NCBI GenBank assembly: GCA_001462345.1
Contig: LIUM01000019.1
Location: 1 to 64,000 of the forward strand
DNA from: Fibrobacteria bacterium AD312
Lineage (GTDB): Bacteria; Fibrobacterota; Fibrobacteria; Fibrobacterales; Fibrobacteraceae
DNA length: 64,000 nt
Direction: 5' to 3'
Under the pieces are notes generated by a model that saw only the letters and a program-made list of their open reading frames with translations, had not been told where the DNA came from and did not search any database. This document shows, in pieces, positions 1 to 64,000 of the stretch (the first letter of the stretch is position 1; each line of letters starts with the position of its first letter). Position numbers and translations under genes: made by a program.

Positions 1-333
1 GGCATATTAGAATTGTTTAGAAAAAATGCTGGTTCTGTACGCATTGTTAATGATGAAGCTTCGGCTGATTTCAAGGTGACTCTTTTAAGCTATTCTAATA
101 GGCCAGATAACTATAATAGCACTGACCAAGTAGAAACGTATCGTGTGACGATTCGAGTGAGCGTTCTTTTTTATGATAACGTTAAAGAGCGCGTGATTTA
201 TGAAGAGAAGAATCTTTCTGCAGAGGGTATTTACGATGTGCAGGCAAATGAAACAGAAGATCGTCATGGGCAAGCCAGAGCGATTGAAAAACTTCAAGAC
301 CTAATTATCACTAATGCTCTAGCCAAGTGGTAG
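1..333 (+). CDS. lptE: LptE-like LPS-assembly lipoprotein, 3' part
   Basis: The reading frame is open from base 1, so the gene starts upstream of the window; the TTG at 13 is not a credible start. The visible ~110 residues alternate beta-strand patterns (ETYRVTIRVSVLFYD, then ERVIYEEKNLSAEGIYDV) and end in a helix with AIEKLQDLIITNALAKW. This is the typical C-terminal half of the LptE family of FCB bacteria, the outer-membrane lipoprotein that plugs and assembles the LptD LPS translocon. The lipobox half is missing here. The gene faces dnaA and is separated from it by 17 bases. The family call rests on pattern only; other small beta-alpha lipoproteins are possible. Confidence 0.6.
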   Translation, partial: GILELFRKNAGSVRIVNDEASADFKVTLLSYSNRPDNYNSTDQVETYRVTIRVSVLFYDNVKERVIYEEKNLSAEGIYDVQANETEDRHGQARAIEKLQDLIITNALAKW

Positions 334-350
334 AACATGGGCGGATTTAG

Positions 351-1667
351 TTAATCGTGAATTTCTGCTTTTAAATTTTCAATGGTCCGTTCAAAGGAAG
401 GGGTGGATTCCATTTCTTTTCTAATCGTTTTGATGGCATGAACCACAGTAGAATGGTCTTTTCCACCAAAGCGAGTTCCAATACTTTGTAAGCTAAGAGT
501 CGTTAATTCTTTCATCAAGAACATGGCGACTTGCCTTGCATGAGCGATTTCCTTTGTCCCGCGACCAGGGGCGAGCAGCTTTTCTTCTGGGACTTCAAAA
601 TGCCTTGAAACAGCGTTCACAATAGAATCCATGCTCACTCGTCTACGAATGGTCGGGACAATATCAGCCACCACTTTTCGTGCAAGATGGATGTCTATAT
701 CGTGATGCATAATGCTTGCTTGAACCGTTAATTTGATGACCGCACTTTCTAAGAACCGTACATTACTCTCAATATTTTCTGCGAGGTATAAAATGACTTC
801 GTCATCAATATCAATATGTTTCTCTTCAGCTTTTTTTCTGAGGATCGCTTCTCGGGTTTCCAAATTAGGCGGTTGAATATCGACTGTGAGACCCCACGAA
901 AAACGGCTCACAAGACGATCTGAAAGACTTTTAACCTCGATTGCTGGTGCATCAGAGGTTAAAACGATTTGTTTGCCAGCTTGGTGGAGCGCATTGAAAA
1001 TATGGAAAAATTCATTTTGAGTTTCATCTTTTCCGCTCCAGTTTTGAATATCATCGATTAATAGAACATCCACTTCATTACGATAATAAGCCGACATTTC
1101 AGTAATTCGCTGATCACGAACACTTTTAATGTACTGCTGCTGGAAGTCATAAGCTGTTAAATAACGAACTCTTTTTGTACTATCGCTTTCTAGTACATAA
1201 TTTCCAATTGCCTGAAGTAGGTGAGTCTTTCCTAGCCCCGAGGCTCCATAAATAAATAGTGGATTATACTTGTTTCCGTCTGGATTTTCTGCGACAGCAA
1301 AGGCGGCATTAAAAGCCAATTGAGCCTTATCCCCTGGAATAAAATTTTCAAACCGATAAATGCTATTTAAGGGAACGCTAGGGGTGAATTCTTTAATGGA
1401 ACTATTACTATAAGTGGATGGTTCTCTGGGAATGGATGAATGTCGAAAATCAAGGTCAATATGCTTGCCGTTAGCTTCTTCCCAGCTGATTTCAGTTAAA
1501 AGCTTGTAAGGGGCAATTTCTTTAAGGTCTAAATCAGATGGAGCTATAATTGTAGCGTGATTGTTGTTGAGAGAAGCAATTTTAAGTTTGGAAAATAGAT
1601 TTGTAAAAATGTTGCTAGATATTTTATTTCGTAATACGTTTAAGCTTTTTTCCCATTGGGTCTGCAT
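351..1667 (-). CDS. dnaA: Chromosomal replication initiator DnaA
   Basis: DnaA binds DnaA boxes at oriC and opens the origin. The 438-residue protein has the usual layout: N-terminal DnaB-interaction domain (about 1-75), a short linker, an AAA+ ATPase with Walker A GASGLGKT (141-148) and Walker B VLLIDDIQ, and the C-terminal DNA-binding domain with GGKDHSTVVHAIKTI. Length is normal for the family. The start ATG is preceded by GAGAGG at good spacing. No dnaN, recF or gyrB follows, and I find no cluster of TTATCCACA-like boxes in the 92-bp upstream gap, so the gene is probably not next to the origin. It is convergent with the LptE-like gene. Confidence 0.97.
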   Translation of the reverse strand: MQTQWEKSLNVLRNKISSNIFTNLFSKLKIASLNNNHATIIAPSDLDLKEIAPYKLLTEISWEEANGKHIDLDFRHSSIPREPSTYSNSSIKEFTPSVPLNSIYRFENFIPGDKAQLAFNAAFAVAENPDGNKYNPLFIYGASGLGKTHLLQAIGNYVLESDSTKRVRYLTAYDFQQQYIKSVRDQRITEMSAYYRNEVDVLLIDDIQNWSGKDETQNEFFHIFNALHQAGKQIVLTSDAPAIEVKSLSDRLVSRFSWGLTVDIQPPNLETREAILRKKAEEKHIDIDDEVILYLAENIESNVRFLESAVIKLTVQASIMHHDIDIHLARKVVADIVPTIRRRVSMDSIVNAVSRHFEVPEEKLLAPGRGTKEIAHARQVAMFLMKELTTLSLQSIGTRFGGKDHSTVVHAIKTIRKEMESTPSFERTIENLKAEIHD

Positions 1668-1759
1668 TTCAAGTGCCTCTCGCTCTAAGAAGTGAATAGA
1701 ACGCTTTTAAATTAAACAATTAATGAAGTATTTTCTCTACAATTTAGTATTATTGGGTC

Positions 1760-2335
1760 ATGATTTCGTGGATAAAAATATTTGGTCAGTACTTTTGGCT
1801 TGGATTGCTTTTTTGGGCAGGTATTTTCGTTTGGTTTCGTTATAGAGCCTATCCTCTCTATCTTAAAAAAATGCTCCGAAAAGGCAAAAAATGGGTTTAT
1901 ATCCCTTTGTGGTGGAAGATGAACCCTAAAAAACACATCCAAATTAAGGCAATCGGCGTATCGCTCATTTTTCTTGCCATATTTTTTAGTGCCTCGTCAC
2001 TTTATTGGCTCTTACCTTTAAGTCCTTATGTTTTTCTCATTGGCTTAATTCTTTTTTCTATTGTGGCTTTTTTCTTTGTTCGCTGGTCTATCCGGTTTGT
2101 AGGAGATTTAGAGGAAGATTGTTATTTTTTTGAATATCGTCATCAGGTCATTAAGGATGAAAAAGAAGGGAAAAAATATCAAGATACGGATGTTCGTAAT
2201 CGAACGAGTTGGGCCTTTCAAAGTCATGTAAAGAGAGCTGATGAACATGGTCGTTTTTTACAATTCATAGTATCTATGGCAAAATCACAAAAAAAATTAC
2301 AGGATTTAGACGCAGAGGCTATGTATCATGATTAA
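1760..2335 (+). CDS. Small membrane protein of unknown function, first gene of the lspA operon
   Basis: I do not recognise this family. The 191-residue product has one hydrophobic segment near residues 8-28 and a hydrophobic hairpin near 64-113, followed by a charged cytosolic-looking tail (about 115-191) rich in Lys, Asp and Arg. Aromatic and basic residues flank the helices (WFRYRAYPLYLKKMLRKGKKW). Its stop overlaps the start of the squalene synthase gene by 8 bases, so the two are translationally coupled, and it opens a five-gene operon. The location suggests a membrane or isoprenoid-lipid role, but that is guilt by association only. Confidence 0.75.
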   Translation: MISWIKIFGQYFWLGLLFWAGIFVWFRYRAYPLYLKKMLRKGKKWVYIPLWWKMNPKKHIQIKAIGVSLIFLAIFFSASSLYWLLPLSPYVFLIGLILFSIVAFFFVRWSIRFVGDLEEDCYFFEYRHQVIKDEKEGKKYQDTDVRNRTSWAFQSHVKRADEHGRFLQFIVSMAKSQKKLQDLDAEAMYHD

Positions 2336-3374
2336 TAAGAGATCAGCTGATTTTCGTTTTGCAAAGGATATTTTGTTACAGGTTTCTCGTACTTTTGCAT
2401 TAAATATCAATGTCTTATCTGGTTTATTGCACCAATCTGTATTACTTGCTTATTTATTTTTAAGAATCGCAGATACGATTGAAGATGATCAAGATTTGGC
2501 AGGTTCTGAAAAAGAGAAAATATTGAAGTATTTTGCTTCTATTTTTGAAACTCCAGAAGTCGATCTAAAAAGAGTCGATCTTTTTTTAAGCATACTCCCG
2601 TCAAGTTGGATTTCATCTGAAGATCCTAATCATTTATTAACTCGTCGAATTCCTGTGATTATAGGTCTATGGAATCAACTCCCATTAGGAAATCGAAAGA
2701 TTATTCAAAAAGTCATTGTAGAAATGAGTCAAGGAATGGCCAAATTCGCCTTAAAACAAGAACAACAGCTGGCTCAGGGTTGGTTTATTCTCAAGAAAAC
2801 GTCTGATTTAGATCAGTATTGCTATTATGTGGCAGGTATTGTCGGGAAAATGCTCTCTCAATTATTCTTTATTGACAGCCGTTTTATCGATACTCAAGCA
2901 TTTGATGACTTAAAAAAATGGGATGTTAGTTTTGGCTTGGCTCTTCAAATTACTAATATTATTAAAGATGTTCGAGAAGATGCGACTCGGAAAGTCTGTT
3001 TTATACCAGAAGAAATTTGTTGGCGTCATGGCTTAAAAAAATCATACGATATTTTTGAAGCGGATGTGAATCCTGATATACGTGCCGCCATTATGAAAGA
3101 ATTAGTGGATAAAGCGTGGTCTCATTTAGATGAAGCGATTCGTTATGTAATGAGACTACCTCGATTGGATCGTCGCATACGTCTATTTTGTTTGTGGCCT
3201 CTTTTCATGGCGGCAGAAAATTTGGCTCTAATTGGAGATGGACGTATTGTTTTTGAGTCTGAAGAAAAAGCTAAGATTTCTAGAACTACAGTGAAAAACA
3301 TTATTAAAGGCACATCACTCCATTTTTATTCAAATAGTTGGATTGAAAAGGAATATTTAAGGTTACACCCATGA
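2328..3374 (+). CDS. Squalene synthase (farnesyl-diphosphate farnesyltransferase type)
   Basis: This 348-residue protein is a head-to-head prenyl synthase that would join two farnesyl diphosphates, by family knowledge giving presqualene diphosphate and then squalene. The first Asp-rich motif is LRIADTIEDD and the second is NIIKDVREDATRKVCFIPEE, matching the NIIRDYLED-type site of eukaryote-like squalene synthases more closely than the split HpnC/HpnD pair. YYVAGIVGKMLSQLFF matches the conserved substrate-pocket helix. It overlaps the upstream gene by 8 bases and lspA by 4 (ATGA). No squalene-hopene cyclase is in the window, so the final lipid is unknown. A phytoene synthase activity cannot be excluded from sequence alone. 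Confidence 0.85.
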   Translation: MINKRSADFRFAKDILLQVSRTFALNINVLSGLLHQSVLLAYLFLRIADTIEDDQDLAGSEKEKILKYFASIFETPEVDLKRVDLFLSILPSSWISSEDPNHLLTRRIPVIIGLWNQLPLGNRKIIQKVIVEMSQGMAKFALKQEQQLAQGWFILKKTSDLDQYCYYVAGIVGKMLSQLFFIDSRFIDTQAFDDLKKWDVSFGLALQITNIIKDVREDATRKVCFIPEEICWRHGLKKSYDIFEADVNPDIRAAIMKELVDKAWSHLDEAIRYVMRLPRLDRRIRLFCLWPLFMAAENLALIGDGRIVFESEEKAKISRTTVKNIIKGTSLHFYSNSWIEKEYLRLHP

Positions 3375-3973
3375 GCAACAATTGGTTTGATAAAATCAAA
3401 ACGTTTAAGTTTCAAATAGGCTTTGGAGTTTTTGGATTAATTGTAGATCAGTTGACAAAGTTATGGGCTGTTCTACGATTTACAAATGAAAGTGGCGCTC
3501 AAACTCGCGAAATCATTCCCATCATTGGCCCAGACGATGGTTCTTGGGTACGTTTTCAATTAGTGTATAATGAAGGCGCTGCTTTTAGTTCTCGTCCACA
3601 AGATATAATGCCTTTTTTGCCTCCCGTTTTGTTTTTTTTATTAATGTCTATTGTGGCGATGAGCGTTTTAATTTGGTTTCTTCGTTCGATTGATTATCGA
3701 GATTGGCTTTCCCGTTTAGGTGTGACAATGATTATTTCTGGTGCGTTAGGGAATTTCATTGATCGCATGAGAATACAAAAAGTAGTGGATTTTATTGATT
3801 GCGATTTTCCTGATTTTGTGATGACGCGTTTCCCTACTTTTAACGTAGCGGATAGTTTTGTCACGGTTGGTGTGATTTTAGTTTTTCTTTCTCCACTTCT
3901 ATTAAAAAAGATTCACAAGCAAATTAAATTAGACCAGCAAATTAAATCTAGAGAAGAAAAAAACGATGATTAG
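3371..3973 (+). CDS. lspA: Signal peptidase II (prolipoprotein signal peptidase)
   Basis: LspA is the inner-membrane aspartyl protease that cleaves the signal peptide of diacylglyceryl-prolipoproteins. The 200-residue protein has four hydrophobic segments, the VYNEGAAFS motif, and the two catalytic aspartate blocks GALGNFIDRMRIQKVVDFID and FNVADS. It is somewhat longer than the usual ~160-170 residues because of loops after the first helix. It overlaps its neighbours on both sides (4 and 8 bases). Several predicted lipoproteins in this window (starts at 24120, 41808, 44592) would be its substrates. Confidence 0.95.
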   Translation: MSNNWFDKIKTFKFQIGFGVFGLIVDQLTKLWAVLRFTNESGAQTREIIPIIGPDDGSWVRFQLVYNEGAAFSSRPQDIMPFLPPVLFFLLMSIVAMSVLIWFLRSIDYRDWLSRLGVTMIISGALGNFIDRMRIQKVVDFIDCDFPDFVMTRFPTFNVADSFVTVGVILVFLSPLLLKKIHKQIKLDQQIKSREEKNDD

Positions 3974-5231
3974 TATTAAAGTTAGCGAATTTCAAGCTGG
4001 AGAACGAATCGATCGATTTCTTCAAACACAATTAAAAGATTTTTCTAGAACCGACATTCAAAAGATTATTGCTGCGGGTTCAGTTCTTGTGAATGGACTT
4101 TCGATTTCAAAGAATTTCAGATTAGAACCTGGTATGGAAATTCAGGTGTTAACACTTCCTGAAAAAGAAGATTCCAATTTAGAACCTGAAAATATTCCTT
4201 TAAACATTATATATGAAGATGATGATATTGTCATAATTAATAAACCAAGGAAACTTGTTGTTCATCCTGGTAGTGGCGTTCGTACAGGAACTTTAGCTGC
4301 TGGGTTACTCTATCATTTTAAAGAAAATTTATCTCGAGTGAATGGTTCTTTGCGCCCAGGAATTGTGCATCGTTTAGATAAAGATACTCCTGGTTTGATG
4401 GTGGTTGCAAAAAATGATAAAGCTCATTTGTCTTTAGCTTCTCAATTAGAAAATCGTACAATTCATCGAACATATAAAGCTTTAGTTTGGGGGCATCCTC
4501 GTGATTTAGAAGGGATGATAGATGCTCCAATAGAACGAGATCCTCGAAACCGTTTAAAAATGGCCGTCGTTCCTAATGGAAAAGAAGCAAGAACGCATTA
4601 TAAAATTCTAGAATTTTTCACATTTGCTTCTTTACTTGAATTAGAACTAGAAACAGGACGAACACATCAAATACGTGTGCATAATCGCTATATGGGTAAT
4701 CCCGTTTTTGGAGATCCAACTTATGATGGGCGAGATGCTTGTCTTATGCGAGTTCCTCCTTTAGTAAGAGACATCGCGGCAGAAGCTTTAGAAAAAAGTC
4801 CTGCTCAATTATTGCAAGCCGTTAAGTTGACTTTACGTCATCCACGTACAGGCAAAATGGTGACTTTTGAAGCACCACTTGAAAAAACTTTTGAAGATGT
4901 TTTAAAGTACCTTCGAAAAGAAGCTCCTTGTAAAACCCCTAGCTTTGATCAAACATTTTTTAGAGATTTTGAATCGGATAGGCGTTACATTGATGAAGAA
5001 GAAGTGGTTGAAGAAGACTTGTATCCTTACGAAGAAGAGCCTGTAAAAGAACGCATGACGAGAGCAGAGCGTTTACTTAAAAAGAAAGATCGCATAGCTC
5101 GTAAAAAAGAAATTGAATTAGAAAAACGTCGTAAAAAAGAAGAACGTGAAGCGATTCGTCGAGGAGAGATTCCTTCAGAATTTGTTTTACCAGGGCATGA
5201 ACCAACGATTGATCCGAATTTATTAGGTTAA
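3966..5231 (+). CDS. RluA-family rRNA pseudouridine synthase with charged C-terminal extension
   Basis: The protein would isomerise uridine to pseudouridine in 23S rRNA (RluD-like). An S4 RNA-binding domain lies at about residues 1-65, followed by the RluA catalytic domain with HRLDKDTPGLM, where D138 is the nucleophile (the usual motif ends TSGL; here Ser is Pro). RTHQIRVH is also present. From about residue 330 an unusual ~90-residue tail follows: an acidic block (DEEEVVEEDLYPYEEE) and then a Lys/Arg/Glu-rich predicted helix. RluD itself ends at about 325 residues. The gene overlaps lspA by 8 bases and ends 2 bases before the Mur ligase gene. The exact target uridine cannot be told. Confidence 0.9.
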   Translation: MISIKVSEFQAGERIDRFLQTQLKDFSRTDIQKIIAAGSVLVNGLSISKNFRLEPGMEIQVLTLPEKEDSNLEPENIPLNIIYEDDDIVIINKPRKLVVHPGSGVRTGTLAAGLLYHFKENLSRVNGSLRPGIVHRLDKDTPGLMVVAKNDKAHLSLASQLENRTIHRTYKALVWGHPRDLEGMIDAPIERDPRNRLKMAVVPNGKEARTHYKILEFFTFASLLELELETGRTHQIRVHNRYMGNPVFGDPTYDGRDACLMRVPPLVRDIAAEALEKSPAQLLQAVKLTLRHPRTGKMVTFEAPLEKTFEDVLKYLRKEAPCKTPSFDQTFFRDFESDRRYIDEEEVVEEDLYPYEEEPVKERMTRAERLLKKKDRIARKKEIELEKRRKKEEREAIRRGEIPSEFVLPGHEPTIDPNLLG

Positions 5232-5233
5232 AT

Positions 5234-6658
5234 ATGAGTTCACTTCAGTTATCAGAGTCATATTTTTTTGTTGGTTTAGCTGGCGCTGGAATGAGTGCCA
5301 TTGCTCAATATTTAGCTGGGAAGGGATATTCTATAGGTGGTTCTGACCGTCAGTTTTCTGATACGACTCCTCCTTTAGTTCAAAAACAATTAGAACAAAT
5401 GGGGATTCAGTGCTTTTTACAAAATGGATCAGGTGTTTCTAAAGCTTACTCTGCAGTGGTGGTAAGTACTGCTATCGAAGAAACAAACCCTGATATTATT
5501 AAAGCCAAAACACTTGGTCTAAAAATTTTTCATAGAAGTGAAATACTTTCACTCATTTCCAAAAGTGTAAAGACGATTGCTGTAAGTGGTACGAGTGGTA
5601 AAAGTACGGTTACGGCAATGATTTTTCATGTTTTAGATTATGCAGGCTTATCTCCTTCAATGATTACTGGTGCTGGCTTAGTTTCTCTTGAAAAAAAAGG
5701 TAAGATAGGGAATGCCGTTGCAGGCAATGGTGAATGGTTAGTTGTTGAAGCTGATGAAAGTGACGGGACTTTAGTTCGATATGAGCCAGAAATAGGAGTC
5801 ATTCTTAATCTCGATAAAGATCATAAAGAATTAACCGAGTTAAATCAAATATTCTCTACTTTTGCGCATCAAATTTTAGATCGTGGTAAGTTTTTAATCG
5901 TCAATGACGCTCATTCAGGAGCTAATCAATTTAGTGCTGGACGAGAGTTTGATTTTGGTTTTGAAAACCATGTTGCCGTTCAAGGAACCGATTTTTCTGC
6001 GATAGGGACGGGGATTCGTTTTCGAGTTCGATATGGGAATGAGTTAGTTCGTTTTGAATTACCTTTTCCAGGACGTCATAATATGGAAAATGCGCTTGCA
6101 GCAATTGCAGTGGCTCTTCGTGTAGGCGTTTCTTTGCGTACAATTGCAGAAGCATTAACTTCTTTTTCAGGTGTTTACCGTCGGCATCAAATTTTAGGCT
6201 CTTTTTCTGGAATCACGTTAATAGATGATTTTGCTCATAATCCAGCAAAAATAGCGGCTAGTTTACGTAGCGTTCAAGCATTTACAGAAGGTCGTGTGAT
6301 TGCTTGGTTTCAACCACATGGCTTTGGACCAACTCGCTTCTTACGAAAAGAGTTTGTCTCTGAAATAAAAGCGGCATTACGTGTTTCAAACACCGATTCT
6401 CAGAACGACTGCATTTTCTTTAGTGATATATATTATGCGGGTGGCACTGTTGTCAAAGACATTTCCAGTGCTGATTTAGTAGATGATCTATTGGAAGAAG
6501 GTGTAGAAGCCTATTATTTAGGAAATCGTAATGAATGTGCTAAACGAATGGTCAGTTTAGCCAATTCTTCAGATTGTATTTTATTAATGGGCGCGCGAGA
6601 TCCTAGTTTAGGTGATTTTGCAAACCATGTAAAAGAGCTTCTTCAAGGCTTAAAATAA
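5234..6658 (+). CDS. MurC/Mpl-type Mur ligase
   Basis: This is an ATP-dependent Mur ligase acting on UDP-MurNAc. The N-terminal Rossmann domain has GLAGAGMSAIA, the central domain has the P-loop GTSGKSTVTA and VVEADESDGTL, and the C-terminal domain has GVYRRHQILG and LIDDFAHNPAKI, the MurC/Mpl pattern. Length (474) fits MurC. Two readings are possible: MurC (adds L-Ala) or Mpl (re-attaches recycled tripeptide). The P-loop reads GTSGKST rather than GTHGKTT, and the gene is not in a dcw cluster, which favours a paralogue or recycling enzyme. It is the last gene of the operon from 1760 and its end overlaps the convergent GGDEF gene by 9 bases. Confidence 0.8.
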   Translation: MSSLQLSESYFFVGLAGAGMSAIAQYLAGKGYSIGGSDRQFSDTTPPLVQKQLEQMGIQCFLQNGSGVSKAYSAVVVSTAIEETNPDIIKAKTLGLKIFHRSEILSLISKSVKTIAVSGTSGKSTVTAMIFHVLDYAGLSPSMITGAGLVSLEKKGKIGNAVAGNGEWLVVEADESDGTLVRYEPEIGVILNLDKDHKELTELNQIFSTFAHQILDRGKFLIVNDAHSGANQFSAGREFDFGFENHVAVQGTDFSAIGTGIRFRVRYGNELVRFELPFPGRHNMENALAAIAVALRVGVSLRTIAEALTSFSGVYRRHQILGSFSGITLIDDFAHNPAKIAASLRSVQAFTEGRVIAWFQPHGFGPTRFLRKEFVSEIKAALRVSNTDSQNDCIFFSDIYYAGGTVVKDISSADLVDDLLEEGVEAYYLGNRNECAKRMVSLANSSDCILLMGARDPSLGDFANHVKELLQGLK

Positions 6659-7645
6659 AAATGTTTCGTCTTTACTAACATACATGCAGATACGATTTCT
6701 ATTGTGTTGCTTTGCTTGATAAAGAGCTTTATCTGCTTTATCAATTAATGATTCAACCGTATCTGATTTTTCTCTTTCAGCAAAGCCAACACTTACAGTC
6801 ACGTGAACTATAGCGCCAGAAGGTAATCGTATTTGCCTTTTTTCAACATTAGCTCTAATACGCTCGGCAATAATTTTAGCATTTTCAGTTGTTGTTCCTG
6901 GAAGAAATACGGAAAACTCTTCTCCACCAAAACGAACAGGCATATCGGAAGGTCTTAAGCTTTCATTCAAGCAAGTAGCGACCTCCATTAACACAACATC
7001 ACCTGCTAAATGGCCATAGGTATCATTAATTCTTTTGAAAAAATCAATGTCAATCATAAAGGCACACAGCCTAAAATCTCCGGCTTGACTTCGCTTGAGT
7101 TCTCTAGTGTACATTTCTTGAAGCCAGCGTCTATTATGAAGACCTGTTAAGGAGTCTATTTGAGAATGCTTTTCAATACAACGAATATGGTATTGATCTT
7201 TACAAACCACTTTATTGCTATAACGTACTCGTTGACTTAAGAGATGTAAAAAATTAAGGCATAAATCGTGAGAGGTGTTAAGCATTGCTAAGGTAGTAGA
7301 TGCTGGTATAATTAAAACTTTTGATTTTTTACTTGCAATAACCCAAGCACTTGGATTACAGTTATCAAAAATGGACATTTCACCTGCACAACCCCCTTCT
7401 TGAATGTTATCAGCTAAAATACCATTTTTGGAATCAATCCGGACTTCAAGTTGGCCTTCAAGTAATATGATGAGCCTTTTTTCTGATTTAGCGGGGTCTA
7501 TTAGAACATAATCTTTTTCAACTTCATCAATAGTAGAATGAAGTAAATAGCCAACAATACTTTCATAAGAAACATTATGAAATAAGCTTAGACGGGAAAA
7601 TTCCTGTCTAGATAGAGGTGGCTTTTCTAAATCTTGTTGAAACAT
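6650..7645 (-). CDS. Cyclic-nucleotide-binding-like domain / GGDEF diguanylate cyclase
   Basis: The 331-residue protein has an N-terminal cNMP-binding-like beta-barrel (about 15-140; LIILLEGQLEVRI, GEMSIFDN) joined by a helix to a GGDEF domain (about 160-325). The active site is RFGGEEF and the substrate region includes DIDFFKRINDTYGH, so it should make c-di-GMP. An RxxD inhibitory site (RPSD) lies five residues before GGEEF, implying product inhibition. There is no membrane segment or signal peptide. It stands alone, convergent with the Mur ligase gene. What ligand the sensor domain binds, if any, is unknown; the canonical cAMP phosphate-binding arginine is not obvious. Confidence 0.9.
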   Translation of the reverse strand: MFQQDLEKPPLSRQEFSRLSLFHNVSYESIVGYLLHSTIDEVEKDYVLIDPAKSEKRLIILLEGQLEVRIDSKNGILADNIQEGGCAGEMSIFDNCNPSAWVIASKKSKVLIIPASTTLAMLNTSHDLCLNFLHLLSQRVRYSNKVVCKDQYHIRCIEKHSQIDSLTGLHNRRWLQEMYTRELKRSQAGDFRLCAFMIDIDFFKRINDTYGHLAGDVVLMEVATCLNESLRPSDMPVRFGGEEFSVFLPGTTTENAKIIAERIRANVEKRQIRLPSGAIVHVTVSVGFAEREKSDTVESLIDKADKALYQAKQHNRNRICMYVSKDETFLF

Positions 7646-7766
7646 ATATATATTATACTCTTTAGTTTCATTAAAGTATTTATTTTTAAATTAAAATGCA
7701 AAAAAAGAATGTTTTTTAATTCGCTTGCACTATAGAATCAAATATTTTTATTGAATGGAGATTGAT

Positions 7767-9014
7767 GTGCCCCCAATTTTAATTAAGTCCGTTTGCAAAG
7801 GCCATGATTTAGTCGATGTGTTTATTAATGGCCGTTTTTTTGAAAAAATAGCAAAAGAGATTTCTTTGGAAGATGTTCCTTTGAATACAAAAGTGATTGA
7901 TGGAGCAAATAAAACGATCATATCTCCTTTTTATAATGCCCATACTCATGCTGCAATGACTCTTTTAAGAGGCTATGCTGATGACATGGGTCTTTTTAAG
8001 TGGCTTTCTGAATATATTTGGCCGCTAGAATCAAAAATTACCCCAGAAGATGTGTACTGGGGATCTCGTTTAGCCATTTTAGAAATGATTAAATCAGGGA
8101 CCGTTTTTTTTGCCGATATGTATTGGAATCGGGAAGAAACGATTCGAGCCGTAATAGAAATGGGCGTTCGGGCCACTATCGGAGTCACTTTTGCAGAAAA
8201 CTTAATGTCAAAAGAGAGTATTGAAAAAAACTTTGATTTTTTAGAACAAAATGTAGCTTGTCATGAACGAATTCAACTTGCCGTGATGCCTCATTCGATA
8301 TACACTGTTGGAGATGCTTTATGGAAACGGTGTGCAGAGACTGCTCAAAGATTAGGCCTTATTTTACACACCCATATTGCGGAAACTGCAGAAGAAGTCG
8401 AAAATTGCATAAAAAAAACAGGGAAAACACCTGTTCAATACCTTGATTCTCTAGGCGTTTTAGACAACAATGTGGTGTTAGCTCATGCGATTCATTTAAC
8501 TTCAGAGGATATTGCTATTCTTGAAAAACGAAAAGTGACACTCGTTCATAATCCTGCATCTAATATGAAATTATCGAGTGGAAAAATGAATATTTCTGCT
8601 TTAATGAAGGCTGGTATTCCCATTGCTTTAGGTACAGATGGCGCTTCTTCTAATAATAATTTAGATATGGGTGAAGAAATGAAACTGGCTGCCTTACTTG
8701 CAAAATTAGAGGGTAACCCAGAATTGTTAAATGCAGAAGAAGCTTTTCAGATGGCAACGGTTCGTGGGGCAAAAGCATATCGTGTGAACGCGGGTGAGAT
8801 TAAAGAAGGAATGCTTGCGGATGCCTTACTTATTGATTTGAACAATGAAAGATTAATTCCTAATCATCATTTCCTCTCCAACTGGGTTTATTCTGCTGAC
8901 GCACGCTCTATAGATAAAGTGATTTGCCATGGTAAGACTATAATGGAAAACGGAGCGGTTGAAAATGAAAGCGAGATATTAGAGAATGTTAAAAAATTTG
9001 CAATGAAAAAATAA
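7767..9014 (+). CDS. Amidohydrolase: S-adenosylhomocysteine / methylthioadenosine deaminase family
   Basis: Metal-dependent deaminase of the TrzN/SsnA/MtaD branch of the amidohydrolase superfamily. Seen are the first metal motif HTHAAMTLLRGYADD, LHTHIAETAEEV, LAHAIHLT, HNPASNMKL and the late aspartate in LGTDGASSNNNLDM. The family deaminates SAH, MTA or related adenosines, or cytosine/guanine-type bases. The frame also contains an ATG at 7755, but GGAG at 7757-7760 lies six bases before the GTG at 7767, so I prefer the GTG start; nothing like a ribosome site precedes the ATG. It is a single transcription unit. Confidence 0.85.
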   Translation: MPPILIKSVCKGHDLVDVFINGRFFEKIAKEISLEDVPLNTKVIDGANKTIISPFYNAHTHAAMTLLRGYADDMGLFKWLSEYIWPLESKITPEDVYWGSRLAILEMIKSGTVFFADMYWNREETIRAVIEMGVRATIGVTFAENLMSKESIEKNFDFLEQNVACHERIQLAVMPHSIYTVGDALWKRCAETAQRLGLILHTHIAETAEEVENCIKKTGKTPVQYLDSLGVLDNNVVLAHAIHLTSEDIAILEKRKVTLVHNPASNMKLSSGKMNISALMKAGIPIALGTDGASSNNNLDMGEEMKLAALLAKLEGNPELLNAEEAFQMATVRGAKAYRVNAGEIKEGMLADALLIDLNNERLIPNHHFLSNWVYSADARSIDKVICHGKTIMENGAVENESEILENVKKFAMKK

Positions 9015-9085
9015 CGCTCGATTTCGATGTTTTTTATTCGTATAACGGTAGATTTAGTATAAATTAATTGTTAGAAATCCTTAAA

Positions 9086-9646
9086 TTACTTCTTTTTTGA
9101 AGCCAAAGAATCCGATTTTTCAGGTGTATACTTTTGAATTTTTTTGACTCCTGCAGAGGCTTTATCTTGAATGACAGAAATCTGTGCACTAATATCATTG
9201 GTCGCAAAGTCAGAATAGAGACTATAGGCGATAGAAGAAGAGCGTGTTTGATAGAAGGAACCAGAAAAAGGTAAAAAGCGAATAATCGTTAAAAACACAA
9301 AGCAAATAATCAAACTTTTCGCTAGGCCAAAAAGAGCGCCTCCTAGCCTGTTTATTCCGTTTAAGGGGGTTTTCTTAATCCATCGGTCTAAAATAAAGAT
9401 AAGGGCGTAGATAGAAAAAAGAGGAATTAAAAAGCCTCCAATGACACAGATCATTCGAATAGATGTTTGAGAAAGATCAAAATTCGAAGAGATAAAGGCG
9501 CCAGCGATATCGTAGCCAAAATAAGCTCCAAGAGCAGCAATCAGCCAAGCAATTAGCTTAAATACACTCTTAAATAAACCAGCCCATATTCCAAGAAAGG
9601 TAAATAAAGCAATAATAATTAGGCAAGTAATATCAATCCAATTCAT
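9086..9646 (-). CDS. CvpA-family membrane protein
   Basis: The protein has the CvpA-like arrangement of about four hydrophobic segments over residues 1-130 with DRWIKKTPLNGINRLGGALFGLAKSLI as the family's conserved loop and helix (CvpA was found through colicin V production). The function remains poorly understood and is envelope-linked in enterobacteria. The C-terminal ~50 residues are charged and probably outside the membrane. The gene follows the Ser/Thr kinase gene with a three-base gap, so the two form an operon on the minus strand, and the kinase could act on a membrane process involving it (inference). Confidence 0.85.
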   Translation of the reverse strand: MNWIDITCLIIIALFTFLGIWAGLFKSVFKLIAWLIAALGAYFGYDIAGAFISSNFDLSQTSIRMICVIGGFLIPLFSIYALIFILDRWIKKTPLNGINRLGGALFGLAKSLIICFVFLTIIRFLPFSGSFYQTRSSSIAYSLYSDFATNDISAQISVIQDKASAGVKKIQKYTPEKSDSLASKKK

Positions 9647-9649
9647 AGG

Positions 9650-10678
9650 TTAGTGTAGTAATAAGAATGTGGTAGAGGCTGCGGCAATAGCGCCTGAGAT
9701 TAAGCCAATGACTAAAAATAAAAATGACTTATTCTTTTTTTGAGTAGGAGGTTCGAAATTGGGTTCTGATTGGCTTAATGAATCCAGCCATTGCGCCATA
9801 CTTACATCTAGTTGACGAGGGAATCCTTCCATAATTTTGGAAAGTTCATCAGCCGCTTCCTGAGCCGATTGGAATCGTTTAGCTGGCTTTTTCTCAAGCA
9901 TTTTACAAACAAAACGACGCAGAGCGTAAGGAACCTGTTTTGGAAATAAGTTTTTGTGAATTTTCACATTTAAAATATATTGGGTCGTTAGCTCCATGGT
10001 TTCACCGCGAAACGGGTGCTTCCCAGTGAGCATTTCAAAAGCAATAATCCCAAGACTAAATAGATCGGAATGTAATGTTACTTTTTTTCCAGTAATTTGT
10101 TCTGGACTCATATAAGCAGCTGTCCCGAGAACGCTTCCTGGGAGAGTCATATCTTGGGTAGCCCCTGCGTTACGGGCAATGCCAAAATCTAAAAGCTTAA
10201 TTCGCCCGATTTTATTAATCATCATATTACTAGGTTTTAAATCTCGATGGATAATTTTTCTTTGATGGGCGTATGATAAAACTTGTAAAATCTCATGTAA
10301 AAAATAAAGCGTGGCAAATAACGGAGGAATAGGGGAGACATCTAAAACTTCACGTAGTGTTTTTCCATGAACAAATTCCATGGCTAAAGATAAACGACCT
10401 GTACGTTCTTGCCAAAGGGAATAGGCATGGACAATATTTGGATGTTTAAGATGAGCTAAAAGAGAGGCTTCCCTTTGAAAACGCAAATTGAGTTCTTCAT
10501 AAGCGGTTAGATTAGGAATCATTTGTTTTACAACGACCATTCGATCTAAAGAAGGATCGTGACAAAGCCAAATATCCCCCATGGCTCCTTGCCCAATTTT
10601 TTGGGTTGGATTATAACCACCAATCTTTTCAGGTTTTACTTTTCTTTTGCTTTTTGCAGATGATGTTTGAGTTGCCAT
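9650..10678 (-). CDS. Membrane-anchored Hanks-type Ser/Thr protein kinase
   Basis: The kinase domain (about residues 20-290) has the glycine loop IGQGAMGDIW, the lysine in VVVKQM, the catalytic loop HRDLKPSNMM, DFG and the SPE triplet in TAAYMSPEQ, so it should be active. A linker leads to one C-terminal transmembrane helix (FLFLVIGLISGAIAAASTTF) with almost nothing after it, so the kinase sits in the cytosol with no PASTA or other sensor outside. TATATTTG lies four bases before the ATG, suggesting an almost leaderless mRNA. CvpA follows in the same operon. No cognate phosphatase is nearby. Confidence 0.95.
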   Translation of the reverse strand: MATQTSSAKSKRKVKPEKIGGYNPTQKIGQGAMGDIWLCHDPSLDRMVVVKQMIPNLTAYEELNLRFQREASLLAHLKHPNIVHAYSLWQERTGRLSLAMEFVHGKTLREVLDVSPIPPLFATLYFLHEILQVLSYAHQRKIIHRDLKPSNMMINKIGRIKLLDFGIARNAGATQDMTLPGSVLGTAAYMSPEQITGKKVTLHSDLFSLGIIAFEMLTGKHPFRGETMELTTQYILNVKIHKNLFPKQVPYALRRFVCKMLEKKPAKRFQSAQEAADELSKIMEGFPRQLDVSMAQWLDSLSQSEPNFEPPTQKKNKSFLFLVIGLISGAIAAASTTFLLLH

Positions 10679-10682
10679 AAGG

Positions 10683-10690
10683 CAAATATA
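10683..10690 (-). promoter_or_regulatory. TAnnTTTG -7 element before the Ser/Thr kinase gene
   Basis: TATATTTG on the minus strand, four bases upstream of the kinase ATG. It matches the Bacteroidetes-type -7 consensus TAnnTTTG. With a start site a few bases downstream, the mRNA would begin at or near the ATG. No -33 TTG at the expected spacing. Confidence 0.5.
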
Positions 10691-10706
10691 ATAACTCTTC
10701 TAAAAA

Positions 10707-12287
10707 TTAATCATTAATATAAATGCGATGGTGTTTTGTTTTAGGGTCAAGATTTGGATAATCCAAAATATAGTGCAACCCTCTAGATTCCTTTCGGCAA
10801 AGGGCGCTCTTTAAAATGAGTTTAGAATTTTGAACTGCATTTCTAAAAGAAATAAAGTCAATGTTCTTTGGCCCTTTTGATGAGAGAGTCTTTTTGATTT
10901 CTTTTTCAAACTCGTAGATTATGTTTAACCCTTGATTTAATCCTTCTATGGTTCGAATAATTCCACAATAGTTCCACATTGTTTTTTGGAGAACTAAGCG
11001 ACGCTGTTTCCAAATATTGCCGCCTATAAGTGAAATTTTTTCCAAACTTATTTTTGGAGGTTTTATTTCCATACTTAATAGATTGCTTTTTAAAATATTA
11101 TCAACGGCACGAAGAGCAAAAATAACGCTTTCTAGAAGAGAATTAGAGGCGAGTCTATTAGCTCCATGTACTCCAGTAGCAGCGACTTCACCGCAGGCGT
11201 ATAATCCTATAATTTCAGTGCGAGACCAGGCGTCTACAAGAATCCCTCCACACATATAGTGAGCGGCAGGAACAACAGGAATCCAATTTTTAGTCATATC
11301 AATTCCAACTTCTAAACACTTGGCATAGATGTTTGGAAATTGGGTCTTAATGTCTTTAGGTGATCTGGCGGTCACATCTAAGAACATATTGGGTTCGCCC
11401 GTTTTAGCCATTTCATGATGAATGGCTCTCGCTACAATATCTCTAGGGGCAAGAGAGCGTAACGGGTGAACTGAATTCATAAATTCTTCACCGTTTTTAT
11501 TTTTTAGAATACCACCAAAACCTCGAACAGCCTCTGAAATTAAAAATGTTTTCTTTAATTTAGGTGCATAAAGAGAGGTGGGATGAAATTGCATGAATTC
11601 AATATCTTGAAGAGCAGCCCCTGCACGCGATGCAATAGCCATTCCGTCGCCTGTACTATCCGCTGGGTTTGTGGTATGAAGCCAAAGACGTCCAGCTCCT
11701 CCAGTTGCAATAATGGTAGCTTTGGCAAATACGGTCTGCATCTTTGCCGTTTTTTGATGAATGACTTTTGCGCCGATGCACCTTTTGGTTTCATTTTCTC
11801 CTTCGCAGATTAAATCATAAGCAATAGAGTTTTCTATAAAATGAATATTCGATCTCATGCGCAACTCATTCAGAAGAGCTCTCATCATTTCTTTTCCTGT
11901 GAGATCGGCAGCATGAAGAATTCTTTTATGACTGTGCCCCCCTTCTAAATGCAAGTCGAAAGGGATATTATCTTCATTTTTTTCTGCAGGAGTAAATTTC
12001 ACTCCCCATTTCACTAATTGACGAATCGTGGAAGGACCGTTTTGAGTCAAAATTCGAACAGTTTCTTTTTTACAAAGCCCTGCACCTGCTTCTAATGTAT
12101 CACTGCTATGTAGTTGGAAAGAATCTGTTTTTGAAATAACTGTGGCAATACCACCTTGAGCATAGTTAGAAGAACCGTCTGGTTTAGACCCTTTAGTTAA
12201 GAGAATGACTGAAAGACCTTTTTCGGCAGCATGAAGAGCGGCACTTAAACCAGATACACCTGCGCCAATCACTAAAATATCATACAA
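10707..12287 (-). CDS. nadB: L-aspartate oxidase
   Basis: NadB oxidises L-aspartate to iminoaspartate, the first step of de novo NAD synthesis. The FAD Rossmann motif is at the N-terminus (DILVIGAGVSGLSAALHA), followed by the flavoprotein/fumarate reductase-type motifs SSNYAQGGIA, LHLEGGHSHKRILHA, ATGGAGRL and GANRLASNSLLE, ending with the helical C-terminal domain. Length (526) is normal. The start is TTG at 12287-12285 on the minus strand: it gives the correct first beta-strand, GAGG lies six bases upstream, and a stop codon is just above in frame, so no ATG is available. nadA and nadC are not in the window. Confidence 0.95.
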   Translation of the reverse strand: MYDILVIGAGVSGLSAALHAAEKGLSVILLTKGSKPDGSSNYAQGGIATVISKTDSFQLHSSDTLEAGAGLCKKETVRILTQNGPSTIRQLVKWGVKFTPAEKNEDNIPFDLHLEGGHSHKRILHAADLTGKEMMRALLNELRMRSNIHFIENSIAYDLICEGENETKRCIGAKVIHQKTAKMQTVFAKATIIATGGAGRLWLHTTNPADSTGDGMAIASRAGAALQDIEFMQFHPTSLYAPKLKKTFLISEAVRGFGGILKNKNGEEFMNSVHPLRSLAPRDIVARAIHHEMAKTGEPNMFLDVTARSPKDIKTQFPNIYAKCLEVGIDMTKNWIPVVPAAHYMCGGILVDAWSRTEIIGLYACGEVAATGVHGANRLASNSLLESVIFALRAVDNILKSNLLSMEIKPPKISLEKISLIGGNIWKQRRLVLQKTMWNYCGIIRTIEGLNQGLNIIYEFEKEIKKTLSSKGPKNIDFISFRNAVQNSKLILKSALCRKESRGLHYILDYPNLDPKTKHHRIYIND

Positions 12288-12387
12288 TTTAGGCCTCGGA
12301 GGCTAAGAGTGAAATGCAGCGAAATAAATAGAAAAAAAGGGGGTGTAAAACTAGATTTAATTTACAGAAAGGGTAATTAATTACTAC

Positions 12388-12402
12388 ATTGACGGCGTCA
12401 AT
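12388..12402. promoter_or_regulatory. Candidate operator before the PpiD-like gene
   Basis: A 15-base palindrome, ATTGACG-G-CGTCAAT, with seven-base perfect arms around one central base, lies 18 bases upstream of the ATG at 12421. It follows a TAATTAATTA palindrome (12375-12384). Its position suggests a repressor or activator site, though no regulator is identified. Confidence 0.4.
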
Positions 12403-12420
12403 TTTTATGGAGTTTTCTCT

Positions 12421-14394
12421 ATGTTAACGTGGATTAATGAAAAAGCAAAATGGATTATCGTTATCTTTGCCGTAGGCATTGTTTTAGGTCTTTTAGCTAT
12501 GGATCGTATTCCAGACCAGGCCATCCAGTATCCGATTGGAAAAGTGGATGGTGAAAAGATATCATACGAAAATTTTGATTCTCGCTTAAAAATGATTATT
12601 GCAAATCGTTATGAAGGGGTTCATCTAGAAGAAGAACAGTATTCTAAGTTAAGGCAAGATTTATTCCAATCTTTTGTTCGTCAGCATTTACTTACAAAAG
12701 TAATGAATGATGTTGATTTGAATGCTTCTGTTGCCGAAATGAAAGCGGAAATCAGTCGTAATCCAGATCTTATTCGTAGTATGGTTGGGCAAGAAGCACA
12801 ACAACGCATTTATGCAATTCAATCCACTGCAACTAGTGCAGAAGATGCGAATCAACGTATGCAAGCTTATATTGCCACCTTACCTCAGTTTCTTTTAGAT
12901 TCCACTTTTGATAAAGCTTCTTTTGATCAGTGGTTGAACACTCCTGAAGCATACGAGTGGCAAGCCATGATGAATTATGAGAACGACTTAAAAACCTCAT
13001 CTATTCCTCTAAAACAACTACAAATTTTTATTGCTGCTAATTTGCATCCTACATCACTTGAATCACATTACAATGTGGAACGTCGTTTAACTGATTATGA
13101 TCTTGAAATCGCTGTAGTCGATGGTTCCGATTTTGCAGCACCAGAGTCTTCTGTGGATAGCGTTGTTGTATCTGCTTACTTTAGTGCGTTCGATAGCTTT
13201 TATGTTGAAAAAGATTTGATGAAGCTAAAGTATGCTGTATTACCTATTGAAGCTACAGCAGCAGATGAAGCTAAAATCAGAGAATATGCAATGACTTTGT
13301 ATTTCCAATTAACGGATTCTACAAGTACAACAAACTTCGAAGAACTCGCTCGAATCACTTCTGAAGATCCAGCTAGTGCAGAACAAGGCGGCCTATTAGG
13401 TGATTATACTGCTCGTGGTGCATGGGTTAAAGAATTTGAAGACGTAGCCTTTGCTCTAGATTCAGGTGCTATTTCAGAACCAGTACGTACAAAGTATGGT
13501 TTTCATATCATTCAATCCCATGGTAAAAAAGTCGATTCTACAGGAGCTGAATTAGTTAAGGTTTCTCATATTCTCTTGGCTGTTACTGCTTCTTCAGAAA
13601 CAATTGATAGTCTTGAACGTATTATGGAAGATGTTAAAGTAGCCTTTGAAAGTTCTGAAAATTTTGATGCTGCAGCAAAGACAAAAAACCTTCCAGTTCT
13701 CACCTCAGAATGGTTAAGTAAAGGGGATCAAATTCCTAGTCTTGGTTACCTTCCTGGTCTTACGGCATATTCATTTGCAAATAAAGAACGCCCAGAAGCA
13801 TCTTCTGGCCCAATTTCCAGTGTTTTGAAAAACAAGAACTTTGTAGTAATTGCTTCTAAAACAGATAGTTTAGTGGCAGGAACAAGAAGCTTAAATGCTT
13901 TCTATAATGACATTAAATCAAAACTTCTTCAGAAAAAATCGGCGGAAAATGCTGCTGCTTACTTAAATTCTGTCGCTGAAAAAATTAAAGAACAATCTGT
14001 GGCTAAGGTCGATAGCACTGCTAAAGATTCGCTAGCTCAAGATTCTGCAAGTGCTACAATGCCTGTTATTGAAAAAGTAAAAATGGAAAAAGCGGTGGCT
14101 TCTGTGGATGGCTTTGTTCCTGGTGTTGGTTATAGTCATCCAATGCTTTCCTCTATCTTGAAAAATCAAAAGGTAGGGGAATGGGGACCTGTGATCACAA
14201 CAGATCGTGGTGCTATCATGCTAAAGATTAATTCTATAAAGCAACCTTCAGAAGATGCTGTTGAAGCTGCAATTAAAGAAGAATTGGAAAATGCATTCCG
14301 ATTTGATGCAAGTGTTGCCTTTAATAATTTTGTGACTTCATTAGAAGTTGGTGCAAAAGTAGACGATAATTTAGACCTTTACTATAAAGACTAA
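12421..14394 (+). CDS. PpiD/SurA-like peptidyl-prolyl isomerase, membrane-anchored periplasmic foldase
   Basis: A short cytosolic start and one transmembrane segment (about 11-29) anchor a large periplasmic part, as in PpiD. A SurA-N-like helical region follows, then a parvulin domain near residues 265-375 with ASAEQGGLLGDYTARGAW and PVRTKYGFHIIQSHG. A second parvulin-like stretch starts at KVSHILLAV. The C-terminal half has a Ser/Ala/Asp-rich linker. The expected role is folding or quality control of exported proteins. GGAG precedes the ATG at good spacing, and a 15-base palindrome sits just upstream. It is monocistronic, followed by tRNA-Glu. Confidence 0.9.
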   Translation: MLTWINEKAKWIIVIFAVGIVLGLLAMDRIPDQAIQYPIGKVDGEKISYENFDSRLKMIIANRYEGVHLEEEQYSKLRQDLFQSFVRQHLLTKVMNDVDLNASVAEMKAEISRNPDLIRSMVGQEAQQRIYAIQSTATSAEDANQRMQAYIATLPQFLLDSTFDKASFDQWLNTPEAYEWQAMMNYENDLKTSSIPLKQLQIFIAANLHPTSLESHYNVERRLTDYDLEIAVVDGSDFAAPESSVDSVVVSAYFSAFDSFYVEKDLMKLKYAVLPIEATAADEAKIREYAMTLYFQLTDSTSTTNFEELARITSEDPASAEQGGLLGDYTARGAWVKEFEDVAFALDSGAISEPVRTKYGFHIIQSHGKKVDSTGAELVKVSHILLAVTASSETIDSLERIMEDVKVAFESSENFDAAAKTKNLPVLTSEWLSKGDQIPSLGYLPGLTAYSFANKERPEASSGPISSVLKNKNFVVIASKTDSLVAGTRSLNAFYNDIKSKLLQKKSAENAAAYLNSVAEKIKEQSVAKVDSTAKDSLAQDSASATMPVIEKVKMEKAVASVDGFVPGVGYSHPMLSSILKNQKVGEWGPVITTDRGAIMLKINSIKQPSEDAVEAAIKEELENAFRFDASVAFNNFVTSLEVGAKVDDNLDLYYKD

Positions 14395-14419
14395 TTTTTA
14401 TATTATTGTCGCACCATTT

Positions 14420-14492
14420 GGCGTGTTCGTCTAGTGGTCTAGGACGCTGGCCTCTCACGCCGGTAACATGGGTTCGAGTCCCATACACGCTA
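14420..14492 (+). tRNA. tRNA-Glu (anticodon CTC)
   Basis: A full cloverleaf of 73 bases folds: a seven-pair acceptor stem (one G-U at the end), D arm GTCTAG-TGGTCTAGGAC, anticodon stem CTGGC/GCCGG around loop CTCTCAC, and T arm ATGGG-TTCGAGT-CCCAT. The anticodon CTC reads GAG (Glu). CCA is not encoded. It lies 25 bases after the PpiD-like gene. Confidence 0.95.
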
Positions 14493-14500
14493 TTATTATT

Positions 14501-14534
14501 AACCTCGCTACAAAGAAGTAGTGAGGTTTTTTTA
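14501..14534 (+). terminator. Rho-independent terminator after tRNA-Glu
   Basis: An 11-pair stem, AACCTCGCTAC with GTAGTGAGGTT (one G-U), a six-base loop, then a run of T. It ends the tRNA transcript and possibly the PpiD-like mRNA. Confidence 0.85.
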
Positions 14535-14551
14535 TAGGCTTTTAGGCATAT

Positions 14552-15928
14552 TTATTTGATGGAATTTTTTAACCAGGAAATAGCGTCTTGAATATTTGCC
14601 ACTTTAGTAATTTTAAGTTCACTTGAAATTTTTGGAATTTTTCCAGAAGCGGGGATTAAAATTTCTCTAAAGCCTAAGCGCATGGCTTCCTTAATTCGCC
14701 ATTCTAAAAGATTAACAGATCGAACTTCTCCTGAAAGGCCAAGCTCTCCAATAACAAGACTCTGCTTTGGCATAGGAATCGTCAAAACATTGCTTGCAAT
14801 GGCAAGTGCTAGGGCTAAATCAGTCCCTGCATCATTTACTTTGAGACCTCCTGCGATGGAGGCAAAAACGTCTGAGGAACCGATACGGATTGAAGCAAAT
14901 TTTTCTAATAGAGCTAGGATAATCGTCAATCGTTTGGGATCAATGCCTGCGGCTACGCGTTGTGGCACTGCATAGTTTGTTTGCGAGACAAGGGCTTGCG
15001 TTTCAAAAAGAAGAGCTCTAGTGCCCTCTAAAGTGCAACTGATGACACTTCCTGGTAATGGTTCTTCGCTGTTTTGTAAAAATACTTTGCTTGGATTTTC
15101 TACTGCTTCAAGTCCTTTTGAAGTCATCTCAAAAACACCTATTTCATCAGTAGCTCCAAATCTATTTTTTATCGTTCTAAGTATGCGATATTGGTGATTT
15201 CGATCTCCTTCAAAATACGCTACAGTATCAACCATATGTTCTAAAATTCGTGGCCCAGCGATTTGACCATCTTTTGTTACATGCCCCACAAGAATAGTGA
15301 TGCAGCCTGTATTTTTTGCAAATATCATTAATTCAAGAGTACATTCTCTCAATTGAGTAACGCTTCCTGGTGTGCCAGCGAGTTCTGTTTTGTATATCGT
15401 TTGAATAGAATCAATCACAAGAATTTCGGGCTGAATGCGTTTTGCTTCTGTAAGCACTTTTTCAAGGTTTGTTTCGCACATTAAAAGCATGTCGCTTCCT
15501 GAGAGCATTAATCGTTCGCTTCTAATTTTTACTTGAACAGCGCTTTCTTCACCACTAACATAGAGTGTTTTTACGTTTGCAGCAGACATAGTCGCTAGAG
15601 TTTGTAAAACAAGCGTAGATTTACCAATACCAGGATCTCCACCGATTAAAATTAAAGACCCTGGAGCAAGGCCTCCACCAAGAGTGCGATCAAATTCTGA
15701 ATTTCCTGTGCTTAATCTTTGATTTTCTTGGCATTGAATACTATTAAGTGGTTGAGATGTTCCTTCTAAATTGGGCGCACCAAGGCCTCTTTTATTGCTT
15801 TTATTTTCAATGATTCTTTCTTCTAAAGAACTCCAAGCACCGCAAACATTACATTTGCCTGACCACTTTGAAAAAGCTTCTCCACATTCTTTACAGACGT
15901 ATTCATAATTGGATTTATTCTTTGCCAT
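14552..15928 (-). CDS. radA: DNA repair ATPase RadA
   Basis: RadA is a RecA-like ATPase and branch-migration helicase in recombinational repair. It has the N-terminal four-cysteine zinc finger (CKECGEAFSKWSGKCNVCG, residues ~12-30), Walker A GGDPGIGKST, the RadA signature KNRFG (in IKNRFGATDEIGVFEM) and a C-terminal Lon-protease-like domain. Length 458 is typical. It is a single gene on the minus strand; the upstream gap contains the terminator of the pentapeptide-repeat gene. Confidence 0.97.
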   Translation of the reverse strand: MAKNKSNYEYVCKECGEAFSKWSGKCNVCGAWSSLEERIIENKSNKRGLGAPNLEGTSQPLNSIQCQENQRLSTGNSEFDRTLGGGLAPGSLILIGGDPGIGKSTLVLQTLATMSAANVKTLYVSGEESAVQVKIRSERLMLSGSDMLLMCETNLEKVLTEAKRIQPEILVIDSIQTIYKTELAGTPGSVTQLRECTLELMIFAKNTGCITILVGHVTKDGQIAGPRILEHMVDTVAYFEGDRNHQYRILRTIKNRFGATDEIGVFEMTSKGLEAVENPSKVFLQNSEEPLPGSVISCTLEGTRALLFETQALVSQTNYAVPQRVAAGIDPKRLTIILALLEKFASIRIGSSDVFASIAGGLKVNDAGTDLALALAIASNVLTIPMPKQSLVIGELGLSGEVRSVNLLEWRIKEAMRLGFREILIPASGKIPKISSELKITKVANIQDAISWLKNSIK

Positions 15929-15970
15929 ATCTATAAATTAGAAAAAGATAATGTTAAAAATTGGCACAAA

Positions 15971-16000
15971 AAAACAGCCTTCTATCGAAAGGCTGTTTTT
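15971..16000 (-). terminator. Terminator after the pentapeptide-repeat gene
   Basis: The nine-pair stem AACAGCCTT/AAGGCTGTT with T runs on the minus strand, 13 bases past the stop of the pentapeptide-repeat gene. Confidence 0.8.
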
Positions 16001-16012
16001 AAGGGTTTAATT

Positions 16013-17440
16013 TTAGTCAGCACTTTTTTTTCTTTTCTTTCTCTTCTTAGGCATGGCATCATCGCTTACAGAAGTATTGCTAACAGAAGGATCGCGTTTG
16101 ATTACAATTTCTGCAGCTTTTTCTCCATGTCTTGTGAAACCATACTGACGTGGTTCAAAACCGCTAGGAAATTTGGTTCTTGCATCATAGATCACTTTCT
16201 TTGCTGTAAATTTTTCGATTTTAGCACCAGTTAGGTCTGCTCCAGAGAAATCTACGTTTTCCATTTTTGTATCAGCGTTAAAGCGTGCACCCTTAAGATC
16301 TGCATTAAGGAAGCTTACGTCACGTAAGGTAGCTCCAGAAAAATTTGCACCAGCTAGCTGAGATAAATTAAAGTCAGTTTTTTCAATAGTGGAGTTTGAA
16401 AAGTTGGCTTTGGTAAGATCGGCTAAGTCAAAAATGTTTTTGTAGATATAAGCACCATCAAAAACAGCTTTTAAGAGTTCTGCTTTTTTGAAAACGATTT
16501 TATTTACTTCAGTGTCAAAGAAGGAAGCTCCAATTAATTTTGACCCTTCAAAAGAACTTTTTGATACTTTTCCCTTATCAAAGACAACGCCAGAAAGATC
16601 TTGACCATTGAAGTTCATATTTACTAAGGTTGCTTGAGCAAATTGAGCCTTTTGAAGTTGAGTTTTTGATAAATCAACATCATCAAATTCTGTGAGAGAT
16701 AGATCAGCACCTTTCAAATTAACGTTGATAAATTCAGCATTCTTAAAGATTGCACGAGACAAACCAGCTTTGGAGAAGTTGACGTTTTTTAGATCAACTC
16801 CTTTAAAAGAAGCGTTAATTAAGTTACATCCTGAAAAGTCGGTTTTTTCAACAACGGCTTTAGATAAATTAGCGCTACCCATTAAAGAACGAGAAAAAAT
16901 GGCGTTTGTTAGATTGGATTTGCTAAAGTCAGCTTGAGTTAAATCCATATCCATTAAAGAAGCACTCGTTAAATTGGATTTGCTAAAATCAGCTTTATCA
17001 GAAACCTTCATCGCATCTAAACGAGCATTCTGAAGATTTGTTTTTGGAAATTTACTACCTAACAAAGTGGCTCGATAGAGATTAGCACCTTGCATATTCG
17101 CCCCTTTAAAATCGGAATCACGAATATCAGCACCACTTAAAGTAACGCCAGTAAGATTAGCATCAGAAAAATCGGCTTCAGAAATAACGGCGTTCTGGAA
17201 ATTAACACCTTCTAAATTTGCTCCAGAGAAAGAGGGCTTATCCCCTGTGGAACGTTGGAAGTCAGTTACATTTTTTACAGCGCGAGCATTATCGAAACGG
17301 AAATTATCGATACGTTTATCGCGGAAAGATATCTTGATATCTTTGTTACGCCAATCAGTTTCTTGAGCGTAAGAACTAAAAGCCATGATTGGAATCAATA
17401 AAAAACTGAGCTTAAAAATGTGTTTAACATTCATGTTCAT
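16013..17440 (-). CDS. Exported pentapeptide-repeat protein with Lys/Arg-rich tail
   Basis: A signal peptide (about 1-25, ending FSSYA-QE) precedes roughly 70 pentapeptide repeats of the A(D/N)LxX type, covering residues ~65-430: NLEGVNF, ADFSDANLTGVTL, GADIRDSDFKGANM and so on. These fold as a right-handed four-sided beta-helix. Most pentapeptide proteins are cytosolic or thylakoid; this one should be periplasmic or on the surface. The last residues are basic (MPKKRKKRKKSAD), similar to the end of the giant protein encoded at 31318-38595. A short internal duplication repeats ADFSKSNLT twice. No catalytic domain is visible; a scaffold or binding role is a guess. Confidence 0.9.
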   Translation of the reverse strand: MNMNVKHIFKLSFLLIPIMAFSSYAQETDWRNKDIKISFRDKRIDNFRFDNARAVKNVTDFQRSTGDKPSFSGANLEGVNFQNAVISEADFSDANLTGVTLSGADIRDSDFKGANMQGANLYRATLLGSKFPKTNLQNARLDAMKVSDKADFSKSNLTSASLMDMDLTQADFSKSNLTNAIFSRSLMGSANLSKAVVEKTDFSGCNLINASFKGVDLKNVNFSKAGLSRAIFKNAEFINVNLKGADLSLTEFDDVDLSKTQLQKAQFAQATLVNMNFNGQDLSGVVFDKGKVSKSSFEGSKLIGASFFDTEVNKIVFKKAELLKAVFDGAYIYKNIFDLADLTKANFSNSTIEKTDFNLSQLAGANFSGATLRDVSFLNADLKGARFNADTKMENVDFSGADLTGAKIEKFTAKKVIYDARTKFPSGFEPRQYGFTRHGEKAAEIVIKRDPSVSNTSVSDDAMPKKRKKRKKSAD

Positions 17441-17563
17441 GTCATAATCCCTTTTGGATAAGAAAAATCAAAAAAATGGATAGCCCTAAAATAATTAAAA
17501 AAAAGTAAAAACTACCAAAGAAAATCAAAAACATTATAAATAAAAGCTAATTTTAGTCACATT

Positions 17564-18763
17564 ATGTCAAAAACAAAGTTTCAGGAATATGATGTTGTTA
17601 TTTGTGGGGCTGGTCCTGCTGGTTTGAAAATGGCTTGTGAATTGCAAAAACGAGCTGCAGAGGCCTATAAAATCCTTATTTTGGATAAAAAACCGCCTTG
17701 GCAAGAGCCTATTTTCTGTGCAGAGGCTGTTTCTGCGGATCGATTATCTGCACTGTGGCCTATCCAAGAGTATTGGATTAGACAACGTCTTTCTGGTATA
17801 TATTTTACTTCCCCAAGTCGAGATCGAGCCGAATTTTACAGTAAAGATTGCGGCTTAATTTTGAATAGAGCTCTTTTTCATAAAGAGATGGCTGATACAG
17901 CTTCTTCTATGGGTGTAGAAACCAATTTTAACTCCTTATGCTTAAACGTAGAGTCGTCTTCCGATGGTCGTTGGATCTTAAAAATCAAGTGTTTAGATGA
18001 AGTTTTTGAACTAAAAACTAAAATTATTGTGGATGCCACTGGTCCAGGAGCGAAAATATCTAAAGGGGTTCCTGAATTAGCGGGAATGGAAGCTGGTGAT
18101 GCTGACCTTGAATCAGCTATTTTTGCTGTGGTGGAAGGGGTAGAACATAGTCCTGAGCATATTGAATTATTTTTTGGATCTAAGTTCCCTGGGGGATATG
18201 GCTGGTTATTTCCTCGTGATGGAAAGGAAGTGAATTTAGGCTTTGTTTTAGGCCGTCATCAAGGGAAAAAAGATTCTTCTAGAAAACAGTTAATGGACTT
18301 TATTGAAGAGTATTTTCCTGCGGCAAAAGTAAAAGCGATTTATGGAGGAATGATTGCGTGTGGACAATCCAAAAAACCAATTGCAAAAAATGGTTTTTTC
18401 AAAATTGGAGATGCCGCCAGTTGTGTGAATCCGATTAGCCGTTCTGGAATTGTAGAAGCCATTTTAAATGCAGATATAATGGCTCCAATTGTCTTAGAAT
18501 GGTTGTCTTCAAATTCTCCAGAGAAGTGTCGTGAGATTGAACGCAGAGCATTAGATGCTTGGATGAAATCATTAGGTGAATCTCATCTACAGTTAGCTAA
18601 TGGAAAAGGTATTTTTTCTCAAATTTCAGATAAACAATTTAATAGAGCAACTAAACGTCTAAGCAGGCTCAGTAGAGAAAAAACTACTTTGTTAAGAATA
18701 TTTATTGCGGTATTGTTTTCTACGCCAAGTCTTATATGGAAGCTGCGTTCTTTTATTAGGTGA
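17564..18763 (+). CDS. FAD-dependent oxidoreductase, geranylgeranyl-reductase (GGR) family
   Basis: The N-terminal FAD motif is VVICGAGPAGLKMACEL; FGSKFPGGYGWLFPRDG and KIGDAASCVNPISRSGIVEAI match the GGR-type flavoproteins. Family members reduce isoprenoid double bonds or are related electron-transfer enzymes; the natural substrate here is unknown. The end of the protein is basic with a hydrophobic stretch that may touch the membrane. It ends three bases before the sufE-like gene, a two-gene operon. A squalene synthase is also present in the window (2328), so an isoprenoid substrate is plausible, but this link is inference. Confidence 0.8.
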   Translation: MSKTKFQEYDVVICGAGPAGLKMACELQKRAAEAYKILILDKKPPWQEPIFCAEAVSADRLSALWPIQEYWIRQRLSGIYFTSPSRDRAEFYSKDCGLILNRALFHKEMADTASSMGVETNFNSLCLNVESSSDGRWILKIKCLDEVFELKTKIIVDATGPGAKISKGVPELAGMEAGDADLESAIFAVVEGVEHSPEHIELFFGSKFPGGYGWLFPRDGKEVNLGFVLGRHQGKKDSSRKQLMDFIEEYFPAAKVKAIYGGMIACGQSKKPIAKNGFFKIGDAASCVNPISRSGIVEAILNADIMAPIVLEWLSSNSPEKCREIERRALDAWMKSLGESHLQLANGKGIFSQISDKQFNRATKRLSRLSREKTTLLRIFIAVLFSTPSLIWKLRSFIR

Positions 18764-18766
18764 TTT

Positions 18767-19201
18767 ATGAGTGATATCATTTCAAGACAGCAAGAAATTC
18801 AAACCATATTTCAATCGTTTCAAGACCCAGATGATAAATGGAAGTATCTCATGCGTTTATCAAAAGAACATCCAGGGATGGACGAGTCTTTGAAGGCGGA
18901 GAAATTTATAGTTCAAGGTTGTGCTGCTCGTATGTTTTTAGTCCCTGAATATAAAGAGGGCTTTTTATATTTTCACATGGATACCGAAGGGGGAGCTGAA
19001 AGTCCCCTGATTAGTCGTGGGCTAGGAGCTCTCGCCTTGAAAATCTATAATGGCGTTTCTCCTCGTGATATTTTAAGTACAGATCCTCAATTTTTTCAAA
19101 ATATTGGATTGAATGTCGGGCTTTCTCCAACAAGAGCCAATGGATTTGCAAGCTTGTTAAAACAGATTTATTTATATGCTCGAGTGTTCTCTGCCTTATA
19201 A
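18767..19201 (+). CDS. SufE-family sulfur acceptor protein
   Basis: SufE proteins take persulfide sulfur from a cysteine desulfurase (SufS) and stimulate iron-sulfur cluster assembly. The 144-residue product has the acceptor cysteine C52 in VQGCAARMFL, the SRGLGALALKIYNG helix, the PRDIL segment and the terminal GLNVGLSPTRANGF motif typical of the family. No sufS, sufBCD or iscU is nearby; instead it pairs with the GGR-type flavoprotein gene, three bases upstream. Confidence 0.88.
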   Translation: MSDIISRQQEIQTIFQSFQDPDDKWKYLMRLSKEHPGMDESLKAEKFIVQGCAARMFLVPEYKEGFLYFHMDTEGGAESPLISRGLGALALKIYNGVSPRDILSTDPQFFQNIGLNVGLSPTRANGFASLLKQIYLYARVFSAL

Positions 19202-19442
19202 ATAAAGAGTTGTATTAATAATTACTTTCTCATCCTTTCAATTTGTTTCCTCATAGACGTTTTATTGATGTTTTTGTTATGGACCTTATACGGATTTTTT
19301 GCTGTAGCGAGGGATATTTTGTTTTAAAAAAGAGTTTTATAAACTTCTTTAATGGATTCAATCTCTAGAAAAGCGTTCTTTTTTAAGTAAAAACATTTTT
19401 TTTACATCATTCATTAAATCAATAAAAACTATATTACGCCAT

Positions 19443-19994
19443 ATGATAAGTTTTATGAATTTTATGAATAAGCGTCCTATTGAGGATGGAGAAGAAGGTC
19501 AAGAACCTAAGGCACAAGTTCCTACACGTTTTATGAGTTGGCAAGATGCCATTTTCCTTCTCGTCATTGCTGCATTAGTTGTTGGTGGCTATTATTATTT
19601 TCAGTTCACTAAGCAAAAAGGGACAAAGCAATTTGCCGAATGCCAGAAACTTTATGAAGCAAATGATCTTTTAGCAAGTGAAGCTTGTTACGAAAAAACA
19701 TGGGAATTATCTTATGTTACCGATTCCATGGAGTTAGAGCGCCAAAAACATTTGGGTCTTATTGGTGATAAAAGAACAATTCAAATGGATATTTTCCAAC
19801 AAGTGGAGTCTTCTTTATTAGAAGGAGATACCTCTAAAGCCTTTGAAGAAATGTCTAAAATGACGGAACCATTGCTTCTTTTAGAACAAGAACAGATTCA
19901 ACTTTGGAAAGAATGGTCTCAAAAAAGAGCTATAAAAGCTGCTATTTCTGCCGCAATACCGACTTCTGTAGTGGATTCCACTCAGAAACCGTAA
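19443..19994 (+). CDS. Single-pass membrane protein of unknown function
   Basis: I do not recognise this 183-residue protein. A charged N-terminus (about 1-35) is followed by one transmembrane helix (AIFLLVIAALVVGGYYYFQF, about 36-55) and a helical extracytoplasmic part with TPR-like spacing (QLYEANDLLASEACYEKTWEL region) and an Ala-rich end. The N-in topology is inferred from the charges. The start could also be ATG codons a few residues further in. The 241-bp region upstream has no other gene. The 3' end overlaps the convergent tsaE gene by 53 bases. Confidence 0.65.
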   Translation: MISFMNFMNKRPIEDGEEGQEPKAQVPTRFMSWQDAIFLLVIAALVVGGYYYFQFTKQKGTKQFAECQKLYEANDLLASEACYEKTWELSYVTDSMELERQKHLGLIGDKRTIQMDIFQQVESSLLEGDTSKAFEEMSKMTEPLLLLEQEQIQLWKEWSQKRAIKAAISAAIPTSVVDSTQKP

Positions 19995-20382
19995 TCTTTC
20001 TTTGATTTTCTGAAAGAATTTGGACCTCTATCCAGTGTGTTATTCCTAGGGTATTTTCTCCAAGCCTTTCTGGCCATTCAATTAAAGTAATCCCTTCGCT
20101 AGTAACAAATTGATCCCAACCTATTTCTTCTAAATCTTCAACATGGCTTAGTCTATATAAGTCTAGATGATAGAGAGGTGGTGTGTTTGGGTATTCGTGA
20201 ACAATAGTGTATGTGGGAGAACAAACGGTTCCCTTGAATCCAAGGGCTTTGCAGATGCCTCTTGAAATAACGGTTTTACCAGCACCTAGATTCCCTGATA
20301 TAGCAACAACAGAACCCTGTTTTAGTGTCTTGGCGAATTGCTCTGCCCATGAAAGAGTTTCTGTTTCGTTTTGAACAATCAT
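19942..20382 (-). CDS. tsaE: tRNA threonylcarbamoyladenosine biosynthesis ATPase TsaE
   Basis: TsaE is the small P-loop ATPase of the TsaBDE complex that makes t6A37 in ANN-decoding tRNAs. Walker A GNLGAGKT, SPTYTIVHEY, LYHLDLYRL and LIEWPERL are all present. Length (146) is normal. Its start overlaps the end of nspC by four bases, so it is the second gene of that operon. tsaB and tsaD are not in the window. Confidence 0.95.
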   Translation of the reverse strand: MIVQNETETLSWAEQFAKTLKQGSVVAISGNLGAGKTVISRGICKALGFKGTVCSPTYTIVHEYPNTPPLYHLDLYRLSHVEDLEEIGWDQFVTSEGITLIEWPERLGENTLGITHWIEVQILSENQRKITVSEWNPLQKSVLRQK

Positions 20383-21506
20383 AATTTGTCTCTAAATTGT
20401 TCGTAAGTGAAGTGACGAACTAATTTAAACTGATTTTCTTTTGTCCATATTCCAATATCGGGGTGACGAACGCCATTAAAGAAAGTGGTCTTTACCATGG
20501 TATAGTGGATCATGTCTTCAAAAATGATTTGATCGCCCACTTTTAATGGCTCATCAAATGAGTAGTCTCCAATAACATCTCCAGCAAGACAAGTATTACC
20601 AGTTAATTTATACGTAAACTTTTTTTCTTGAGCAAGGCCACTTCCTCTAACCATTGGACGATAAGGCATTTCAAGACAGTCTGGCATATGGGCGCTTACA
20701 GAAATATTTAATATAGCGATGTCTAATTCGTTGTAGACAAGATCTCCGACAGTGGCAACAAGTTCTCCTGTTTGCCAACCAACGGCCTCTCCAGGTTCAA
20801 GAATAACGTCGATACCAGGGTATCTTTTCTTAAACGAAACAATCAATTGAATTAGTTTTTCAACTTCATAGTCTTTTCTTGTGATGTGGTGACCACCACC
20901 AAAATTCACCCATTTCATTTGAGGAATCCATGCACCAAATTTTTTTTCAAAGGCTTCTAACACCGATTCTAAAGCATCGACATTTTGTTCACACAATGCA
21001 TGAAAATGAAATCCTTCTAACCCTTCTAATAATTCAGGTTTGAATTCTTTTTGAGTAACGCCAAGCCTTGAAAAACGCCCACATGGGTTGTAAAGATCGG
21101 TTTCAACGGTTGAAGATTCAGGGTTTACACGGATTCCAGGACTGACTTTTGATTTGATGATTTTATTCTTAAAATGTTGCCATTGAGAAAAGCTGTTAAA
21201 AGAAATATGGTCAGCAATAGAAATGATTTGATCCATTTCTTGATCTTCATATAGAGGAGCAAAAACATGAACTTCTTTTTTCATCTCGTTTTTTGCAAGA
21301 AGGGCTTCATTTAAACTTGAGGCCGTGGCTCCAGGGAGATATTCGGCAACAATGGGAAAAGTACTCCACATACTAAACCCTTTTAATGCGCAAATTATCT
21401 TGGCGCCTGATTTTTTTTGCACATAATCCAGAATTTCAAGATTATGGCGTAATCGAGTTTCTTCTAACACAAAACAAGGGCTTGGAACGAATCTATAATC
21501 TATCAT
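20379..21506 (-). CDS. nspC: Carboxynorspermidine/carboxyspermidine decarboxylase
   Basis: This PLP enzyme of the alanine-racemase fold (fold type III) decarboxylates carboxynorspermidine or carboxyspermidine, giving norspermidine or spermidine through the alternative polyamine route. The PLP lysine lies in ICALKGFSMW, a glycine-rich phosphate loop is WVNFGGGHHI, and CLAGDVIGDYSF carries the cysteine/aspartate pair of the ODC-like family. Length 375 fits NspC. A TTG-N20-TATATTTG promoter ends four bases from the ATG. Carboxyspermidine dehydrogenase is not in the window. Confidence 0.92.
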   Translation of the reverse strand: MIDYRFVPSPCFVLEETRLRHNLEILDYVQKKSGAKIICALKGFSMWSTFPIVAEYLPGATASSLNEALLAKNEMKKEVHVFAPLYEDQEMDQIISIADHISFNSFSQWQHFKNKIIKSKVSPGIRVNPESSTVETDLYNPCGRFSRLGVTQKEFKPELLEGLEGFHFHALCEQNVDALESVLEAFEKKFGAWIPQMKWVNFGGGHHITRKDYEVEKLIQLIVSFKKRYPGIDVILEPGEAVGWQTGELVATVGDLVYNELDIAILNISVSAHMPDCLEMPYRPMVRGSGLAQEKKFTYKLTGNTCLAGDVIGDYSFDEPLKVGDQIIFEDMIHYTMVKTTFFNGVRHPDIGIWTKENQFKLVRHFTYEQFRDKL

Positions 21507-21510
21507 AGCG

Positions 21511-21541
21511 CAAATATAAAACCTAAGTACGAAAAGCTCAA
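21511..21541 (-). promoter_or_regulatory. TTG-N20-TATATTTG promoter of nspC-tsaE
   Basis: On the minus strand a TTG (21541-21539), a 20-base spacer, and TATATTTG (21518-21511), then four bases to the ATG. It matches the Bacteroidetes -33/-7 consensus. The mRNA would be leaderless or nearly so. Confidence 0.6.
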
Positions 21542-21616
21542 TTTTTTGGCTTTTTTTTTGGATCTTTTTTTAAAAAACATTATTCTTTTACTTCCCTTTA
21601 GTTAAATTTAGCAGTG

Positions 21617-22429
21617 ATGAAATTCTTTTTTAATTCACACTTATCGAGTTTATTTCTCTTTTTGGGTTTTGTAACCGCTTTTTCAGCGGACACTTCTTCT
21701 GTTGCCCCTTCAGTTCTTGCGGATTCCTTAAATAATGCAGGTTCTTTAAGTCTAGCGGATACTTTAAAGAGTGATTTCTCTACAGACAATGCTTTAACCT
21801 CTCCTAGTGGTCTTAAAACGATGGATGAAATCATTGAAGCAAAGCTGGATTCTTTAAGCCGACTTGCTGAAACAAAAGCAGCAGCAAATCGTAATTTGGA
21901 TAGTATTGGTAAAGCTAAATCGGATAGTATGCGAGCTCTTTTAAGCGAAGGCAAATATGTCCAGCGGGTGAAGTACGATAAAAGCAATTTTGACCATTGG
22001 AAAGTAGATACTGTTTTCCAAAAACAAATGAAGAGTAATTTGTCTGGCTCTTGGCACACTCCAATTGTACCTCATGGGCATTCTTTCCGTTGTTCTGAAC
22101 TTCGTTTCTTAGACAACGATACTTTGTATGGTGTTACTCGTACCTATTCTGATTCTAGTCGTTATCAAATGACAGGGGAATATGCTTTCTATGCTCGTTA
22201 TCGCTTTGATGATGACTCTACTATTGTTAGTAGAGAAGTATTCTCTGATCGTAATGTAGTACGTTGGGATTTCATTTTATTTAAGATTGATGGTGATAAA
22301 ATGACTTATCATTTGAAAAAACTTGAGTTTAGAGATCTTAATGACAACTGGTTAAATGCTCTTCAAGGCTTTGATCACGTAGAACCAGAGATTTATTATC
22401 GAGACAGAAAGAACGTAAAAAAGAGATAG
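21617..22429 (+). CDS. Secreted beta-rich protein of unknown function
   Basis: I do not recognise the family. The protein has an N-terminal signal peptide (about 1-24, ending AFSA), a Ser/Ala/Leu/Asp-rich region (about 25-110) and a beta-rich C-terminal half (about 135-270) with alternating patterns such as GSWHTPIVPHGHSFRCSELRF and TGEYAFYARYRFDDDSTIVSR, reminiscent of a lipocalin-like barrel. I start it at the ATG at 21617 rather than the preceding GTG. It ends one base before the FecCD-type permease gene, so it is the first gene of a four-gene operon and may be the periplasmic partner of that transporter (inference). Confidence 0.7.
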   Translation: MKFFFNSHLSSLFLFLGFVTAFSADTSSVAPSVLADSLNNAGSLSLADTLKSDFSTDNALTSPSGLKTMDEIIEAKLDSLSRLAETKAAANRNLDSIGKAKSDSMRALLSEGKYVQRVKYDKSNFDHWKVDTVFQKQMKSNLSGSWHTPIVPHGHSFRCSELRFLDNDTLYGVTRTYSDSSRYQMTGEYAFYARYRFDDDSTIVSREVFSDRNVVRWDFILFKIDGDKMTYHLKKLEFRDLNDNWLNALQGFDHVEPEIYYRDRKNVKKR

Positions 22430-22430
22430 T

Positions 22431-23405
22431 ATGAGCCTTTATCTTAGGCTTTTCTTTCTTTTCCTTTTAGTTGTTTTTTTTTCTGGGCTGACTATGGTTC
22501 TTGGTCCAGCTTCTTTTTCTTTTCATGATTTATTTGATTCTGGGGATTTGAATTCTTTTATTTCCATGGTTCTATTGGAGTTGCGTTTACCCAGAGTTTT
22601 CGCTGCTGTCTTTGCTGGAGCGGCACTATCCGTTGCAGGCCTTTCACTACAAAGCGTTTTTAGAAATCCATTAGCAGGGCCTTTTGTTTTAGGTATAAGC
22701 TCTGGTGCAAGCTTCGGCGTTGCTTTAGTTTTACTTGCAGGTTTCTCGTACGGCTCTTTTGGTCTATTTCCTGCGGCTGCTATTGGGGCTTTTACGGTCA
22801 CTTTTTTGGTGCTGATGTTCTCGCGTTTTTTTGAAAGTTCTTCTATGGTATTAGTGGTTGGTTTGATGATCAGTTATATTGTAGATGCTTGCATTACCTT
22901 GTTAATGCATTTTAGTGAAGCGGAATCTCTTCGTAGTTATGTGGCTTGGGGTATGGGCTCTTTTTCAAGATTAACTCTTTCTAGTGTGCCGTCTTTTTTT
23001 ATTGCTTTTGTTTTAGGTTTATCTTTAATTCTTTTTTCTATGCGATATTTAAATGCCGTTCGTTTAGGAGATGGTTTTGTTAAAGGGCTTGGTTTATCCG
23101 TTCGTTTGTATCAAACCCTAGTTCTTATAGGGGCTTCCATTTTAACTGCCGCTACGACCGTTTTCTGTGGCCCAATTGCCTTTTTAGGGCTTGCTGTTCC
23201 TCATATCGCTTTTGCTCTTTTTAAAACAAGTAATCATCGCGTTTTAATACCAGCATCCATTTTAATTGGAGCGAACCTTTCTTTATGCGTTGGGTTACTT
23301 CCTCAAATTCCATTAAATGCGTTGATGAGTATATTTGGTGTGCCTGTTGTATTTTGGGTTTTGCTTTCCTCTCGTTATAAAAAAAAGGAAAGCTTTTATG
23401 GATAA
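22431..23405 (+). CDS. FecCD-family ABC transporter permease
   Basis: The 324-residue polytopic protein has the BtuC/FecCD pattern: LRLPRVFAAVFAGAALSVAGLSLQ near the N-terminus, NPLAGPFVLGISSGASFG, and PIAFLGLAVPHIAF near the end. Such permeases import iron-siderophores, haem or vitamin B12. The family normally works as a dimer with an ATPase and a periplasmic binding protein; the ATPase follows with an 8-base overlap, but no classical binding protein is in the window. No B12 riboswitch is visible in the ~110-bp region upstream of the operon. Confidence 0.92.
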   Translation: MSLYLRLFFLFLLVVFFSGLTMVLGPASFSFHDLFDSGDLNSFISMVLLELRLPRVFAAVFAGAALSVAGLSLQSVFRNPLAGPFVLGISSGASFGVALVLLAGFSYGSFGLFPAAAIGAFTVTFLVLMFSRFFESSSMVLVVGLMISYIVDACITLLMHFSEAESLRSYVAWGMGSFSRLTLSSVPSFFIAFVLGLSLILFSMRYLNAVRLGDGFVKGLGLSVRLYQTLVLIGASILTAATTVFCGPIAFLGLAVPHIAFALFKTSNHRVLIPASILIGANLSLCVGLLPQIPLNALMSIFGVPVVFWVLLSSRYKKKESFYG

Positions 23406-24120
23406 ACAAATTTTATTAAAAGCAATTAACGTTATTGTTGGATATCAGAAACCCTTAACTTCAGAAATTAATTTCAATTGTTATTCTGGTGAATTGATTT
23501 GTGTTCTTGGACCTAATGGCACAGGGAAAAGTACGTTATTTAAATCGATTGCTGGATTAGTTTCTCCTCTTTTTGGCTCCATTGAACTTTTAGGAAAATC
23601 AATTAAGGAATATTCCCTAAAAGAACGAGCTCAAAATTTAACGACTGTTTTTATGGCTCATTTACTAATTCCAGAAATGACTGTAAGAGAATACGTTTCT
23701 TTAGGACGTACACCTTATGCAGGATTTTTAGATGCAAGAAGTGAAGTTGACATACTAGCCATTCAAAAGGCTCTTGAAGACACGCGCTTAACTGATTTTG
23801 CAGAAAGGCCTATGTATGCTTTAAGTGATGGAGAACGCTCCCGAGTTTTTATTGCGAGAGCGCTTGCTCAAGAAGTTAAAGTCTTGTTATTAGATGAGCC
23901 GACCGCTTTTTTAGATGTTCCCAATACTCTTTTTTTATTTGATTTGCTAAAAAAAATTGTTCGAACTAAAAACAACACCTTATTTCTTAGTACACATAAT
24001 GTGGATTATGCAAAACGTTTTGCAGATCGCATATTGGCTTTTGATGGAAAAGGTCATGTTTCTTTAATGGATGTAAATACTGCTTTTGAAAGTGATTTTT
24101 TGCATTGGATTCACGGCTAA
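23398..24120 (+). CDS. ATPase subunit of the FecCD-type ABC transporter
   Basis: This 240-residue ATPase has Walker A GPNGTGKST, the signature ALSDGERSRVFIARALAQ (LSDGE in place of LSGGQ, as in some FecE/BtuD relatives), Walker B LLLDEPTAFLD and the switch histidine in STHNVDY. An upstream in-frame start exists, but the ATG at 23398 has AGGAAAG in front and overlaps the permease stop (ATGGATAA), which marks translational coupling. Substrate is undetermined: iron-siderophore, haem or cobalamin. Confidence 0.93.
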   Translation: MDKQILLKAINVIVGYQKPLTSEINFNCYSGELICVLGPNGTGKSTLFKSIAGLVSPLFGSIELLGKSIKEYSLKERAQNLTTVFMAHLLIPEMTVREYVSLGRTPYAGFLDARSEVDILAIQKALEDTRLTDFAERPMYALSDGERSRVFIARALAQEVKVLLLDEPTAFLDVPNTLFLFDLLKKIVRTKNNTLFLSTHNVDYAKRFADRILAFDGKGHVSLMDVNTAFESDFLHWIHG

Positions 24121-25040
24121 TGTTTATGAAAATAACAAGGAAAATATTTTTTCTATTCTTATGTCTTCTTTATTGTGGATGTTCTAATACATCGCTTGTT
24201 CCAAAAGAATCAAAAAAACATTTTCTATGGAAAGTATCGGATAGCGATTCTTATGTATGGATTTTAGGCAGTATTCATATGGCGGATTCTTCTTTTTATC
24301 CTCTTGATCCAGTCATTACGAATGCCTTTAAAGAATCAGAATCCCTTGTTCTTGAAATAGATCTTTCTGATGATAGCATTAAAAATGAGTCGGTTTCTCT
24401 TTCGATGGATTTAGGAGTGTTACCAACAGGTCAATTATTACAAGATATTCTACCAGATACAACGTTCTCTCAATTGGATTCTTTGGTACGCTCTTGGGGA
24501 TTATCCATAGACTTGTTTAATAATTTTAAGCCTTGGATGGTTGCCATGCAAATCAGTGCAATCGCTATAGAACGTACAGGCTTTTCATCGGAGTGGGGAA
24601 TAGAATCTTTCTTGATGGATCAAGCTGTTTTATTAGGTAAAGGAATTATTAGTTTAGAATCTCCTGCAACACAAATTAATGCAATAGCGAATTCTGATTC
24701 TTTGGGTGTTTTTTATTTAGAGGAAACCTTAAAAGAAATAACTCAAATCAAGAATTTACTTTTTCAGATTGCAATCGCGTGGCAAGAAGGAAATGCTCCA
24801 AAACTTAGGTCTTTATTGAACCCCGAAGACAAAACAAGAAATAAAAATGAGAAAGAAATGGAAGCGATCTTAAATAAAAAAATCTATACCGATCGAAATA
24901 AAGGCATGGTTAACCAAATAGAACAATTTTTAAGAAATAATAAAAAGTATTTTATTGCTGTGGGTGTCGCTCATTTGATTGACGACGATAATGTGATTCA
25001 GTCGCTTGAAAAAAACGGTTTTAAGGTTGAATCTTATTAA
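24120..25040 (+). CDS. TraB/GumN-family lipoprotein
   Basis: The N-terminus is a lipoprotein signal with lipobox-like LLYCGC-SN, and the mature part has the TraB/GumN pattern: LWKVSDSDSYVWILGSIHMAD near the start, then a late YFIAVGVAHLIDDDNVIQSLEKNG. The superfamily (EreA/ChaN, TraB/Tiki) includes metalloproteases and haem-binding proteins; the GSxH and GxxH motifs seen here are the metal sites. The ATG at 24120 overlaps the ATPase stop (TAATG); a second ATG lies at 24126. Placement at the end of the FecCD operon suggests a role in iron or haem handling, which is inference. Confidence 0.85.
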   Translation: MFMKITRKIFFLFLCLLYCGCSNTSLVPKESKKHFLWKVSDSDSYVWILGSIHMADSSFYPLDPVITNAFKESESLVLEIDLSDDSIKNESVSLSMDLGVLPTGQLLQDILPDTTFSQLDSLVRSWGLSIDLFNNFKPWMVAMQISAIAIERTGFSSEWGIESFLMDQAVLLGKGIISLESPATQINAIANSDSLGVFYLEETLKEITQIKNLLFQIAIAWQEGNAPKLRSLLNPEDKTRNKNEKEMEAILNKKIYTDRNKGMVNQIEQFLRNNKKYFIAVGVAHLIDDDNVIQSLEKNGFKVESY

Positions 25041-25074
25041 AAAAAGAGATTTTACTTTGAGTCATTCTCTTTTT
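25041..25074. terminator. Candidate bidirectional terminator between convergent genes
   Basis: Nine-base perfect arms AAAAAGAGA/TCTCTTTTT with a 16-base loop, directly after the TraB-family stop and reaching into the end of the sigma-54 activator gene. The loop is long, so confidence is limited. Confidence 0.4.
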
Positions 25075-26413
25075 CAATGTTTCTAAATTGTAATCCAATT
25101 CGTGTGGCTCTATTATGAAGAGCTGTTCTTAACATACCAAAAGCGGCCGCTGTTTTTGTTATAGAAGAATCGTTTTCTAAGAACTTTTGACGAATAAATT
25201 CTCGTTCTTCTTCTAGTTGATGTTTCTTAAATTCTATATAGTTCAGGCCGTTCCAGAGTTTTTCTTTTCCGTTTGATTTTTTATTGGATGTAATGTGGTC
25301 TATGATTATATTATCGACTTGAATCTCTGTAGTTTCTGTAAACGAAATGGCTCGATGAATGGTATTTTCAAGTTCTCTAATATTTCCTGGCCAGTCGTGA
25401 AGTTTTAGTTTTGCAAGCGCTTCTTTTGATAAAGAATACGATTTTGAAGGAGGAGCATATTTCTTTATAAAATGATTTGATAAATCCTCAATATCTTCAA
25501 TGCGTTCTTTTAGGGAAGGGACTTCAATTGGAATCACATTTAATCTGTAAAATAGATCTTCACGAAAACGTCCTTTTTGAACCTCTTCTTTTAAATTTCT
25601 ATTTGTGGCTGCAATCAGACGAACGGAAACTTTCTTTGTAATATTTGAGCCCACACGACGAATTTCTCCCTCTTGGAGTGCTCGAAGCAATTTCGTTTGC
25701 ATAGCAAGAGGCATGTCTCCTATTTCATCAAGAAATAGAGCCCCGTTATCGGCTTCTTCAAAAAGGCCTACTCGATCTACGCTCGCACCTGTAAAAGCTC
25801 CTCTTGTGTGCCCAAAAAGCTCGCTTTCGAAGAGATTTTCTGGGATAGCGCTGCAATTTACAATGATTAAGTGCGGTTGTACGCTTGCAATGGCTTTGGC
25901 GACGAGCTCTTTTCCAACGCCTGATTCTCCTTGAATTAAAACAGTTCCCTTGTGAGGAATGATTTGCTCGATTTTTTTATACAACGCTTGCATGGGTTTG
26001 CTATGGCCAACAAGTTTACTGAGGCTTTCCTTAAATTTTTGCTTAAACACATAAACATCTTTGAGCTTTAGAATATGACTCATTAATTGAAGCTTGACGT
26101 GTTCAATATCTAAGAAAATTGTGAGCACATTTTGAATGGATGGAGGATAAGACTCAAGAGGGTGAGAACTAAAACCAATCCATAGAGAATCAGAATAAAA
26201 TTCCTGAAGTTTTTCGATAGAATGAGGTTGAATAAAAGGCGACTCTAAGTTAATGATCAAAATCATTGGAGAAAAGTGAGGGCGTAAAATTACATCTTCT
26301 GAAAAAAATACTTCGTAGTCGACGCTAGAAAGAACGTCTAAGATAAATGAAGCGATCGGAGTCTCTTCACTTAGAAGTAATATTTTCGTTTTTGGAGAAG
26401 ACACCAAAGGCAT
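25052..26413 (-). CDS. Sigma-54-dependent activator with degenerate receiver domain
   Basis: This NtrC-type regulator has an AAA+ domain with Walker A GESGVGKE, the sigma-54 contact loop GAFTGA and Walker B LFLDEIGD, followed by a Fis-like helix-turn-helix near the C-terminus (SITKTAAAFGMLRTALHNRA). The N-terminal ~115 residues look like a response-regulator receiver, but the phospho-aspartate position reads ILIINLESP and the acidic pair near the start reads LLLSEE, so it is probably not phosphorylated. No histidine kinase is nearby. It implies an rpoN elsewhere. It is 10 bases upstream of proC's stop, so it may be co-transcribed with proC. Confidence 0.93.
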   Translation of the reverse strand: MPLVSSPKTKILLLSEETPIASFILDVLSSVDYEVFFSEDVILRPHFSPMILIINLESPFIQPHSIEKLQEFYSDSLWIGFSSHPLESYPPSIQNVLTIFLDIEHVKLQLMSHILKLKDVYVFKQKFKESLSKLVGHSKPMQALYKKIEQIIPHKGTVLIQGESGVGKELVAKAIASVQPHLIIVNCSAIPENLFESELFGHTRGAFTGASVDRVGLFEEADNGALFLDEIGDMPLAMQTKLLRALQEGEIRRVGSNITKKVSVRLIAATNRNLKEEVQKGRFREDLFYRLNVIPIEVPSLKERIEDIEDLSNHFIKKYAPPSKSYSLSKEALAKLKLHDWPGNIRELENTIHRAISFTETTEIQVDNIIIDHITSNKKSNGKEKLWNGLNYIEFKKHQLEEEREFIRQKFLENDSSITKTAAAFGMLRTALHNRATRIGLQFRNIEKENDSK

Positions 26414-26423
26414 TTCTGCCCCA

Positions 26424-27221
26424 TTAGCCTAATTCTTTTGAACGTTGAGTCGCTGCTTCGACAGTGCGCATTAAAAGGCCTCTAAAGGCCTTTTCTTCAA
26501 GAACTTGAAGCCCTGCAATGGTTGTCCCTCCAGGAGATGAAACCATGGCTGTTAAAGCTTGAGGTTCTTTACTTGATTGCTTTAGTAATTCAAGACTGCC
26601 TTCTAGAGTAGCTAAAACAAGTTCTTTTGCCGCAGCGCGGGTTAAACCCATTTTAACTCCACCCATAATTAATCCTTCGATAAATTCAAAAACATAAGCT
26701 GGACCACTTCCAGATAAACCTGTCACAGCGTCCATCCAAGATTCTTGAACACGCACGGTATTCCCCACATTTTTGAAAATGGATTCTGCTAAAACAAGAG
26801 TTTCTTCCGATACAAAATCAGCAGATAGAGCGATAGCTCCTTTTCCAACAGTTAATGGTAAATTAGGCATGACTCTTAACACTTCGTGAGAACCAAGTTC
26901 ATTTTTAAGGGTGGTAGAGGGGATCCCTGCCATAATAGAAATGAATACTTTTTTTGACAATTGTTGAAGGTCTTTTTTCCAAGAAGAAACCACCGTCTTA
27001 AAAATCTGAGGTTTAACACAAATAAACGCGGTTTCAGCTTGTTTAATTCCTTCTTCAAAAGAAGGAACGCGAAGTGCCCCTAACGATTCATATTCTTTAG
27101 CTGTTAAATTGTTAGGTTCAAAAAATAAAATATCTTGTGGAGACTTTTTTGCTTGAAGCAAACCTTTTAGAATTGCTCCACCCATATTACCAACACCGAT
27201 AAAAAATATTTTTTGAGTCAT
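26424..27221 (-). CDS. proC: Pyrroline-5-carboxylate reductase
   Basis: ProC makes L-proline from pyrroline-5-carboxylate with NAD(P)H. The Rossmann motif is FIGVGNMGGAILKGLL; KPQIFK, RVMPNLPLTVGKGA, DAVTGLSGSGPAYVFEFIE and MVSSPGGTTIAGL are the family's conserved blocks. Two in-frame ATGs exist; the second (27221) has GAGG eight bases upstream, while the first is only two bases from it, so I choose 27221. It lies between rho and the sigma-54 activator gene, all on the minus strand with short gaps, and could be in one transcript with rho. Confidence 0.95.
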   Translation of the reverse strand: MTQKIFFIGVGNMGGAILKGLLQAKKSPQDILFFEPNNLTAKEYESLGALRVPSFEEGIKQAETAFICVKPQIFKTVVSSWKKDLQQLSKKVFISIMAGIPSTTLKNELGSHEVLRVMPNLPLTVGKGAIALSADFVSEETLVLAESIFKNVGNTVRVQESWMDAVTGLSGSGPAYVFEFIEGLIMGGVKMGLTRAAAKELVLATLEGSLELLKQSSKEPQALTAMVSSPGGTTIAGLQVLEEKAFRGLLMRTVEAATQRSKELG

Positions 27222-27237
27222 TATCATTACCTCACAT

Positions 27238-29007
27238 TTAGCCGTTCATAGAAGATAAGAAGTCTTTATTTGTAATGGCATTGAGCATTTTTTCTCGCAT
27301 GAATTCCATAATTTCGGTAGATGTATGGTCTTGCAAGTAGCGACGCAGAATCCAAACACGACGGAGTTCATCTTCAGATAAGAGAAGTTCTTCTTTTCTT
27401 GTACCTGATTTGAATATATCAATGGCAGGCCAAATTCTCTTTTCTGAAATACGACGATCAAGAACGAGTTCCATATTGCCAGTACCCTTAAACTCTTCGA
27501 AAATCACTTCATCCATTCGGCTGCCCGTTTCAATAAGAGCTGTTCCAATAATGGTTAGGGAACCGCCATTTTCGATTTTACGAGCGGCACCAAAGAATCT
27601 TTTTGGGCGTTGCAGAGCCATGGCGTCGACACCACCAGATAAGATTTTACCAGAATGAGGAATGACTACGTTGTTGGCGCGTGCAAAACGAGTAATAGAG
27701 TCTAATAAAATGACAACATCATTACCATGCTCGACTAGTCGCTTTGCTTTTTCAAGAACCATGTCAGCGACTTGAACGTGACGTTCAGGAGGTTCGTCAA
27801 ATGTAGATGCAAGAACTTCTCCTTTCACATGACGACGCATATCGGTTACTTCTTCTGGACGTTCATCAATCAATAATACAAGAAGCTTCACTTCTGGATG
27901 GTTTGCTGCGATGGCATTTGCCACATTTTGAAGTAAAACCGTTTTACCAGTACGTGGAGGAGCAAGTAAAATACCTCTTTGCCCTTTACCAATTGGAGTA
28001 AATAAATCCATAATACGGGTACTTAACTCTTCTTTATTCCATTCTAGATTAAACCTTTCAAAAGGATGGATCGGAGTTAAATATTCAAAAGAAACACGAC
28101 GCTTTGCCTTTTCTGGAGGATCAAAATTAATCGTATCAATTCTCATTAATGCAAAATATTTTTCATTATCTCGAGGCTGTCTTACTTGGCCAGTAATAGA
28201 ATCACCCGTTTTGAGTTCAAAACGTTTGATTTGATTTGGACTTATATAAATATCATCAGGACCAGCTAAATAGTTATGATCAGGGCTTCTTAGAAAACCG
28301 TAGCCTTCGTTTAAAATTTCAAGAACACCTTCTGTATAGATAGGGACATCTTCGCCTGCGGTGGCGCCAAGAATTCTATAAATTAAAGCTTGTTTGCGTA
28401 AGCGTTTTACATCTGGAATTTCGAATTCAAGAGCTTGACGTTGAAGCTCAAACATCGGCATATTGCGAAGCTGTTTCCACTTTTGTACTGCAATCGCCAC
28501 TTTTTCTGGATCAGCAGGTGGAGCTTGAATGACTTCGTCAGAACCTTCTTCTTGAGGCATATAACGGTTATTGCGACGATTTTTAAACTTATTGAATTTA
28601 TTGAACTTATTGTGTCTTTGATTTTGATTAGGGTAGCGTTGAAAGTGATCATTGGATGGCGTATTCGCCTGATTCTCTACATTTTCAGGCGCTTGAGATC
28701 CTTCTTGTCCAGAAGTTTTTTCATTATCTGATACTGGAGTGTTGTTGTTTTCTGAGGAGCTGACAGGGGTATTATTTTCTATAACCTCATTGGATTCCAT
28801 TTCTGAAGAATCGTCAGAAGAGGTTTCTCTCTTAGAGCGCATTGGTTTTCTACCTCTTGCTTTTTTTGCTGCTTCTTCAGGAAATTCTATTGGTTGGGCG
28901 AGATCCCCGAGAGCTTCATAATTAGGAACGGTTGTATCATCTAATGGAATAAGATCAGAAATAAGTTTGGAATCGTCTTTAGTAGAGTTCTTTTTCGGTC
29001 TCGGCAC
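27238..29007 (-). CDS. rho: Transcription termination factor Rho with long Asn-rich N-terminal extension
   Basis: The C-terminal ~400 residues are canonical Rho: cold-shock-like RNA-binding domain ([23 protein letters not shown]), Walker A in [28 protein letters not shown], and the Q/R loops. Before it are ~150 residues of low-complexity sequence: a basic stretch ([13 protein letters not shown]), a Ser/Asn/Glu-rich region ([13 protein letters not shown]) and an Arg/Asn/Phe/Lys-rich part ([18 protein letters not shown]). I set the start at the GTG at 29007 because AGGAGG lies five bases upstream, whereas an earlier TTG has no such site. The hexameric helicase terminates unprotected RNA. Confidence 0.96.
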
Positions 29008-29065
29008 GTATGCCTCCTGAAATAACAAAGTATAATGGATAGTGATTTAAAGATAAGTTGAAGAA

Positions 29066-29118
29066 TTTCAGTCAAATAATATTATATAAAAAATAAAGAA
29101 ATGCTTTTTCGACTGAAA
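29066..29118. repeat. Inverted repeat in the rho/folK divergent gap
   Basis: Arms TTTCAGTC (29066-29073) and GACTGAAA (29111-29118) flank an AT-rich core. It sits between divergent genes and might be a regulator site or an mRNA hairpin for rho; it may also be chance. Confidence 0.25.
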
Positions 29119-29188
29119 CTGAATAATAAGATAGATAAATTCTCTCTTTTTGTCTAAAAAAAGGTGTTTGAAAATCTATATTAGGGGT

Positions 29189-29698
29189 GTGGAAACTTTA
29201 GAACGTGTATTTATAGCTTTAGGTAGCAATATTTCTCCTCGAGGGCCTCGTTTAATGGCTGCTCGTCAAATGCTTCGTGGCATCGCTGCGGGAGGTTGGA
29301 AGGAAAGTGCTATTTACGAAACGCCTCCAGTTGGACCTGAGGGGCAGGATAAGTATTTTAATCAAGTCGTGAGCTTTTGGTATTCTAGAGGGAAGGGACG
29401 TCTTTTAAATTATTTGAAAGGAGCAGAACTTCTTTTAGGGAGAAAGCCTAGAGGGCATTGGAATTCAAGAGAAATTGATTTAGACCTATTGTATTACGGA
29501 GAAATCGTTTCTTCAGGTCGTCCAACAGTACCTCACCCAGAAGTTCAAAAACGCCAATTTGTGTTGATTCCGCTTTGTGACATTGCTCCAGAATGGAAGG
29601 ATCCATTAACGGGTTGTTCTCTTCAAGAGATGCTTTTTGAATTACGTCGTCGAGAGGGTGATCTTGGTTTTAAGGTTGTGGATTCGGAGGATTTTTAA
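29189..29698 (+). CDS. folK: 6-hydroxymethyl-dihydropterin diphosphokinase
   Basis: FolK transfers pyrophosphate from ATP to hydroxymethyl-dihydropterin in folate synthesis. Seen are VFIALGSN at the start, YETPPVGPEGQDKYFNQVV, LGRKPRGHWNSREIDLDLLYYG and VPHPEVQKRQFVLIPLCDIAP, all family motifs. The start is uncertain: the frame is open from a TTG at 29150, another TTG is at 29168, and a GTG at 29189 gives the usual short lead before the first strand; none has an ideal ribosome site. The next gene starts directly after the stop, so folK, the deoxynucleoside kinase and panC form an operon. Confidence 0.9.
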   Translation: METLERVFIALGSNISPRGPRLMAARQMLRGIAAGGWKESAIYETPPVGPEGQDKYFNQVVSFWYSRGKGRLLNYLKGAELLLGRKPRGHWNSREIDLDLLYYGEIVSSGRPTVPHPEVQKRQFVLIPLCDIAPEWKDPLTGCSLQEMLFELRRREGDLGFKVVDSEDF

Positions 29699-30346
29699 AT
29701 GAGATTAAATCCAGACATTCATTTTTTGGCGATTGAAGGTGTAATTGGTGTAGGTAAAACTTCACTTGCGAAAGTGCTTGCAGAGCGTTTGAATGCAACT
29801 CTCTTAGAAGAAATGTTTGAAGAAAATCCTTTTCTTGAAAAGTTTTATCAACAACCTGAAGAATACGCTTTTCAAACTCAGTTATTCTTTCTTTTATCAA
29901 GACATCGTCAATTACTAGATTCATTTATTCAAAATGACTTGTTTCGTCATTTGATTATTAGTGATTATTCTTTTGATAAAGATCGAATTTTTGCTCTTCA
30001 AAATCTTTCGGAAGATGAAATGTATATGTATGATGCGGTTTTAAAATCATTAGATAATAATGTGCCTCGTCCAGATTACATCATTTATCTTCAAGCTAGT
30101 GTTGAAACATTGATTACTAGAATTAAGGGTCGTAATCGCCCTATGGAAAAAGGGATAGACGGTCATTATTTGCGTGACCTACAAGAACGTTACGATCATC
30201 ATTTTTGGCATTACAATGATTGTCCTGTATTAATCATTAATACAGATAAGGTAGATTTTGTGAATAATGAAAATCACTTAAAACAAATATTAAATGTCAT
30301 TCAAACTTGGCCATCACAAACAACTTATTTTATTCCTGAAGGTTGA
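29699..30346 (+). CDS. Deoxynucleoside kinase (dAdo/dGuo kinase family)
   Basis: This 215-residue P-loop kinase has Walker A FLAIEGVIGVGKTSLAKVLA, the FLEKFYQQPEEYAFQTQLFFLLSRHRQL region, and the LID-like RIKGRNRPME, matching bacterial deoxyadenosine/deoxyguanosine kinases. It would phosphorylate salvaged deoxynucleosides to their 5'-monophosphates. GGAGG lies eight bases before the ATG, and the ATG directly follows the folK stop. Specificity for dA, dG or dC cannot be read from sequence here. The folK-dNK pairing is common in FCB and some Firmicute genomes to my knowledge. Confidence 0.9.
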   Translation: MRLNPDIHFLAIEGVIGVGKTSLAKVLAERLNATLLEEMFEENPFLEKFYQQPEEYAFQTQLFFLLSRHRQLLDSFIQNDLFRHLIISDYSFDKDRIFALQNLSEDEMYMYDAVLKSLDNNVPRPDYIIYLQASVETLITRIKGRNRPMEKGIDGHYLRDLQERYDHHFWHYNDCPVLIINTDKVDFVNNENHLKQILNVIQTWPSQTTYFIPEG

Positions 30347-30351
30347 TCCCC

Positions 30352-31203
30352 ATGAAAGTCATAAAAACAATCGCGTCTCTTAGACGCACTTTATCTACAT
30401 ATAACAAAGCTGGCAAAAAAATAGGCTTAGTTCCTACAATGGGAGCACTACATGAAGGCCATATGAGTCTTGTAGATAAAAGCGTAGAAGAAATGGATGT
30501 GACTATTGTTAGTGTTTTTGTTAATCCAATACAATTTGGGAAAAATGAAGATTTAGATAAATACCCAAGGCGATTAGAAGCAGATGCCTCTTTAGCATCT
30601 GAGCATGGGGCTGATTTTATCTTTGCTCCTTCTGTTGCTGAAATGTATCCATCTGGTAATTCTTCTACTTTAATTAGAAATGAGGAGTTAGAAGGCCTTT
30701 ATTGTGGCGCTTATCGTCCAGGGCATTTCAGAGGTGTTTTAACAGTGGTAGCTAAACTCTTTATGATTACCCAGGCAGATAAGGCTTATTTTGGTTTAAA
30801 AGATTACCAACAAGTCTTTTTGATAGAAAAGATGGTTGAAGATCTTAATATTAAAACAAAAATAGTCCGTATTCCAATAGTAAGAGGCCCCTCAGGCTTG
30901 GCTCTTTCCAGCCGTAATGAATATCTTACAGATGAAGAAAAAACGAATGCGGTCGCTTTATTTGAAGGTTTAACAGCAGCCAAAAAAGCATATAGTGAAG
31001 GAGAACGTAGTGTTGCTAAACTTCGAGATTCTGTGATTCGCTATATATTAATGAAAAGGGGCGTTGTACAATTTGTAGAAGTGGTGAATGCTGAAACTTT
31101 ACAAAAATGTGCTGGTCTCTTAAATAAAGAAAGAGTAGTGATATTAGTTGCGGTCTTCTTTGGTAAGACTCGCTTGATTGATAATATGGAATTGACTGAT
31201 TAA
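30352..31203 (+). CDS. panC: Pantothenate synthetase
   Basis: PanC condenses pantoate with beta-alanine using ATP. VPTMGALHEGHMSLV is the signature with the HIGH-like motif, followed by SVFVNPIQFGKNEDLDKYPR, YCGAYRPGHFRGVLTVV, KDYQQVFLIEKMVEDL and LALSSRNEYL. The ATG at 30352 is preferred over an earlier TTG overlapping the previous stop, since it gives the normal beginning. It ends the folK operon, and a strong terminator follows. panB, panD and panE are absent from the window. Confidence 0.96.
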   Translation: MKVIKTIASLRRTLSTYNKAGKKIGLVPTMGALHEGHMSLVDKSVEEMDVTIVSVFVNPIQFGKNEDLDKYPRRLEADASLASEHGADFIFAPSVAEMYPSGNSSTLIRNEELEGLYCGAYRPGHFRGVLTVVAKLFMITQADKAYFGLKDYQQVFLIEKMVEDLNIKTKIVRIPIVRGPSGLALSSRNEYLTDEEKTNAVALFEGLTAAKKAYSEGERSVAKLRDSVIRYILMKRGVVQFVEVVNAETLQKCAGLLNKERVVILVAVFFGKTRLIDNMELTD

Positions 31204-31227
31204 AATTTCTTAAAATTAATATCAAAA

Positions 31228-31257
31228 AAAGCACTGTTTTGAAACAGTGCTTTTTTT
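31228..31257. terminator. Bidirectional terminator after panC
   Basis: The 12-pair stem AAAGCACTGTTT/AAACAGTGCTTT is flanked by A and T runs, so it can stop transcription from panC and from the giant gene that faces it. Confidence 0.85.
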
Positions 31258-31268
31258 ATAATGAATTC

Positions 31269-31306
31269 GTCGATATTGATTCATTAGAGTATGATTCAAT
31301 ATCGAC
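31269..31306. repeat. Long inverted repeat downstream of the giant gene
   Basis: Arms GTCGATATTGAT-TCAT and ATGAT-TCAATATCGAC pair over 16 positions with one T-T mismatch around a six-base loop. It lies 12 bases past the stop of the giant gene. There is no T run, so it may protect the mRNA 3' end rather than terminate. Confidence 0.5.
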
Positions 31307-31317
31307 TAAGGTTCATT

Positions 31318-34300
31318 TTATTTACGTCTCTTTTTCTTTTTAGTCTTAGGAGCTTGCTTTGTGTCTGCAGCTGGTGCAGGCTCATCTTTTTTTACTTCTT
31401 CGGCTTTACGAACATCTTTCATCTTAAAGCTGACGTTGATTTCAGCTGTTTCTACTTTTGAGTAGAGACCGCCTTTATCTTTAATCTTGAAGGTAAATTC
31501 GTCGAGTCCATAGAAGCCTTTATTAGGTGTGTAAGAGAAGGATCCATCGCGATTATTGATGGTTACAGAACCATTTTGAGGTTTGCTTACAAGCACTGCC
31601 TCAATAGGCTTTTCACCATCTGGATCTGTGGCTCCAGCCATTAAACCGTTTGTGGCATTTACTTTTAATACTTCACCTTCTTTAGTCTGGTAGGCTTGCG
31701 AAACAGCAACTGGGGCATCATTTACTGCAACTACAGTAAATTTAGCTTTTGTTGTAGCTGAAGCACCTTCTGGATCTGTGACAGTAAAGGTGATAGTTTC
31801 AGGAGATCCGTTCCAATGTTCATAAGGTTGAGATACCTTAAGTTCATTTCTAACGCGATCATGATCGACTCTTAAGAATTTGTTTCCTGTGAATGTCCAT
31901 TTTAATTCATCAAAACGATGATCTTTATCGCGTGCAAATTGGTCTAATTTGATTATTGCAATAACGCCATTGTTTTCATCTTCTTTGATTGTATAGTCAG
32001 GAATATCTCTCATGACTGGAACAGAATTCACGTGTTTGACAACAAATTTTGCCACCGATTTATCGGAAGCACCAGCAGGGTCTTTGGCTGTAAACACAAG
32101 CGTTTCTTCTCCAAACCAATCTAAACGTTTAGGTTTAATTAAGGCTTCACGTCCACTTGTTATCATCACATCTAGATGTCTGTTTCCTGTCACAGTCCAT
32201 TTGATTTCATGGTTTTTATTATCTGGATCTTTAACATAGTTATCAAGTTTAATAGGCTTAAATCCTTTGCCTTCAAGAGTTTCTTGTCCTTCAATAGCTG
32301 TAACTACTGGAGGGTCATTTACTGGTTTAACAGTAAATTTGGCTGTTATAGAAGCTTTTTCGCCACTAGGATCAAAAACATTGATTGTAACAGATTCTGA
32401 GCCATTCCAGAAAGAATCTGGAGTACGAATTGTTAGAACACCTTTTTGATCAATGTTGAAATCTAACTCGTGCTTAACCGTAGATGGTTTGCCGCTTGTT
32501 AAACGACCTTTCTTGTCTTTTGAGGGAGGTAAACCATTATCAATCGTCCAATAGAGATCTTCTAATTTATTATCAGGATCAGATACTAACTTGCTAAAAT
32601 CAATTTGTGGAAATGATTTTTTCTCATCAATCGTGATCGGTTGAATGTTTTTCAGTTGTGGAGGATCATTGACTGGGGTTACTTCAAATGTTACTGATTC
32701 AGAAGCTGAAGCACCTAATTTATCTTTCACAGTAAATATGAGCGTTTCTTTGCCAAACCAATTTGGATTTGGAGCCATCACCATGGCTTTTGAACCTCTA
32801 ATTTCGACTTTCAAATCTTTATTTCCAGAAACAGACCAAGTTAATTCATTTGGCTTATTGTCTGGATCAGTGACTACACTTCCTAAATCCACAGGAGCAA
32901 ATTTTTCTTTTTCCTTAATCGTTTGACCTTTAAGTCCTTTAATTACTGGAGAATCATTGACTGGTTCTACTTTAAAGAGAATAGGTTGAACGGCTTTTCC
33001 ACCTTCTGGATCTTGTACCGTTAGAATTATTTTTTCTTCACCAAACCAGTATTTATCTGGTGTTGTGACGATGAGTTGATTTTTTGCATTTATAGATGCT
33101 TTTAATTGTCTTGTATTTTGTACAGAGAAATTAAGTGATGAAGTAGGGTGGTCATCATCGCTTACAAATGCATTTAGATCAACAGCCTTAAAGGATTCTT
33201 TTTCTTGAATTTCTTGTGTTGGAATTGGCTTTAAGACAGGAAGATCGTTGACGGATTCAACAACGAGTTGAATTGTTTTAGAGTCTTTAGCACCTTCAGG
33301 GTCTCTTACAGTAAAGGTCACTTTACGTTCACCATGGAAGAACTTAGAAGCGATCTTGATATTTGCCACTCTCTTGTCATCAATTTCAACAGTTACATCA
33401 TCTGCCACTGGAGCCACTTCTGCTTCTTCTTGTTTTTTTCCTTTTTTACCTTTACGGGCTTTTTTAGGCGCAGGAGCAGGTGTATTTGGATTTTCTACTT
33501 TAACATCCCAAACCAACTTATCCTTTTTGTGGTCTAGGTCTTCTACGAAGTTATCTAAAGGAATGCTCTTGAAAGAACCTTTTTCCTTGATTTTCTGATC
33601 AGGAATATCCTTGATTACAGGTGCATCATTGACTGAGGTGATTTCAAAAGGAACGATTATTGAAGAAGCGCCACCAGCTTTATCTTTGACAATTAAAACT
33701 AGAGATTCTTGTTCTCCATTGTAATGTGGATAAGGAGCAGTTACAGTTAAAACACGAGAAGAAGAAATTTCTGTTTTCAAGTTTTTCTGGCCACTCACTG
33801 TCCAAGTCAATTCTGATGGTTTGTCATCAGGATCTTTAACGTAATCATCTAATTTGATTGGCTTAAAGGTTTGTTTTTCTTTAATTTTTTGGCCAGGAAT
33901 AGCTGAAATGGTTGGAGGATCATTGACTTCTGTAGCCTCGAAAATCATTTTATGAGAATCTTTACCGCCTTCAGGGTCTGTGACTGTAAAGGTCAGCTCT
34001 TCTTTCCCAAACCATTGATTATGAGGAACAGAAATGATCACTGTATTGTCTTTCTTGATTTCAACTTTAAGATTTTTGTTACCAGTGATGGTCCATTTTA
34101 GATCTGTGACTTTATGATCAGGATCTGAGGCTAAAGTAGACAAATCAATCGTATTGAAACGGCCACCTTCGCGAATGGTTTCACCTTTTGAAGCTTTATC
34201 AGATATTTTTGGAATATCATTGATGGACATAACAGTTGCTTTCATTGTAGATGAAGCAACGCCACCTTCAGGGTCTGTAGCAGTAAATGTAATGTTTGCT

Positions 34301-37300
34301 GCGCCATTCCAATAGGTGTCAGGAATAACAATTGTTGCGATTTGTTTATTATCAATATTCACTTTCAAAGGAGATTCTGCTACTGGAGCAGCCTCTGCCT
34401 TTTTACCTCTTTTCTTTGAAGGAGCAGCTTTAGCACTAACTGGAACCGCTTTCCAACTCCAAGTCAAGGCTTCTTTCTTATGATCAGGGTCTTTAATAAA
34501 ATCATTCAACTTAATAGGAATGAATTGTTTCTTTTCATCAATTTCTTGATCAGGAATTTCTTTAACAAACTCAGGTTTATCATTTACAGATTCAATCGTA
34601 TAAACGACAGAACGTGTATCAGATGCCCCTTCTGGGTCAGTGACTGTGATTTTCAATGTTTCTGAGCCATGCCAGAATTCATTAGGTGCAGTTACTGTAA
34701 GTTTTCTTGATTGATCTAAAGAGGCTTTAAGGTCTTTATTTCCTTCAATTTTCCATTTCAATTTAGCATTGTCATGATCTAAATCATTTACATAATCATC
34801 AAGAGAAATGACCTTAAAGGCTGCTTTTTCTTTAATTGTTTGAGATGGAATGTCCTTCATTACTGGAGGATCGTTAATGGATTTAACAGAGAAAGTGGCT
34901 GTTTGTTTTGCCGTGGCTCCATCTGGATCAGAAACTGCAAATGTGATTTTTTCAGAACCATTCCATAATTTATTAGGAGTCGAAATGGAAACTTCACCAT
35001 TTTTATTCATGGATATTTTAAGATCCTTAGCTCCAGTGATGTTCCATTTTAATTTAGAATATGGATCATCAGGATCTTCCACTAATTCTGATAGATTAAA
35101 TGAAGCAAAAGATTCTTTTTCTAAGATGCTTTGATCATTAATCTTTTTCAAAACAGGTGCATCATTAATAGATTTTACAGTAAAGAGAACGGTGGATGTC
35201 GCTTTCGCTCCTTCAGGATCTGTAACAGTGAAGACGATTTGTTCTGCACCATTCCAATATTCATTTGGAGTGACTACAGTGGCCACTTTCTTTTCATCTA
35301 ATTTGACTTGAAGAGCTGTTTGATAGTTTTTAGGAGCACCAGGAGCTGGCTTTACTTCAAAGGTCCAGCTTAAATCATTTTTATTATGATCAGGATCATT
35401 AATGAAATCATTCAACGAAATAGGAGCAAATGTTTTTTTCTCATTAATGGTTTGGTTTTGAATGTCCTTCACAAAAATGGGCTGATCATTGATGGATTCA
35501 ATGGTGAATTGAACAGAACGACTATCAGAAGCACCTTCTGGATCAGTCACAGTAAATTTTATGGTTTCAGATCCATGCCAAAGAGGATTTGGTGCAGTGA
35601 CTGTTGCTTTTCGATTTGCATCAATAGTCGCTTTCAAATCTTTGTTTCCTGAAACAGTCCACTTTAATAGCTTAAAGTCATGATCCAGATCTTTTACATA
35701 ATTATCAAGCTCAATTTCCTTAAACTGTTGTTTTTCTTTAATGGTTTGGTCTTTTATGTCTGACATGATAGGAGGATCGTTAATCGATTTGACTGTAAAG
35801 ACAGCCGTTTGTTTAGCCGAAGCACCTTCTGGATCGGTGACTGTAAAGGTAATCTTCTCCATTCCATTCCATAAATTATTTGGAGTAGTAACGGAAGCAA
35901 TTCCGTTTTTAATAATGACCTTAAGATCTTTTTCTCCAGAAGTCGTCCATTTTAATTTATCAAATGAGTGGTCTGCATCAGTAACAATTTCTTGTAGATG
36001 AATTTCAGCGAAAGATTGTTTTTCATCAATGGTTTGATCATTGATTTTCTTTAAGACTGGAACGTCGTTAATAGATTTAACCGTAAATTTAGCAGAAACA
36101 GATGCCTTTCCACCTTCTGGATCTGTGGCGGTAAATGTAATTTGGTCTGCTCCATTCCACATTTTATCAGGAATTTGTATCGTCGCTACATGTTTAGCAT
36201 CTAGATTTACTTGTAAACCTGGGGTATATCCTTTGGGAGATCCTGGAGCTGCTTTGACATCAAAAGTCCATGTTAATTCATCTAATTTGTGATCAGGGTC
36301 TTTAATCATTTCCCCTAGTTTAATTGGAGCAAATTCTTTCTTTTCATCAATTTCCTGATCGTCCACTTTTTTGGTGAATTCAGGAAGATCGTTGATGGAT
36401 TCAATGGTAAATGTAACGGTTCTTTCGTCAGATGCATTTGCTGGGTCAGTGACCTTGATGTTTAATGTTTCTGAGCCATTCCAATAAATAGTAGGTGGAG
36501 TAATAGTCATTTTGCGATTAGCATCGATGACTACCTTTAATTCTTTATTTCCAGAAACAGTCCATTTTAGGTTATTTTTTTCGTGGTCAATATCAGTTAC
36601 AAAATTATCCAATTCAATAGGCTTGAATGATTGTTTTTCTTTAATAGTCTGTTCAGGAATATCTTTCAAAACTGGAGGGTCATTAATTGATTTTACAGTG
36701 AGCTTCATTGTTGTTGTAGCGGAACCACCTTCAGGGTCGGTTGCTTTTACTGTGAGTATTTCAGAACCATTCCAATTGATATTTGGTGTTTTGAAAGATA
36801 CTTCACGAGTCTTGGCGTTTAAGGAGGCTTTAATTTCTTTAAGACCAGATAATTCAATATTTAGTTTAGAAAGATCATGGTCTGCATCAGATAAAAATTC
36901 ATCTAAAACAACAGAACTAAGTTCGCTTTTTTCTTCTACTGTTTGATCTGCGATTTTCTTAAATACAGGAATATCATTAATGGATTTAACAGTAAAAGTA
37001 ACGTCTTGTTTTACTGTAGCACCTTCGGGGTCTGTTACAGTAAAGGTTACAATAGCGGCTCCATTCCAGTAGGTGTCAGGGATTTCAATGTTAGCAACAT
37101 GCTTTTCATTTACACTGACGTTTAACGTACCAGATTCAGGTTCTTTTCCTTGGTGTTTTACACTAACATCAATAGAGAGGTCAGAATTTTTATGGTCAGG
37201 ATCTTTGATGAATTCATCAATGTTTATAGGAGTAAATTTTTTCTTTTCATCAATAAATTGATTTGGAATTGTCTTTACAAAAACGGGGGCGTCATTAATT

Positions 37301-38595
37301 GAATTTACAGTAAAGGTTGCTTGAGATTCAGCAGAAGCTCCTGCAGGGTCGGTTACTTTGAATGTAATGGTTTCTGAGCCATTCCATAGATTATTGGGAA
37401 TCAAAATATTGGCTTCTTTTCCTGCAATTTGAACTTTAAGACTTTTGTTGCCAGTCACACTCCATTTTAATTCTTCAAACGAATGATCAACATCTTTCAC
37501 TAATTTATCAAGAACTATTGGCTTAAACTGTTGCTTTTCATCAATCGTTTGATCAGTGATGCTGGAGATAAATTCTGGAGCGTCATTGACTGATTTCACT
37601 GTAAAGGATGTTTTAAAACTAGCAGAAGCGCCCTTTGAATCTGTGGCTGTGAAAGTAAAGGTTTCTGTAGGTCCGTTCCAATTTTCATTGGGGGTAGAAA
37701 TGGTAGCGATATTGGATTTATCAATAGAAGCCTTTAATTGATTGCCTCCGCTTACAGCCCATTTGATGGTGTTGATGTCATCATCTATATCGCTTACTAA
37801 TTCAGAAAGATTAATTTGTTCGAATTGATTTTTTTCGTTAATGGTTTGATCTGGAGCTTTTTGAACAATAGGAGGATCATTGATTGAACGAACAGTAAAG
37901 GATGCCGATGTTTTTGCACTTGCATATTCACCATCGGTGGCGATGAAAGTGATTTTGGCGGCACCGTACCAATTGGTATCTGGAATGACGATATTGGCCA
38001 TTCTGTTTTTATCTATAGTAACTGAGATGTCTCCAATCCCTTGTTCTTTGCCTATTGGTTGGACGTCGGTTTCCCAAATAATTTGTTCTTTAGGATGATC
38101 TTTATCTGTAACAAAATCATCTAATTTTATAACTGTAAAACTTTTCCCTTCATCAATAGTTTGATCAGGAATAGTTTTTAGTTCAGGGGGGTTGTTTACT
38201 GATTCTACAGTAAATGTTACCGTTTCAGAACCAGAGGCGTTCTTTGTGTCGGTTGCAACAAAAGTGATATCTTCAGAGCCATTCCAGTAAGCGTCAGGCG
38301 TTTTGATTGTTGCGATTCGGTCAGAAATGGTGACCTTCAGATCTTTTGCACCAGATACAGTCCATCGTATGGATGCAGGCTTATCTTCTTCATCTGAAAC
38401 ATATTGATCTAGTTTGATGGTTGCAAAAGAGCCGCCTTCTGAAATAGATTCACCTGGAATTCCATTCACAGCAGGTGCATGATTTTCTTGAGCTTTTGCT
38501 GCTGGTTGTTGAGCTTCTTGAGCGGTACCTGAAACCGCAAAAAACAACCCAATGGATACTAACAAAGCGGTAATAGACGTTTTCACTGAATTCAT
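31318..38595 (-). CDS. Giant exported protein of 22 Ig/cadherin-like domains in A-B-C triads
   Basis: The 2425-residue protein starts with a signal peptide (about 1-26, ending SGTAQ). From residue ~38 it consists of 22 related ~97-125-residue domains, each built as: (I/V)PxQxIxEKxxFxxIxLxxxVxDxDH, a W-centred strand, a YWNGSExITFTVTDPEGAS block and TFTVxSINDxP at the join. Acidic DxDH/DPDN motifs may bind calcium. One divergent tandem-95/VCBS-like domain follows (NGSVTINNRDGSFSYTPN, GLDEFTFKIKD), then a short basic end (TKKKKRRK). The domains repeat in groups of three; the first of each group has a longer loop, and in two of them this loop is Lys-rich. GGGAG precedes the ATG. A surface or periplasmic scaffold or adhesin is likely; no enzyme domain is seen. 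Confidence 0.93.
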   Translation of the reverse strand: MNSVKTSITALLVSIGLFFAVSGTAQEAQQPAAKAQENHAPAVNGIPGESISEGGSFATIKLDQYVSDEEDKPASIRWTVSGAKDLKVTISDRIATIKTPDAYWNGSEDITFVATDTKNASGSETVTFTVESVNNPPELKTIPDQTIDEGKSFTVIKLDDFVTDKDHPKEQIIWETDVQPIGKEQGIGDISVTIDKNRMANIVIPDTNWYGAAKITFIATDGEYASAKTSASFTVRSINDPPIVQKAPDQTINEKNQFEQINLSELVSDIDDDINTIKWAVSGGNQLKASIDKSNIATISTPNENWNGPTETFTFTATDSKGASASFKTSFTVKSVNDAPEFISSITDQTIDEKQQFKPIVLDKLVKDVDHSFEELKWSVTGNKSLKVQIAGKEANILIPNNLWNGSETITFKVTDPAGASAESQATFTVNSINDAPVFVKTIPNQFIDEKKKFTPINIDEFIKDPDHKNSDLSIDVSVKHQGKEPESGTLNVSVNEKHVANIEIPDTYWNGAAIVTFTVTDPEGATVKQDVTFTVKSINDIPVFKKIADQTVEEKSELSSVVLDEFLSDADHDLSKLNIELSGLKEIKASLNAKTREVSFKTPNINWNGSEILTVKATDPEGGSATTTMKLTVKSINDPPVLKDIPEQTIKEKQSFKPIELDNFVTDIDHEKNNLKWTVSGNKELKVVIDANRKMTITPPTIYWNGSETLNIKVTDPANASDERTVTFTIESINDLPEFTKKVDDQEIDEKKEFAPIKLGEMIKDPDHKLDELTWTFDVKAAPGSPKGYTPGLQVNLDAKHVATIQIPDKMWNGADQITFTATDPEGGKASVSAKFTVKSINDVPVLKKINDQTIDEKQSFAEIHLQEIVTDADHSFDKLKWTTSGEKDLKVIIKNGIASVTTPNNLWNGMEKITFTVTDPEGASAKQTAVFTVKSINDPPIMSDIKDQTIKEKQQFKEIELDNYVKDLDHDFKLLKWTVSGNKDLKATIDANRKATVTAPNPLWHGSETIKFTVTDPEGASDSRSVQFTIESINDQPIFVKDIQNQTINEKKTFAPISLNDFINDPDHNKNDLSWTFEVKPAPGAPKNYQTALQVKLDEKKVATVVTPNEYWNGAEQIVFTVTDPEGAKATSTVLFTVKSINDAPVLKKINDQSILEKESFASFNLSELVEDPDDPYSKLKWNITGAKDLKISMNKNGEVSISTPNKLWNGSEKITFAVSDPDGATAKQTATFSVKSINDPPVMKDIPSQTIKEKAAFKVISLDDYVNDLDHDNAKLKWKIEGNKDLKASLDQSRKLTVTAPNEFWHGSETLKITVTDPEGASDTRSVVYTIESVNDKPEFVKEIPDQEIDEKKQFIPIKLNDFIKDPDHKKEALTWSWKAVPVSAKAAPSKKRGKKAEAAPVAESPLKVNIDNKQIATIVIPDTYWNGAANITFTATDPEGGVASSTMKATVMSINDIPKISDKASKGETIREGGRFNTIDLSTLASDPDHKVTDLKWTITGNKNLKVEIKKDNTVIISVPHNQWFGKEELTFTVTDPEGGKDSHKMIFEATEVNDPPTISAIPGQKIKEKQTFKPIKLDDYVKDPDDKPSELTWTVSGQKNLKTEISSSRVLTVTAPYPHYNGEQESLVLIVKDKAGGASSIIVPFEITSVNDAPVIKDIPDQKIKEKGSFKSIPLDNFVEDLDHKKDKLVWDVKVENPNTPAPAPKKARKGKKGKKQEEAEVAPVADDVTVEIDDKRVANIKIASKFFHGERKVTFTVRDPEGAKDSKTIQLVVESVNDLPVLKPIPTQEIQEKESFKAVDLNAFVSDDDHPTSSLNFSVQNTRQLKASINAKNQLIVTTPDKYWFGEEKIILTVQDPEGGKAVQPILFKVEPVNDSPVIKGLKGQTIKEKEKFAPVDLGSVVTDPDNKPNELTWSVSGNKDLKVEIRGSKAMVMAPNPNWFGKETLIFTVKDKLGASASESVTFEVTPVNDPPQLKNIQPITIDEKKSFPQIDFSKLVSDPDNKLEDLYWTIDNGLPPSKDKKGRLTSGKPSTVKHELDFNIDQKGVLTIRTPDSFWNGSESVTINVFDPSGEKASITAKFTVKPVNDPPVVTAIEGQETLEGKGFKPIKLDNYVKDPDNKNHEIKWTVTGNRHLDVMITSGREALIKPKRLDWFGEETLVFTAKDPAGASDKSVAKFVVKHVNSVPVMRDIPDYTIKEDENNGVIAIIKLDQFARDKDHRFDELKWTFTGNKFLRVDHDRVRNELKVSQPYEHWNGSPETITFTVTDPEGASATTKAKFTVVAVNDAPVAVSQAYQTKEGEVLKVNATNGLMAGATDPDGEKPIEAVLVSKPQNGSVTINNRDGSFSYTPNKGFYGLDEFTFKIKDKGGLYSKVETAEINVSFKMKDVRKAEEVKKDEPAPAADTKQAPKTKKKKRRK

Positions 38596-38940
38596 TTATA
38601 TCTCCCATAAGGCCCTAAAAACAACATTAACCCGACCACGAAAAGGTTTTGTTGAGAACCCTACAAAATAAAAAACACCGGCACTAGGTGTGGCCATGAT
38701 GTGCAAAATATAACGTATTTAAAGAAAACGTGGTGTTTTTTTTCAAAAAAAAGATATTGGTTTTTTTTTGTTTACAAAAATTTATCCATTGAAAAATATA
38801 AGTCGTTGAAAAATAAGAAGTTATGGCGAGTAAACTAATTTCACTCCCCAAAAAACTTTTATTTTACTTAAAAAAAACTTAGAAAAAGCTTTCATTTTTC
38901 AAAAATGTTCGTATTTTTGTAGGACAGAGGGCTCAATATT
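38596..38940. other. 345-bp divergent gap between the giant gene and the sigma-factor gene
   Basis: No gene is seen. On the minus side, TATATTTTG (38704-38712, a nine-base near match to TAnnTTTG) would give the giant gene a ~100-base leader, which contains a small ACACC/GGTGT inverted repeat. On the plus side a TATTTTTG element (38912-38919) precedes the sigma-factor gene. The middle is A/T tracts with runs of T8-T9 and A7-A8. Confidence 0.5.
38912..38919 (+). promoter_or_regulatory. TAnnTTTG element before the sigma-factor gene
   Basis: TATTTTTG ends 21 bases before the ATG. It matches the TAnnTTTG consensus and leaves room for a GAGGG ribosome site. No TTG is seen at -33. Confidence 0.45.
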
Positions 38941-39708
38941 ATGGAAAAAATAGATGACAATTTAAAACAATTTCTGAAGGAAGTTAGGGGAACTCAAGTT
39001 CTTTCGCGCTCTGAAGAAATGCTTCTCTTTCAGTTAATGGCTCAAGGGAATAAAGAAGCTAAGCACAAGCTAGTGGTTGCCAATATCAAATTTGTTACCA
39101 AGGTGGCTTTACAGTATAAATCATCTTCTCTTTCTTCTGCAGACCTGATTAATGAAGGAACAATGGGATTAATTCGAGCAATCGAAAGCTATGACCCTTC
39201 TAGGGGGCTTAAGTTTATCTCTTATGCGGTTTGGTGGATTAGAGCCTATATTACTAGAGCTATTTATGAACAAGATACTTTAATTCGGTTGCCTTCCAAT
39301 CAACGTTGGCGATTAAATCAGGCTAGGCGATCTAATGAAAAAGTCGATGATATTGAAGAAAATGTAAAAGTGCTTATGCAGATGGGGTTATCTGGTGTTT
39401 CAATAGATTCTCCTATTTCCAACGCTACTACAGTGACTTTTGCAGATGTGATAGCATCTCCTCATAAGTCCACAGATGAAGAGAATGATGCCCTGATTTC
39501 GGTTCTTAAAAAGGAACTTTCTGGTCGAGAATATCAAGTGATTATTGATTTTTATGGTTTAAATGAGGTTTCTTCTAAAACATTGGGAGAAATTGCAAAA
39601 ACTCTTGAACTTTCGAGAGAACGGGTACGTCAGCTTCGAAATCAGGCTCTTCAACGTATTCGAAAAACGATGAATCGTACAGATTCTTCGTGTAGGTCGT
39701 ATTTATAG
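38941..39708 (+). CDS. RNA polymerase sigma-70 family factor, short Bacteroidetes-like primary type
   Basis: The 255-residue protein lacks region 1.1 and has region 1.2/2 (LLFQLMAQGNKEAKHKLVVANIKFVTKVA; LINEGTMGLIRAIESYDPSRGLKFISYAVWWIR), a short region 3, and region 4 with the helix-turn-helix KTLGEIAKTLELSRERVRQLRNQALQRIRK. LIRLPSNQ follows region 2. The short length resembles primary sigma factors of Bacteroidetes, which read -33 TTG / -7 TAnnTTTG promoters; such elements occur upstream of several genes here. Whether it is the housekeeping factor or a second RpoD-like one cannot be decided from the window. Confidence 0.93.
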   Translation: MEKIDDNLKQFLKEVRGTQVLSRSEEMLLFQLMAQGNKEAKHKLVVANIKFVTKVALQYKSSSLSSADLINEGTMGLIRAIESYDPSRGLKFISYAVWWIRAYITRAIYEQDTLIRLPSNQRWRLNQARRSNEKVDDIEENVKVLMQMGLSGVSIDSPISNATTVTFADVIASPHKSTDEENDALISVLKKELSGREYQVIIDFYGLNEVSSKTLGEIAKTLELSRERVRQLRNQALQRIRKTMNRTDSSCRSYL

Positions 39709-39740
39709 CTATAAAAAATGACAAAAACGACTAGATAGAC

Positions 39741-39748
39741 TATCTTTG
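39741..39748 (+). promoter_or_regulatory. TAnnTTTG element before the receiver-like/M23 gene pair
   Basis: TATCTTTG, 34 bases before the ATG at 39783 and after the sigma-factor stop, suggesting a separate promoter for the next two genes. Confidence 0.45.
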
Positions 39749-39782
39749 TGTTCACTGCAATTCTTTACAGACGGGTTTTTTT

Positions 39783-40193
39783 ATGAAATTTGTGTTTCTT
39801 TGCGATGCTAATTACCTCAAAGGCGATTTGGTTTCATTTGTGAATAACTTTCCTACCAATCATGAATTGGTCACAATGACTGCCGAAGAATTTCTTCAAG
39901 CAAAAGGCTTCTTGGAAGGAACTTTCGCTATTTTGGCTGAACGTTCCACATGGCAGAAAAATTTCAGCCTTTTCCGTTATTTTGGATTACTTCCTGTTCT
40001 TGAAGTGCTTCCTCTTGGCGTGGTTAGTCGTTCTCGTCGAGTGGAACCTTTGAAAGGTCGTAGCTCAGCTCGAGGTACAGAGGTGTACTTTAATCCTTCA
40101 TCATCTCCAGAAGAACTCTTTATGGCGATTGATAAATTCATCTCCGCTCCTCCATTTGGTTTTGTCTATTCTAGAGGTTCAGCGAAAGCGTAA
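39783..40193 (+). CDS. Small protein of unknown function, receiver-like
   Basis: I do not recognise this 136-residue protein. Its strand-helix order (KFVFLCDANYLKGDLVSFV at the start; GTFAILAER; LLPVLEVLPLGVVSR; and EVYFNPSSSPEELFMAIDKFI at the end) resembles a receiver domain without the phospho-aspartate. Its stop lies five bases before the M23 peptidase gene, so the two are co-transcribed. Because the following protein starts with a MinD/CpaE-like region, the pair may be a split version of CpaE, which has a pseudo-receiver joined to an ATPase. That link is my inference. Confidence 0.6.
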   Translation: MKFVFLCDANYLKGDLVSFVNNFPTNHELVTMTAEEFLQAKGFLEGTFAILAERSTWQKNFSLFRYFGLLPVLEVLPLGVVSRSRRVEPLKGRSSARGTEVYFNPSSSPEELFMAIDKFISAPPFGFVYSRGSAKA

Positions 40194-40198
40194 GGAAT

Positions 40199-41704
40199 AT
40201 GCGACGTCGAGTGCTAGAGTCTCTTGCCTCTCAGGGGGCTTTAGTTGCTTTCGTGTCGACTCCTAATGATTCTTTGGAGGCTTCAGAAGCAATTCTTTTA
40301 GCGCACTCTTTTAATACGAGTGCGCTTTCTCTTATTATTGACTTTCAGGGAATTTTTAAATCTTACTCTGTAAGATCATGTGAATCTCTTTTTTCAACTC
40401 GTTTTCACTTTAATGAAAGCATTGAAGAACAAGATGGTTTTGCATTATTGACTTCTAATGGAGTCTCTATTCCAGAAGATTCTCAATCGATACATTTGTT
40501 TTTACAAAATCTTGTTTCTCTTCAAAAACAACATCCATTTATTTTACTTTTTCTCCCAGCAGAACATACTTCTTTTTTTGAAAAACTTTTATCTGCTGTA
40601 CAGTTGATGGTTGTCTATCCAACGGATGAACAATCACTTTCAACTCTCTCAAAATCCATTTCTTCCATGGATGGATTGAGAAAAGAAAAAATTTTATGGC
40701 TTTTTTCTTTGTTGCCTAGTTCAAAAGAATTTCCTCGATTACATAAAGAAGTAAAAATATATTCAGACATTAAACAGAAGGCCGTGGAGACATGGAAAAA
40801 AGATTTTCCTGCTTTTGCTGTTGAAATAAAAAATATTTTAAAAATCCAAATTCTAAAAAAGAATCCTCTGGATGGATTTGCTCGTGTTTTTTTGAGCCTT
40901 TGGCCTTTGTTGCTTGTATTTGCTTTAATCATTCCTTTTCTAATTCCAAAAAAGTTGGAGCCAACCATTTCTAATTTGAGAGATGCTCGTCAAGAACGCA
41001 ATGCACTATCTGGTGCTCCTTATTTTTTATTTGAGTTTGATGGCAAAGAAACGTTACAACGTATAGGTCGCTATGCCGTTGGTCGTTTTAATGCTCAAGT
41101 CACTACAGAAAAAACATTAAATCAGTATGTGGAAGAAGTTCTTGAAAAAAATGGTTATCCAAAATCTTCATGGCGAAAAGAAAAAGTAAATATTCCGCCT
41201 CGGGGTACTCGTCTTCAATTTTTGCCTCCTGAATTTTTATCTCCAGCTAAAAATGATTCTCTTGGTCTTGCGTGGGGCTATTTCACTAGTCTTATCTCTG
41301 ATAGTATTGCTTATTTAACAGAATTATATCATGAATCACCAAAAGAAGTGGGGCGAGTGCATCGTGGAATTGATATTGCAAGTCGTCATGGAGCACGCAT
41401 ACTAGCACCCTTTGCTGCAAAAGCATGGACATTCAAAGATGAACGTGGTGGAGTTGTAATAGGCCTTGTTCATGAAAAGAAGGTAATGCTTTTTATGCAT
41501 TGTGATCAGCTTCTTTATTTGGATGGTCAAGAGGTGATGGCTGGTGATCCTATTGCAACGGTAGGTACAACAGGGCATACTACAGGTCCTCATGTTCATC
41601 TTGAAACAGGTATTGTTCAGAAGAAAGGGGATAAGTTTTTGGGGAATATTCGCTATAAAACTGTGAACCCCATCACTTGGTTCTATTTGCAAGTCAAAAA
41701 ATAG
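40199..41704 (+). CDS. Membrane M23 (LytM) peptidase with cytosolic MinD/CpaE-like domain
   Basis: The 501-residue protein has three parts. Residues 1-215 look like a degenerate ParA/MinD domain: GALVAFVSTPNDSLEASEA sits where the P-loop would be but lacks it, SLIIDFQG resembles the Walker B strand, and FILLFLP then LMVVYPTDEQSL resemble the later strands. A transmembrane helix follows at about 230-249. The rest is outside the cytosol and ends in an M23 domain (385-480) with H388-x3-D392, H434 and H465-V-H467, so the zinc site is intact and peptidoglycan crosslinks or peptides are the expected substrate. AAGGA precedes the ATG. The N-terminal call is uncertain; the M23 call is firm. Confidence 0.9.
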   Translation: MRRRVLESLASQGALVAFVSTPNDSLEASEAILLAHSFNTSALSLIIDFQGIFKSYSVRSCESLFSTRFHFNESIEEQDGFALLTSNGVSIPEDSQSIHLFLQNLVSLQKQHPFILLFLPAEHTSFFEKLLSAVQLMVVYPTDEQSLSTLSKSISSMDGLRKEKILWLFSLLPSSKEFPRLHKEVKIYSDIKQKAVETWKKDFPAFAVEIKNILKIQILKKNPLDGFARVFLSLWPLLLVFALIIPFLIPKKLEPTISNLRDARQERNALSGAPYFLFEFDGKETLQRIGRYAVGRFNAQVTTEKTLNQYVEEVLEKNGYPKSSWRKEKVNIPPRGTRLQFLPPEFLSPAKNDSLGLAWGYFTSLISDSIAYLTELYHESPKEVGRVHRGIDIASRHGARILAPFAAKAWTFKDERGGVVIGLVHEKKVMLFMHCDQLLYLDGQEVMAGDPIATVGTTGHTTGPHVHLETGIVQKKGDKFLGNIRYKTVNPITWFYLQVKK

Positions 41705-41758
41705 CTTGTAGTAAGAAAAAAATTACAAAAATGGGCTCGTTTTTTTTCAAAAACTAAA

Positions 41759-41766
41759 TAGTTTTG
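41759..41766 (+). promoter_or_regulatory. TAnnTTTG element before the small lipoprotein gene
   Basis: TAGTTTTG, 41 bases upstream of the ATG at 41808; fits the consensus. No TTG at -33. Confidence 0.4.
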
Positions 41767-41807
41767 TGTCTGGGAAAAGGATGGATGAAACATTTATAGG
41801 AGTATAC

Positions 41808-42245
41808 ATGAAATTACGCTTTTTCATTTTCTTTGTTTTCGCATCCTTGTTCTTAGGTTGTTCTTCTTTATCTATGCCAAAAGCAAAAGTAGTTGAACAT
41901 GAAGCTGATCGTACTATCCCTGCAATTGATGAAATGATCGTTGAAATGAAACAGGATTACATCACAAAGTGCTATGCTCCTGTAATTAATCGTGATCCAC
42001 CTGAAAATTCTTGTCAAACAGAACTTTTTCAAATGTTAGAACGTCGCTATCATACTAACTATAGCCAAAATCACGTTAATATGGCTTCAAATGACCTCTT
42101 TTTTAGAGATGTGGAAGTTCAGTTGAAGAAAATGGTTCGTACTGATCCAGGCGTTCGTAATGCCGTTAAAAATGGTGCTTTTACAAGTACTGACGAAATG
42201 CTTTCCTACTACAAAGGAAAGTATGCTTTTGAATCAAATCAATAA
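41808..42245 (+). CDS. Small lipoprotein of unknown function
   Basis: The ATG at 41808 has TAGGAG five bases upstream, so I reject an earlier in-frame start at 41766. The 145-residue product begins with a lipoprotein signal ([20 protein letters not shown]), and the mature part is mostly helical and charged with two extra cysteines ([19 protein letters not shown]) that could form a disulfide. I do not recognise the family. It follows the M23 peptidase gene but has its own TAnnTTTG element and a terminator after it. Confidence 0.75.
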
Positions 42246-42270
42246 AACTAAAGTTTCCTTGTTGTTATGG

Positions 42271-42313
42271 CGAAAGGCTTTTTGATTCAAATCAAGAAGC
42301 CTTTCGTTTTTTT
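42271..42313. terminator. Strong terminator after the small lipoprotein gene
   Basis: A long stem CGAAAGGCTTTTTGATT with AATCAAGAAGCCTTTCG (one G-U), then seven or more T. Confidence 0.85.
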
Positions 42314-42330
42314 ATATGGAACAATTTTAC

Positions 42331-42338
42331 TATATTTG
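42331..42338 (+). promoter_or_regulatory. TAnnTTTG element of leuCD
   Basis: TATATTTG, 29 bases before the leuC ATG; no -33 TTG. Confidence 0.5.
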
Positions 42339-42367
42339 TACAACCTTTTTTTTGTAATGGTAATTTT

Positions 42368-43774
42368 ATGGGTAAAAATTTATATCAGAAAGTATTTGAA
42401 AGTCATACTGTAGCTAAATTGCCAAGTGGTCAATTCCAGCTTTTTATTGGGCTTCATCTTTGTCATGAAGTCACTAGTCCTCAAGCTTTTGCCATGCTTC
42501 GCGAAGAAGGTCAAAAAGTTTTATTTCCTGAACGCACTTTTGCCACTGTAGATCATATTATTCCAACGACTGCAGCGGATCGAGTTCGTCCATTAAAAGA
42601 TGCTATTTCAGAAGAGATGTTCTCCCATATTGAAAAGAACACTAAGGATTTTGGTATTCGCTTTTTTGGTCCTTCGACGGAAGAACAAGGCGTGATTCAT
42701 ATTGTCGGTCCAGAAGAAGGCGTCACTCAGCCTGGTATGACTGTCGCTTGTGGTGATTCTCATACTGCAACTCATGGTGCTTTTGGTGCTATTGCCTTTG
42801 GTATTGGAACAAGTCAAGTGGCAGACGTACTTGCTACTCAAACATTAGCAATGAGTCCTTTAAAAACGCGTCGTTTAGTATTTACAGGTAAATTAAATAA
42901 AGGTGTAACAGCTAAAGATGTAGCTCTTGCTTACATCGCAAAGCTTGGCGTGAATGGCGGCGTTGGCTATGCTTATGAATTTGCAGGCCCAGTGATTGAA
43001 GCTATGGATATGGAAGGTCGTATGACTATTTGTAATATGGCTATTGAAGGCGGTGCTCGTGTGGGTTATTGTAATCCAGATGAGAAAACATTTGCCTTTT
43101 TGAAAGGAAAGCCATATGCTCCTAAGGCGGACAAATGGGATGCCGCGATTGCTTACTGGAAGTCTGTAGCAAGCGATCCAGATGCTTCTTTTGATGATGA
43201 AATTGAAATCAATTGCGATGATTTAGAACCTATGGTCACATGGGGTATTACTCCAGCGCAAGCAATTCAATTGAATGAAAACATGCCTAAAGTTAATGAT
43301 TTCTCAGATTCTGAACGAAAAGTGGTTGCTGAAGCATACGAATACATGGGTTTTGAAGAAGGATCCAAGATTTTAGGTACTTCAATAGATATTGCTTTTG
43401 TTGGTAGCTGTACTAATGGACGCCTTTCGGATTTACAAGCGGCTGCCGATATTATTAAAGGCAGAAAAGTGGCTTCCTCTGTAAAGATGTGGGTTGTACC
43501 TGGCTCAATGAAAATCAAAAAAGAAGCAGAAGCACTTGGTTTAGACAAAATCTTTACTGAAGCTGGGGCAGAATGGCGTGAAGCGGGTTGTTCCCTTTGT
43601 TTAGCCATGAACCCAGATAAATTACAAGGGCGTCAAATTAGTGCAAGCTCAAGTAACCGTAATTTTAAGGGACGTCAAGGAAGTCCTGCTGGACGTACTT
43701 TGTTAATGAGTCCTGCAATGGTGGCCGCTGCTGCTATTGAAGGTAAAGTTACAGACGTTCGCAAATACCTTTAA
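42368..43774 (+). CDS. leuC: 3-isopropylmalate dehydratase, large subunit
   Basis: LeuC carries the [4Fe-4S] cluster of isopropylmalate isomerase; cluster cysteines are in SCTNGR and [33 protein letters not shown] is the aconitase-family active-site block. Length 468 is normal. It pairs with leuD, whose ribosome site follows the stop. LeuCD also isomerises citramalate in the CimA isoleucine pathway, and cimA is in this window. leuA and leuB are not visible. TATATTTG lies upstream, and no leader peptide or T-box is seen in the 122-bp gap. Confidence 0.97.
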
Positions 43775-43784
43775 GGAGAATTTT

Positions 43785-44387
43785 ATGAGTATGCCTATTA
43801 TAAATGTGATAAAAGGTTCAGGAATTCCTTTACGAGGGAATGACATTGATACGGATCGTATTATTCCTGCTCGTTTTTTAAAGTGCGTGACTTTTGATGG
43901 TCTTGGTGATTTTGCTTTTGCTGATGATATTAAAGGTCTAGAAGCTCAAGGTAAAACACATCCTTTTCGCGATCCTATTTATGCGAAAGGCTCTATTCTA
44001 GTTTCTAATCAAAACTTCGGTTGCGGTTCCAGTCGTGAGCATGCTCCTCAGGCCTTAAAACGTTGGGGAGTGCGTGCCATTATTGCTGAAAGTTATTCTG
44101 AAATCTTTTTTGGAAACTGTGTTGCTTTAGGCATTCCATGTTATAAAGTGGATCATGCTACAGCAGAAAAAATTCTGGCTTGGATTGAAGCCAATCCATC
44201 AACAGAAATGGAAACCAGCACTCAAGAGAAAACCTTAAAACTTTCTAATGAAACGATTCCTTTAATTCTTGCTGATGGGCCTAGAGGTCAATTTTTAGAT
44301 GGCTCTTGGCATGCACGCGCTGCTTTGATGGCTAATATGGATAAGGTCGCGCAAGTAGCTTCTAATCTTCCGTACATGAAGTTTTAG
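43785..44387 (+). CDS. leuD: 3-isopropylmalate dehydratase, small subunit
   Basis: LeuD is the swivel-domain subunit that completes the active site with LeuC. PLRGNDIDTDRIIPARFLK at the start and NFGCGSSREHAPQAL are the family signatures, with SYSEIFFGNC following. The frame is open further upstream, inside leuC, but the ATG at 43785 has AAGGAG seven bases before it and gives the standard beginning (MSMPIINVIKGSGIPLRG). Length 200 is normal. It ends the leuCD operon; a terminator follows 30 bases later. Confidence 0.97.
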   Translation: MSMPIINVIKGSGIPLRGNDIDTDRIIPARFLKCVTFDGLGDFAFADDIKGLEAQGKTHPFRDPIYAKGSILVSNQNFGCGSSREHAPQALKRWGVRAIIAESYSEIFFGNCVALGIPCYKVDHATAEKILAWIEANPSTEMETSTQEKTLKLSNETIPLILADGPRGQFLDGSWHARAALMANMDKVAQVASNLPYMKF

Positions 44388-44416
44388 TTTAAAGCTCATT
44401 TTTTATTTAATTAATA

Positions 44417-44448
44417 GCTCCTTCAAAGAAAAATGAAGGAGCTTTTTT
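44417..44448 (+). terminator. Terminator after leuD
   Basis: The nine-pair stem GCTCCTTCA/TGAAGGAGC with an eight-base loop and six T. Confidence 0.85.
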
Positions 44449-44591
44449 GTTTTGAATATATTTTTTAATGCTAAAAATAATCACTTGTTTATATTTTATT
44501 GGAGCGCTTCATATTTTTATTTTTTATGGAAAAAGGTCTGCAAAAAAGAATTCTGTGTGGGGCTAGTTTAATTTTTTAAAGGAAAATTATA

Positions 44592-45260
44592 ATGAAAAAA
44601 AATGTTTTGTTAGTCTTATTTACACTCTCTTTTCTTTTTTTTACTGGGTGTGCTTCTTCAAAACAGGTGATTGATCCTTCTTGGGTTGCAAAACCGAGTA
44701 CAGTAACGGTTTTAATTGCAGAGCCTTATGTTATTAATATAGATGATTTGGTTGATGACCTTCCTAATGAGCTTCAAACATTTCCTCATTGGTTTAGTGG
44801 AAAATTAGGTGTGGCTTATTCCAATTTAAGCAGAGTAAAGACTAATGTTCGTGTCATGACTGAAAAAGATTTTATTTTGGATAAAGCCACCTTGTCTAAT
44901 GGTAAGAATATTGTGGTTCCGAGGCCAAAAGAAGTGGTTGATGCGGAATTGATTTTATGCATAAGCCCTATTAGAACTAGTCGTTTTATAGAAGAGAGAA
45001 TGAATGCAAATGCAAATGCAAATGCAAATGCAACTAATTTAGCATCAGATCTTTCTTCTTCAAATTCCAGCTCTACTAGTGAATCTTTAAGATATGAGGC
45101 TTCTTATGCTTATTATGATGGGAAAAAAGGAACTAATTTAGGCTACGGCATTGTGGATGTTCGCAGTGGTTTTTCTTTCTATATGGATGCCTCTAATTGG
45201 GAAGAAAATATTATGAATATGGTTGAAGATTTGATTAAGAAAACTCCTTTAGAGAAATAG
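44592..45260 (+). CDS. Lipoprotein of unknown function with Asn-Ala repeat
   Basis: The lipoprotein signal LFTLSFLFFTGC-AS is clear. The mature part begins with a beta-rich domain (VTVLIAEPYVINIDDLVDDL), then a low-complexity stretch of five Asn-Ala pairs and a Ser-rich run (SSSNSSSTSES), and ends with a beta-rich part (LRYEASYAYYDGKKGTNLGYGIVDVRSGF). I do not recognise the family; it resembles small envelope lipoproteins that measure or assemble OM components. AAAGGA precedes the ATG. It is monocistronic. The Asn-Ala stretch comes from a five-copy hexanucleotide repeat. Confidence 0.8.
   Translation: MKKNVLLVLFTLSFLFFTGCASSKQVIDPSWVAKPSTVTVLIAEPYVINIDDLVDDLPNELQTFPHWFSGKLGVAYSNLSRVKTNVRVMTEKDFILDKATLSNGKNIVVPRPKEVVDAELILCISPIRTSRFIEERMNANANANANATNLASDLSSSNSSSTSESLRYEASYAYYDGKKGTNLGYGIVDVRSGFSFYMDASNWEENIMNMVEDLIKKTPLEK
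45003..45032 (+). repeat. Five-copy hexanucleotide tandem repeat in a lipoprotein gene
   Basis: Five exact copies of AATGCA give five Asn-Ala pairs. A unit gain or loss keeps the frame, so the loop length could vary between strains without inactivating the gene. Confidence 0.9.
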
Positions 45261-45480
45261 ATTGAAAAAAATAATTAAGAAAGTAGGCTTTAATGACTCT
45301 GTTAGATCTGCAAATTGTACATACGCCATTAAAGATCATTTTTTATAAAAGAAGAAGCGTTGAGAGATTGAAAACACTTTGTTAAAAATAAAAGATTTAA
45401 TGGATATTTTTGAAATTAATACTTTTTATTTTAGTAAAGTTAGTTTTTTTAATCGTCTTTATTCTCAACACACACAAACA

Positions 45481-45518
45481 AAAAGAAGCTCATCCTTTTA
45501 GGGTGAGCTTCTTTTTTA
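45481..45518. terminator. Bidirectional terminator before the ABC-F gene end
   Basis: The arms AAAAAGAAGCTCA/TGAGCTTCTTTTT, extended inside by CC/GG, with A and T runs on either side. It serves the ABC-F gene (minus) and perhaps the lipoprotein gene (plus). The 220-bp region before it holds no gene I can support. Confidence 0.8.
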
Positions 45519-45535
45519 TAGAAAATAATAACAGT

Positions 45536-47131
45536 TTACCTTTTCTTTCCTTTTTTTGATTCTAGCCATTCGTCAAAGGAAATCGTTCTATCTACATAGC
45601 CCGTTGGTGTCAATTCAAGAATACGATTCGCTACGGTTTGAGCAAATTCATGGTCTTGAGTGCAGAAAATAACGGGTCCAGCATAAGCTTTTAATCCGTT
45701 ATTTAAAGCAGTAATCGATTCTAGGTCGAGATGAGATGTTGGTTCATCTAAAAGGAGGGTATTGGCGTTTGAAAGCATCATACGACTAAGCATACAACGG
45801 ACTTTCTCGCCTCCAGATAATACTTTTGCCGATTTTAAGGCTTCTTCTCCAGTAAAAAGCATTCTTCCGAGAAAACCTCTGATAAAGGTTTCATCTTGTT
45901 CTTCACTGTATTGGCGAAGCCAGTCTACTAAAGAAAGATCGGTATTAAAATACTTATCGTTATTACGTGGAAAATAGTTGTAATTAATGGTCGTGCCCCA
46001 TTTAATATTACCTTCAGCAAGCTCTACTTCTCCGGCAATGGCATCAAAAAAAGCGCTTTTTAAGGTGTCAAATTCACCCACGAGAGCGACTTTGTCTTGA
46101 TTCCCTAATGAGAAGTTTAATCCTTTTAGTTTGCCCGCTTCTCCGCCATCTAAGGTGAGATTGTTGATTTCTAGAACAATCTTTCCAGGTTCTCTATCCA
46201 TTTTAAAGTTAACCCATGGAAATTTTCTGCTAGAAGCAGGCATCTCTTCCACAGTCATTTTATCAAGTAATTTTTTTCGACTAGTGGCTTGTTTTGCTTT
46301 TGAGGCATTTGAGGCAAAACGACGGATAAAAGATTTTAATTCTTCGATTTTATCTTCTGCTCTTCTATTTTGATCTTTGCGTTGCTTTTGTGATAGTTGG
46401 CTCGCTTCATACCAAAATTCGTAGTTACCTGCATAGATGTTGATTTTACCATAATCAATATCACAAATATGAGTGCACACGCGATTTAAGAAATGCCTAT
46501 CATGTGAAACGACAATGACTGTGTTTTCAAAACGTTCAAGATAATCTTCAAGCCAATTTATAGATTCGACATCTAAATGGTTAGTAGGTTCATCTAGTAA
46601 TAGAATATCAGGATTTCCAAATAATGCTTGTGCGAGAAGAACTCGGACTTTTTGATTACCATCTAAATCAGACATTAAGCTTTGATGAAATTCTTCTGGA
46701 ATGCCAAGTCCTTTTAAGAGTACCGCTGCATTAGAGTCTGCCTCATAACCACCAATTTCACCAAAACGAGTTTCTACTTCCATCGCTTCCATGCCTTGTT
46801 CTTCGGTCATTTCTGGAAGGGCGTAAAGTTCGTCTCTTTTTCTGGCGAGTTCATAGAGTTCTGAAAAACCCATAAAAACAGTTTCTAATACGGAATTGTT
46901 TTCGTAAGCAAAGTGATCTTGTTTAAGAACAGCAATTCGTTCACCTGCATCTTTAGAGACGCCACCCGTATTGGGCTCTAGTTCTCCAGAGAGGATTTTT
47001 AGAAACGTAGATTTGCCGGCTCCATTGGCACCAATGACGCCGTAACAATTACCAGATTGAAAAGAAAGATTGACATCTTTGAATAAAATTCGACTGCCAT
47101 ATTGAAGGCTAACTTGGGATACATTAAGCAT
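45536..47131 (-). CDS. YbiT-type ABC-F ATPase
   Basis: ABC-F proteins act on the ribosome, with two ATP-binding domains and a linker. This 531-residue protein aligns from end to end with E. coli YbiT in my recollection (GNCYGVIGANGAGKSTFLKIL, YALPEMTEEQG, DILLLDEPTNHLD, SRFSANASK-like RRFASNASKAKQATSR). NBD1 has GANGAGKS (34-41) but a degenerate signature LDGNQ; NBD2 has a changed P-loop GEFDTLKS (352-359), a good signature LSGGE and Gln492 where the switch His sits. Both Walker B glutamates (E181, E463) are kept. TAAGTTTG stands four bases before the ATG. Confidence 0.93.
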   Translation of the reverse strand: MLNVSQVSLQYGSRILFKDVNLSFQSGNCYGVIGANGAGKSTFLKILSGELEPNTGGVSKDAGERIAVLKQDHFAYENNSVLETVFMGFSELYELARKRDELYALPEMTEEQGMEAMEVETRFGEIGGYEADSNAAVLLKGLGIPEEFHQSLMSDLDGNQKVRVLLAQALFGNPDILLLDEPTNHLDVESINWLEDYLERFENTVIVVSHDRHFLNRVCTHICDIDYGKINIYAGNYEFWYEASQLSQKQRKDQNRRAEDKIEELKSFIRRFASNASKAKQATSRKKLLDKMTVEEMPASSRKFPWVNFKMDREPGKIVLEINNLTLDGGEAGKLKGLNFSLGNQDKVALVGEFDTLKSAFFDAIAGEVELAEGNIKWGTTINYNYFPRNNDKYFNTDLSLVDWLRQYSEEQDETFIRGFLGRMLFTGEEALKSAKVLSGGEKVRCMLSRMMLSNANTLLLDEPTSHLDLESITALNNGLKAYAGPVIFCTQDHEFAQTVANRILELTPTGYVDRTISFDEWLESKKGKKR

Positions 47132-47135
47132 AGGC

Positions 47136-47143
47136 CAAACTTA
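47136..47143 (-). promoter_or_regulatory. TAnnTTTG element of the ABC-F gene
   Basis: TAAGTTTG on the minus strand with a four-base gap to the ATG, the same spacing as for nspC and the Ser/Thr kinase gene. Confidence 0.45.
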
Positions 47144-47153
47144 GCAAAATAAA

Positions 47154-47185
47154 AAGCAAAGAGAAGTGGAATATTCTCTTTGCTT
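47154..47185 (-). terminator. Terminator after the dehydratase-activase gene
   Basis: The 12-pair perfect stem AAGCAAAGAGAA/TTCTCTTTGCTT with an eight-base loop, followed on the minus strand by T-rich sequence. It lies between the activase stop (47208) and the ABC-F promoter. Confidence 0.75.
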
Positions 47186-47207
47186 AAGTGAAATTAGTAA
47201 TAATGTT

Positions 47208-50200
47208 TTAGACAGTCTTCTTTTCTAACTCTCTAGCATTAATGATTAACATTTGTAAGCGATTCTCAATATTGGCAAAGCTTGTATCTGGATCGTAATC
47301 TAGAGAAAGCACTTGAATATGCGGGTATTTTTCTTTAACCGCTTTAGTCAGGCCTCTGCCAGAGATGTGATTGGCGAGACAAGCAAAAGGCTGTACAATA
47401 ATAAAGCTATTGATGCCTTGTTCTGCATTATAAAGAATTTCTCCAGGAATAAGCCAGCCTTCTCCTGTGCTATATGTGGGGTCAATGATATCTCCAACCA
47501 AATGAATCAATTCTGTACAATCGGCATGATGTTCATAGAATTTAAAATTCATTAAACGTTTTTGGATGGTTTCAATTGCAAAGGTATACACCTTGGCTGT
47601 GAGCCCGCCAATGAGCGTTTGCATAAGTGGACTAGGTGAAAAGCCTCTTTTAATTTTTAGTTTTTTGACAACTTCATCGACTCTAAAGAAATCAACCATT
47701 GCAGGAAGATAAACTTCCATGCCGTTATTCATTAGATAATCTTCAATGTAACCGTTAGCACTTGGATGGTAATTCATTAGAATTTCACCAAGAAGCACTA
47801 CTCTTGGTTTTCTAATGCTGCGGTCGGCTTCAATGGTATTGAATTCTGCAACGCATTCATCAAACAAAGCAAGGACTTTTTTAGGGTAAGCTATTTTACT
47901 TTTTGGAAGTTGTCCTAATTCCTTCATTAGGATAGGAATCCACTTGTCGTAGACTTTTTGAGTGTCTCCGTTATGGATCTCATAAGGACGAATGGCGCGA
48001 TACATGGTCTCTATAGCATCCATGACCGATAAACCCCAAAGCATATGGAGACGGAAGTCTAAGCCTACCTTAAAACCTGGATGCATATTTTTGGTATCAC
48101 TTCCAGTGGAAATCATAGCTACATTCGTATAGCCAGCCTCATCTAAGGCTTTTCTTGCAAGAACGGAATACTGACCAGCTCTACAGTTTTCACAGTTTTT
48201 AGCAAGACCAATAGCCATATCTTCTTGTTTGATTTCAGGATGCTCTTCTAACCAGAGTAAGTTTTCGCCGATATTCACTTGTGCTGGGAAGCAAATATCG
48301 TTATGAACAAACTTCTTACCTAATTCGATGGCTCTTTTATTGGCAAGAGGTAGAGTAATGGTGTTAAAACCTAATCCATTGAAGTATTCTGAAGCCAAAA
48401 TACTAAACGGATGAGATAAATTCGGGATAAGAATAGTTCTTTTCTGTTTGTCTTGTTTTGTAAAAGGAGGGTCAAAGAGAACTTCATTGAAGTTTGTTTT
48501 TGGAGCAAGTTGAGCTTCTCTACGTGACTTGACCGTTTCAATAAAGCTCTTCACTCGAATACTAACAGGACCACGAGCATCGCCTTCATCTAATTTGAGC
48601 ATTAAGAGCTCTTTAGATGATTTTGTATGAAGCATTCGATTCATTTCATCTGTTAAAATAGAATCGTGACCACATCCAAAGCTTACGATTTGAACTAACT
48701 CAATCGATGGATCATTGGCGGCAATCATCGTTGCCCCAAGCATTCTCATATGGAATGAGTTTTTAATCTCCATTCGAGTGGCTGGAGGTATATTTTGATC
48801 GTATACACCTGGTAAAGATTCTGTGGTAATGACAGGTATTCCCATCGCGGTGAAATGACTTGCCACATTATGATTGATTAAGGTATCAGCATGATAAGGC
48901 CTACCTGCAATTACAACGGCGAAGGTGTTTTTAGCTTTTACGTCATCTAATATTTTTTGCCCTTCTAAAAGCAAGGTTTCTTTGTATGTATGGAGTGCTT
49001 TTTCAGCTTCATGGATTGCTTTTTTCAAGATTTTTTTAGGAATGTCCCAGTTCTCATGGAACCAAGCAATAGTCTGCTGAGTGCGCATTTTAGTATTAAA
49101 CCAGTGGAATATAGGCTGATCCATAGGAACGCCATAATTTTTTTCTGGTGCATCTGTATTTTGGCAAACACTAGGGTAACCTTGTACTACAGGGCAAACG
49201 GCAGTAGCTTTAAATTTACTGTGATCACTTGGTAGAGCGATCAACATCGGGAAGAAAATGCGATCTACTTTTTTATCAATTAAATCAAGAATATGACCGT
49301 GTACTAATTTTGCCGGGAAGCAAATAGTATCCGAAGGGACGCTATGTAAGCCTCTTTCAAAAAGTTTGTAATCACTTTGTTTACTAACGACAACGTTATA
49401 TCCAAGAGAAGTGAAGAAAGCCTTCCAAAAGGGGAGACTAGACCAGTATTCAAGTGCTCTTGGAATACCAATCGTCTTCCCTGATTGAGGAATTAGCTGT
49501 GCTGGAGCATAATCTTTGACAAGTAATTGATTGGTGCGTTTGATCATATCTGGCACAGAAAGCATTTTTTTATGAATTTCTGCGACTAGTTTTTTTGTTT
49601 CAGGATCGTTAGGGTCAGAGGTGACTTCTCCTCGTTCGCAACGATTTCCTGTAACGAAACTAGTACCATCGCTAAAGGTCACAATGGTTCTTGAACAATG
49701 GTTTGTACAATACTGACAAATTTGTCCGGGTTTATTGTCCCAACTGAATGTTTTAGCGGTTTCTAAACCAATAAAAGAGGTTTGAAGTTCTGGATTTGTT
49801 TTTCGCTTTTCTTCCATGAAGTGTTTTGTAAGAAGGGCAATTCCTATGGCCCCCATTTCACCAGGGCGTTCTGGACGGATGGGGATTAATCCAGTATGCT
49901 GTTCGAAAGCTCGTAAAACAGCGTTGTTTTTGAATGTTCCACCTTGAACTACAACATGTTGCCCAAGGGTATTCAGGTTACGAATTCGAATGACTTTGGT
50001 AAAAACGTTTTCAATAATAGAACGGCAAATACCTGCGATAATATCTTCAGGTTGTTTTCCGTCTCTTTGCTCTGTGATAATAGAGCTATTCATAAAGACG
50101 GTACAACGGCTGCCTAGTTTGGATGGATTCTTAGCGCGGAAGGCTAGTTCCGCAATATCTTCCATTTGAATACCAAGAGAACGAGCGTATGTTTCGATAA

Positions 50201-51620
50201 ACGAACCACAACCAGAAGAACAAGCTTCATTAAGAATAATTCCAGTGACAACACCATCTTGAACTGAAATGGCTTTCATATCTTGACCACCAATGTCAAG
50301 AATAAAGCTTACGTCAGGACAAATGTGTTTTGCTGCTGTGGCATGGGCTACCGTTTCTACCGTATGGTAGTCTGCATGGATGGCTTTCGCAATAAGTTGT
50401 TCGCCATAACCTGTAGTACCTACACCTAAGATGTTTAACTTGCAACCATATTCTTCATAGCGTTCGGTAAGCTCCACTAGCGCACGTTTTAGAACGGCAA
50501 GAGGTTCTCCGTCATTACTTGCATAAAAACCATCAATTACTTGTTCGTTTTCGTCCATCAACACGAGTTTTGATGTCGTAGAACCAGCATCAATACCGAG
50601 ATAAACGTTTAATACAGAACCTGAATTTGGTCGTGGGTAATGCGGGCTAGCCATTGGATGACGATCGAGGAATGATTTCAAATCGGCTTCGTCTTTAAAG
50701 AATAAATCAGATCCACCAGTGCGCTCAGAAGCTCTTTTTTCATTAAAGTGAAGAAGGGCTTCAAGAGAACCTTCTTGACGGTAATCGCAAGGCTTATCTA
50801 TGAACATGGAACCAATAGAAAGAGCGGCACCCCAAGCTACAAGAACTTCAGAACGTTCAGGAACAATGGCTTGTTCATCGGTAAGGCCTAGGCGTTCCTT
50901 AAAAACACGAACTAAAGTGGGATTGAATGTTAATGGGCCACCTTCAAACATGACAGGAGGTTTAATTTCCATGCCTTGTGCAAGGCCTCCAATGGTTTGC
51001 TTGGCGATGGCGTGAAAACTAGAAAGGGCGATGTCTTCTTTAGCGACGCCTTGGTTGAGCATGGGTTGAATGTCTGTTTTGGCAAATACACCACAGCGGC
51101 CTGAAATTTCATAGACTTTGGAGCCACGAGCGGCATAAGATTCAAATACTTCCGTTTTAATGCGAAGGAGTTCGGCGACTTGATCGATAAACGCCCCCGT
51201 ACCACCAGCGCAAACACCATTCATGCGCATATCACTTGCGATCAATTTACCTGTGGTTCGGTCTTTTTCAAAGAAAATAACTTTGGCATCTTGACCTCCA
51301 AGTTCGATTGCCACTCGTGTTTCAGGATTAGTTGCCCTGACAGCAAGAGCATTAGCTACGACTTCTTGAACAAAGAAAGAACGAGTCGCTTCAGCAAAAG
51401 GTTGACCACCACTACCACAAAACGCTACTTGAAAGTTTTTATCTGGAAATAAGCTATGAGCTTCAGTTAAAAGTTCCAGAACTTTTTTGGCTTGCATTGC
51501 ATTATGGCGCTGGTAAGAGTAATGAAGAAGTTTTGTTGTTGTTGGGTCTACTACAGCAATTTTTACTGTTGTGGATCCAACATCAACTCCAATCCATAAA
51601 TCATTTTTTATCATATTCAT
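47208..51620 (-). CDS. Giant acyl-CoA dehydratase activase (two BcrAD domains + DUF2229 + HgdB-like part)
   Basis: The 1470-residue protein has two ASKHA-fold BcrA/BadF-type ATPase domains (about 1-265, with GVDVGSTTVK and GVCAGGTGAFIDQ; about 335-610, with GIDAGSTTSK and ACSSGCGSFIE), then a DUF2229 region (IGIPRALEYWSSLPFWKAFF) and a C-terminal part like the 2-hydroxyacyl-CoA dehydratase subunit with several cysteines (AKNCENCRAGQ, SFGCGHDS). The cysteine in each activase domain would hold a [4Fe-4S] cluster at a dimer interface. Such fused proteins occur in anaerobes; the reaction is not established, though reductive activation of a dehydratase is expected. A second ATG is at 51614. TAAATTTG lies seven bases upstream. 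Confidence 0.92.
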   Translation of the reverse strand: MNMIKNDLWIGVDVGSTTVKIAVVDPTTTKLLHYSYQRHNAMQAKKVLELLTEAHSLFPDKNFQVAFCGSGGQPFAEATRSFFVQEVVANALAVRATNPETRVAIELGGQDAKVIFFEKDRTTGKLIASDMRMNGVCAGGTGAFIDQVAELLRIKTEVFESYAARGSKVYEISGRCGVFAKTDIQPMLNQGVAKEDIALSSFHAIAKQTIGGLAQGMEIKPPVMFEGGPLTFNPTLVRVFKERLGLTDEQAIVPERSEVLVAWGAALSIGSMFIDKPCDYRQEGSLEALLHFNEKRASERTGGSDLFFKDEADLKSFLDRHPMASPHYPRPNSGSVLNVYLGIDAGSTTSKLVLMDENEQVIDGFYASNDGEPLAVLKRALVELTERYEEYGCKLNILGVGTTGYGEQLIAKAIHADYHTVETVAHATAAKHICPDVSFILDIGGQDMKAISVQDGVVTGIILNEACSSGCGSFIETYARSLGIQMEDIAELAFRAKNPSKLGSRCTVFMNSSIITEQRDGKQPEDIIAGICRSIIENVFTKVIRIRNLNTLGQHVVVQGGTFKNNAVLRAFEQHTGLIPIRPERPGEMGAIGIALLTKHFMEEKRKTNPELQTSFIGLETAKTFSWDNKPGQICQYCTNHCSRTIVTFSDGTSFVTGNRCERGEVTSDPNDPETKKLVAEIHKKMLSVPDMIKRTNQLLVKDYAPAQLIPQSGKTIGIPRALEYWSSLPFWKAFFTSLGYNVVVSKQSDYKLFERGLHSVPSDTICFPAKLVHGHILDLIDKKVDRIFFPMLIALPSDHSKFKATAVCPVVQGYPSVCQNTDAPEKNYGVPMDQPIFHWFNTKMRTQQTIAWFHENWDIPKKILKKAIHEAEKALHTYKETLLLEGQKILDDVKAKNTFAVVIAGRPYHADTLINHNVASHFTAMGIPVITTESLPGVYDQNIPPATRMEIKNSFHMRMLGATMIAANDPSIELVQIVSFGCGHDSILTDEMNRMLHTKSSKELLMLKLDEGDARGPVSIRVKSFIETVKSRREAQLAPKTNFNEVLFDPPFTKQDKQKRTILIPNLSHPFSILASEYFNGLGFNTITLPLANKRAIELGKKFVHNDICFPAQVNIGENLLWLEEHPEIKQEDMAIGLAKNCENCRAGQYSVLARKALDEAGYTNVAMISTGSDTKNMHPGFKVGLDFRLHMLWGLSVMDAIETMYRAIRPYEIHNGDTQKVYDKWIPILMKELGQLPKSKIAYPKKVLALFDECVAEFNTIEADRSIRKPRVVLLGEILMNYHPSANGYIEDYLMNNGMEVYLPAMVDFFRVDEVVKKLKIKRGFSPSPLMQTLIGGLTAKVYTFAIETIQKRLMNFKFYEHHADCTELIHLVGDIIDPTYSTGEGWLIPGEILYNAEQGINSFIIVQPFACLANHISGRGLTKAVKEKYPHIQVLSLDYDPDTSFANIENRLQMLIINARELEKKTV

Positions 51621-51627
51621 AATGCGG

Positions 51628-51635
51628 CAAATTTA
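51628..51635 (-). promoter_or_regulatory. TAnnTTTG element of the activase gene
   Basis: TAAATTTG on the minus strand, seven bases before the first ATG. On the plus strand, cimA starts only 61 bases from the activase start, so this gap holds both promoters. Confidence 0.45.
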
Positions 51636-51681
51636 GAAAGAAATAAAAATTAATGTTATAAAAATGCTATCTTAGGCGATT

Positions 51682-53295
51682 ATGAAAGCTCTATTATATG
51701 ATACTACTCTTCGAGATGGAAATCAAGACCGAAAAATCAGTCTTTCTTTAGCCGATAAACTTCGAATTGCGAGGTTATTAGATTCTTTTGGAGTGGATTA
51801 TATTGAAGGTGGTTGGCCTAATCCAAGTAATCCTACAGACGAAGAATTCTTTGAAAAAGTCAGAGAATTAAAACTAAGTCATACGAAGATAGCTGCCTTT
51901 GGTAGTACTCGTCGACCAGGCATTTCTCCTCAAAAAGACCCATTGTTACAAGCTTTGATCAAAAGTGAAGCTCCTGTGAAAACCATATTTGGAAAGAGCT
52001 GGGATCTTCATGTGACAGAAGTGATTCGTACTCGTTTAGAAGAAAATCTGAACATGATTGAATCTTCTGTAGAATACTTAAAAAAATACTCGGAAGAAGT
52101 ATGTTATGACGCTGAGCATTTTTTTGATGGATATAAAGAAAACCCATCCTATGCGATGGAAACACTTAAAGCGGCGGAACGTGGTGGCGCTGATTTCTTG
52201 ATTCTTTGTGATACCAATGGCGGAGCGATGCCTTGGGAAGTAGAAGAAATTACAAAAGAAATAAAAAAGTACTTTTCGACCCCATTAGGCATTCATGTTC
52301 ATAATGATTCTGGCTTAGGTGTTGCAAACAGTCTTTATGCTGTAAAAAGCGGTGCCGTGATGATTCAAGGCGTGTTTAATGGCTATGGAGAACGCTGCGG
52401 TAATGCGAATCTAACAACGATCGCCGCCAATTTAAATTTTAAACTACAACGAAACTTTTTCGCAAAACGAAATATTTCCAAACTTAGATCTTTAAGTGTG
52501 GAGATTGATCAAATTGTGAATGTTCCAAATGATGTTCGGGCTCCTTATGTAGGTGATGCCGCCTTTGCACATAAGGGCGGAGCGCATATTGATGGTGTCA
52601 TGAAGGTCGCGAGAAGTTTTGAACACATCAATCCATTAAGCGTTGGTAATGATCGTGTATTTGTCACGAGTGATCAGGCTGGTGGATCTTTGGTTGTTGA
52701 AAAACTAAAGGAAATCAAACCTGGTATTGATAAAAAAGATCCTGAGGTCGCTAAATTACTGAAGCTGATTAAAGAACGAGAGAATGCTGGTTGGCATTTT
52801 GATTCTGCAGAAGCAAGTTTTAAGATGCTTGCTTTTCGTAGTTTAGGCTTGTTTAACGCCCCCTTTGAAGTTTTAAATTATCGTGTGATTGAAGATAAAA
52901 CACCAGATGGTGTGAGTGTTTCTCAGGCTTCAGTTAAATTGAAAATAGCGGACGAAATTAGTCATCAGGTTTCCGAAGGGGATGGTCCTGTGAATGCCTT
53001 GGATGCTGCACTCCGCAAGGCTCTTTTGCCATATTTCCCTTATATGGAAAAAGTACGTTTAGATGATTTTAAGGTGCGCGTTTTAGGCTCAAACGTTGGG
53101 TCTGATGCTACTGTTCGAGTTTGGACTACTTTTGGAGATGAAAAAGAACAATGGAATGTTGCTGGAGTAAGTGCTAATATTATAGAAGCATCTTGGCTTG
53201 CTCTTGTAGACGGTCTTTGTTATAAGATTATTAAAGAAGCAAAGCGTTCCAAAACAACGACTAAAATCGTAAAACGAGTATCTAAAAAAGGTTGA
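51682..53295 (+). CDS. cimA: (R)-citramalate synthase
   Basis: CimA condenses acetyl-CoA with pyruvate to citramalate, bypassing threonine for isoleucine synthesis. The HMGL-like barrel starts with LLYDTTLRDGNQD, has DFLILCDTNGGAMPW and GIHVHNDSGLGVANSLYAVKSGA, and a LeuA-type regulatory domain ends the protein. The 537-residue length and the FGVDYIEGGWP motif match the CimA-related group rather than LeuA. It is followed four bases later by hisD. With leuCD and ilvD in the same window the pathway is largely covered; leuB and ilvC would be elsewhere. Confidence 0.93.
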   Translation: MKALLYDTTLRDGNQDRKISLSLADKLRIARLLDSFGVDYIEGGWPNPSNPTDEEFFEKVRELKLSHTKIAAFGSTRRPGISPQKDPLLQALIKSEAPVKTIFGKSWDLHVTEVIRTRLEENLNMIESSVEYLKKYSEEVCYDAEHFFDGYKENPSYAMETLKAAERGGADFLILCDTNGGAMPWEVEEITKEIKKYFSTPLGIHVHNDSGLGVANSLYAVKSGAVMIQGVFNGYGERCGNANLTTIAANLNFKLQRNFFAKRNISKLRSLSVEIDQIVNVPNDVRAPYVGDAAFAHKGGAHIDGVMKVARSFEHINPLSVGNDRVFVTSDQAGGSLVVEKLKEIKPGIDKKDPEVAKLLKLIKERENAGWHFDSAEASFKMLAFRSLGLFNAPFEVLNYRVIEDKTPDGVSVSQASVKLKIADEISHQVSEGDGPVNALDAALRKALLPYFPYMEKVRLDDFKVRVLGSNVGSDATVRVWTTFGDEKEQWNVAGVSANIIEASWLALVDGLCYKIIKEAKRSKTTTKIVKRVSKKG

Positions 53296-53299
53296 TTTT

Positions 53300-54571
53300 A
53301 TGAAGATAATGAAAGTAAAACCAAATTCAGCAGAGATTAAACGTCTTTGTTCTAGGTCTGTGGCTCCAACAAAAGAAATTCAAGCTAAAGTAGATCAGAT
53401 TCTTTTAGATGTTCGTACACAAGGCCTTTCAAAAGTAATTGAATATGCTCAAGCGTATGATGGTTTAAAGGGAAATCGTTTAAGAGTTTCTGAAAGTGCA
53501 ATTGAAAAAACTGCTCAAAAAACACCTCCTGCCTTACAAAAGGCCTTAAAACAAGCGATTCGAAATGTAAAAGTTTTCCACCAAAATCAAGTAGAAGAAT
53601 CATGGCAGATTACAGGTAAAGATGGAGTCGTTTTAGGCCAACGTATTCGCCCCATGCGTCGTGTTGGGCTTTATGTACCTGGTGGTTCGGGTACTTATCC
53701 TAGTACTGTGATTATGTGTGCTGTTCCTGCAATAGTTGCTGGAGTTTCTGAAATTGTGGTCGTGACTCCAATTAAAGACGATTTACAACCACCTCTTGCC
53801 TTTGTTTTGCGTGAACTTGGTATTACTGAAGTATATCATGTTGGGGGAGCTCAAGCTATAGGGCTTTTAGCATACGGGGCAAAAGGTATTGAACCAGTAG
53901 ATAAAATTGTCGGCCCTAGTAACGTCTTTGCGGCTATTGCAAAAAAAGAAGTTTTTGGTGTCGTGGATATCGATATGATTGCTGGTCCATCGGAAATACT
54001 AGTTCTAGCGGATTCGACTTGTGACCCTGATTTTGTCGCTGCAGATTTGCTTTCTCAAGCAGAGCACGGGTCTGGATTTGAAGCTGCTATTTGCATTACG
54101 GATAATATGGAAACGGCTCAAATGATTTCTGCTTGTGCTGATATTCAAGTGGAAGGGTCTCCTAAAAGGGAACTTTTAGAAAAAGCACTAGATCAATATG
54201 GGCGTATTTTAGTGGTAGATAATTGGTTTGATGGCATTGAAATCGCTAATAAAATTGCTCCTGAACATTTAGAAATCATGACTTCTGAAGCTAAAAAGAT
54301 GTCTGAATCCATAGAAAATGCGGGTGCTATATTTATAGGGCCTTATTCTAGTGAACCTGTTGGCGATTATTTTGCTGGTCCTGATCACGTTTTGCCAACA
54401 AATGGAACGGCTCGTTTTTCTAGCCCTTTAGGTGTTTATGATTTTATAAAAAGAACAAGTATTATTGAGTATTCTTCAGCGGCAATGTCAAAAAATGGTA
54501 AGGCAATTGCCTCTATTGCCACAGCAGAAGGATTTTTTCATCATGCTCAAGCAATTTTAAAGCGATTATAA
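53300..54571 (+). CDS. hisD: Histidinol dehydrogenase
   Basis: HisD is the zinc enzyme that oxidises histidinol to histidine in two steps. GPSNVFAAIAKKEVFG, IDMIAGPSEILVLAD, LLSQAEHG, APEHLEI and GPDHVLPTNGTARF are family motifs with the catalytic histidines. Length 423 is normal. AAGG eight bases upstream supports the ATG at 53300. It shares an operon with cimA although the pathways differ. No other his gene is in the window. Confidence 0.97.
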   Translation: MKIMKVKPNSAEIKRLCSRSVAPTKEIQAKVDQILLDVRTQGLSKVIEYAQAYDGLKGNRLRVSESAIEKTAQKTPPALQKALKQAIRNVKVFHQNQVEESWQITGKDGVVLGQRIRPMRRVGLYVPGGSGTYPSTVIMCAVPAIVAGVSEIVVVTPIKDDLQPPLAFVLRELGITEVYHVGGAQAIGLLAYGAKGIEPVDKIVGPSNVFAAIAKKEVFGVVDIDMIAGPSEILVLADSTCDPDFVAADLLSQAEHGSGFEAAICITDNMETAQMISACADIQVEGSPKRELLEKALDQYGRILVVDNWFDGIEIANKIAPEHLEIMTSEAKKMSESIENAGAIFIGPYSSEPVGDYFAGPDHVLPTNGTARFSSPLGVYDFIKRTSIIEYSSAAMSKNGKAIASIATAEGFFHHAQAILKRL

Positions 54572-54573
54572 TC

Positions 54574-54603
54574 TTGTTTTCTAAAAAAAGTTTGTTATAT
54601 TTG
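54574..54603 (+). promoter_or_regulatory. TTG-N19-TATATTTG promoter of tRNA-Pro
   Basis: TTG at 54574-54576, 19 bases, TATATTTG at 54596-54603; the tRNA starts 11 bases later. A full match to the Bacteroidetes-type consensus in front of a stable RNA gene. Confidence 0.65.
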
Positions 54604-54613
54604 TCTTCGATTT

Positions 54614-54687
54614 CGGGATGTAGCTCAGTCTGGTAGAGCGTCTGCTTTGGGAGCAGAATGTCGTCAGTTCGAATCTGGCTATCCCGA
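54614..54687 (+). tRNA. tRNA-Pro (anticodon TGG)
   Basis: A 74-base cloverleaf: acceptor CGGGATG/TATCCCG (one G-U), D arm GCTC...GAGC, anticodon stem TCTGC/GCAGA around loop TTTGGGA, and T arm GTCAG-TTCGAAT-CTGGC. The anticodon TGG reads proline CCN codons. The C1-G72 start pair is typical of bacterial tRNA-Pro. CCA is not encoded. Confidence 0.95.
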
Positions 54688-54693
54688 TAAAAA

Positions 54694-54722
54694 AACCTGA
54701 TAATAAATTATCAGGTTTTTTT
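54694..54722 (+). terminator. Terminator after tRNA-Pro
   Basis: The stem AACCTGATAAT/ATTATCAGGTT followed by seven T, directly behind the tRNA. Confidence 0.85.
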
Positions 54723-54867
54723 GTTTAAAATACCAATGAATATTTTCAATATACTAGATACTTCTAGTATAAATCGGCGTATTTAAGTTGTATGTAAAAT
54801 AAAAAAAAGGAGAAATAATTTTTTTTAATTCTCCTTTGTAATCAACGGTGTAGTTTAGAAGAGAATA

Positions 54868-56469
54868 CTATTTTTGAACATTCACAAGAATGTTTTGTTG
54901 ACTGCTTTTCAATAAGAAAACACCAGTTTCTTGAGTTAAGCCTAAGATTTTCTGTTTGGCTATATGTAAGTTGGCTTTATCTAATTGGATGAAGCCAATT
55001 TGGGTTCCACAAAGATCATAGACAGTATACTTTCCGTTAAACTGCTGATTGAGATTGGATGATAAATTAGAAGCAATCTTATTTGTAGTGCTCTTTGTGA
55101 ATTTCACCCAGTCAATATTGATCCAATTATTGGTGATTTCCAGTTTGAGCTCATGTGCACCTGCTGTAAGGTTTACTTTACCGCCACTGACTTCAGAGTA
55201 AGTATCATAGTCAGGGCCTACTGGGGTAACGATTTCGTCGCCGATGCGTGTATCATCAATGTAAAGAACAAAGCTTCCTGTTCCATTCGTTCCAGAGACA
55301 TTTGCCGAAATATCATAATCACCAGCTTCGCTCACAGAAACGGAATATTTTAACCATTCGCCAGCTTGAGTGTATCCAATTGCCATTCCCATTCCTGCCA
55401 TATAAATATCGACTTGATCACCACGGTATTGTGCTCCTTGATTGGTTTTATCATTATCAAGATAGGCTTTATTTGAACCGCCTTTATTGTAGTTTTCTGC
55501 TTCTACAGTGCCAGGGATTTGGATTACATTAACATAGGGACCGTATTCTTCAGGTGGTTCGTCTGGTACTGTGGAATTATTAGGGTCTTCGACATCTACA
55601 GGAGGAGCATTTGGATCTACAGTGCGATCAATGAGTTTTAGCATTTGTTCAGCATAACGTTTACCCAAGGTTACGTATCCGTTATGATCGAAGTGATACA
55701 CATCTATACCACCCAAGCCTTGAGATGAGGCGACACCAAATTTTTTAAAATAATCCTTGAGTCCTCTGACACCATTGTTCTTAGAAGCGCAGCAGGCGTT
55801 GCTTGTTTGTAGCATTTCTCCTGCAACAAAGGGGACATCTTCTTCTGCTAGACCCCATTCGTTTAGCATATCTGCGTAGGTTTTATGTACGGTTTTTTGC
55901 CAATTTTGATCAGCGCCATCGGATTCCCCTTGGTGAAAGATGACGCCTTTAATGACACCTACTTCCATTGCCTTTTTCCCTAAAGCAATGATTGCCGCGT
56001 AATCGTTTCCATTTGGATCATAGTCTCTAGCCCAAGATTGAAGCCAATCAGCAGCAGTAGAGTAATAACTCTGCCATTGGTCTTTATCGAAGAGCTTAAT
56101 ACTTGTACCGCCAACGGCGACAGGAATAATACCGATTGTAATGCCAGGTAACGAATCTGCCATATTTCGACCAAAATAATCAGCTACTGAAAGACCTTCG
56201 TAACAATGGAACATCGGAGGAACTGCTTTGGCCCATTTACCTTTTGATAATTTGATGTCTGTATTGCCCTTTCGAGAACTGCAATCCACACCTGAAATCA
56301 TAAGAAATCGATCATGAGGGACTTGATCACCATTTTCGATGCCACCTGCACCTGCCATGTTGGACTGCCCATAGGCCAAATAGATGTGAAAGTTAGGATT
56401 TGGAGCGGCAATAGCCCCAGAAAAGAGAGTCGCAATTGATAATGCTGCGATTTTTGCCCATATATTCAT
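54868..56469 (-). CDS. CE6-type acetylxylan esterase with CBM6 and type-IX-like C-terminal domain
   Basis: A signal peptide (about 1-21, ending GAIA-AP) leads into a SASA/CE6 esterase domain (about 25-290): catalytic serine S36 in GQSNMAG, HQGESDG, and the late DVYHFDHNGY with the acid-histidine pair. An acidic Pro/Asn linker follows, then CBM6 (about 315-455; PGTVEAENY, GYTQAGEWLKYSVSV, INIDWVKF) and a C-terminal ~70 residues with YTVYDLCGTQIG resembling a type IX sorting domain. It would remove acetyl groups from xylan. Fibrobacter succinogenes has CE6-CBM6 enzymes of this kind, to my knowledge. AAGGG lies upstream of the ATG. Confidence 0.92.
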   Translation of the reverse strand: MNIWAKIAALSIATLFSGAIAAPNPNFHIYLAYGQSNMAGAGGIENGDQVPHDRFLMISGVDCSSRKGNTDIKLSKGKWAKAVPPMFHCYEGLSVADYFGRNMADSLPGITIGIIPVAVGGTSIKLFDKDQWQSYYSTAADWLQSWARDYDPNGNDYAAIIALGKKAMEVGVIKGVIFHQGESDGADQNWQKTVHKTYADMLNEWGLAEEDVPFVAGEMLQTSNACCASKNNGVRGLKDYFKKFGVASSQGLGGIDVYHFDHNGYVTLGKRYAEQMLKLIDRTVDPNAPPVDVEDPNNSTVPDEPPEEYGPYVNVIQIPGTVEAENYNKGGSNKAYLDNDKTNQGAQYRGDQVDIYMAGMGMAIGYTQAGEWLKYSVSVSEAGDYDISANVSGTNGTGSFVLYIDDTRIGDEIVTPVGPDYDTYSEVSGGKVNLTAGAHELKLEITNNWINIDWVKFTKSTTNKIASNLSSNLNQQFNGKYTVYDLCGTQIGFIQLDKANLHIAKQKILGLTQETGVFLLKSSQQNILVNVQK

Positions 56470-56804
56470 AACACACCCTTTTTAAGGTTTTTTATAAAAA
56501 TATACCCAAAAGCATGAGATCATTCTTTTGGGTGAGTATTTCTATGGATTTTTTGTCAATAATTGTATTAACTACCTTGTAACGTAATTGATCTTCATTT
56601 AAGCAGGAAAATCTTGAAAAATGAACCTGATTTGTTTTTATGTTTTGTTTCATTTTTTTTACGTTATTTTTGCCCATCGATTATTAAAAATCACCTTTAT
56701 TTTGTAAAAAAATGCAGTTTAATTGTTGTATCTGTTGCGGCTTTTTACAACGACTTTTAACTATATAAAGCAGTTATCAATCATAAATATTTTAAATCTT
56801 AAAT
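56470..56804. other. 335-bp divergent regulatory gap of the CE6/CE4 pair
   Basis: No gene is supported here. It holds a perfect nine-base inverted repeat (56504-56533) close to the CE6 start, and a weak GTTGTA/TACAAC pair about 60 bases upstream of the CE4 start. No strict TAnnTTTG match is seen near either ATG, in contrast to many other genes of the window, so these genes may need an activator. Confidence 0.5.
56504..56533. promoter_or_regulatory. Inverted repeat upstream of the CE6 gene
   Basis: ACCCAAAAG/CTTTTGGGT, perfect nine-base arms with a 12-base loop, 35 bases before the CE6 ATG. On the minus strand it is followed by TATATTTTTA. It may be an operator, or a hairpin in the leader. 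Confidence 0.4.
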
Positions 56805-58559
56805 ATGAAAAAATTTAATTCTTCTTTTCTTTGCAATATGGCCATAATTTGTGGCTGTATTTTAAGTGTTAATTCTTTCGCTGCCACTCCTGTTACTACT
56901 GTTGCATGGAATGGTTATTCAGGTGCCGTTTCTTTTACTTTTGACGATGGGCTAGGTTCTCAAATTACTAACTTGAAACCCCTCTTAGATAAAATGTCTG
57001 ATATCCATGTGACACTTTTTGTCACAGGAGCGTATGCCTTTAATCAAAATAAAACTGGTTTTGCTGCACTTGCTAAGGCTGGTCATGAATTAGGAAATCA
57101 TACCTCTACTCACCCTCATTTAACGCAGGGTGCGAACTTAACCACAGAAATAACGGGTTTTATCCAAACCATAAAGAATGTGGATCCAGTAGTTGAGGTG
57201 ACTACTTTTGCCACTCCATATTGTGAATCTAGTGCTAATGTTAAAAGTGAAGTGAATAAAAATCATTTTATGCTTCGAAATTGCGGGGGACAAGGCTTGT
57301 TTAGCTGGGGTCAAGAGCCCGATTGGATGAGTATGGATTCCCATTACTGGCAAGGCAATTTAGCGACTTCTACGGGTCACTTAAATTCGGCCGCTAGTGG
57401 AAAATGGCATGTTCATTTAAGCCATGGTGTAGGCGGTGACTGGGATATTATTTCTACTAATGATCTTACATCTTTAATTCAAACGGCTCGTGATAAAAAA
57501 TTATGGATGGGATCTTATAGTGAAGTAGGAGCTTATTATAGAGCCCATTTTACTATGGATAAAGCTCAGTCAACAACTACAAGTGATGGTTTTAAAGTCA
57601 CTTGGACTTCTCCACACAGTGCTATGCCTAAAAGTGTTCCTTTAAGAGTTAAAATAGATGTATCTTCTGTAGGCTCTGGTGCCGTTGTGGAACAAAAAGG
57701 AAAGGTGATTTCTCCTGAATCCGATGGCTCTTATATTATTGAATTTATGGCTTTAGAATTAAATGTTAAAAAGTCAGGGAGTCAACCATCATCTTCTACT
57801 AGTGTTCCTGAATCCAGTTCTTCTACTGGAATAACGTCTTCAGCTTCTGCCCAAAGCCCTTTCAGTGGTTCTCCAATTGCTATTCCAGGCACCTTAGAAA
57901 TGGAAAATTATGATTTAGGAGGTGCAGATGTTGCTTACTTTGATTCTGATGATGTCAATGAAGGCGCTGCAAGTGCTACCACACCTTATCGTAATGATGG
58001 TGTAGATGTTGGTGGTAACGCTGGTGAAAATGCAGTTGTTGGCTGGACAGCTACTGGAGAATGGTTAGAGTATACTGTTCAAGTGGCTGCTTCTGGGACT
58101 TATAAATTTGTTGCTCACGTGGCTACAGAACAAGATGGAGGCACATTCCATATTGAAATAGATGGAACGGATGTCACTGGCCCTGTAACTGCTACTAATT
58201 CTGGTGGATGGGATACGTATACCACTGTTGAAGGTACAACACAAAATTTAGCAATGGGAAGTCATATATTACGTTTTGTTGTTGATCAAGCTTCTTTTAA
58301 TATTGATAAAATTATTTTTAGTACCTCTAGTACTAAGATAATGCAAGATTTGAAATATGCTTCTTCCAATGTGTATATGTATGAGATATTTGATTTACAA
58401 GGTAAATTGTTAATGCAACAAAGAAGCATGAATCAAAATGTGACTGATGTATGGAAAGGACTAAATAAGAATCTTTCTAATGGTGCTTATTTTATTCGTT
58501 ACGGTGAAAAAGGGAAAAACCTAAAAACGCAGAAAGTTTATAAAACCTCTTTACGTTGA
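56805..58559 (+). CDS. CE4-type polysaccharide deacetylase with CBM6 and type-IX-like C-terminal domain
   Basis: A signal peptide (about 1-27) is followed by a NodB-like deacetylase domain (about 35-250): TFDDG (D47, D48) and the metal pair H99/H103 in NHTSTHPHL. A Ser/Pro linker (SSSTSVPESSSSTG), CBM6 (about 360-500; PGTLEMENYDLGG, GWTATGEWLEYTVQV, FNIDKIIF) and a C-terminal domain (about 505-584; YEIFDLQGKLLMQ, LSNGAYFIRYG) complete it; the last block fits type A sorting domains of type IX secretion. CE4 enzymes de-acetylate xylan, chitin or peptidoglycan; xylan is favoured by the CBM6 and the divergent CE6 gene. Confidence 0.92.
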   Translation: MKKFNSSFLCNMAIICGCILSVNSFAATPVTTVAWNGYSGAVSFTFDDGLGSQITNLKPLLDKMSDIHVTLFVTGAYAFNQNKTGFAALAKAGHELGNHTSTHPHLTQGANLTTEITGFIQTIKNVDPVVEVTTFATPYCESSANVKSEVNKNHFMLRNCGGQGLFSWGQEPDWMSMDSHYWQGNLATSTGHLNSAASGKWHVHLSHGVGGDWDIISTNDLTSLIQTARDKKLWMGSYSEVGAYYRAHFTMDKAQSTTTSDGFKVTWTSPHSAMPKSVPLRVKIDVSSVGSGAVVEQKGKVISPESDGSYIIEFMALELNVKKSGSQPSSSTSVPESSSSTGITSSASAQSPFSGSPIAIPGTLEMENYDLGGADVAYFDSDDVNEGAASATTPYRNDGVDVGGNAGENAVVGWTATGEWLEYTVQVAASGTYKFVAHVATEQDGGTFHIEIDGTDVTGPVTATNSGGWDTYTTVEGTTQNLAMGSHILRFVVDQASFNIDKIIFSTSSTKIMQDLKYASSNVYMYEIFDLQGKLLMQQRSMNQNVTDVWKGLNKNLSNGAYFIRYGEKGKNLKTQKVYKTSLR

Positions 58560-58617
58560 TTAATGCTTTTTCGCTGATTAAATTGAAAAATTAAGTCAAA
58601 ATGAGGTTGTGGTTTGG

Positions 58618-58646
58618 TAAAGTCCCCAAAAATTTTGGGGACTTTT
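58618..58646 (+). terminator. Terminator after the CE4 gene
   Basis: A 13-pair stem AAAGTCCCCAAAA/TTTTGGGGACTTT with a two-base apparent loop and a short T run, 60 bases after the stop. Confidence 0.75.
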
Positions 58647-58719
58647 CTTATGATTTTTTGAGGAGGCCTAAAACATTAGGTGTATAAAAATATTTAAGTA
58701 TGTAATGTTGCTGTCTAAT

Positions 58720-58752
58720 AAAAAAAAGACTCTGCCGTTAAGCAGAGTCTTT
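58720..58752 (-). terminator. Terminator after ilvD
   Basis: The 11-pair stem AAAGACTCTGC/GCAGAGTCTTT; on the minus strand eight T follow. It is about 100 bases past the ilvD stop. Confidence 0.8.
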
Positions 58753-58852
58753 CGCTGTGATTAAAATTGAAATGATTGTTTTCAACTTTTATATATTAAT
58801 ACCATCAATATATGATTTAATTAATACAAATTAAAGTAAAAAAAAGTTAATG

Positions 58853-60706
58853 TTAAAGACCTATTAAAGAAAGATCCCTAACAGCACCTTTATCTGCACT
58901 AGAAGCCATGGCTGCGTATGCTTGTAAAGCTTGGGAAACAAATCGTTCACGATGGTTTGGTTTCCATGCTTTTTTACCTTTGGCATTCATTTCTTTTCGA
59001 CGAGAATCGAGTTCAGCATCTGTAATACCAATGTTGATTTTTCGATTAGGAATATCAATTTCAATGATATCGTCGTTATTAATTAAAGCAATATTACCTT
59101 GGCTTGCTGCTTCTGGGCTAACATGACCAATGGAAAGACCACTTGTACCACCAGAAAAACGACCATCTGTAATTAAAGCACATGCTTTGCCTAATCCCAT
59201 ACTTTTTAGATAACTAGTAGGGTAAAGCATTTCTTGCATTCCAGGACCGCCTTTAGGCCCTTCATAGCGAATAATGACAACATGACCTGCTTTTACAGAA
59301 CCGTTTAAGATTCCTTTAACAGCGTCTTCTTGACTTTCAAAAACAATAGCTCTGCCTGTAAAGTTCCATATGGATTCATCTACACCAGCCGTTTTCACAA
59401 TACAACCATCTTCTGCTAAGTTACCGTAAAGAACAGCGAGGCCACCTTCTTTAGTGTATGCAAAAGCCCCTTTTCTGATGGCTCCTTTTTCACGATCTAA
59501 ATCGTGAGAAGAATAAAGTTCGTTTTGTGAAAAAGCAACGATATTGAATTTTCTACCAGGAGCAGCTAAATAACGTTTCTTTATTTGCTCTGATGGGTTT
59601 TGAAGTAAATCGTACTTTTCAAGAGCTTCTTTCATGGTACGTTCATGTACTGTGGTAACATCTGTATGTAAAAGATTTAGACGATCTAATTCTCCAAGAA
59701 TTCCCATGATACCGCCTGCACGGTGAACGTTTTCGATATGAATATCGTGTACGGTTGGAGCAACCTTACAAAGACAAGGTGTTGTAAGCGATAGTTCATT
59801 TATGTTTTTCATTGAAAAAGGAACTTTTGCTTCTTGAGCTATAGCAAGTAAATGAAGAACGGTGTTAGAACTTCCACCCATCGCAATATCTAAACGCATG
59901 GCATTTTCGAATGCTTTGAATGAGGCAATGCTTTTAGGTAAAACGCTTTCATCATTATGTTCATAATAACGAATGGCGTTTTCTACAATGCGTCTGCCAG
60001 CTTCTTCAAATAGCTCTTTTCTTGCAGCATGAGTAGCAACAATGGTTCCGTTACCTGGTAATGATAATCCTAAGGCTTCTGTGAGGCAATTCATGGAGTT
60101 CGCTGTAAACATACCTGAACATGAACCACAAGTAGGGCAGGCATTGGATTCGATAGCGTAAGATTCTTCGTCTGAAACATCTGGATTTGCAGAATCAATC
60201 ATAGAATCAATCAAATCAAGAGCTCTGTCTGAGCCATCCTTTTGTTTTACGTGCCCTGCTTCCATAGGACCACCAGAAACAAAAATAGCAGGAATGTTTA
60301 AACGCATGGCAGCCATTAACATCCCTGGAGTAATTTTATCACAATTCGAGATACAAACCATCGCGTCTGCACAATGAGCATTTGCCATATATTCAACGGA
60401 ATCTGCAATTAAATCTCTGGAAGGGAGGCTATACAACATACCGCCATGTCCCATGGCAATACCATCATCTACGGCAATGGTGTTCATTTCTTTAGCAACG
60501 CCACCTGCTTTTTCAATTTCTCTGGCGACTAATTGACCTAAATCTTTTAAATGAACATGGCCAGGAACAAATTGTGTAAAGCTATTAACCACCATAATGA
60601 TGGGTTTTCCGAAATCTTCTTCTTTTGTACCAGTGGCGCGCCATAAAGCACGTGCGCCTGCCATTTCACGGCCTTCTATAGTCGTTAAGGAACGAAGTTT
60701 AGGCAT
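58853..60706 (-). CDS. ilvD: Dihydroxy-acid dehydratase
   Basis: IlvD dehydrates dihydroxy-acids to the 2-oxo acids of valine, leucine and isoleucine. Cluster cysteines are in [12 protein letters not shown] (C122) and [36 protein letters not shown] and [22 protein letters not shown] are signatures. The 617 residues match, from memory, the E. coli IlvD type nearly end to end, including the N-terminal [12 protein letters not shown] block. AGAGGA precedes the ATG. It is monocistronic; no attenuator or T-box is recognised in the 280-bp upstream gap. Confidence 0.97.
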
Positions 60707-60912
60707 ATTGTATCCTCTAGTGTTAAAACAATTAAAAAAAATTAAAGAGTATTCTAAAAATGTCTTTTTACAAATTGGCTGAAAATAGTTGAGTTTGTAT
60801 TAATAAAGTCATTATAAAGACTCATTTAACAACTGCATAATATAGAAAAGATCTATCCATTTTTTTGTAGTTTAGTTTACTTTTGGGTGTTTTATGGATA
60901 TTCGAAAACAGG

Positions 60913-60976
60913 GCTTCAATTTTCTGAATCTTCTATCACTTTCTGATAATGGCTGTTTTTTTATAAAAATTGAAGC
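60913..60976. repeat. Inverted repeat behind the methyltransferase gene
   Basis: The arms GCTTCAATTTT and AAAATTGAAGC are perfect (11 bases) with a 42-base loop that holds a small ATCA/TGAT hairpin. It lies 11 bases past the methyltransferase stop. The rest of the 280-bp gap (60707-60986) shows nothing I can name. Confidence 0.4.
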
Positions 60977-60986
60977 TGTAATAAGT

Positions 60987-62171
60987 CTATTTTTTGATTA
61001 TAATGGAAATATTAAGCCCACCGTGGTTTGAATATATGATATTCATATGCTCTAAGTTTAGGGCTTTTTGGGCTTCATCACTCGGGCAAATGATTGCCCA
61101 GTTGGAATGATTAAAGTCATTTCTAATTTTTTTACCAATCTCTCGATAGAGAATCAATGTATCTGCTGCGATTCGCTTTCCATAAGGTGGATTCAGTACA
61201 ATTAAGCATTTCTCTTTCGATGGAGTCATCTGAAAAAAATCCTGCTGAATCGGTTTTAGAATGTCTGACGGGATTTGACTTGCTTTTATGTTGTGAAGAA
61301 TCGTCTCAATGGCTTTGAGGTCGTAGTCTCCAATGGTAAAAGAGGGGAGCTCTTTTAATAATGTATTTTGTTTGGGCAATTTGCTTTCTATTGACAACGG
61401 ATTTTCTTTTTGAATGAGGTAATCCCATGTTGTTTTTTTAAATCCAGGTTGCTCTTGAAAAGCAAAGCTTCGACACGACGCAGGATTTTTGGGTAACGCC
61501 CACATGGCCCCTTCTAAAGAAAACGTGCCACTTCCTGCCATAGGGTCAATCAAATGTTTTGTGGAAAAGAAATCAGCGGCCCATAGAATACTTGCAGCCA
61601 TCGTTTCTTTAAGAGGTGCTTTTTCTACAAAGCGATCAAAGCCTCTTTTATATAAGGGATCTCCACCAAGATCTAGACTGACGGTGCAAATATTATCTTC
61701 AAAGGAGAGTAATATTTTTTGTGTAGAGGATAGCGAATTATTTTCTTCTGCATTTTTTAAAGCTTCTGTAATTAGAGGCAAAGCTCTTTCTTTTAGTGCC
61801 TCGGAATGATATAAACGAGAGCGCACACAAGTAACTTGAATCTCTGGTACTGTGTTTGAAGGCAGAAAAAGAGACCATGGGGTATTTCGAATTTCTTTTT
61901 CAAAACGCCCAAAATTTTCTGCTGAAAAGGAGTGGATTTCCATTAAAAGCTTTGTACATGTTCTAGAAAAAGCAAGAACTCTCCAGGAATCGCTCCATTT
62001 AGTTTCAAATATCACGCTTCCATCTTTAATGAAAAAAGGTTCTTCTATACCGAGCGATTTGAACTCTTCAGCAGTGACTTTTTCAAAACCTAAATGACAA
62101 ACAGCACGAAACCGATGTTTTTTGCCTTGAACATGTATGCGAATACGTCTAGAGAGTGCAAAAGAATTCAT
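60987..62171 (-). CDS. THUMP-domain RNA N2-guanine methyltransferase (RlmL-like)
   Basis: The 394-residue protein has an N-terminal THUMP-like RNA-binding region (about 20-165; FRAVCHLGFEKVTAEEFKSLGIEE) and a Rossmann methyltransferase domain with the SAM motif DPMAGSGTFSLEGA and the catalytic LNPPYGKR. RlmL-type enzymes methylate G2445 of 23S rRNA. It lacks the second methyltransferase (RlmK) half present in E. coli RlmKL, matching the short form of many bacteria. It is a single gene; the target nucleotide is inferred only from the family. Confidence 0.9.
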   Translation of the reverse strand: MNSFALSRRIRIHVQGKKHRFRAVCHLGFEKVTAEEFKSLGIEEPFFIKDGSVIFETKWSDSWRVLAFSRTCTKLLMEIHSFSAENFGRFEKEIRNTPWSLFLPSNTVPEIQVTCVRSRLYHSEALKERALPLITEALKNAEENNSLSSTQKILLSFEDNICTVSLDLGGDPLYKRGFDRFVEKAPLKETMAASILWAADFFSTKHLIDPMAGSGTFSLEGAMWALPKNPASCRSFAFQEQPGFKKTTWDYLIQKENPLSIESKLPKQNTLLKELPSFTIGDYDLKAIETILHNIKASQIPSDILKPIQQDFFQMTPSKEKCLIVLNPPYGKRIAADTLILYREIGKKIRNDFNHSNWAIICPSDEAQKALNLEHMNIIYSNHGGLNISIIIKK

Positions 62172-62270
62172 AGTGATAAAGATTAAAAAAAAAGGGCTCT
62201 TCGTAAACTAAAAAAGAAAAAGAAGAATAGATTATGAGTGTAAGGGTATCTTTTTTGATATGAGGTTATT

Positions 62271-63542
62271 ATGACGGATATTACTATTTTCTATCGCCTA
62301 GGCCTCGCTTTAGGAATAGGATTCATTATAGGGTTACAAAGAGAACACTCTTATTATGATGTAAATGACACTCATCCTGCGGGTGTTCGTACTTTTGCCA
62401 TATCAGGCCTTTTAGGTGCACTTCTTCCTTTTATTGGCTCTTTGATGGGTACTCAGGTTCTTTTTTTTATAGGGTTTATTTTAATTGGACTCCTTTTAAT
62501 GACGGCTCACTTTGTAAGTAGTCAAATAAAAAAAGATTCCACAATAGGTTTAACGACTAGTCTTTCGATGCTTTTAGTTTTTTTACTAGGAGCTCTTTGT
62601 TGGTATAATCGATTATTAGAAGCGTGTGCTATTATGGTGTGTTTGCTTTCTTTATTGTCGTTTAAAGAACAAATTCATTCTTTTGCTCAAAAACTATCAA
62701 AAGAAGACATTTTAGCTACCATCAAGTTTGCTGTTATTGCGGCTCTTGTTTTGCCTTTCTTACCTAATGAATTTTATGGCCCGAAAGGTTTAGAAGTATT
62801 AAATCCATTTAATATTGGCCTTTTTGTAGTCTTTATTTCAGGAATTAGCTTTATCGGTTATGTTCTAGTAAAGGTAGTGGGGCCTGGTAAAGGAATTGGA
62901 ATTACGGGGATTCTCGGTGGTATAGCCTCTAGTACGGCTCTTACCTTAAACTTAACACAGAGAAGTCAAGGGAATGGGTCCTATAGTGGTAGCTTAGCCA
63001 TGGGCGTAATTCTATCTTGGTCTGTTATGTATTTAAGGTTGTATATTATTTGCTCTTTATTAAATCCTTCGTTAATGTCTACTTTAGCAGTTCCCATGCT
63101 TGTTCCAATGATTCCTGGGCTTCTTTACGCTGGTTATCTCAAGTATAGAGAAAGTAAAGTCCAAAAAGTAAATCCAGCGACTTTTACAAATCCATTTGAA
63201 CTAATGCCTGCGATTAAATTTGGTTTGATTTTTACTGTGGTTCTCTTTATTGCAAATGCAGCGAGAGTCTATTTTGGCAATCAAGGTCTCTTAATTTCAA
63301 GCTTTGTTGCTGGTTTTGCCGATATGGATGCAATCGCTTTATCTGTGATTGAAATGAATTCAAGTAATGCTTTGCCAGGAAAACAAGTCATTCTCGCCAT
63401 TTTATTTGCAGGGGTTGCAAATACCTTAACCAAAGGATCAATGGTTGTGCTTTTTGGTGAAAAATCAATGAAACGTGCCATTATACCAGCGATGGTTTTA
63501 ATTCTTTCTGTCACGGGTGGATTAATAGGTCTTTATTGGTAA
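62271..63542 (+). CDS. MgtC/SapB-DUF4010 membrane protein
   Basis: The 423-residue protein starts with an MgtC/SapB-like membrane domain (LGLALGIGFIIGLQREH, AGVRTFAISGLLGAL, about 1-140) and continues with a DUF4010 part (about 145-423; GILGGIASSTALTLNLTQRS, FVAGFADMDAIALSVIEMN). About eleven hydrophobic segments are seen. MgtC proteins are linked to low-magnesium survival and ATP synthase control, but the fused MgtC-DUF4010 proteins have no settled function; a transport role is plausible. GAGG precedes the ATG. It is monocistronic and followed by a terminator. Confidence 0.88.
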   Translation: MTDITIFYRLGLALGIGFIIGLQREHSYYDVNDTHPAGVRTFAISGLLGALLPFIGSLMGTQVLFFIGFILIGLLLMTAHFVSSQIKKDSTIGLTTSLSMLLVFLLGALCWYNRLLEACAIMVCLLSLLSFKEQIHSFAQKLSKEDILATIKFAVIAALVLPFLPNEFYGPKGLEVLNPFNIGLFVVFISGISFIGYVLVKVVGPGKGIGITGILGGIASSTALTLNLTQRSQGNGSYSGSLAMGVILSWSVMYLRLYIICSLLNPSLMSTLAVPMLVPMIPGLLYAGYLKYRESKVQKVNPATFTNPFELMPAIKFGLIFTVVLFIANAARVYFGNQGLLISSFVAGFADMDAIALSVIEMNSSNALPGKQVILAILFAGVANTLTKGSMVVLFGEKSMKRAIIPAMVLILSVTGGLIGLYW

Positions 63543-63557
63543 TTGAGATTAGAACAT

Positions 63558-63593
63558 AAAAAAAGCGTCTTTTTGAAAAAGACGCTTTTTTTA
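63558..63593. terminator. Bidirectional terminator between the MgtC/DUF4010 gene and rpsD
   Basis: The stem AAAGCGTCTTTTT/AAAAAGACGCTTT is flanked by A and T runs, so it can serve both convergent genes. Confidence 0.85.
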
Positions 63594-63608
63594 TAATAGC
63601 AGTAAAAA

Positions 63609-64000
63609 TTACCTGGAATAATATTCCACAACAAGTTGTTCTACTAGCTTTACAGGAATTTGTTCGCGTAAAGGAAGAGCAATGAGAGTACCTTGTAATT
63701 TTGTTTTATCTACAGAGAGGTATTCTGGTGCATCAGGAGCATTGCTTAAAGATTCGTTGATTTGAACGTGGGTCTTTGAGCGTTCACGAACAGAAATAAC
63801 GTCGTTTGCTTTAATCAAACGGCTAGGAGAGAAAGAGCGGACTCCATTGACTGCAAAATGACCATGAGCCACATATTGACGGGCAGCAAAAATAGTACGA
63901 GCAAAACCCATACGATAAACGAGTGCGTCTAAACGTGTTTCCAAAAGAATCATTAAGTTATCACCAGCAGAACCGCTACGACGGTTTGCTTCACTGTAAG
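63609..64000 (-). CDS. rpsD: 30S ribosomal protein S4, C-terminal part
   Basis: S4 binds the 5' domain of 16S rRNA and starts 30S assembly. The visible 130 residues contain the S4 RNA-binding domain (LLETRLDALVYRMGFARTIFAARQYVAHGHFAVNG) and the normal C-terminus VEQLVVEYYSR. The frame stays open to the end of the window (NRRSGSAGDNLM before the first internal ATG at 63953), so the start is beyond base 64000. Only rpsD's end is here; the other genes of the alpha operon (rpsM, rpsK, rpoA, rplQ) are not downstream, so rpsD is last in its transcript. Confidence 0.95.
   Translation of the reverse strand, partial: YSEANRRSGSAGDNLMILLETRLDALVYRMGFARTIFAARQYVAHGHFAVNGVRSFSPSRLIKANDVISVRERSKTHVQINESLSNAPDAPEYLSVDKTKLQGTLIALPLREQIPVKLVEQLVVEYYSR

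Follow-up and report, generated by a model that had tools for sequence, protein, structure and literature searches.

A giant tandem-95 protein of Fibrobacteraceae, probably exported, with a three-domain rhythm, a fixed domain count and a polarised charge

Super-repeats of 7 and 11 domains are described in titin (PMC5648799). Titin is eukaryotic and cytoplasmic, it is composed of a mix of Ig and Fn3 domains (~300 in all), and its super-repeat is fitted to the myosin repeat. In cadherins, the calcium between domains is bound by a Glu, a DxD, an Asp and a linker Asn-Asp. Among bacteria, the repeats of Ig-rod proteins are as a rule freely gained and lost, adhesins usually vary in repeat number, and tandem-95/Big_9 proteins are usually taken as surface proteins.

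The window, that is, the whole analysed stretch of 64,000 nucleotides from Fibrobacteria bacterium AD312, carries a giant gene (table 1) whose array belongs to the tandem-95 class (NF012211; Big_9 PF17963, Cadherin_5 PF17892). The product scores 623.4 bits against NF012211 (E 3e-192, 21 stretches), above the curated cut-off of 90 bits, and 574 bits against Big_9. Its tandem repeats, ~97 aa in B and C domains and 105-127 aa in A domains, agree with the ~95 residues expected for the class. The mature protein (265 kDa, pI 5.25) contains no cysteine. Export is suggested by the putative signal peptide, assigned from the sequence and from the N termini of 66 relatives, which are signal-peptide-like too; neither a lipobox nor a C-terminal membrane segment was visible on inspection of the sequence. 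With junction motifs and a profile derived from the protein's own domains, 23 domains were counted, one more than the 22 of the original count, the additional one being the diverged D23. Unlike other tandem-95 proteins, the Fibrobacteraceae protein combines a three-domain super-repeat whose every third domain has a loop, a fixed count of 23 or 20 domains, a charge gradient and a basic tail. No paper on it was found in the open literature searched.

Table 1. Features of the giant gene and its neighbours in the window (aa, residues of the giant product; AF2, AlphaFold2 model)
Feature	Position	Strand	Basis or remark
Gene, predicted exported tandem-95 protein, 2425 aa	31318..38595	-	ATG start; ORF intact in 66 relatives
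Predicted signal peptide, ~aa 1-25 (...FFAVSGTA, followed by QEAQ), without lipobox	38521..38595	-	Read from sequence; same pattern in relatives
Domain 1, aa 39-134; second Asp of DxD absent	38194..38481	-	Segmentation and calcium-site tally
Domains 2-22, aa 135-2292; A-B-C order, seven times	31720..38193	-	Segmentation
A-type domain 2	37879..38193	-	Loop insert
A-type domain 5	36976..37293	-	Loop insert
A-type domain 8	36067..36390	-	Loop insert; AF2 hairpin
A-type domain 11	35164..35487	-	Loop insert; AF2 hairpin
A-type domain 14; Lys-rich loop ~34381-34434 disordered in AF2	34219..34581	-	Loop insert
A-type domain 17; Lys-rich loop ~33406-33480 disordered in AF2	33247..33627	-	Loop insert
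A-type domain 20, long basic loop	32317..32667	-	Loop insert
Triad D9-D10-D11, aa 844-1144; missing in 20-domain clade	35164..36066	-	Comparison with relatives
Domain 23, aa 2293-2390; diverged canonical tandem-95/Big_9 cap	31426..31719	-	Profile and segmentation
Basic C-terminal tail, aa 2391-2425 (...KTKKKKRRK); starts with conserved FKMKD(V/L)R motif	31321..31425	-	Sequence and relatives
Intrinsic-terminator-like hairpin directly past stop	31223..31258	-	1 found vs shuffle mean 0.0
RpoS-like sigma factor, divergent from giant gene	38941-39708	+	171 bits vs TIGR02394, below cut-off
M23 peptidase	40199-41704	+	Adjoins giant gene in several Fibrobacteraceae genera
Small lipoprotein-like ORF, paired with M23 peptidase	41766-42245 (as lipoprotein, 41808-42245)	+	No Pfam match

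The closest folds were found in well-described rods, and the top Foldseek matches include titin I65-I70, protocadherin and cadherin ectodomains and an Aeromonas RTX-adhesin rod. Among PDB entries, titin I65-I70 (3b43, E 8e-24) comes closest in fold, and both proteins show multi-domain super-repeats; the match is one of fold. Cadherin and protocadherin ectodomains are alike in fold and in the Glu / DxD / xND pattern at their junctions, but identity in the structural alignments is 13-17%, and the Fibrobacteraceae protein is of a bacterial tandem-95 class and without a membrane anchor. The extender of the Aeromonas hydrophila RTX adhesin (6xi1, TM-score 0.39/0.50) is also a tandem Ig-like rod; on the contrary, the product matched no RTX, LPXTG or autotransporter model among the Pfam and NCBIfam profiles, and no type I secretion model. 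The sole PDB sequence-profile match is to the PKD domains of the KIAA0319-like protein (6nz0, E 1.3e-7), which is a eukaryotic receptor with a short PKD array.

AlphaFold2 models were made for D8-D13 and D14-D19, with the window's protein and the rows of two relatives (L011 and L012) as the only input. Single domains are confident (pLDDT 91 and 85, respectively), and the pTM values of 0.38 and 0.36 restrict this confidence to each domain, excluding the inter-domain geometry, twist or kink. In the D14-D19 model, the A14 and A17 loops are the sole segments below pLDDT 50, in agreement with the decorated domain that had been proposed for each triad. The helical or kinked rod of the original prediction, in which each turn would bear one such domain, may be one of several shapes of the chain.

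The calcium-site residues (Glu, DxD, Asp and linker Asn-Asp) are near 100% at almost all positions in 50 proteins. The DxD is degenerate in domain 1 alone, as expected for a domain with no preceding junction. This pattern points to calcium binding of the cadherin type, which would stiffen the chain.

The domains follow a three-domain rhythm, as originally predicted. In a comparison of the identity matrix that had been set beforehand, the mean identities of D2-D22 at offsets 1-6 were 40.7, 40.4, 48.6, 40.5, 40.4 and 46.7%, so that identity is higher at offset three than at one or two, and the respective values within D4-D14 were 42.8, 43.4, 58.6, 43.7, 42.6 and 56.3%. Shuffling of the domain order reached the offset-three excess in none of 20,000 trials (p = 5e-5), and for 15 of the 21 domains the most similar other domain of the protein lies at a distance divisible by three. 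The offset-three peak was present in the window's protein and all 16 relatives compared (17/17) after removal of the loop columns, including a protein of the sister family (L084; 48.9% at offset three vs 43.6-43.9%). In D15-D22 of the window's protein no such identity excess was found (38.2 vs 37.5/36.9; p 0.59), and in this part it is the extra loop of the A domains that keeps up the period. Tandem Repeats Finder detected no repeat at the DNA level. This is an indication that the repeat is old and visible in the protein alone.

The extra loop is located between two central strands. In all 50 proteins with 23 domains it is found at positions 2, 5, 8, 11, 14, 17 and 20, the positions given for the A domains in the original prediction, and at none of the B or C positions. 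The same order extends to other Fibrobacterota, including the sister family. The median loop length from A2 to A20 is 10, 10, 11, 11, 26, 41 and 26 residues, and the median net charge is -1, 0, +2, +3, +4.5, +6 and +4.5 (50 proteins), with short, near-neutral loops towards the N terminus and long, Lys-rich loops towards the C terminus. In the same proteins the charge of the domain bodies rises from about -7 in the first part of the chain to about 0 in the last, D20 and D23 being exceptions, and the C-terminal tail has a net charge of +9 (range +5 to +13). Thus, the chain is charge-polarised, with an acidic head and a basic foot ending in a Lys/Arg tail. Covalent attachment through a C-terminal Lys, as in Lpp, was discarded as a candidate, because relatives differ in their final residue (K, R or S).

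Fibrobacteraceae are gut and rumen bacteria, and most of them keep the gene as a single copy. Matches were obtained in 93 of the 111 family genomes, some of which are just fragments or are other tandem-95 proteins that matched weakly. All 67 complete copies that could be segmented, including that of the window, have either 23 domains (50 copies) or 20 (17 copies), with no other count. The 20-domain form aligns with positions 1-8 and 12-23 of the 23-domain form, and the proteins carrying it compose one clade nested within the 23-domain proteins, which indicates a single loss of exactly one triad (D9-D11). The triad is thus a unit of gain or loss, as had been suggested. The loss of a whole triad taken alone is one-in-three evidence; the loop phase is preserved in the 20-domain form as well. 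In the sister family (two genomes, ~46% identical), 23 domains with the long A domains in phase were also found, counting an initial domain and a half which precede the first ATG used.

A, B and C profiles trained on three genera called 21/21 domains in each of two other genera, 19/21 and 17/21 in the two genera that lie furthest away within the family, and 12/20 and 11/20 in the sister family. Judged from these sequences, the loops appear better kept than the remaining sequence across the distance to the sister family, where independent turnover may have occurred. Between genera, most domains match best at their own position. When the window's protein was compared with a relative (L056), the best match was at the same position for 19 of the 23 domains and in phase for all 23. 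A strict orthology of all domains by position was abandoned, because D10/D13 and D8/D11/D14 are often closer within species than between species and hence mix by species; for instance, within the window's protein D10 and D13 resemble each other, as do D8 and D14, more than they resemble their orthologs in another genus, so that in-phase homogenisation is seen. These relations suggest an old array with occasional exchange between in-phase domains and a total count held constant.

The original prediction further knew of no described family with such a periodicity. This calls for some qualification, since titin has its 7- and 11-domain super-repeats and near-identical two-domain super-repeats occur in the two other bacterial tandem-95 proteins compared, on plasmids of Priestia megaterium (L099 11434-25245) and Rhizobium rhizoryzae (L101 9709-13746), with ~90% identity at offset two vs 65% at offset one. 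The latter look like recent amplifications, whereas the Fibrobacter triad appears old, diverged and constant in number. Super-repeats as such are already known, and the interest here lies in the constancy of the triad together with its graded design. A distant Fibrobacterota protein (L086, G144; ORF of 1609 aa) has six domains of this class, with other repeats behind them and a C-terminal module that differs.

In one genus (g4, genomes G005-G016) the gene is missing in 12 of 12 genomes, while related genera keep it. Hence, the gene is not essential throughout the family. This is a clean loss of the gene in one lineage, in which type IX tails are present, and it could point to the function.

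The gene is flanked by folK, a deoxynucleoside kinase and panC on the one side, and by an RpoS-like sigma factor and an M23 peptidase on the other, with no type I secretion genes adjoining. It has its own terminator-like hairpin and is probably transcribed alone; the Rfam search returned no element. The conservation of the neighbors is confined to some genera, and the sigma factor adjoins the giant gene in genera g1 and g10 only. No operon partner was accepted, given the gene's own hairpin and the M23 peptidase and lipoprotein genes adjoining in some genera only. Co-loss with these two genes was rejected as well, since both are present in genomes without the giant gene, including those of g4. 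A bactofilin neighbor was also rejected, as the ORF concerned resembles a small lipoprotein. Elsewhere in the window, a gene at 47208-51620 (- strand) encodes a 1470-aa activase-type fusion with two acyl-CoA dehydratase activase stretches (TIGR00241).

With regard to export, F. succinogenes is thought to use a type IX system for the export of cellulases (PMC6851124). The type IX sorting domain TIGR04183 was found above cut-off at 45 other places of the genome, one of them a 755-aa ORF which also has a tandem-95 domain. On the contrary, D23 and the tail showed no TIGR04183 match even at E 10, and the candidate of a type IX substrate was rejected in the absence of TIGR04183 or a gliding-type CTD in the product. 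Type IX tails are present in 111 of 111 family genomes, including those without the giant gene, so there is no signal of co-occurrence. Besides the giant gene, the genome has two ORFs with tandem-95-like domains (G000:C46:218-760 and G000:C11:41276-41548; 755 and 2315 aa), the first being the one with the type IX tail. The envelope proteome of F. succinogenes S85 includes cadherin-type proteins of other sizes (PMC4619616), and its FSU_2931/2932 (22 and 318 kDa) were not equated with the giant protein, as the sizes differ from 234/265 kDa.

The explanation that we favor, tentatively and at somewhat below even confidence, is an exported, calcium-stiffened and charge-polarised envelope rod of fixed length, whose basic foot would rest on an anionic polymer and which would serve as a periplasmic spacer or scaffold. 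The 23 Ig/cadherin-like domains, joined by cadherin-type calcium junctions, would form a stiff strand of roughly 100 nm at 4-4.5 nm per domain, with the A-B-C triad (~13 nm) as the structural unit and an extra hairpin loop projecting from each A domain. From its polarised charge, the rod would seem to rest with its C-terminal third on an anionic polymer; the basic foot and the regularly spaced basic loops would most likely bind peptidoglycan, LPS or another polyanion, and the rod so bound may be a scaffold or spacer of the envelope, with the periplasm preferred to the surface as its site. The periplasm seems slightly more likely than the surface, because the product is missing the type IX sorting domain although tens of other proteins carry it. 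Against a rod standing upright in the periplasm, a length of 100 nm exceeds the few tens of nm of this compartment, and the rod would be required to lie flat. The usual placing of tandem-95/Big_9 proteins at the surface also speaks against the periplasm.

Location is also the point at which a different reading enters, namely that of a surface adhesin or rod outside the outer membrane, by which cells would be attached to plant fibre, to one another or to vesicles, with cadherin-like domains that bind carbohydrate or partners. We regard this as possible, with some doubt. The cadherin- and adhesin-like fold seen with Foldseek, a weak resemblance between D23 and an adhesin model of the Bap/LapF type and the cadherin-type proteins in the S85 envelope are in its favor, as are bacterial cadherin domains reported as carbohydrate-binding modules, insofar as work cited in PMC3124978 describes them; export by an unrecognised route is possible. 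The sorting domain common elsewhere in the genome and the RTX, LPXTG and autotransporter signatures are all missing, however, and a single copy of near-constant length is unlike adhesins. It is rather unlikely that the triad rhythm is a fossil of gene growth, without function among domains now interchangeable as spacer. Such a fossil would account for the fading of the offset-three excess in D15-D22, and the two-domain super-repeats of other tandem-95 proteins do arise by recent duplication, but the loop rhythm with its graded length and charge persists in 50/50 proteins and the sister family, D14-D20 included, and the profiles from three genera assign every domain in two others.

The constancy in number could also reflect a strict length ruler, in which a physical distance in the envelope would depend on how many triads the rod has, just as the length of the thick filament is set by the super-repeats of titin. 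The count fixed across two families, its change by one whole triad only, the super-repeat architecture and the titin precedent (PMC5648799) all fit, but the 20-domain clade shows that the length is not absolutely fixed, and a constant number may stem from a lack of recombination between diverged repeats; a strict ruler is judged improbable. We know of no structure in Fibrobacter with a matching 13-nm or 100-nm period. By analogy, the protein might even be a bacterial counterpart of titin, an envelope ruler with triads as the length quantum and graded basic whiskers, one per triad, reading a repeating anionic scaffold, and this we consider a long shot.

An exact bead count, a three-bead rhythm and graded charged loops kept in two families, with a single whole triad as the only change of length, call for a function that depends on length or spacing. 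The Fibrobacteraceae are major degraders of plant fibre and their envelope is little understood. The natural forms of 23 and 20 beads make a role in length or spacing directly testable.
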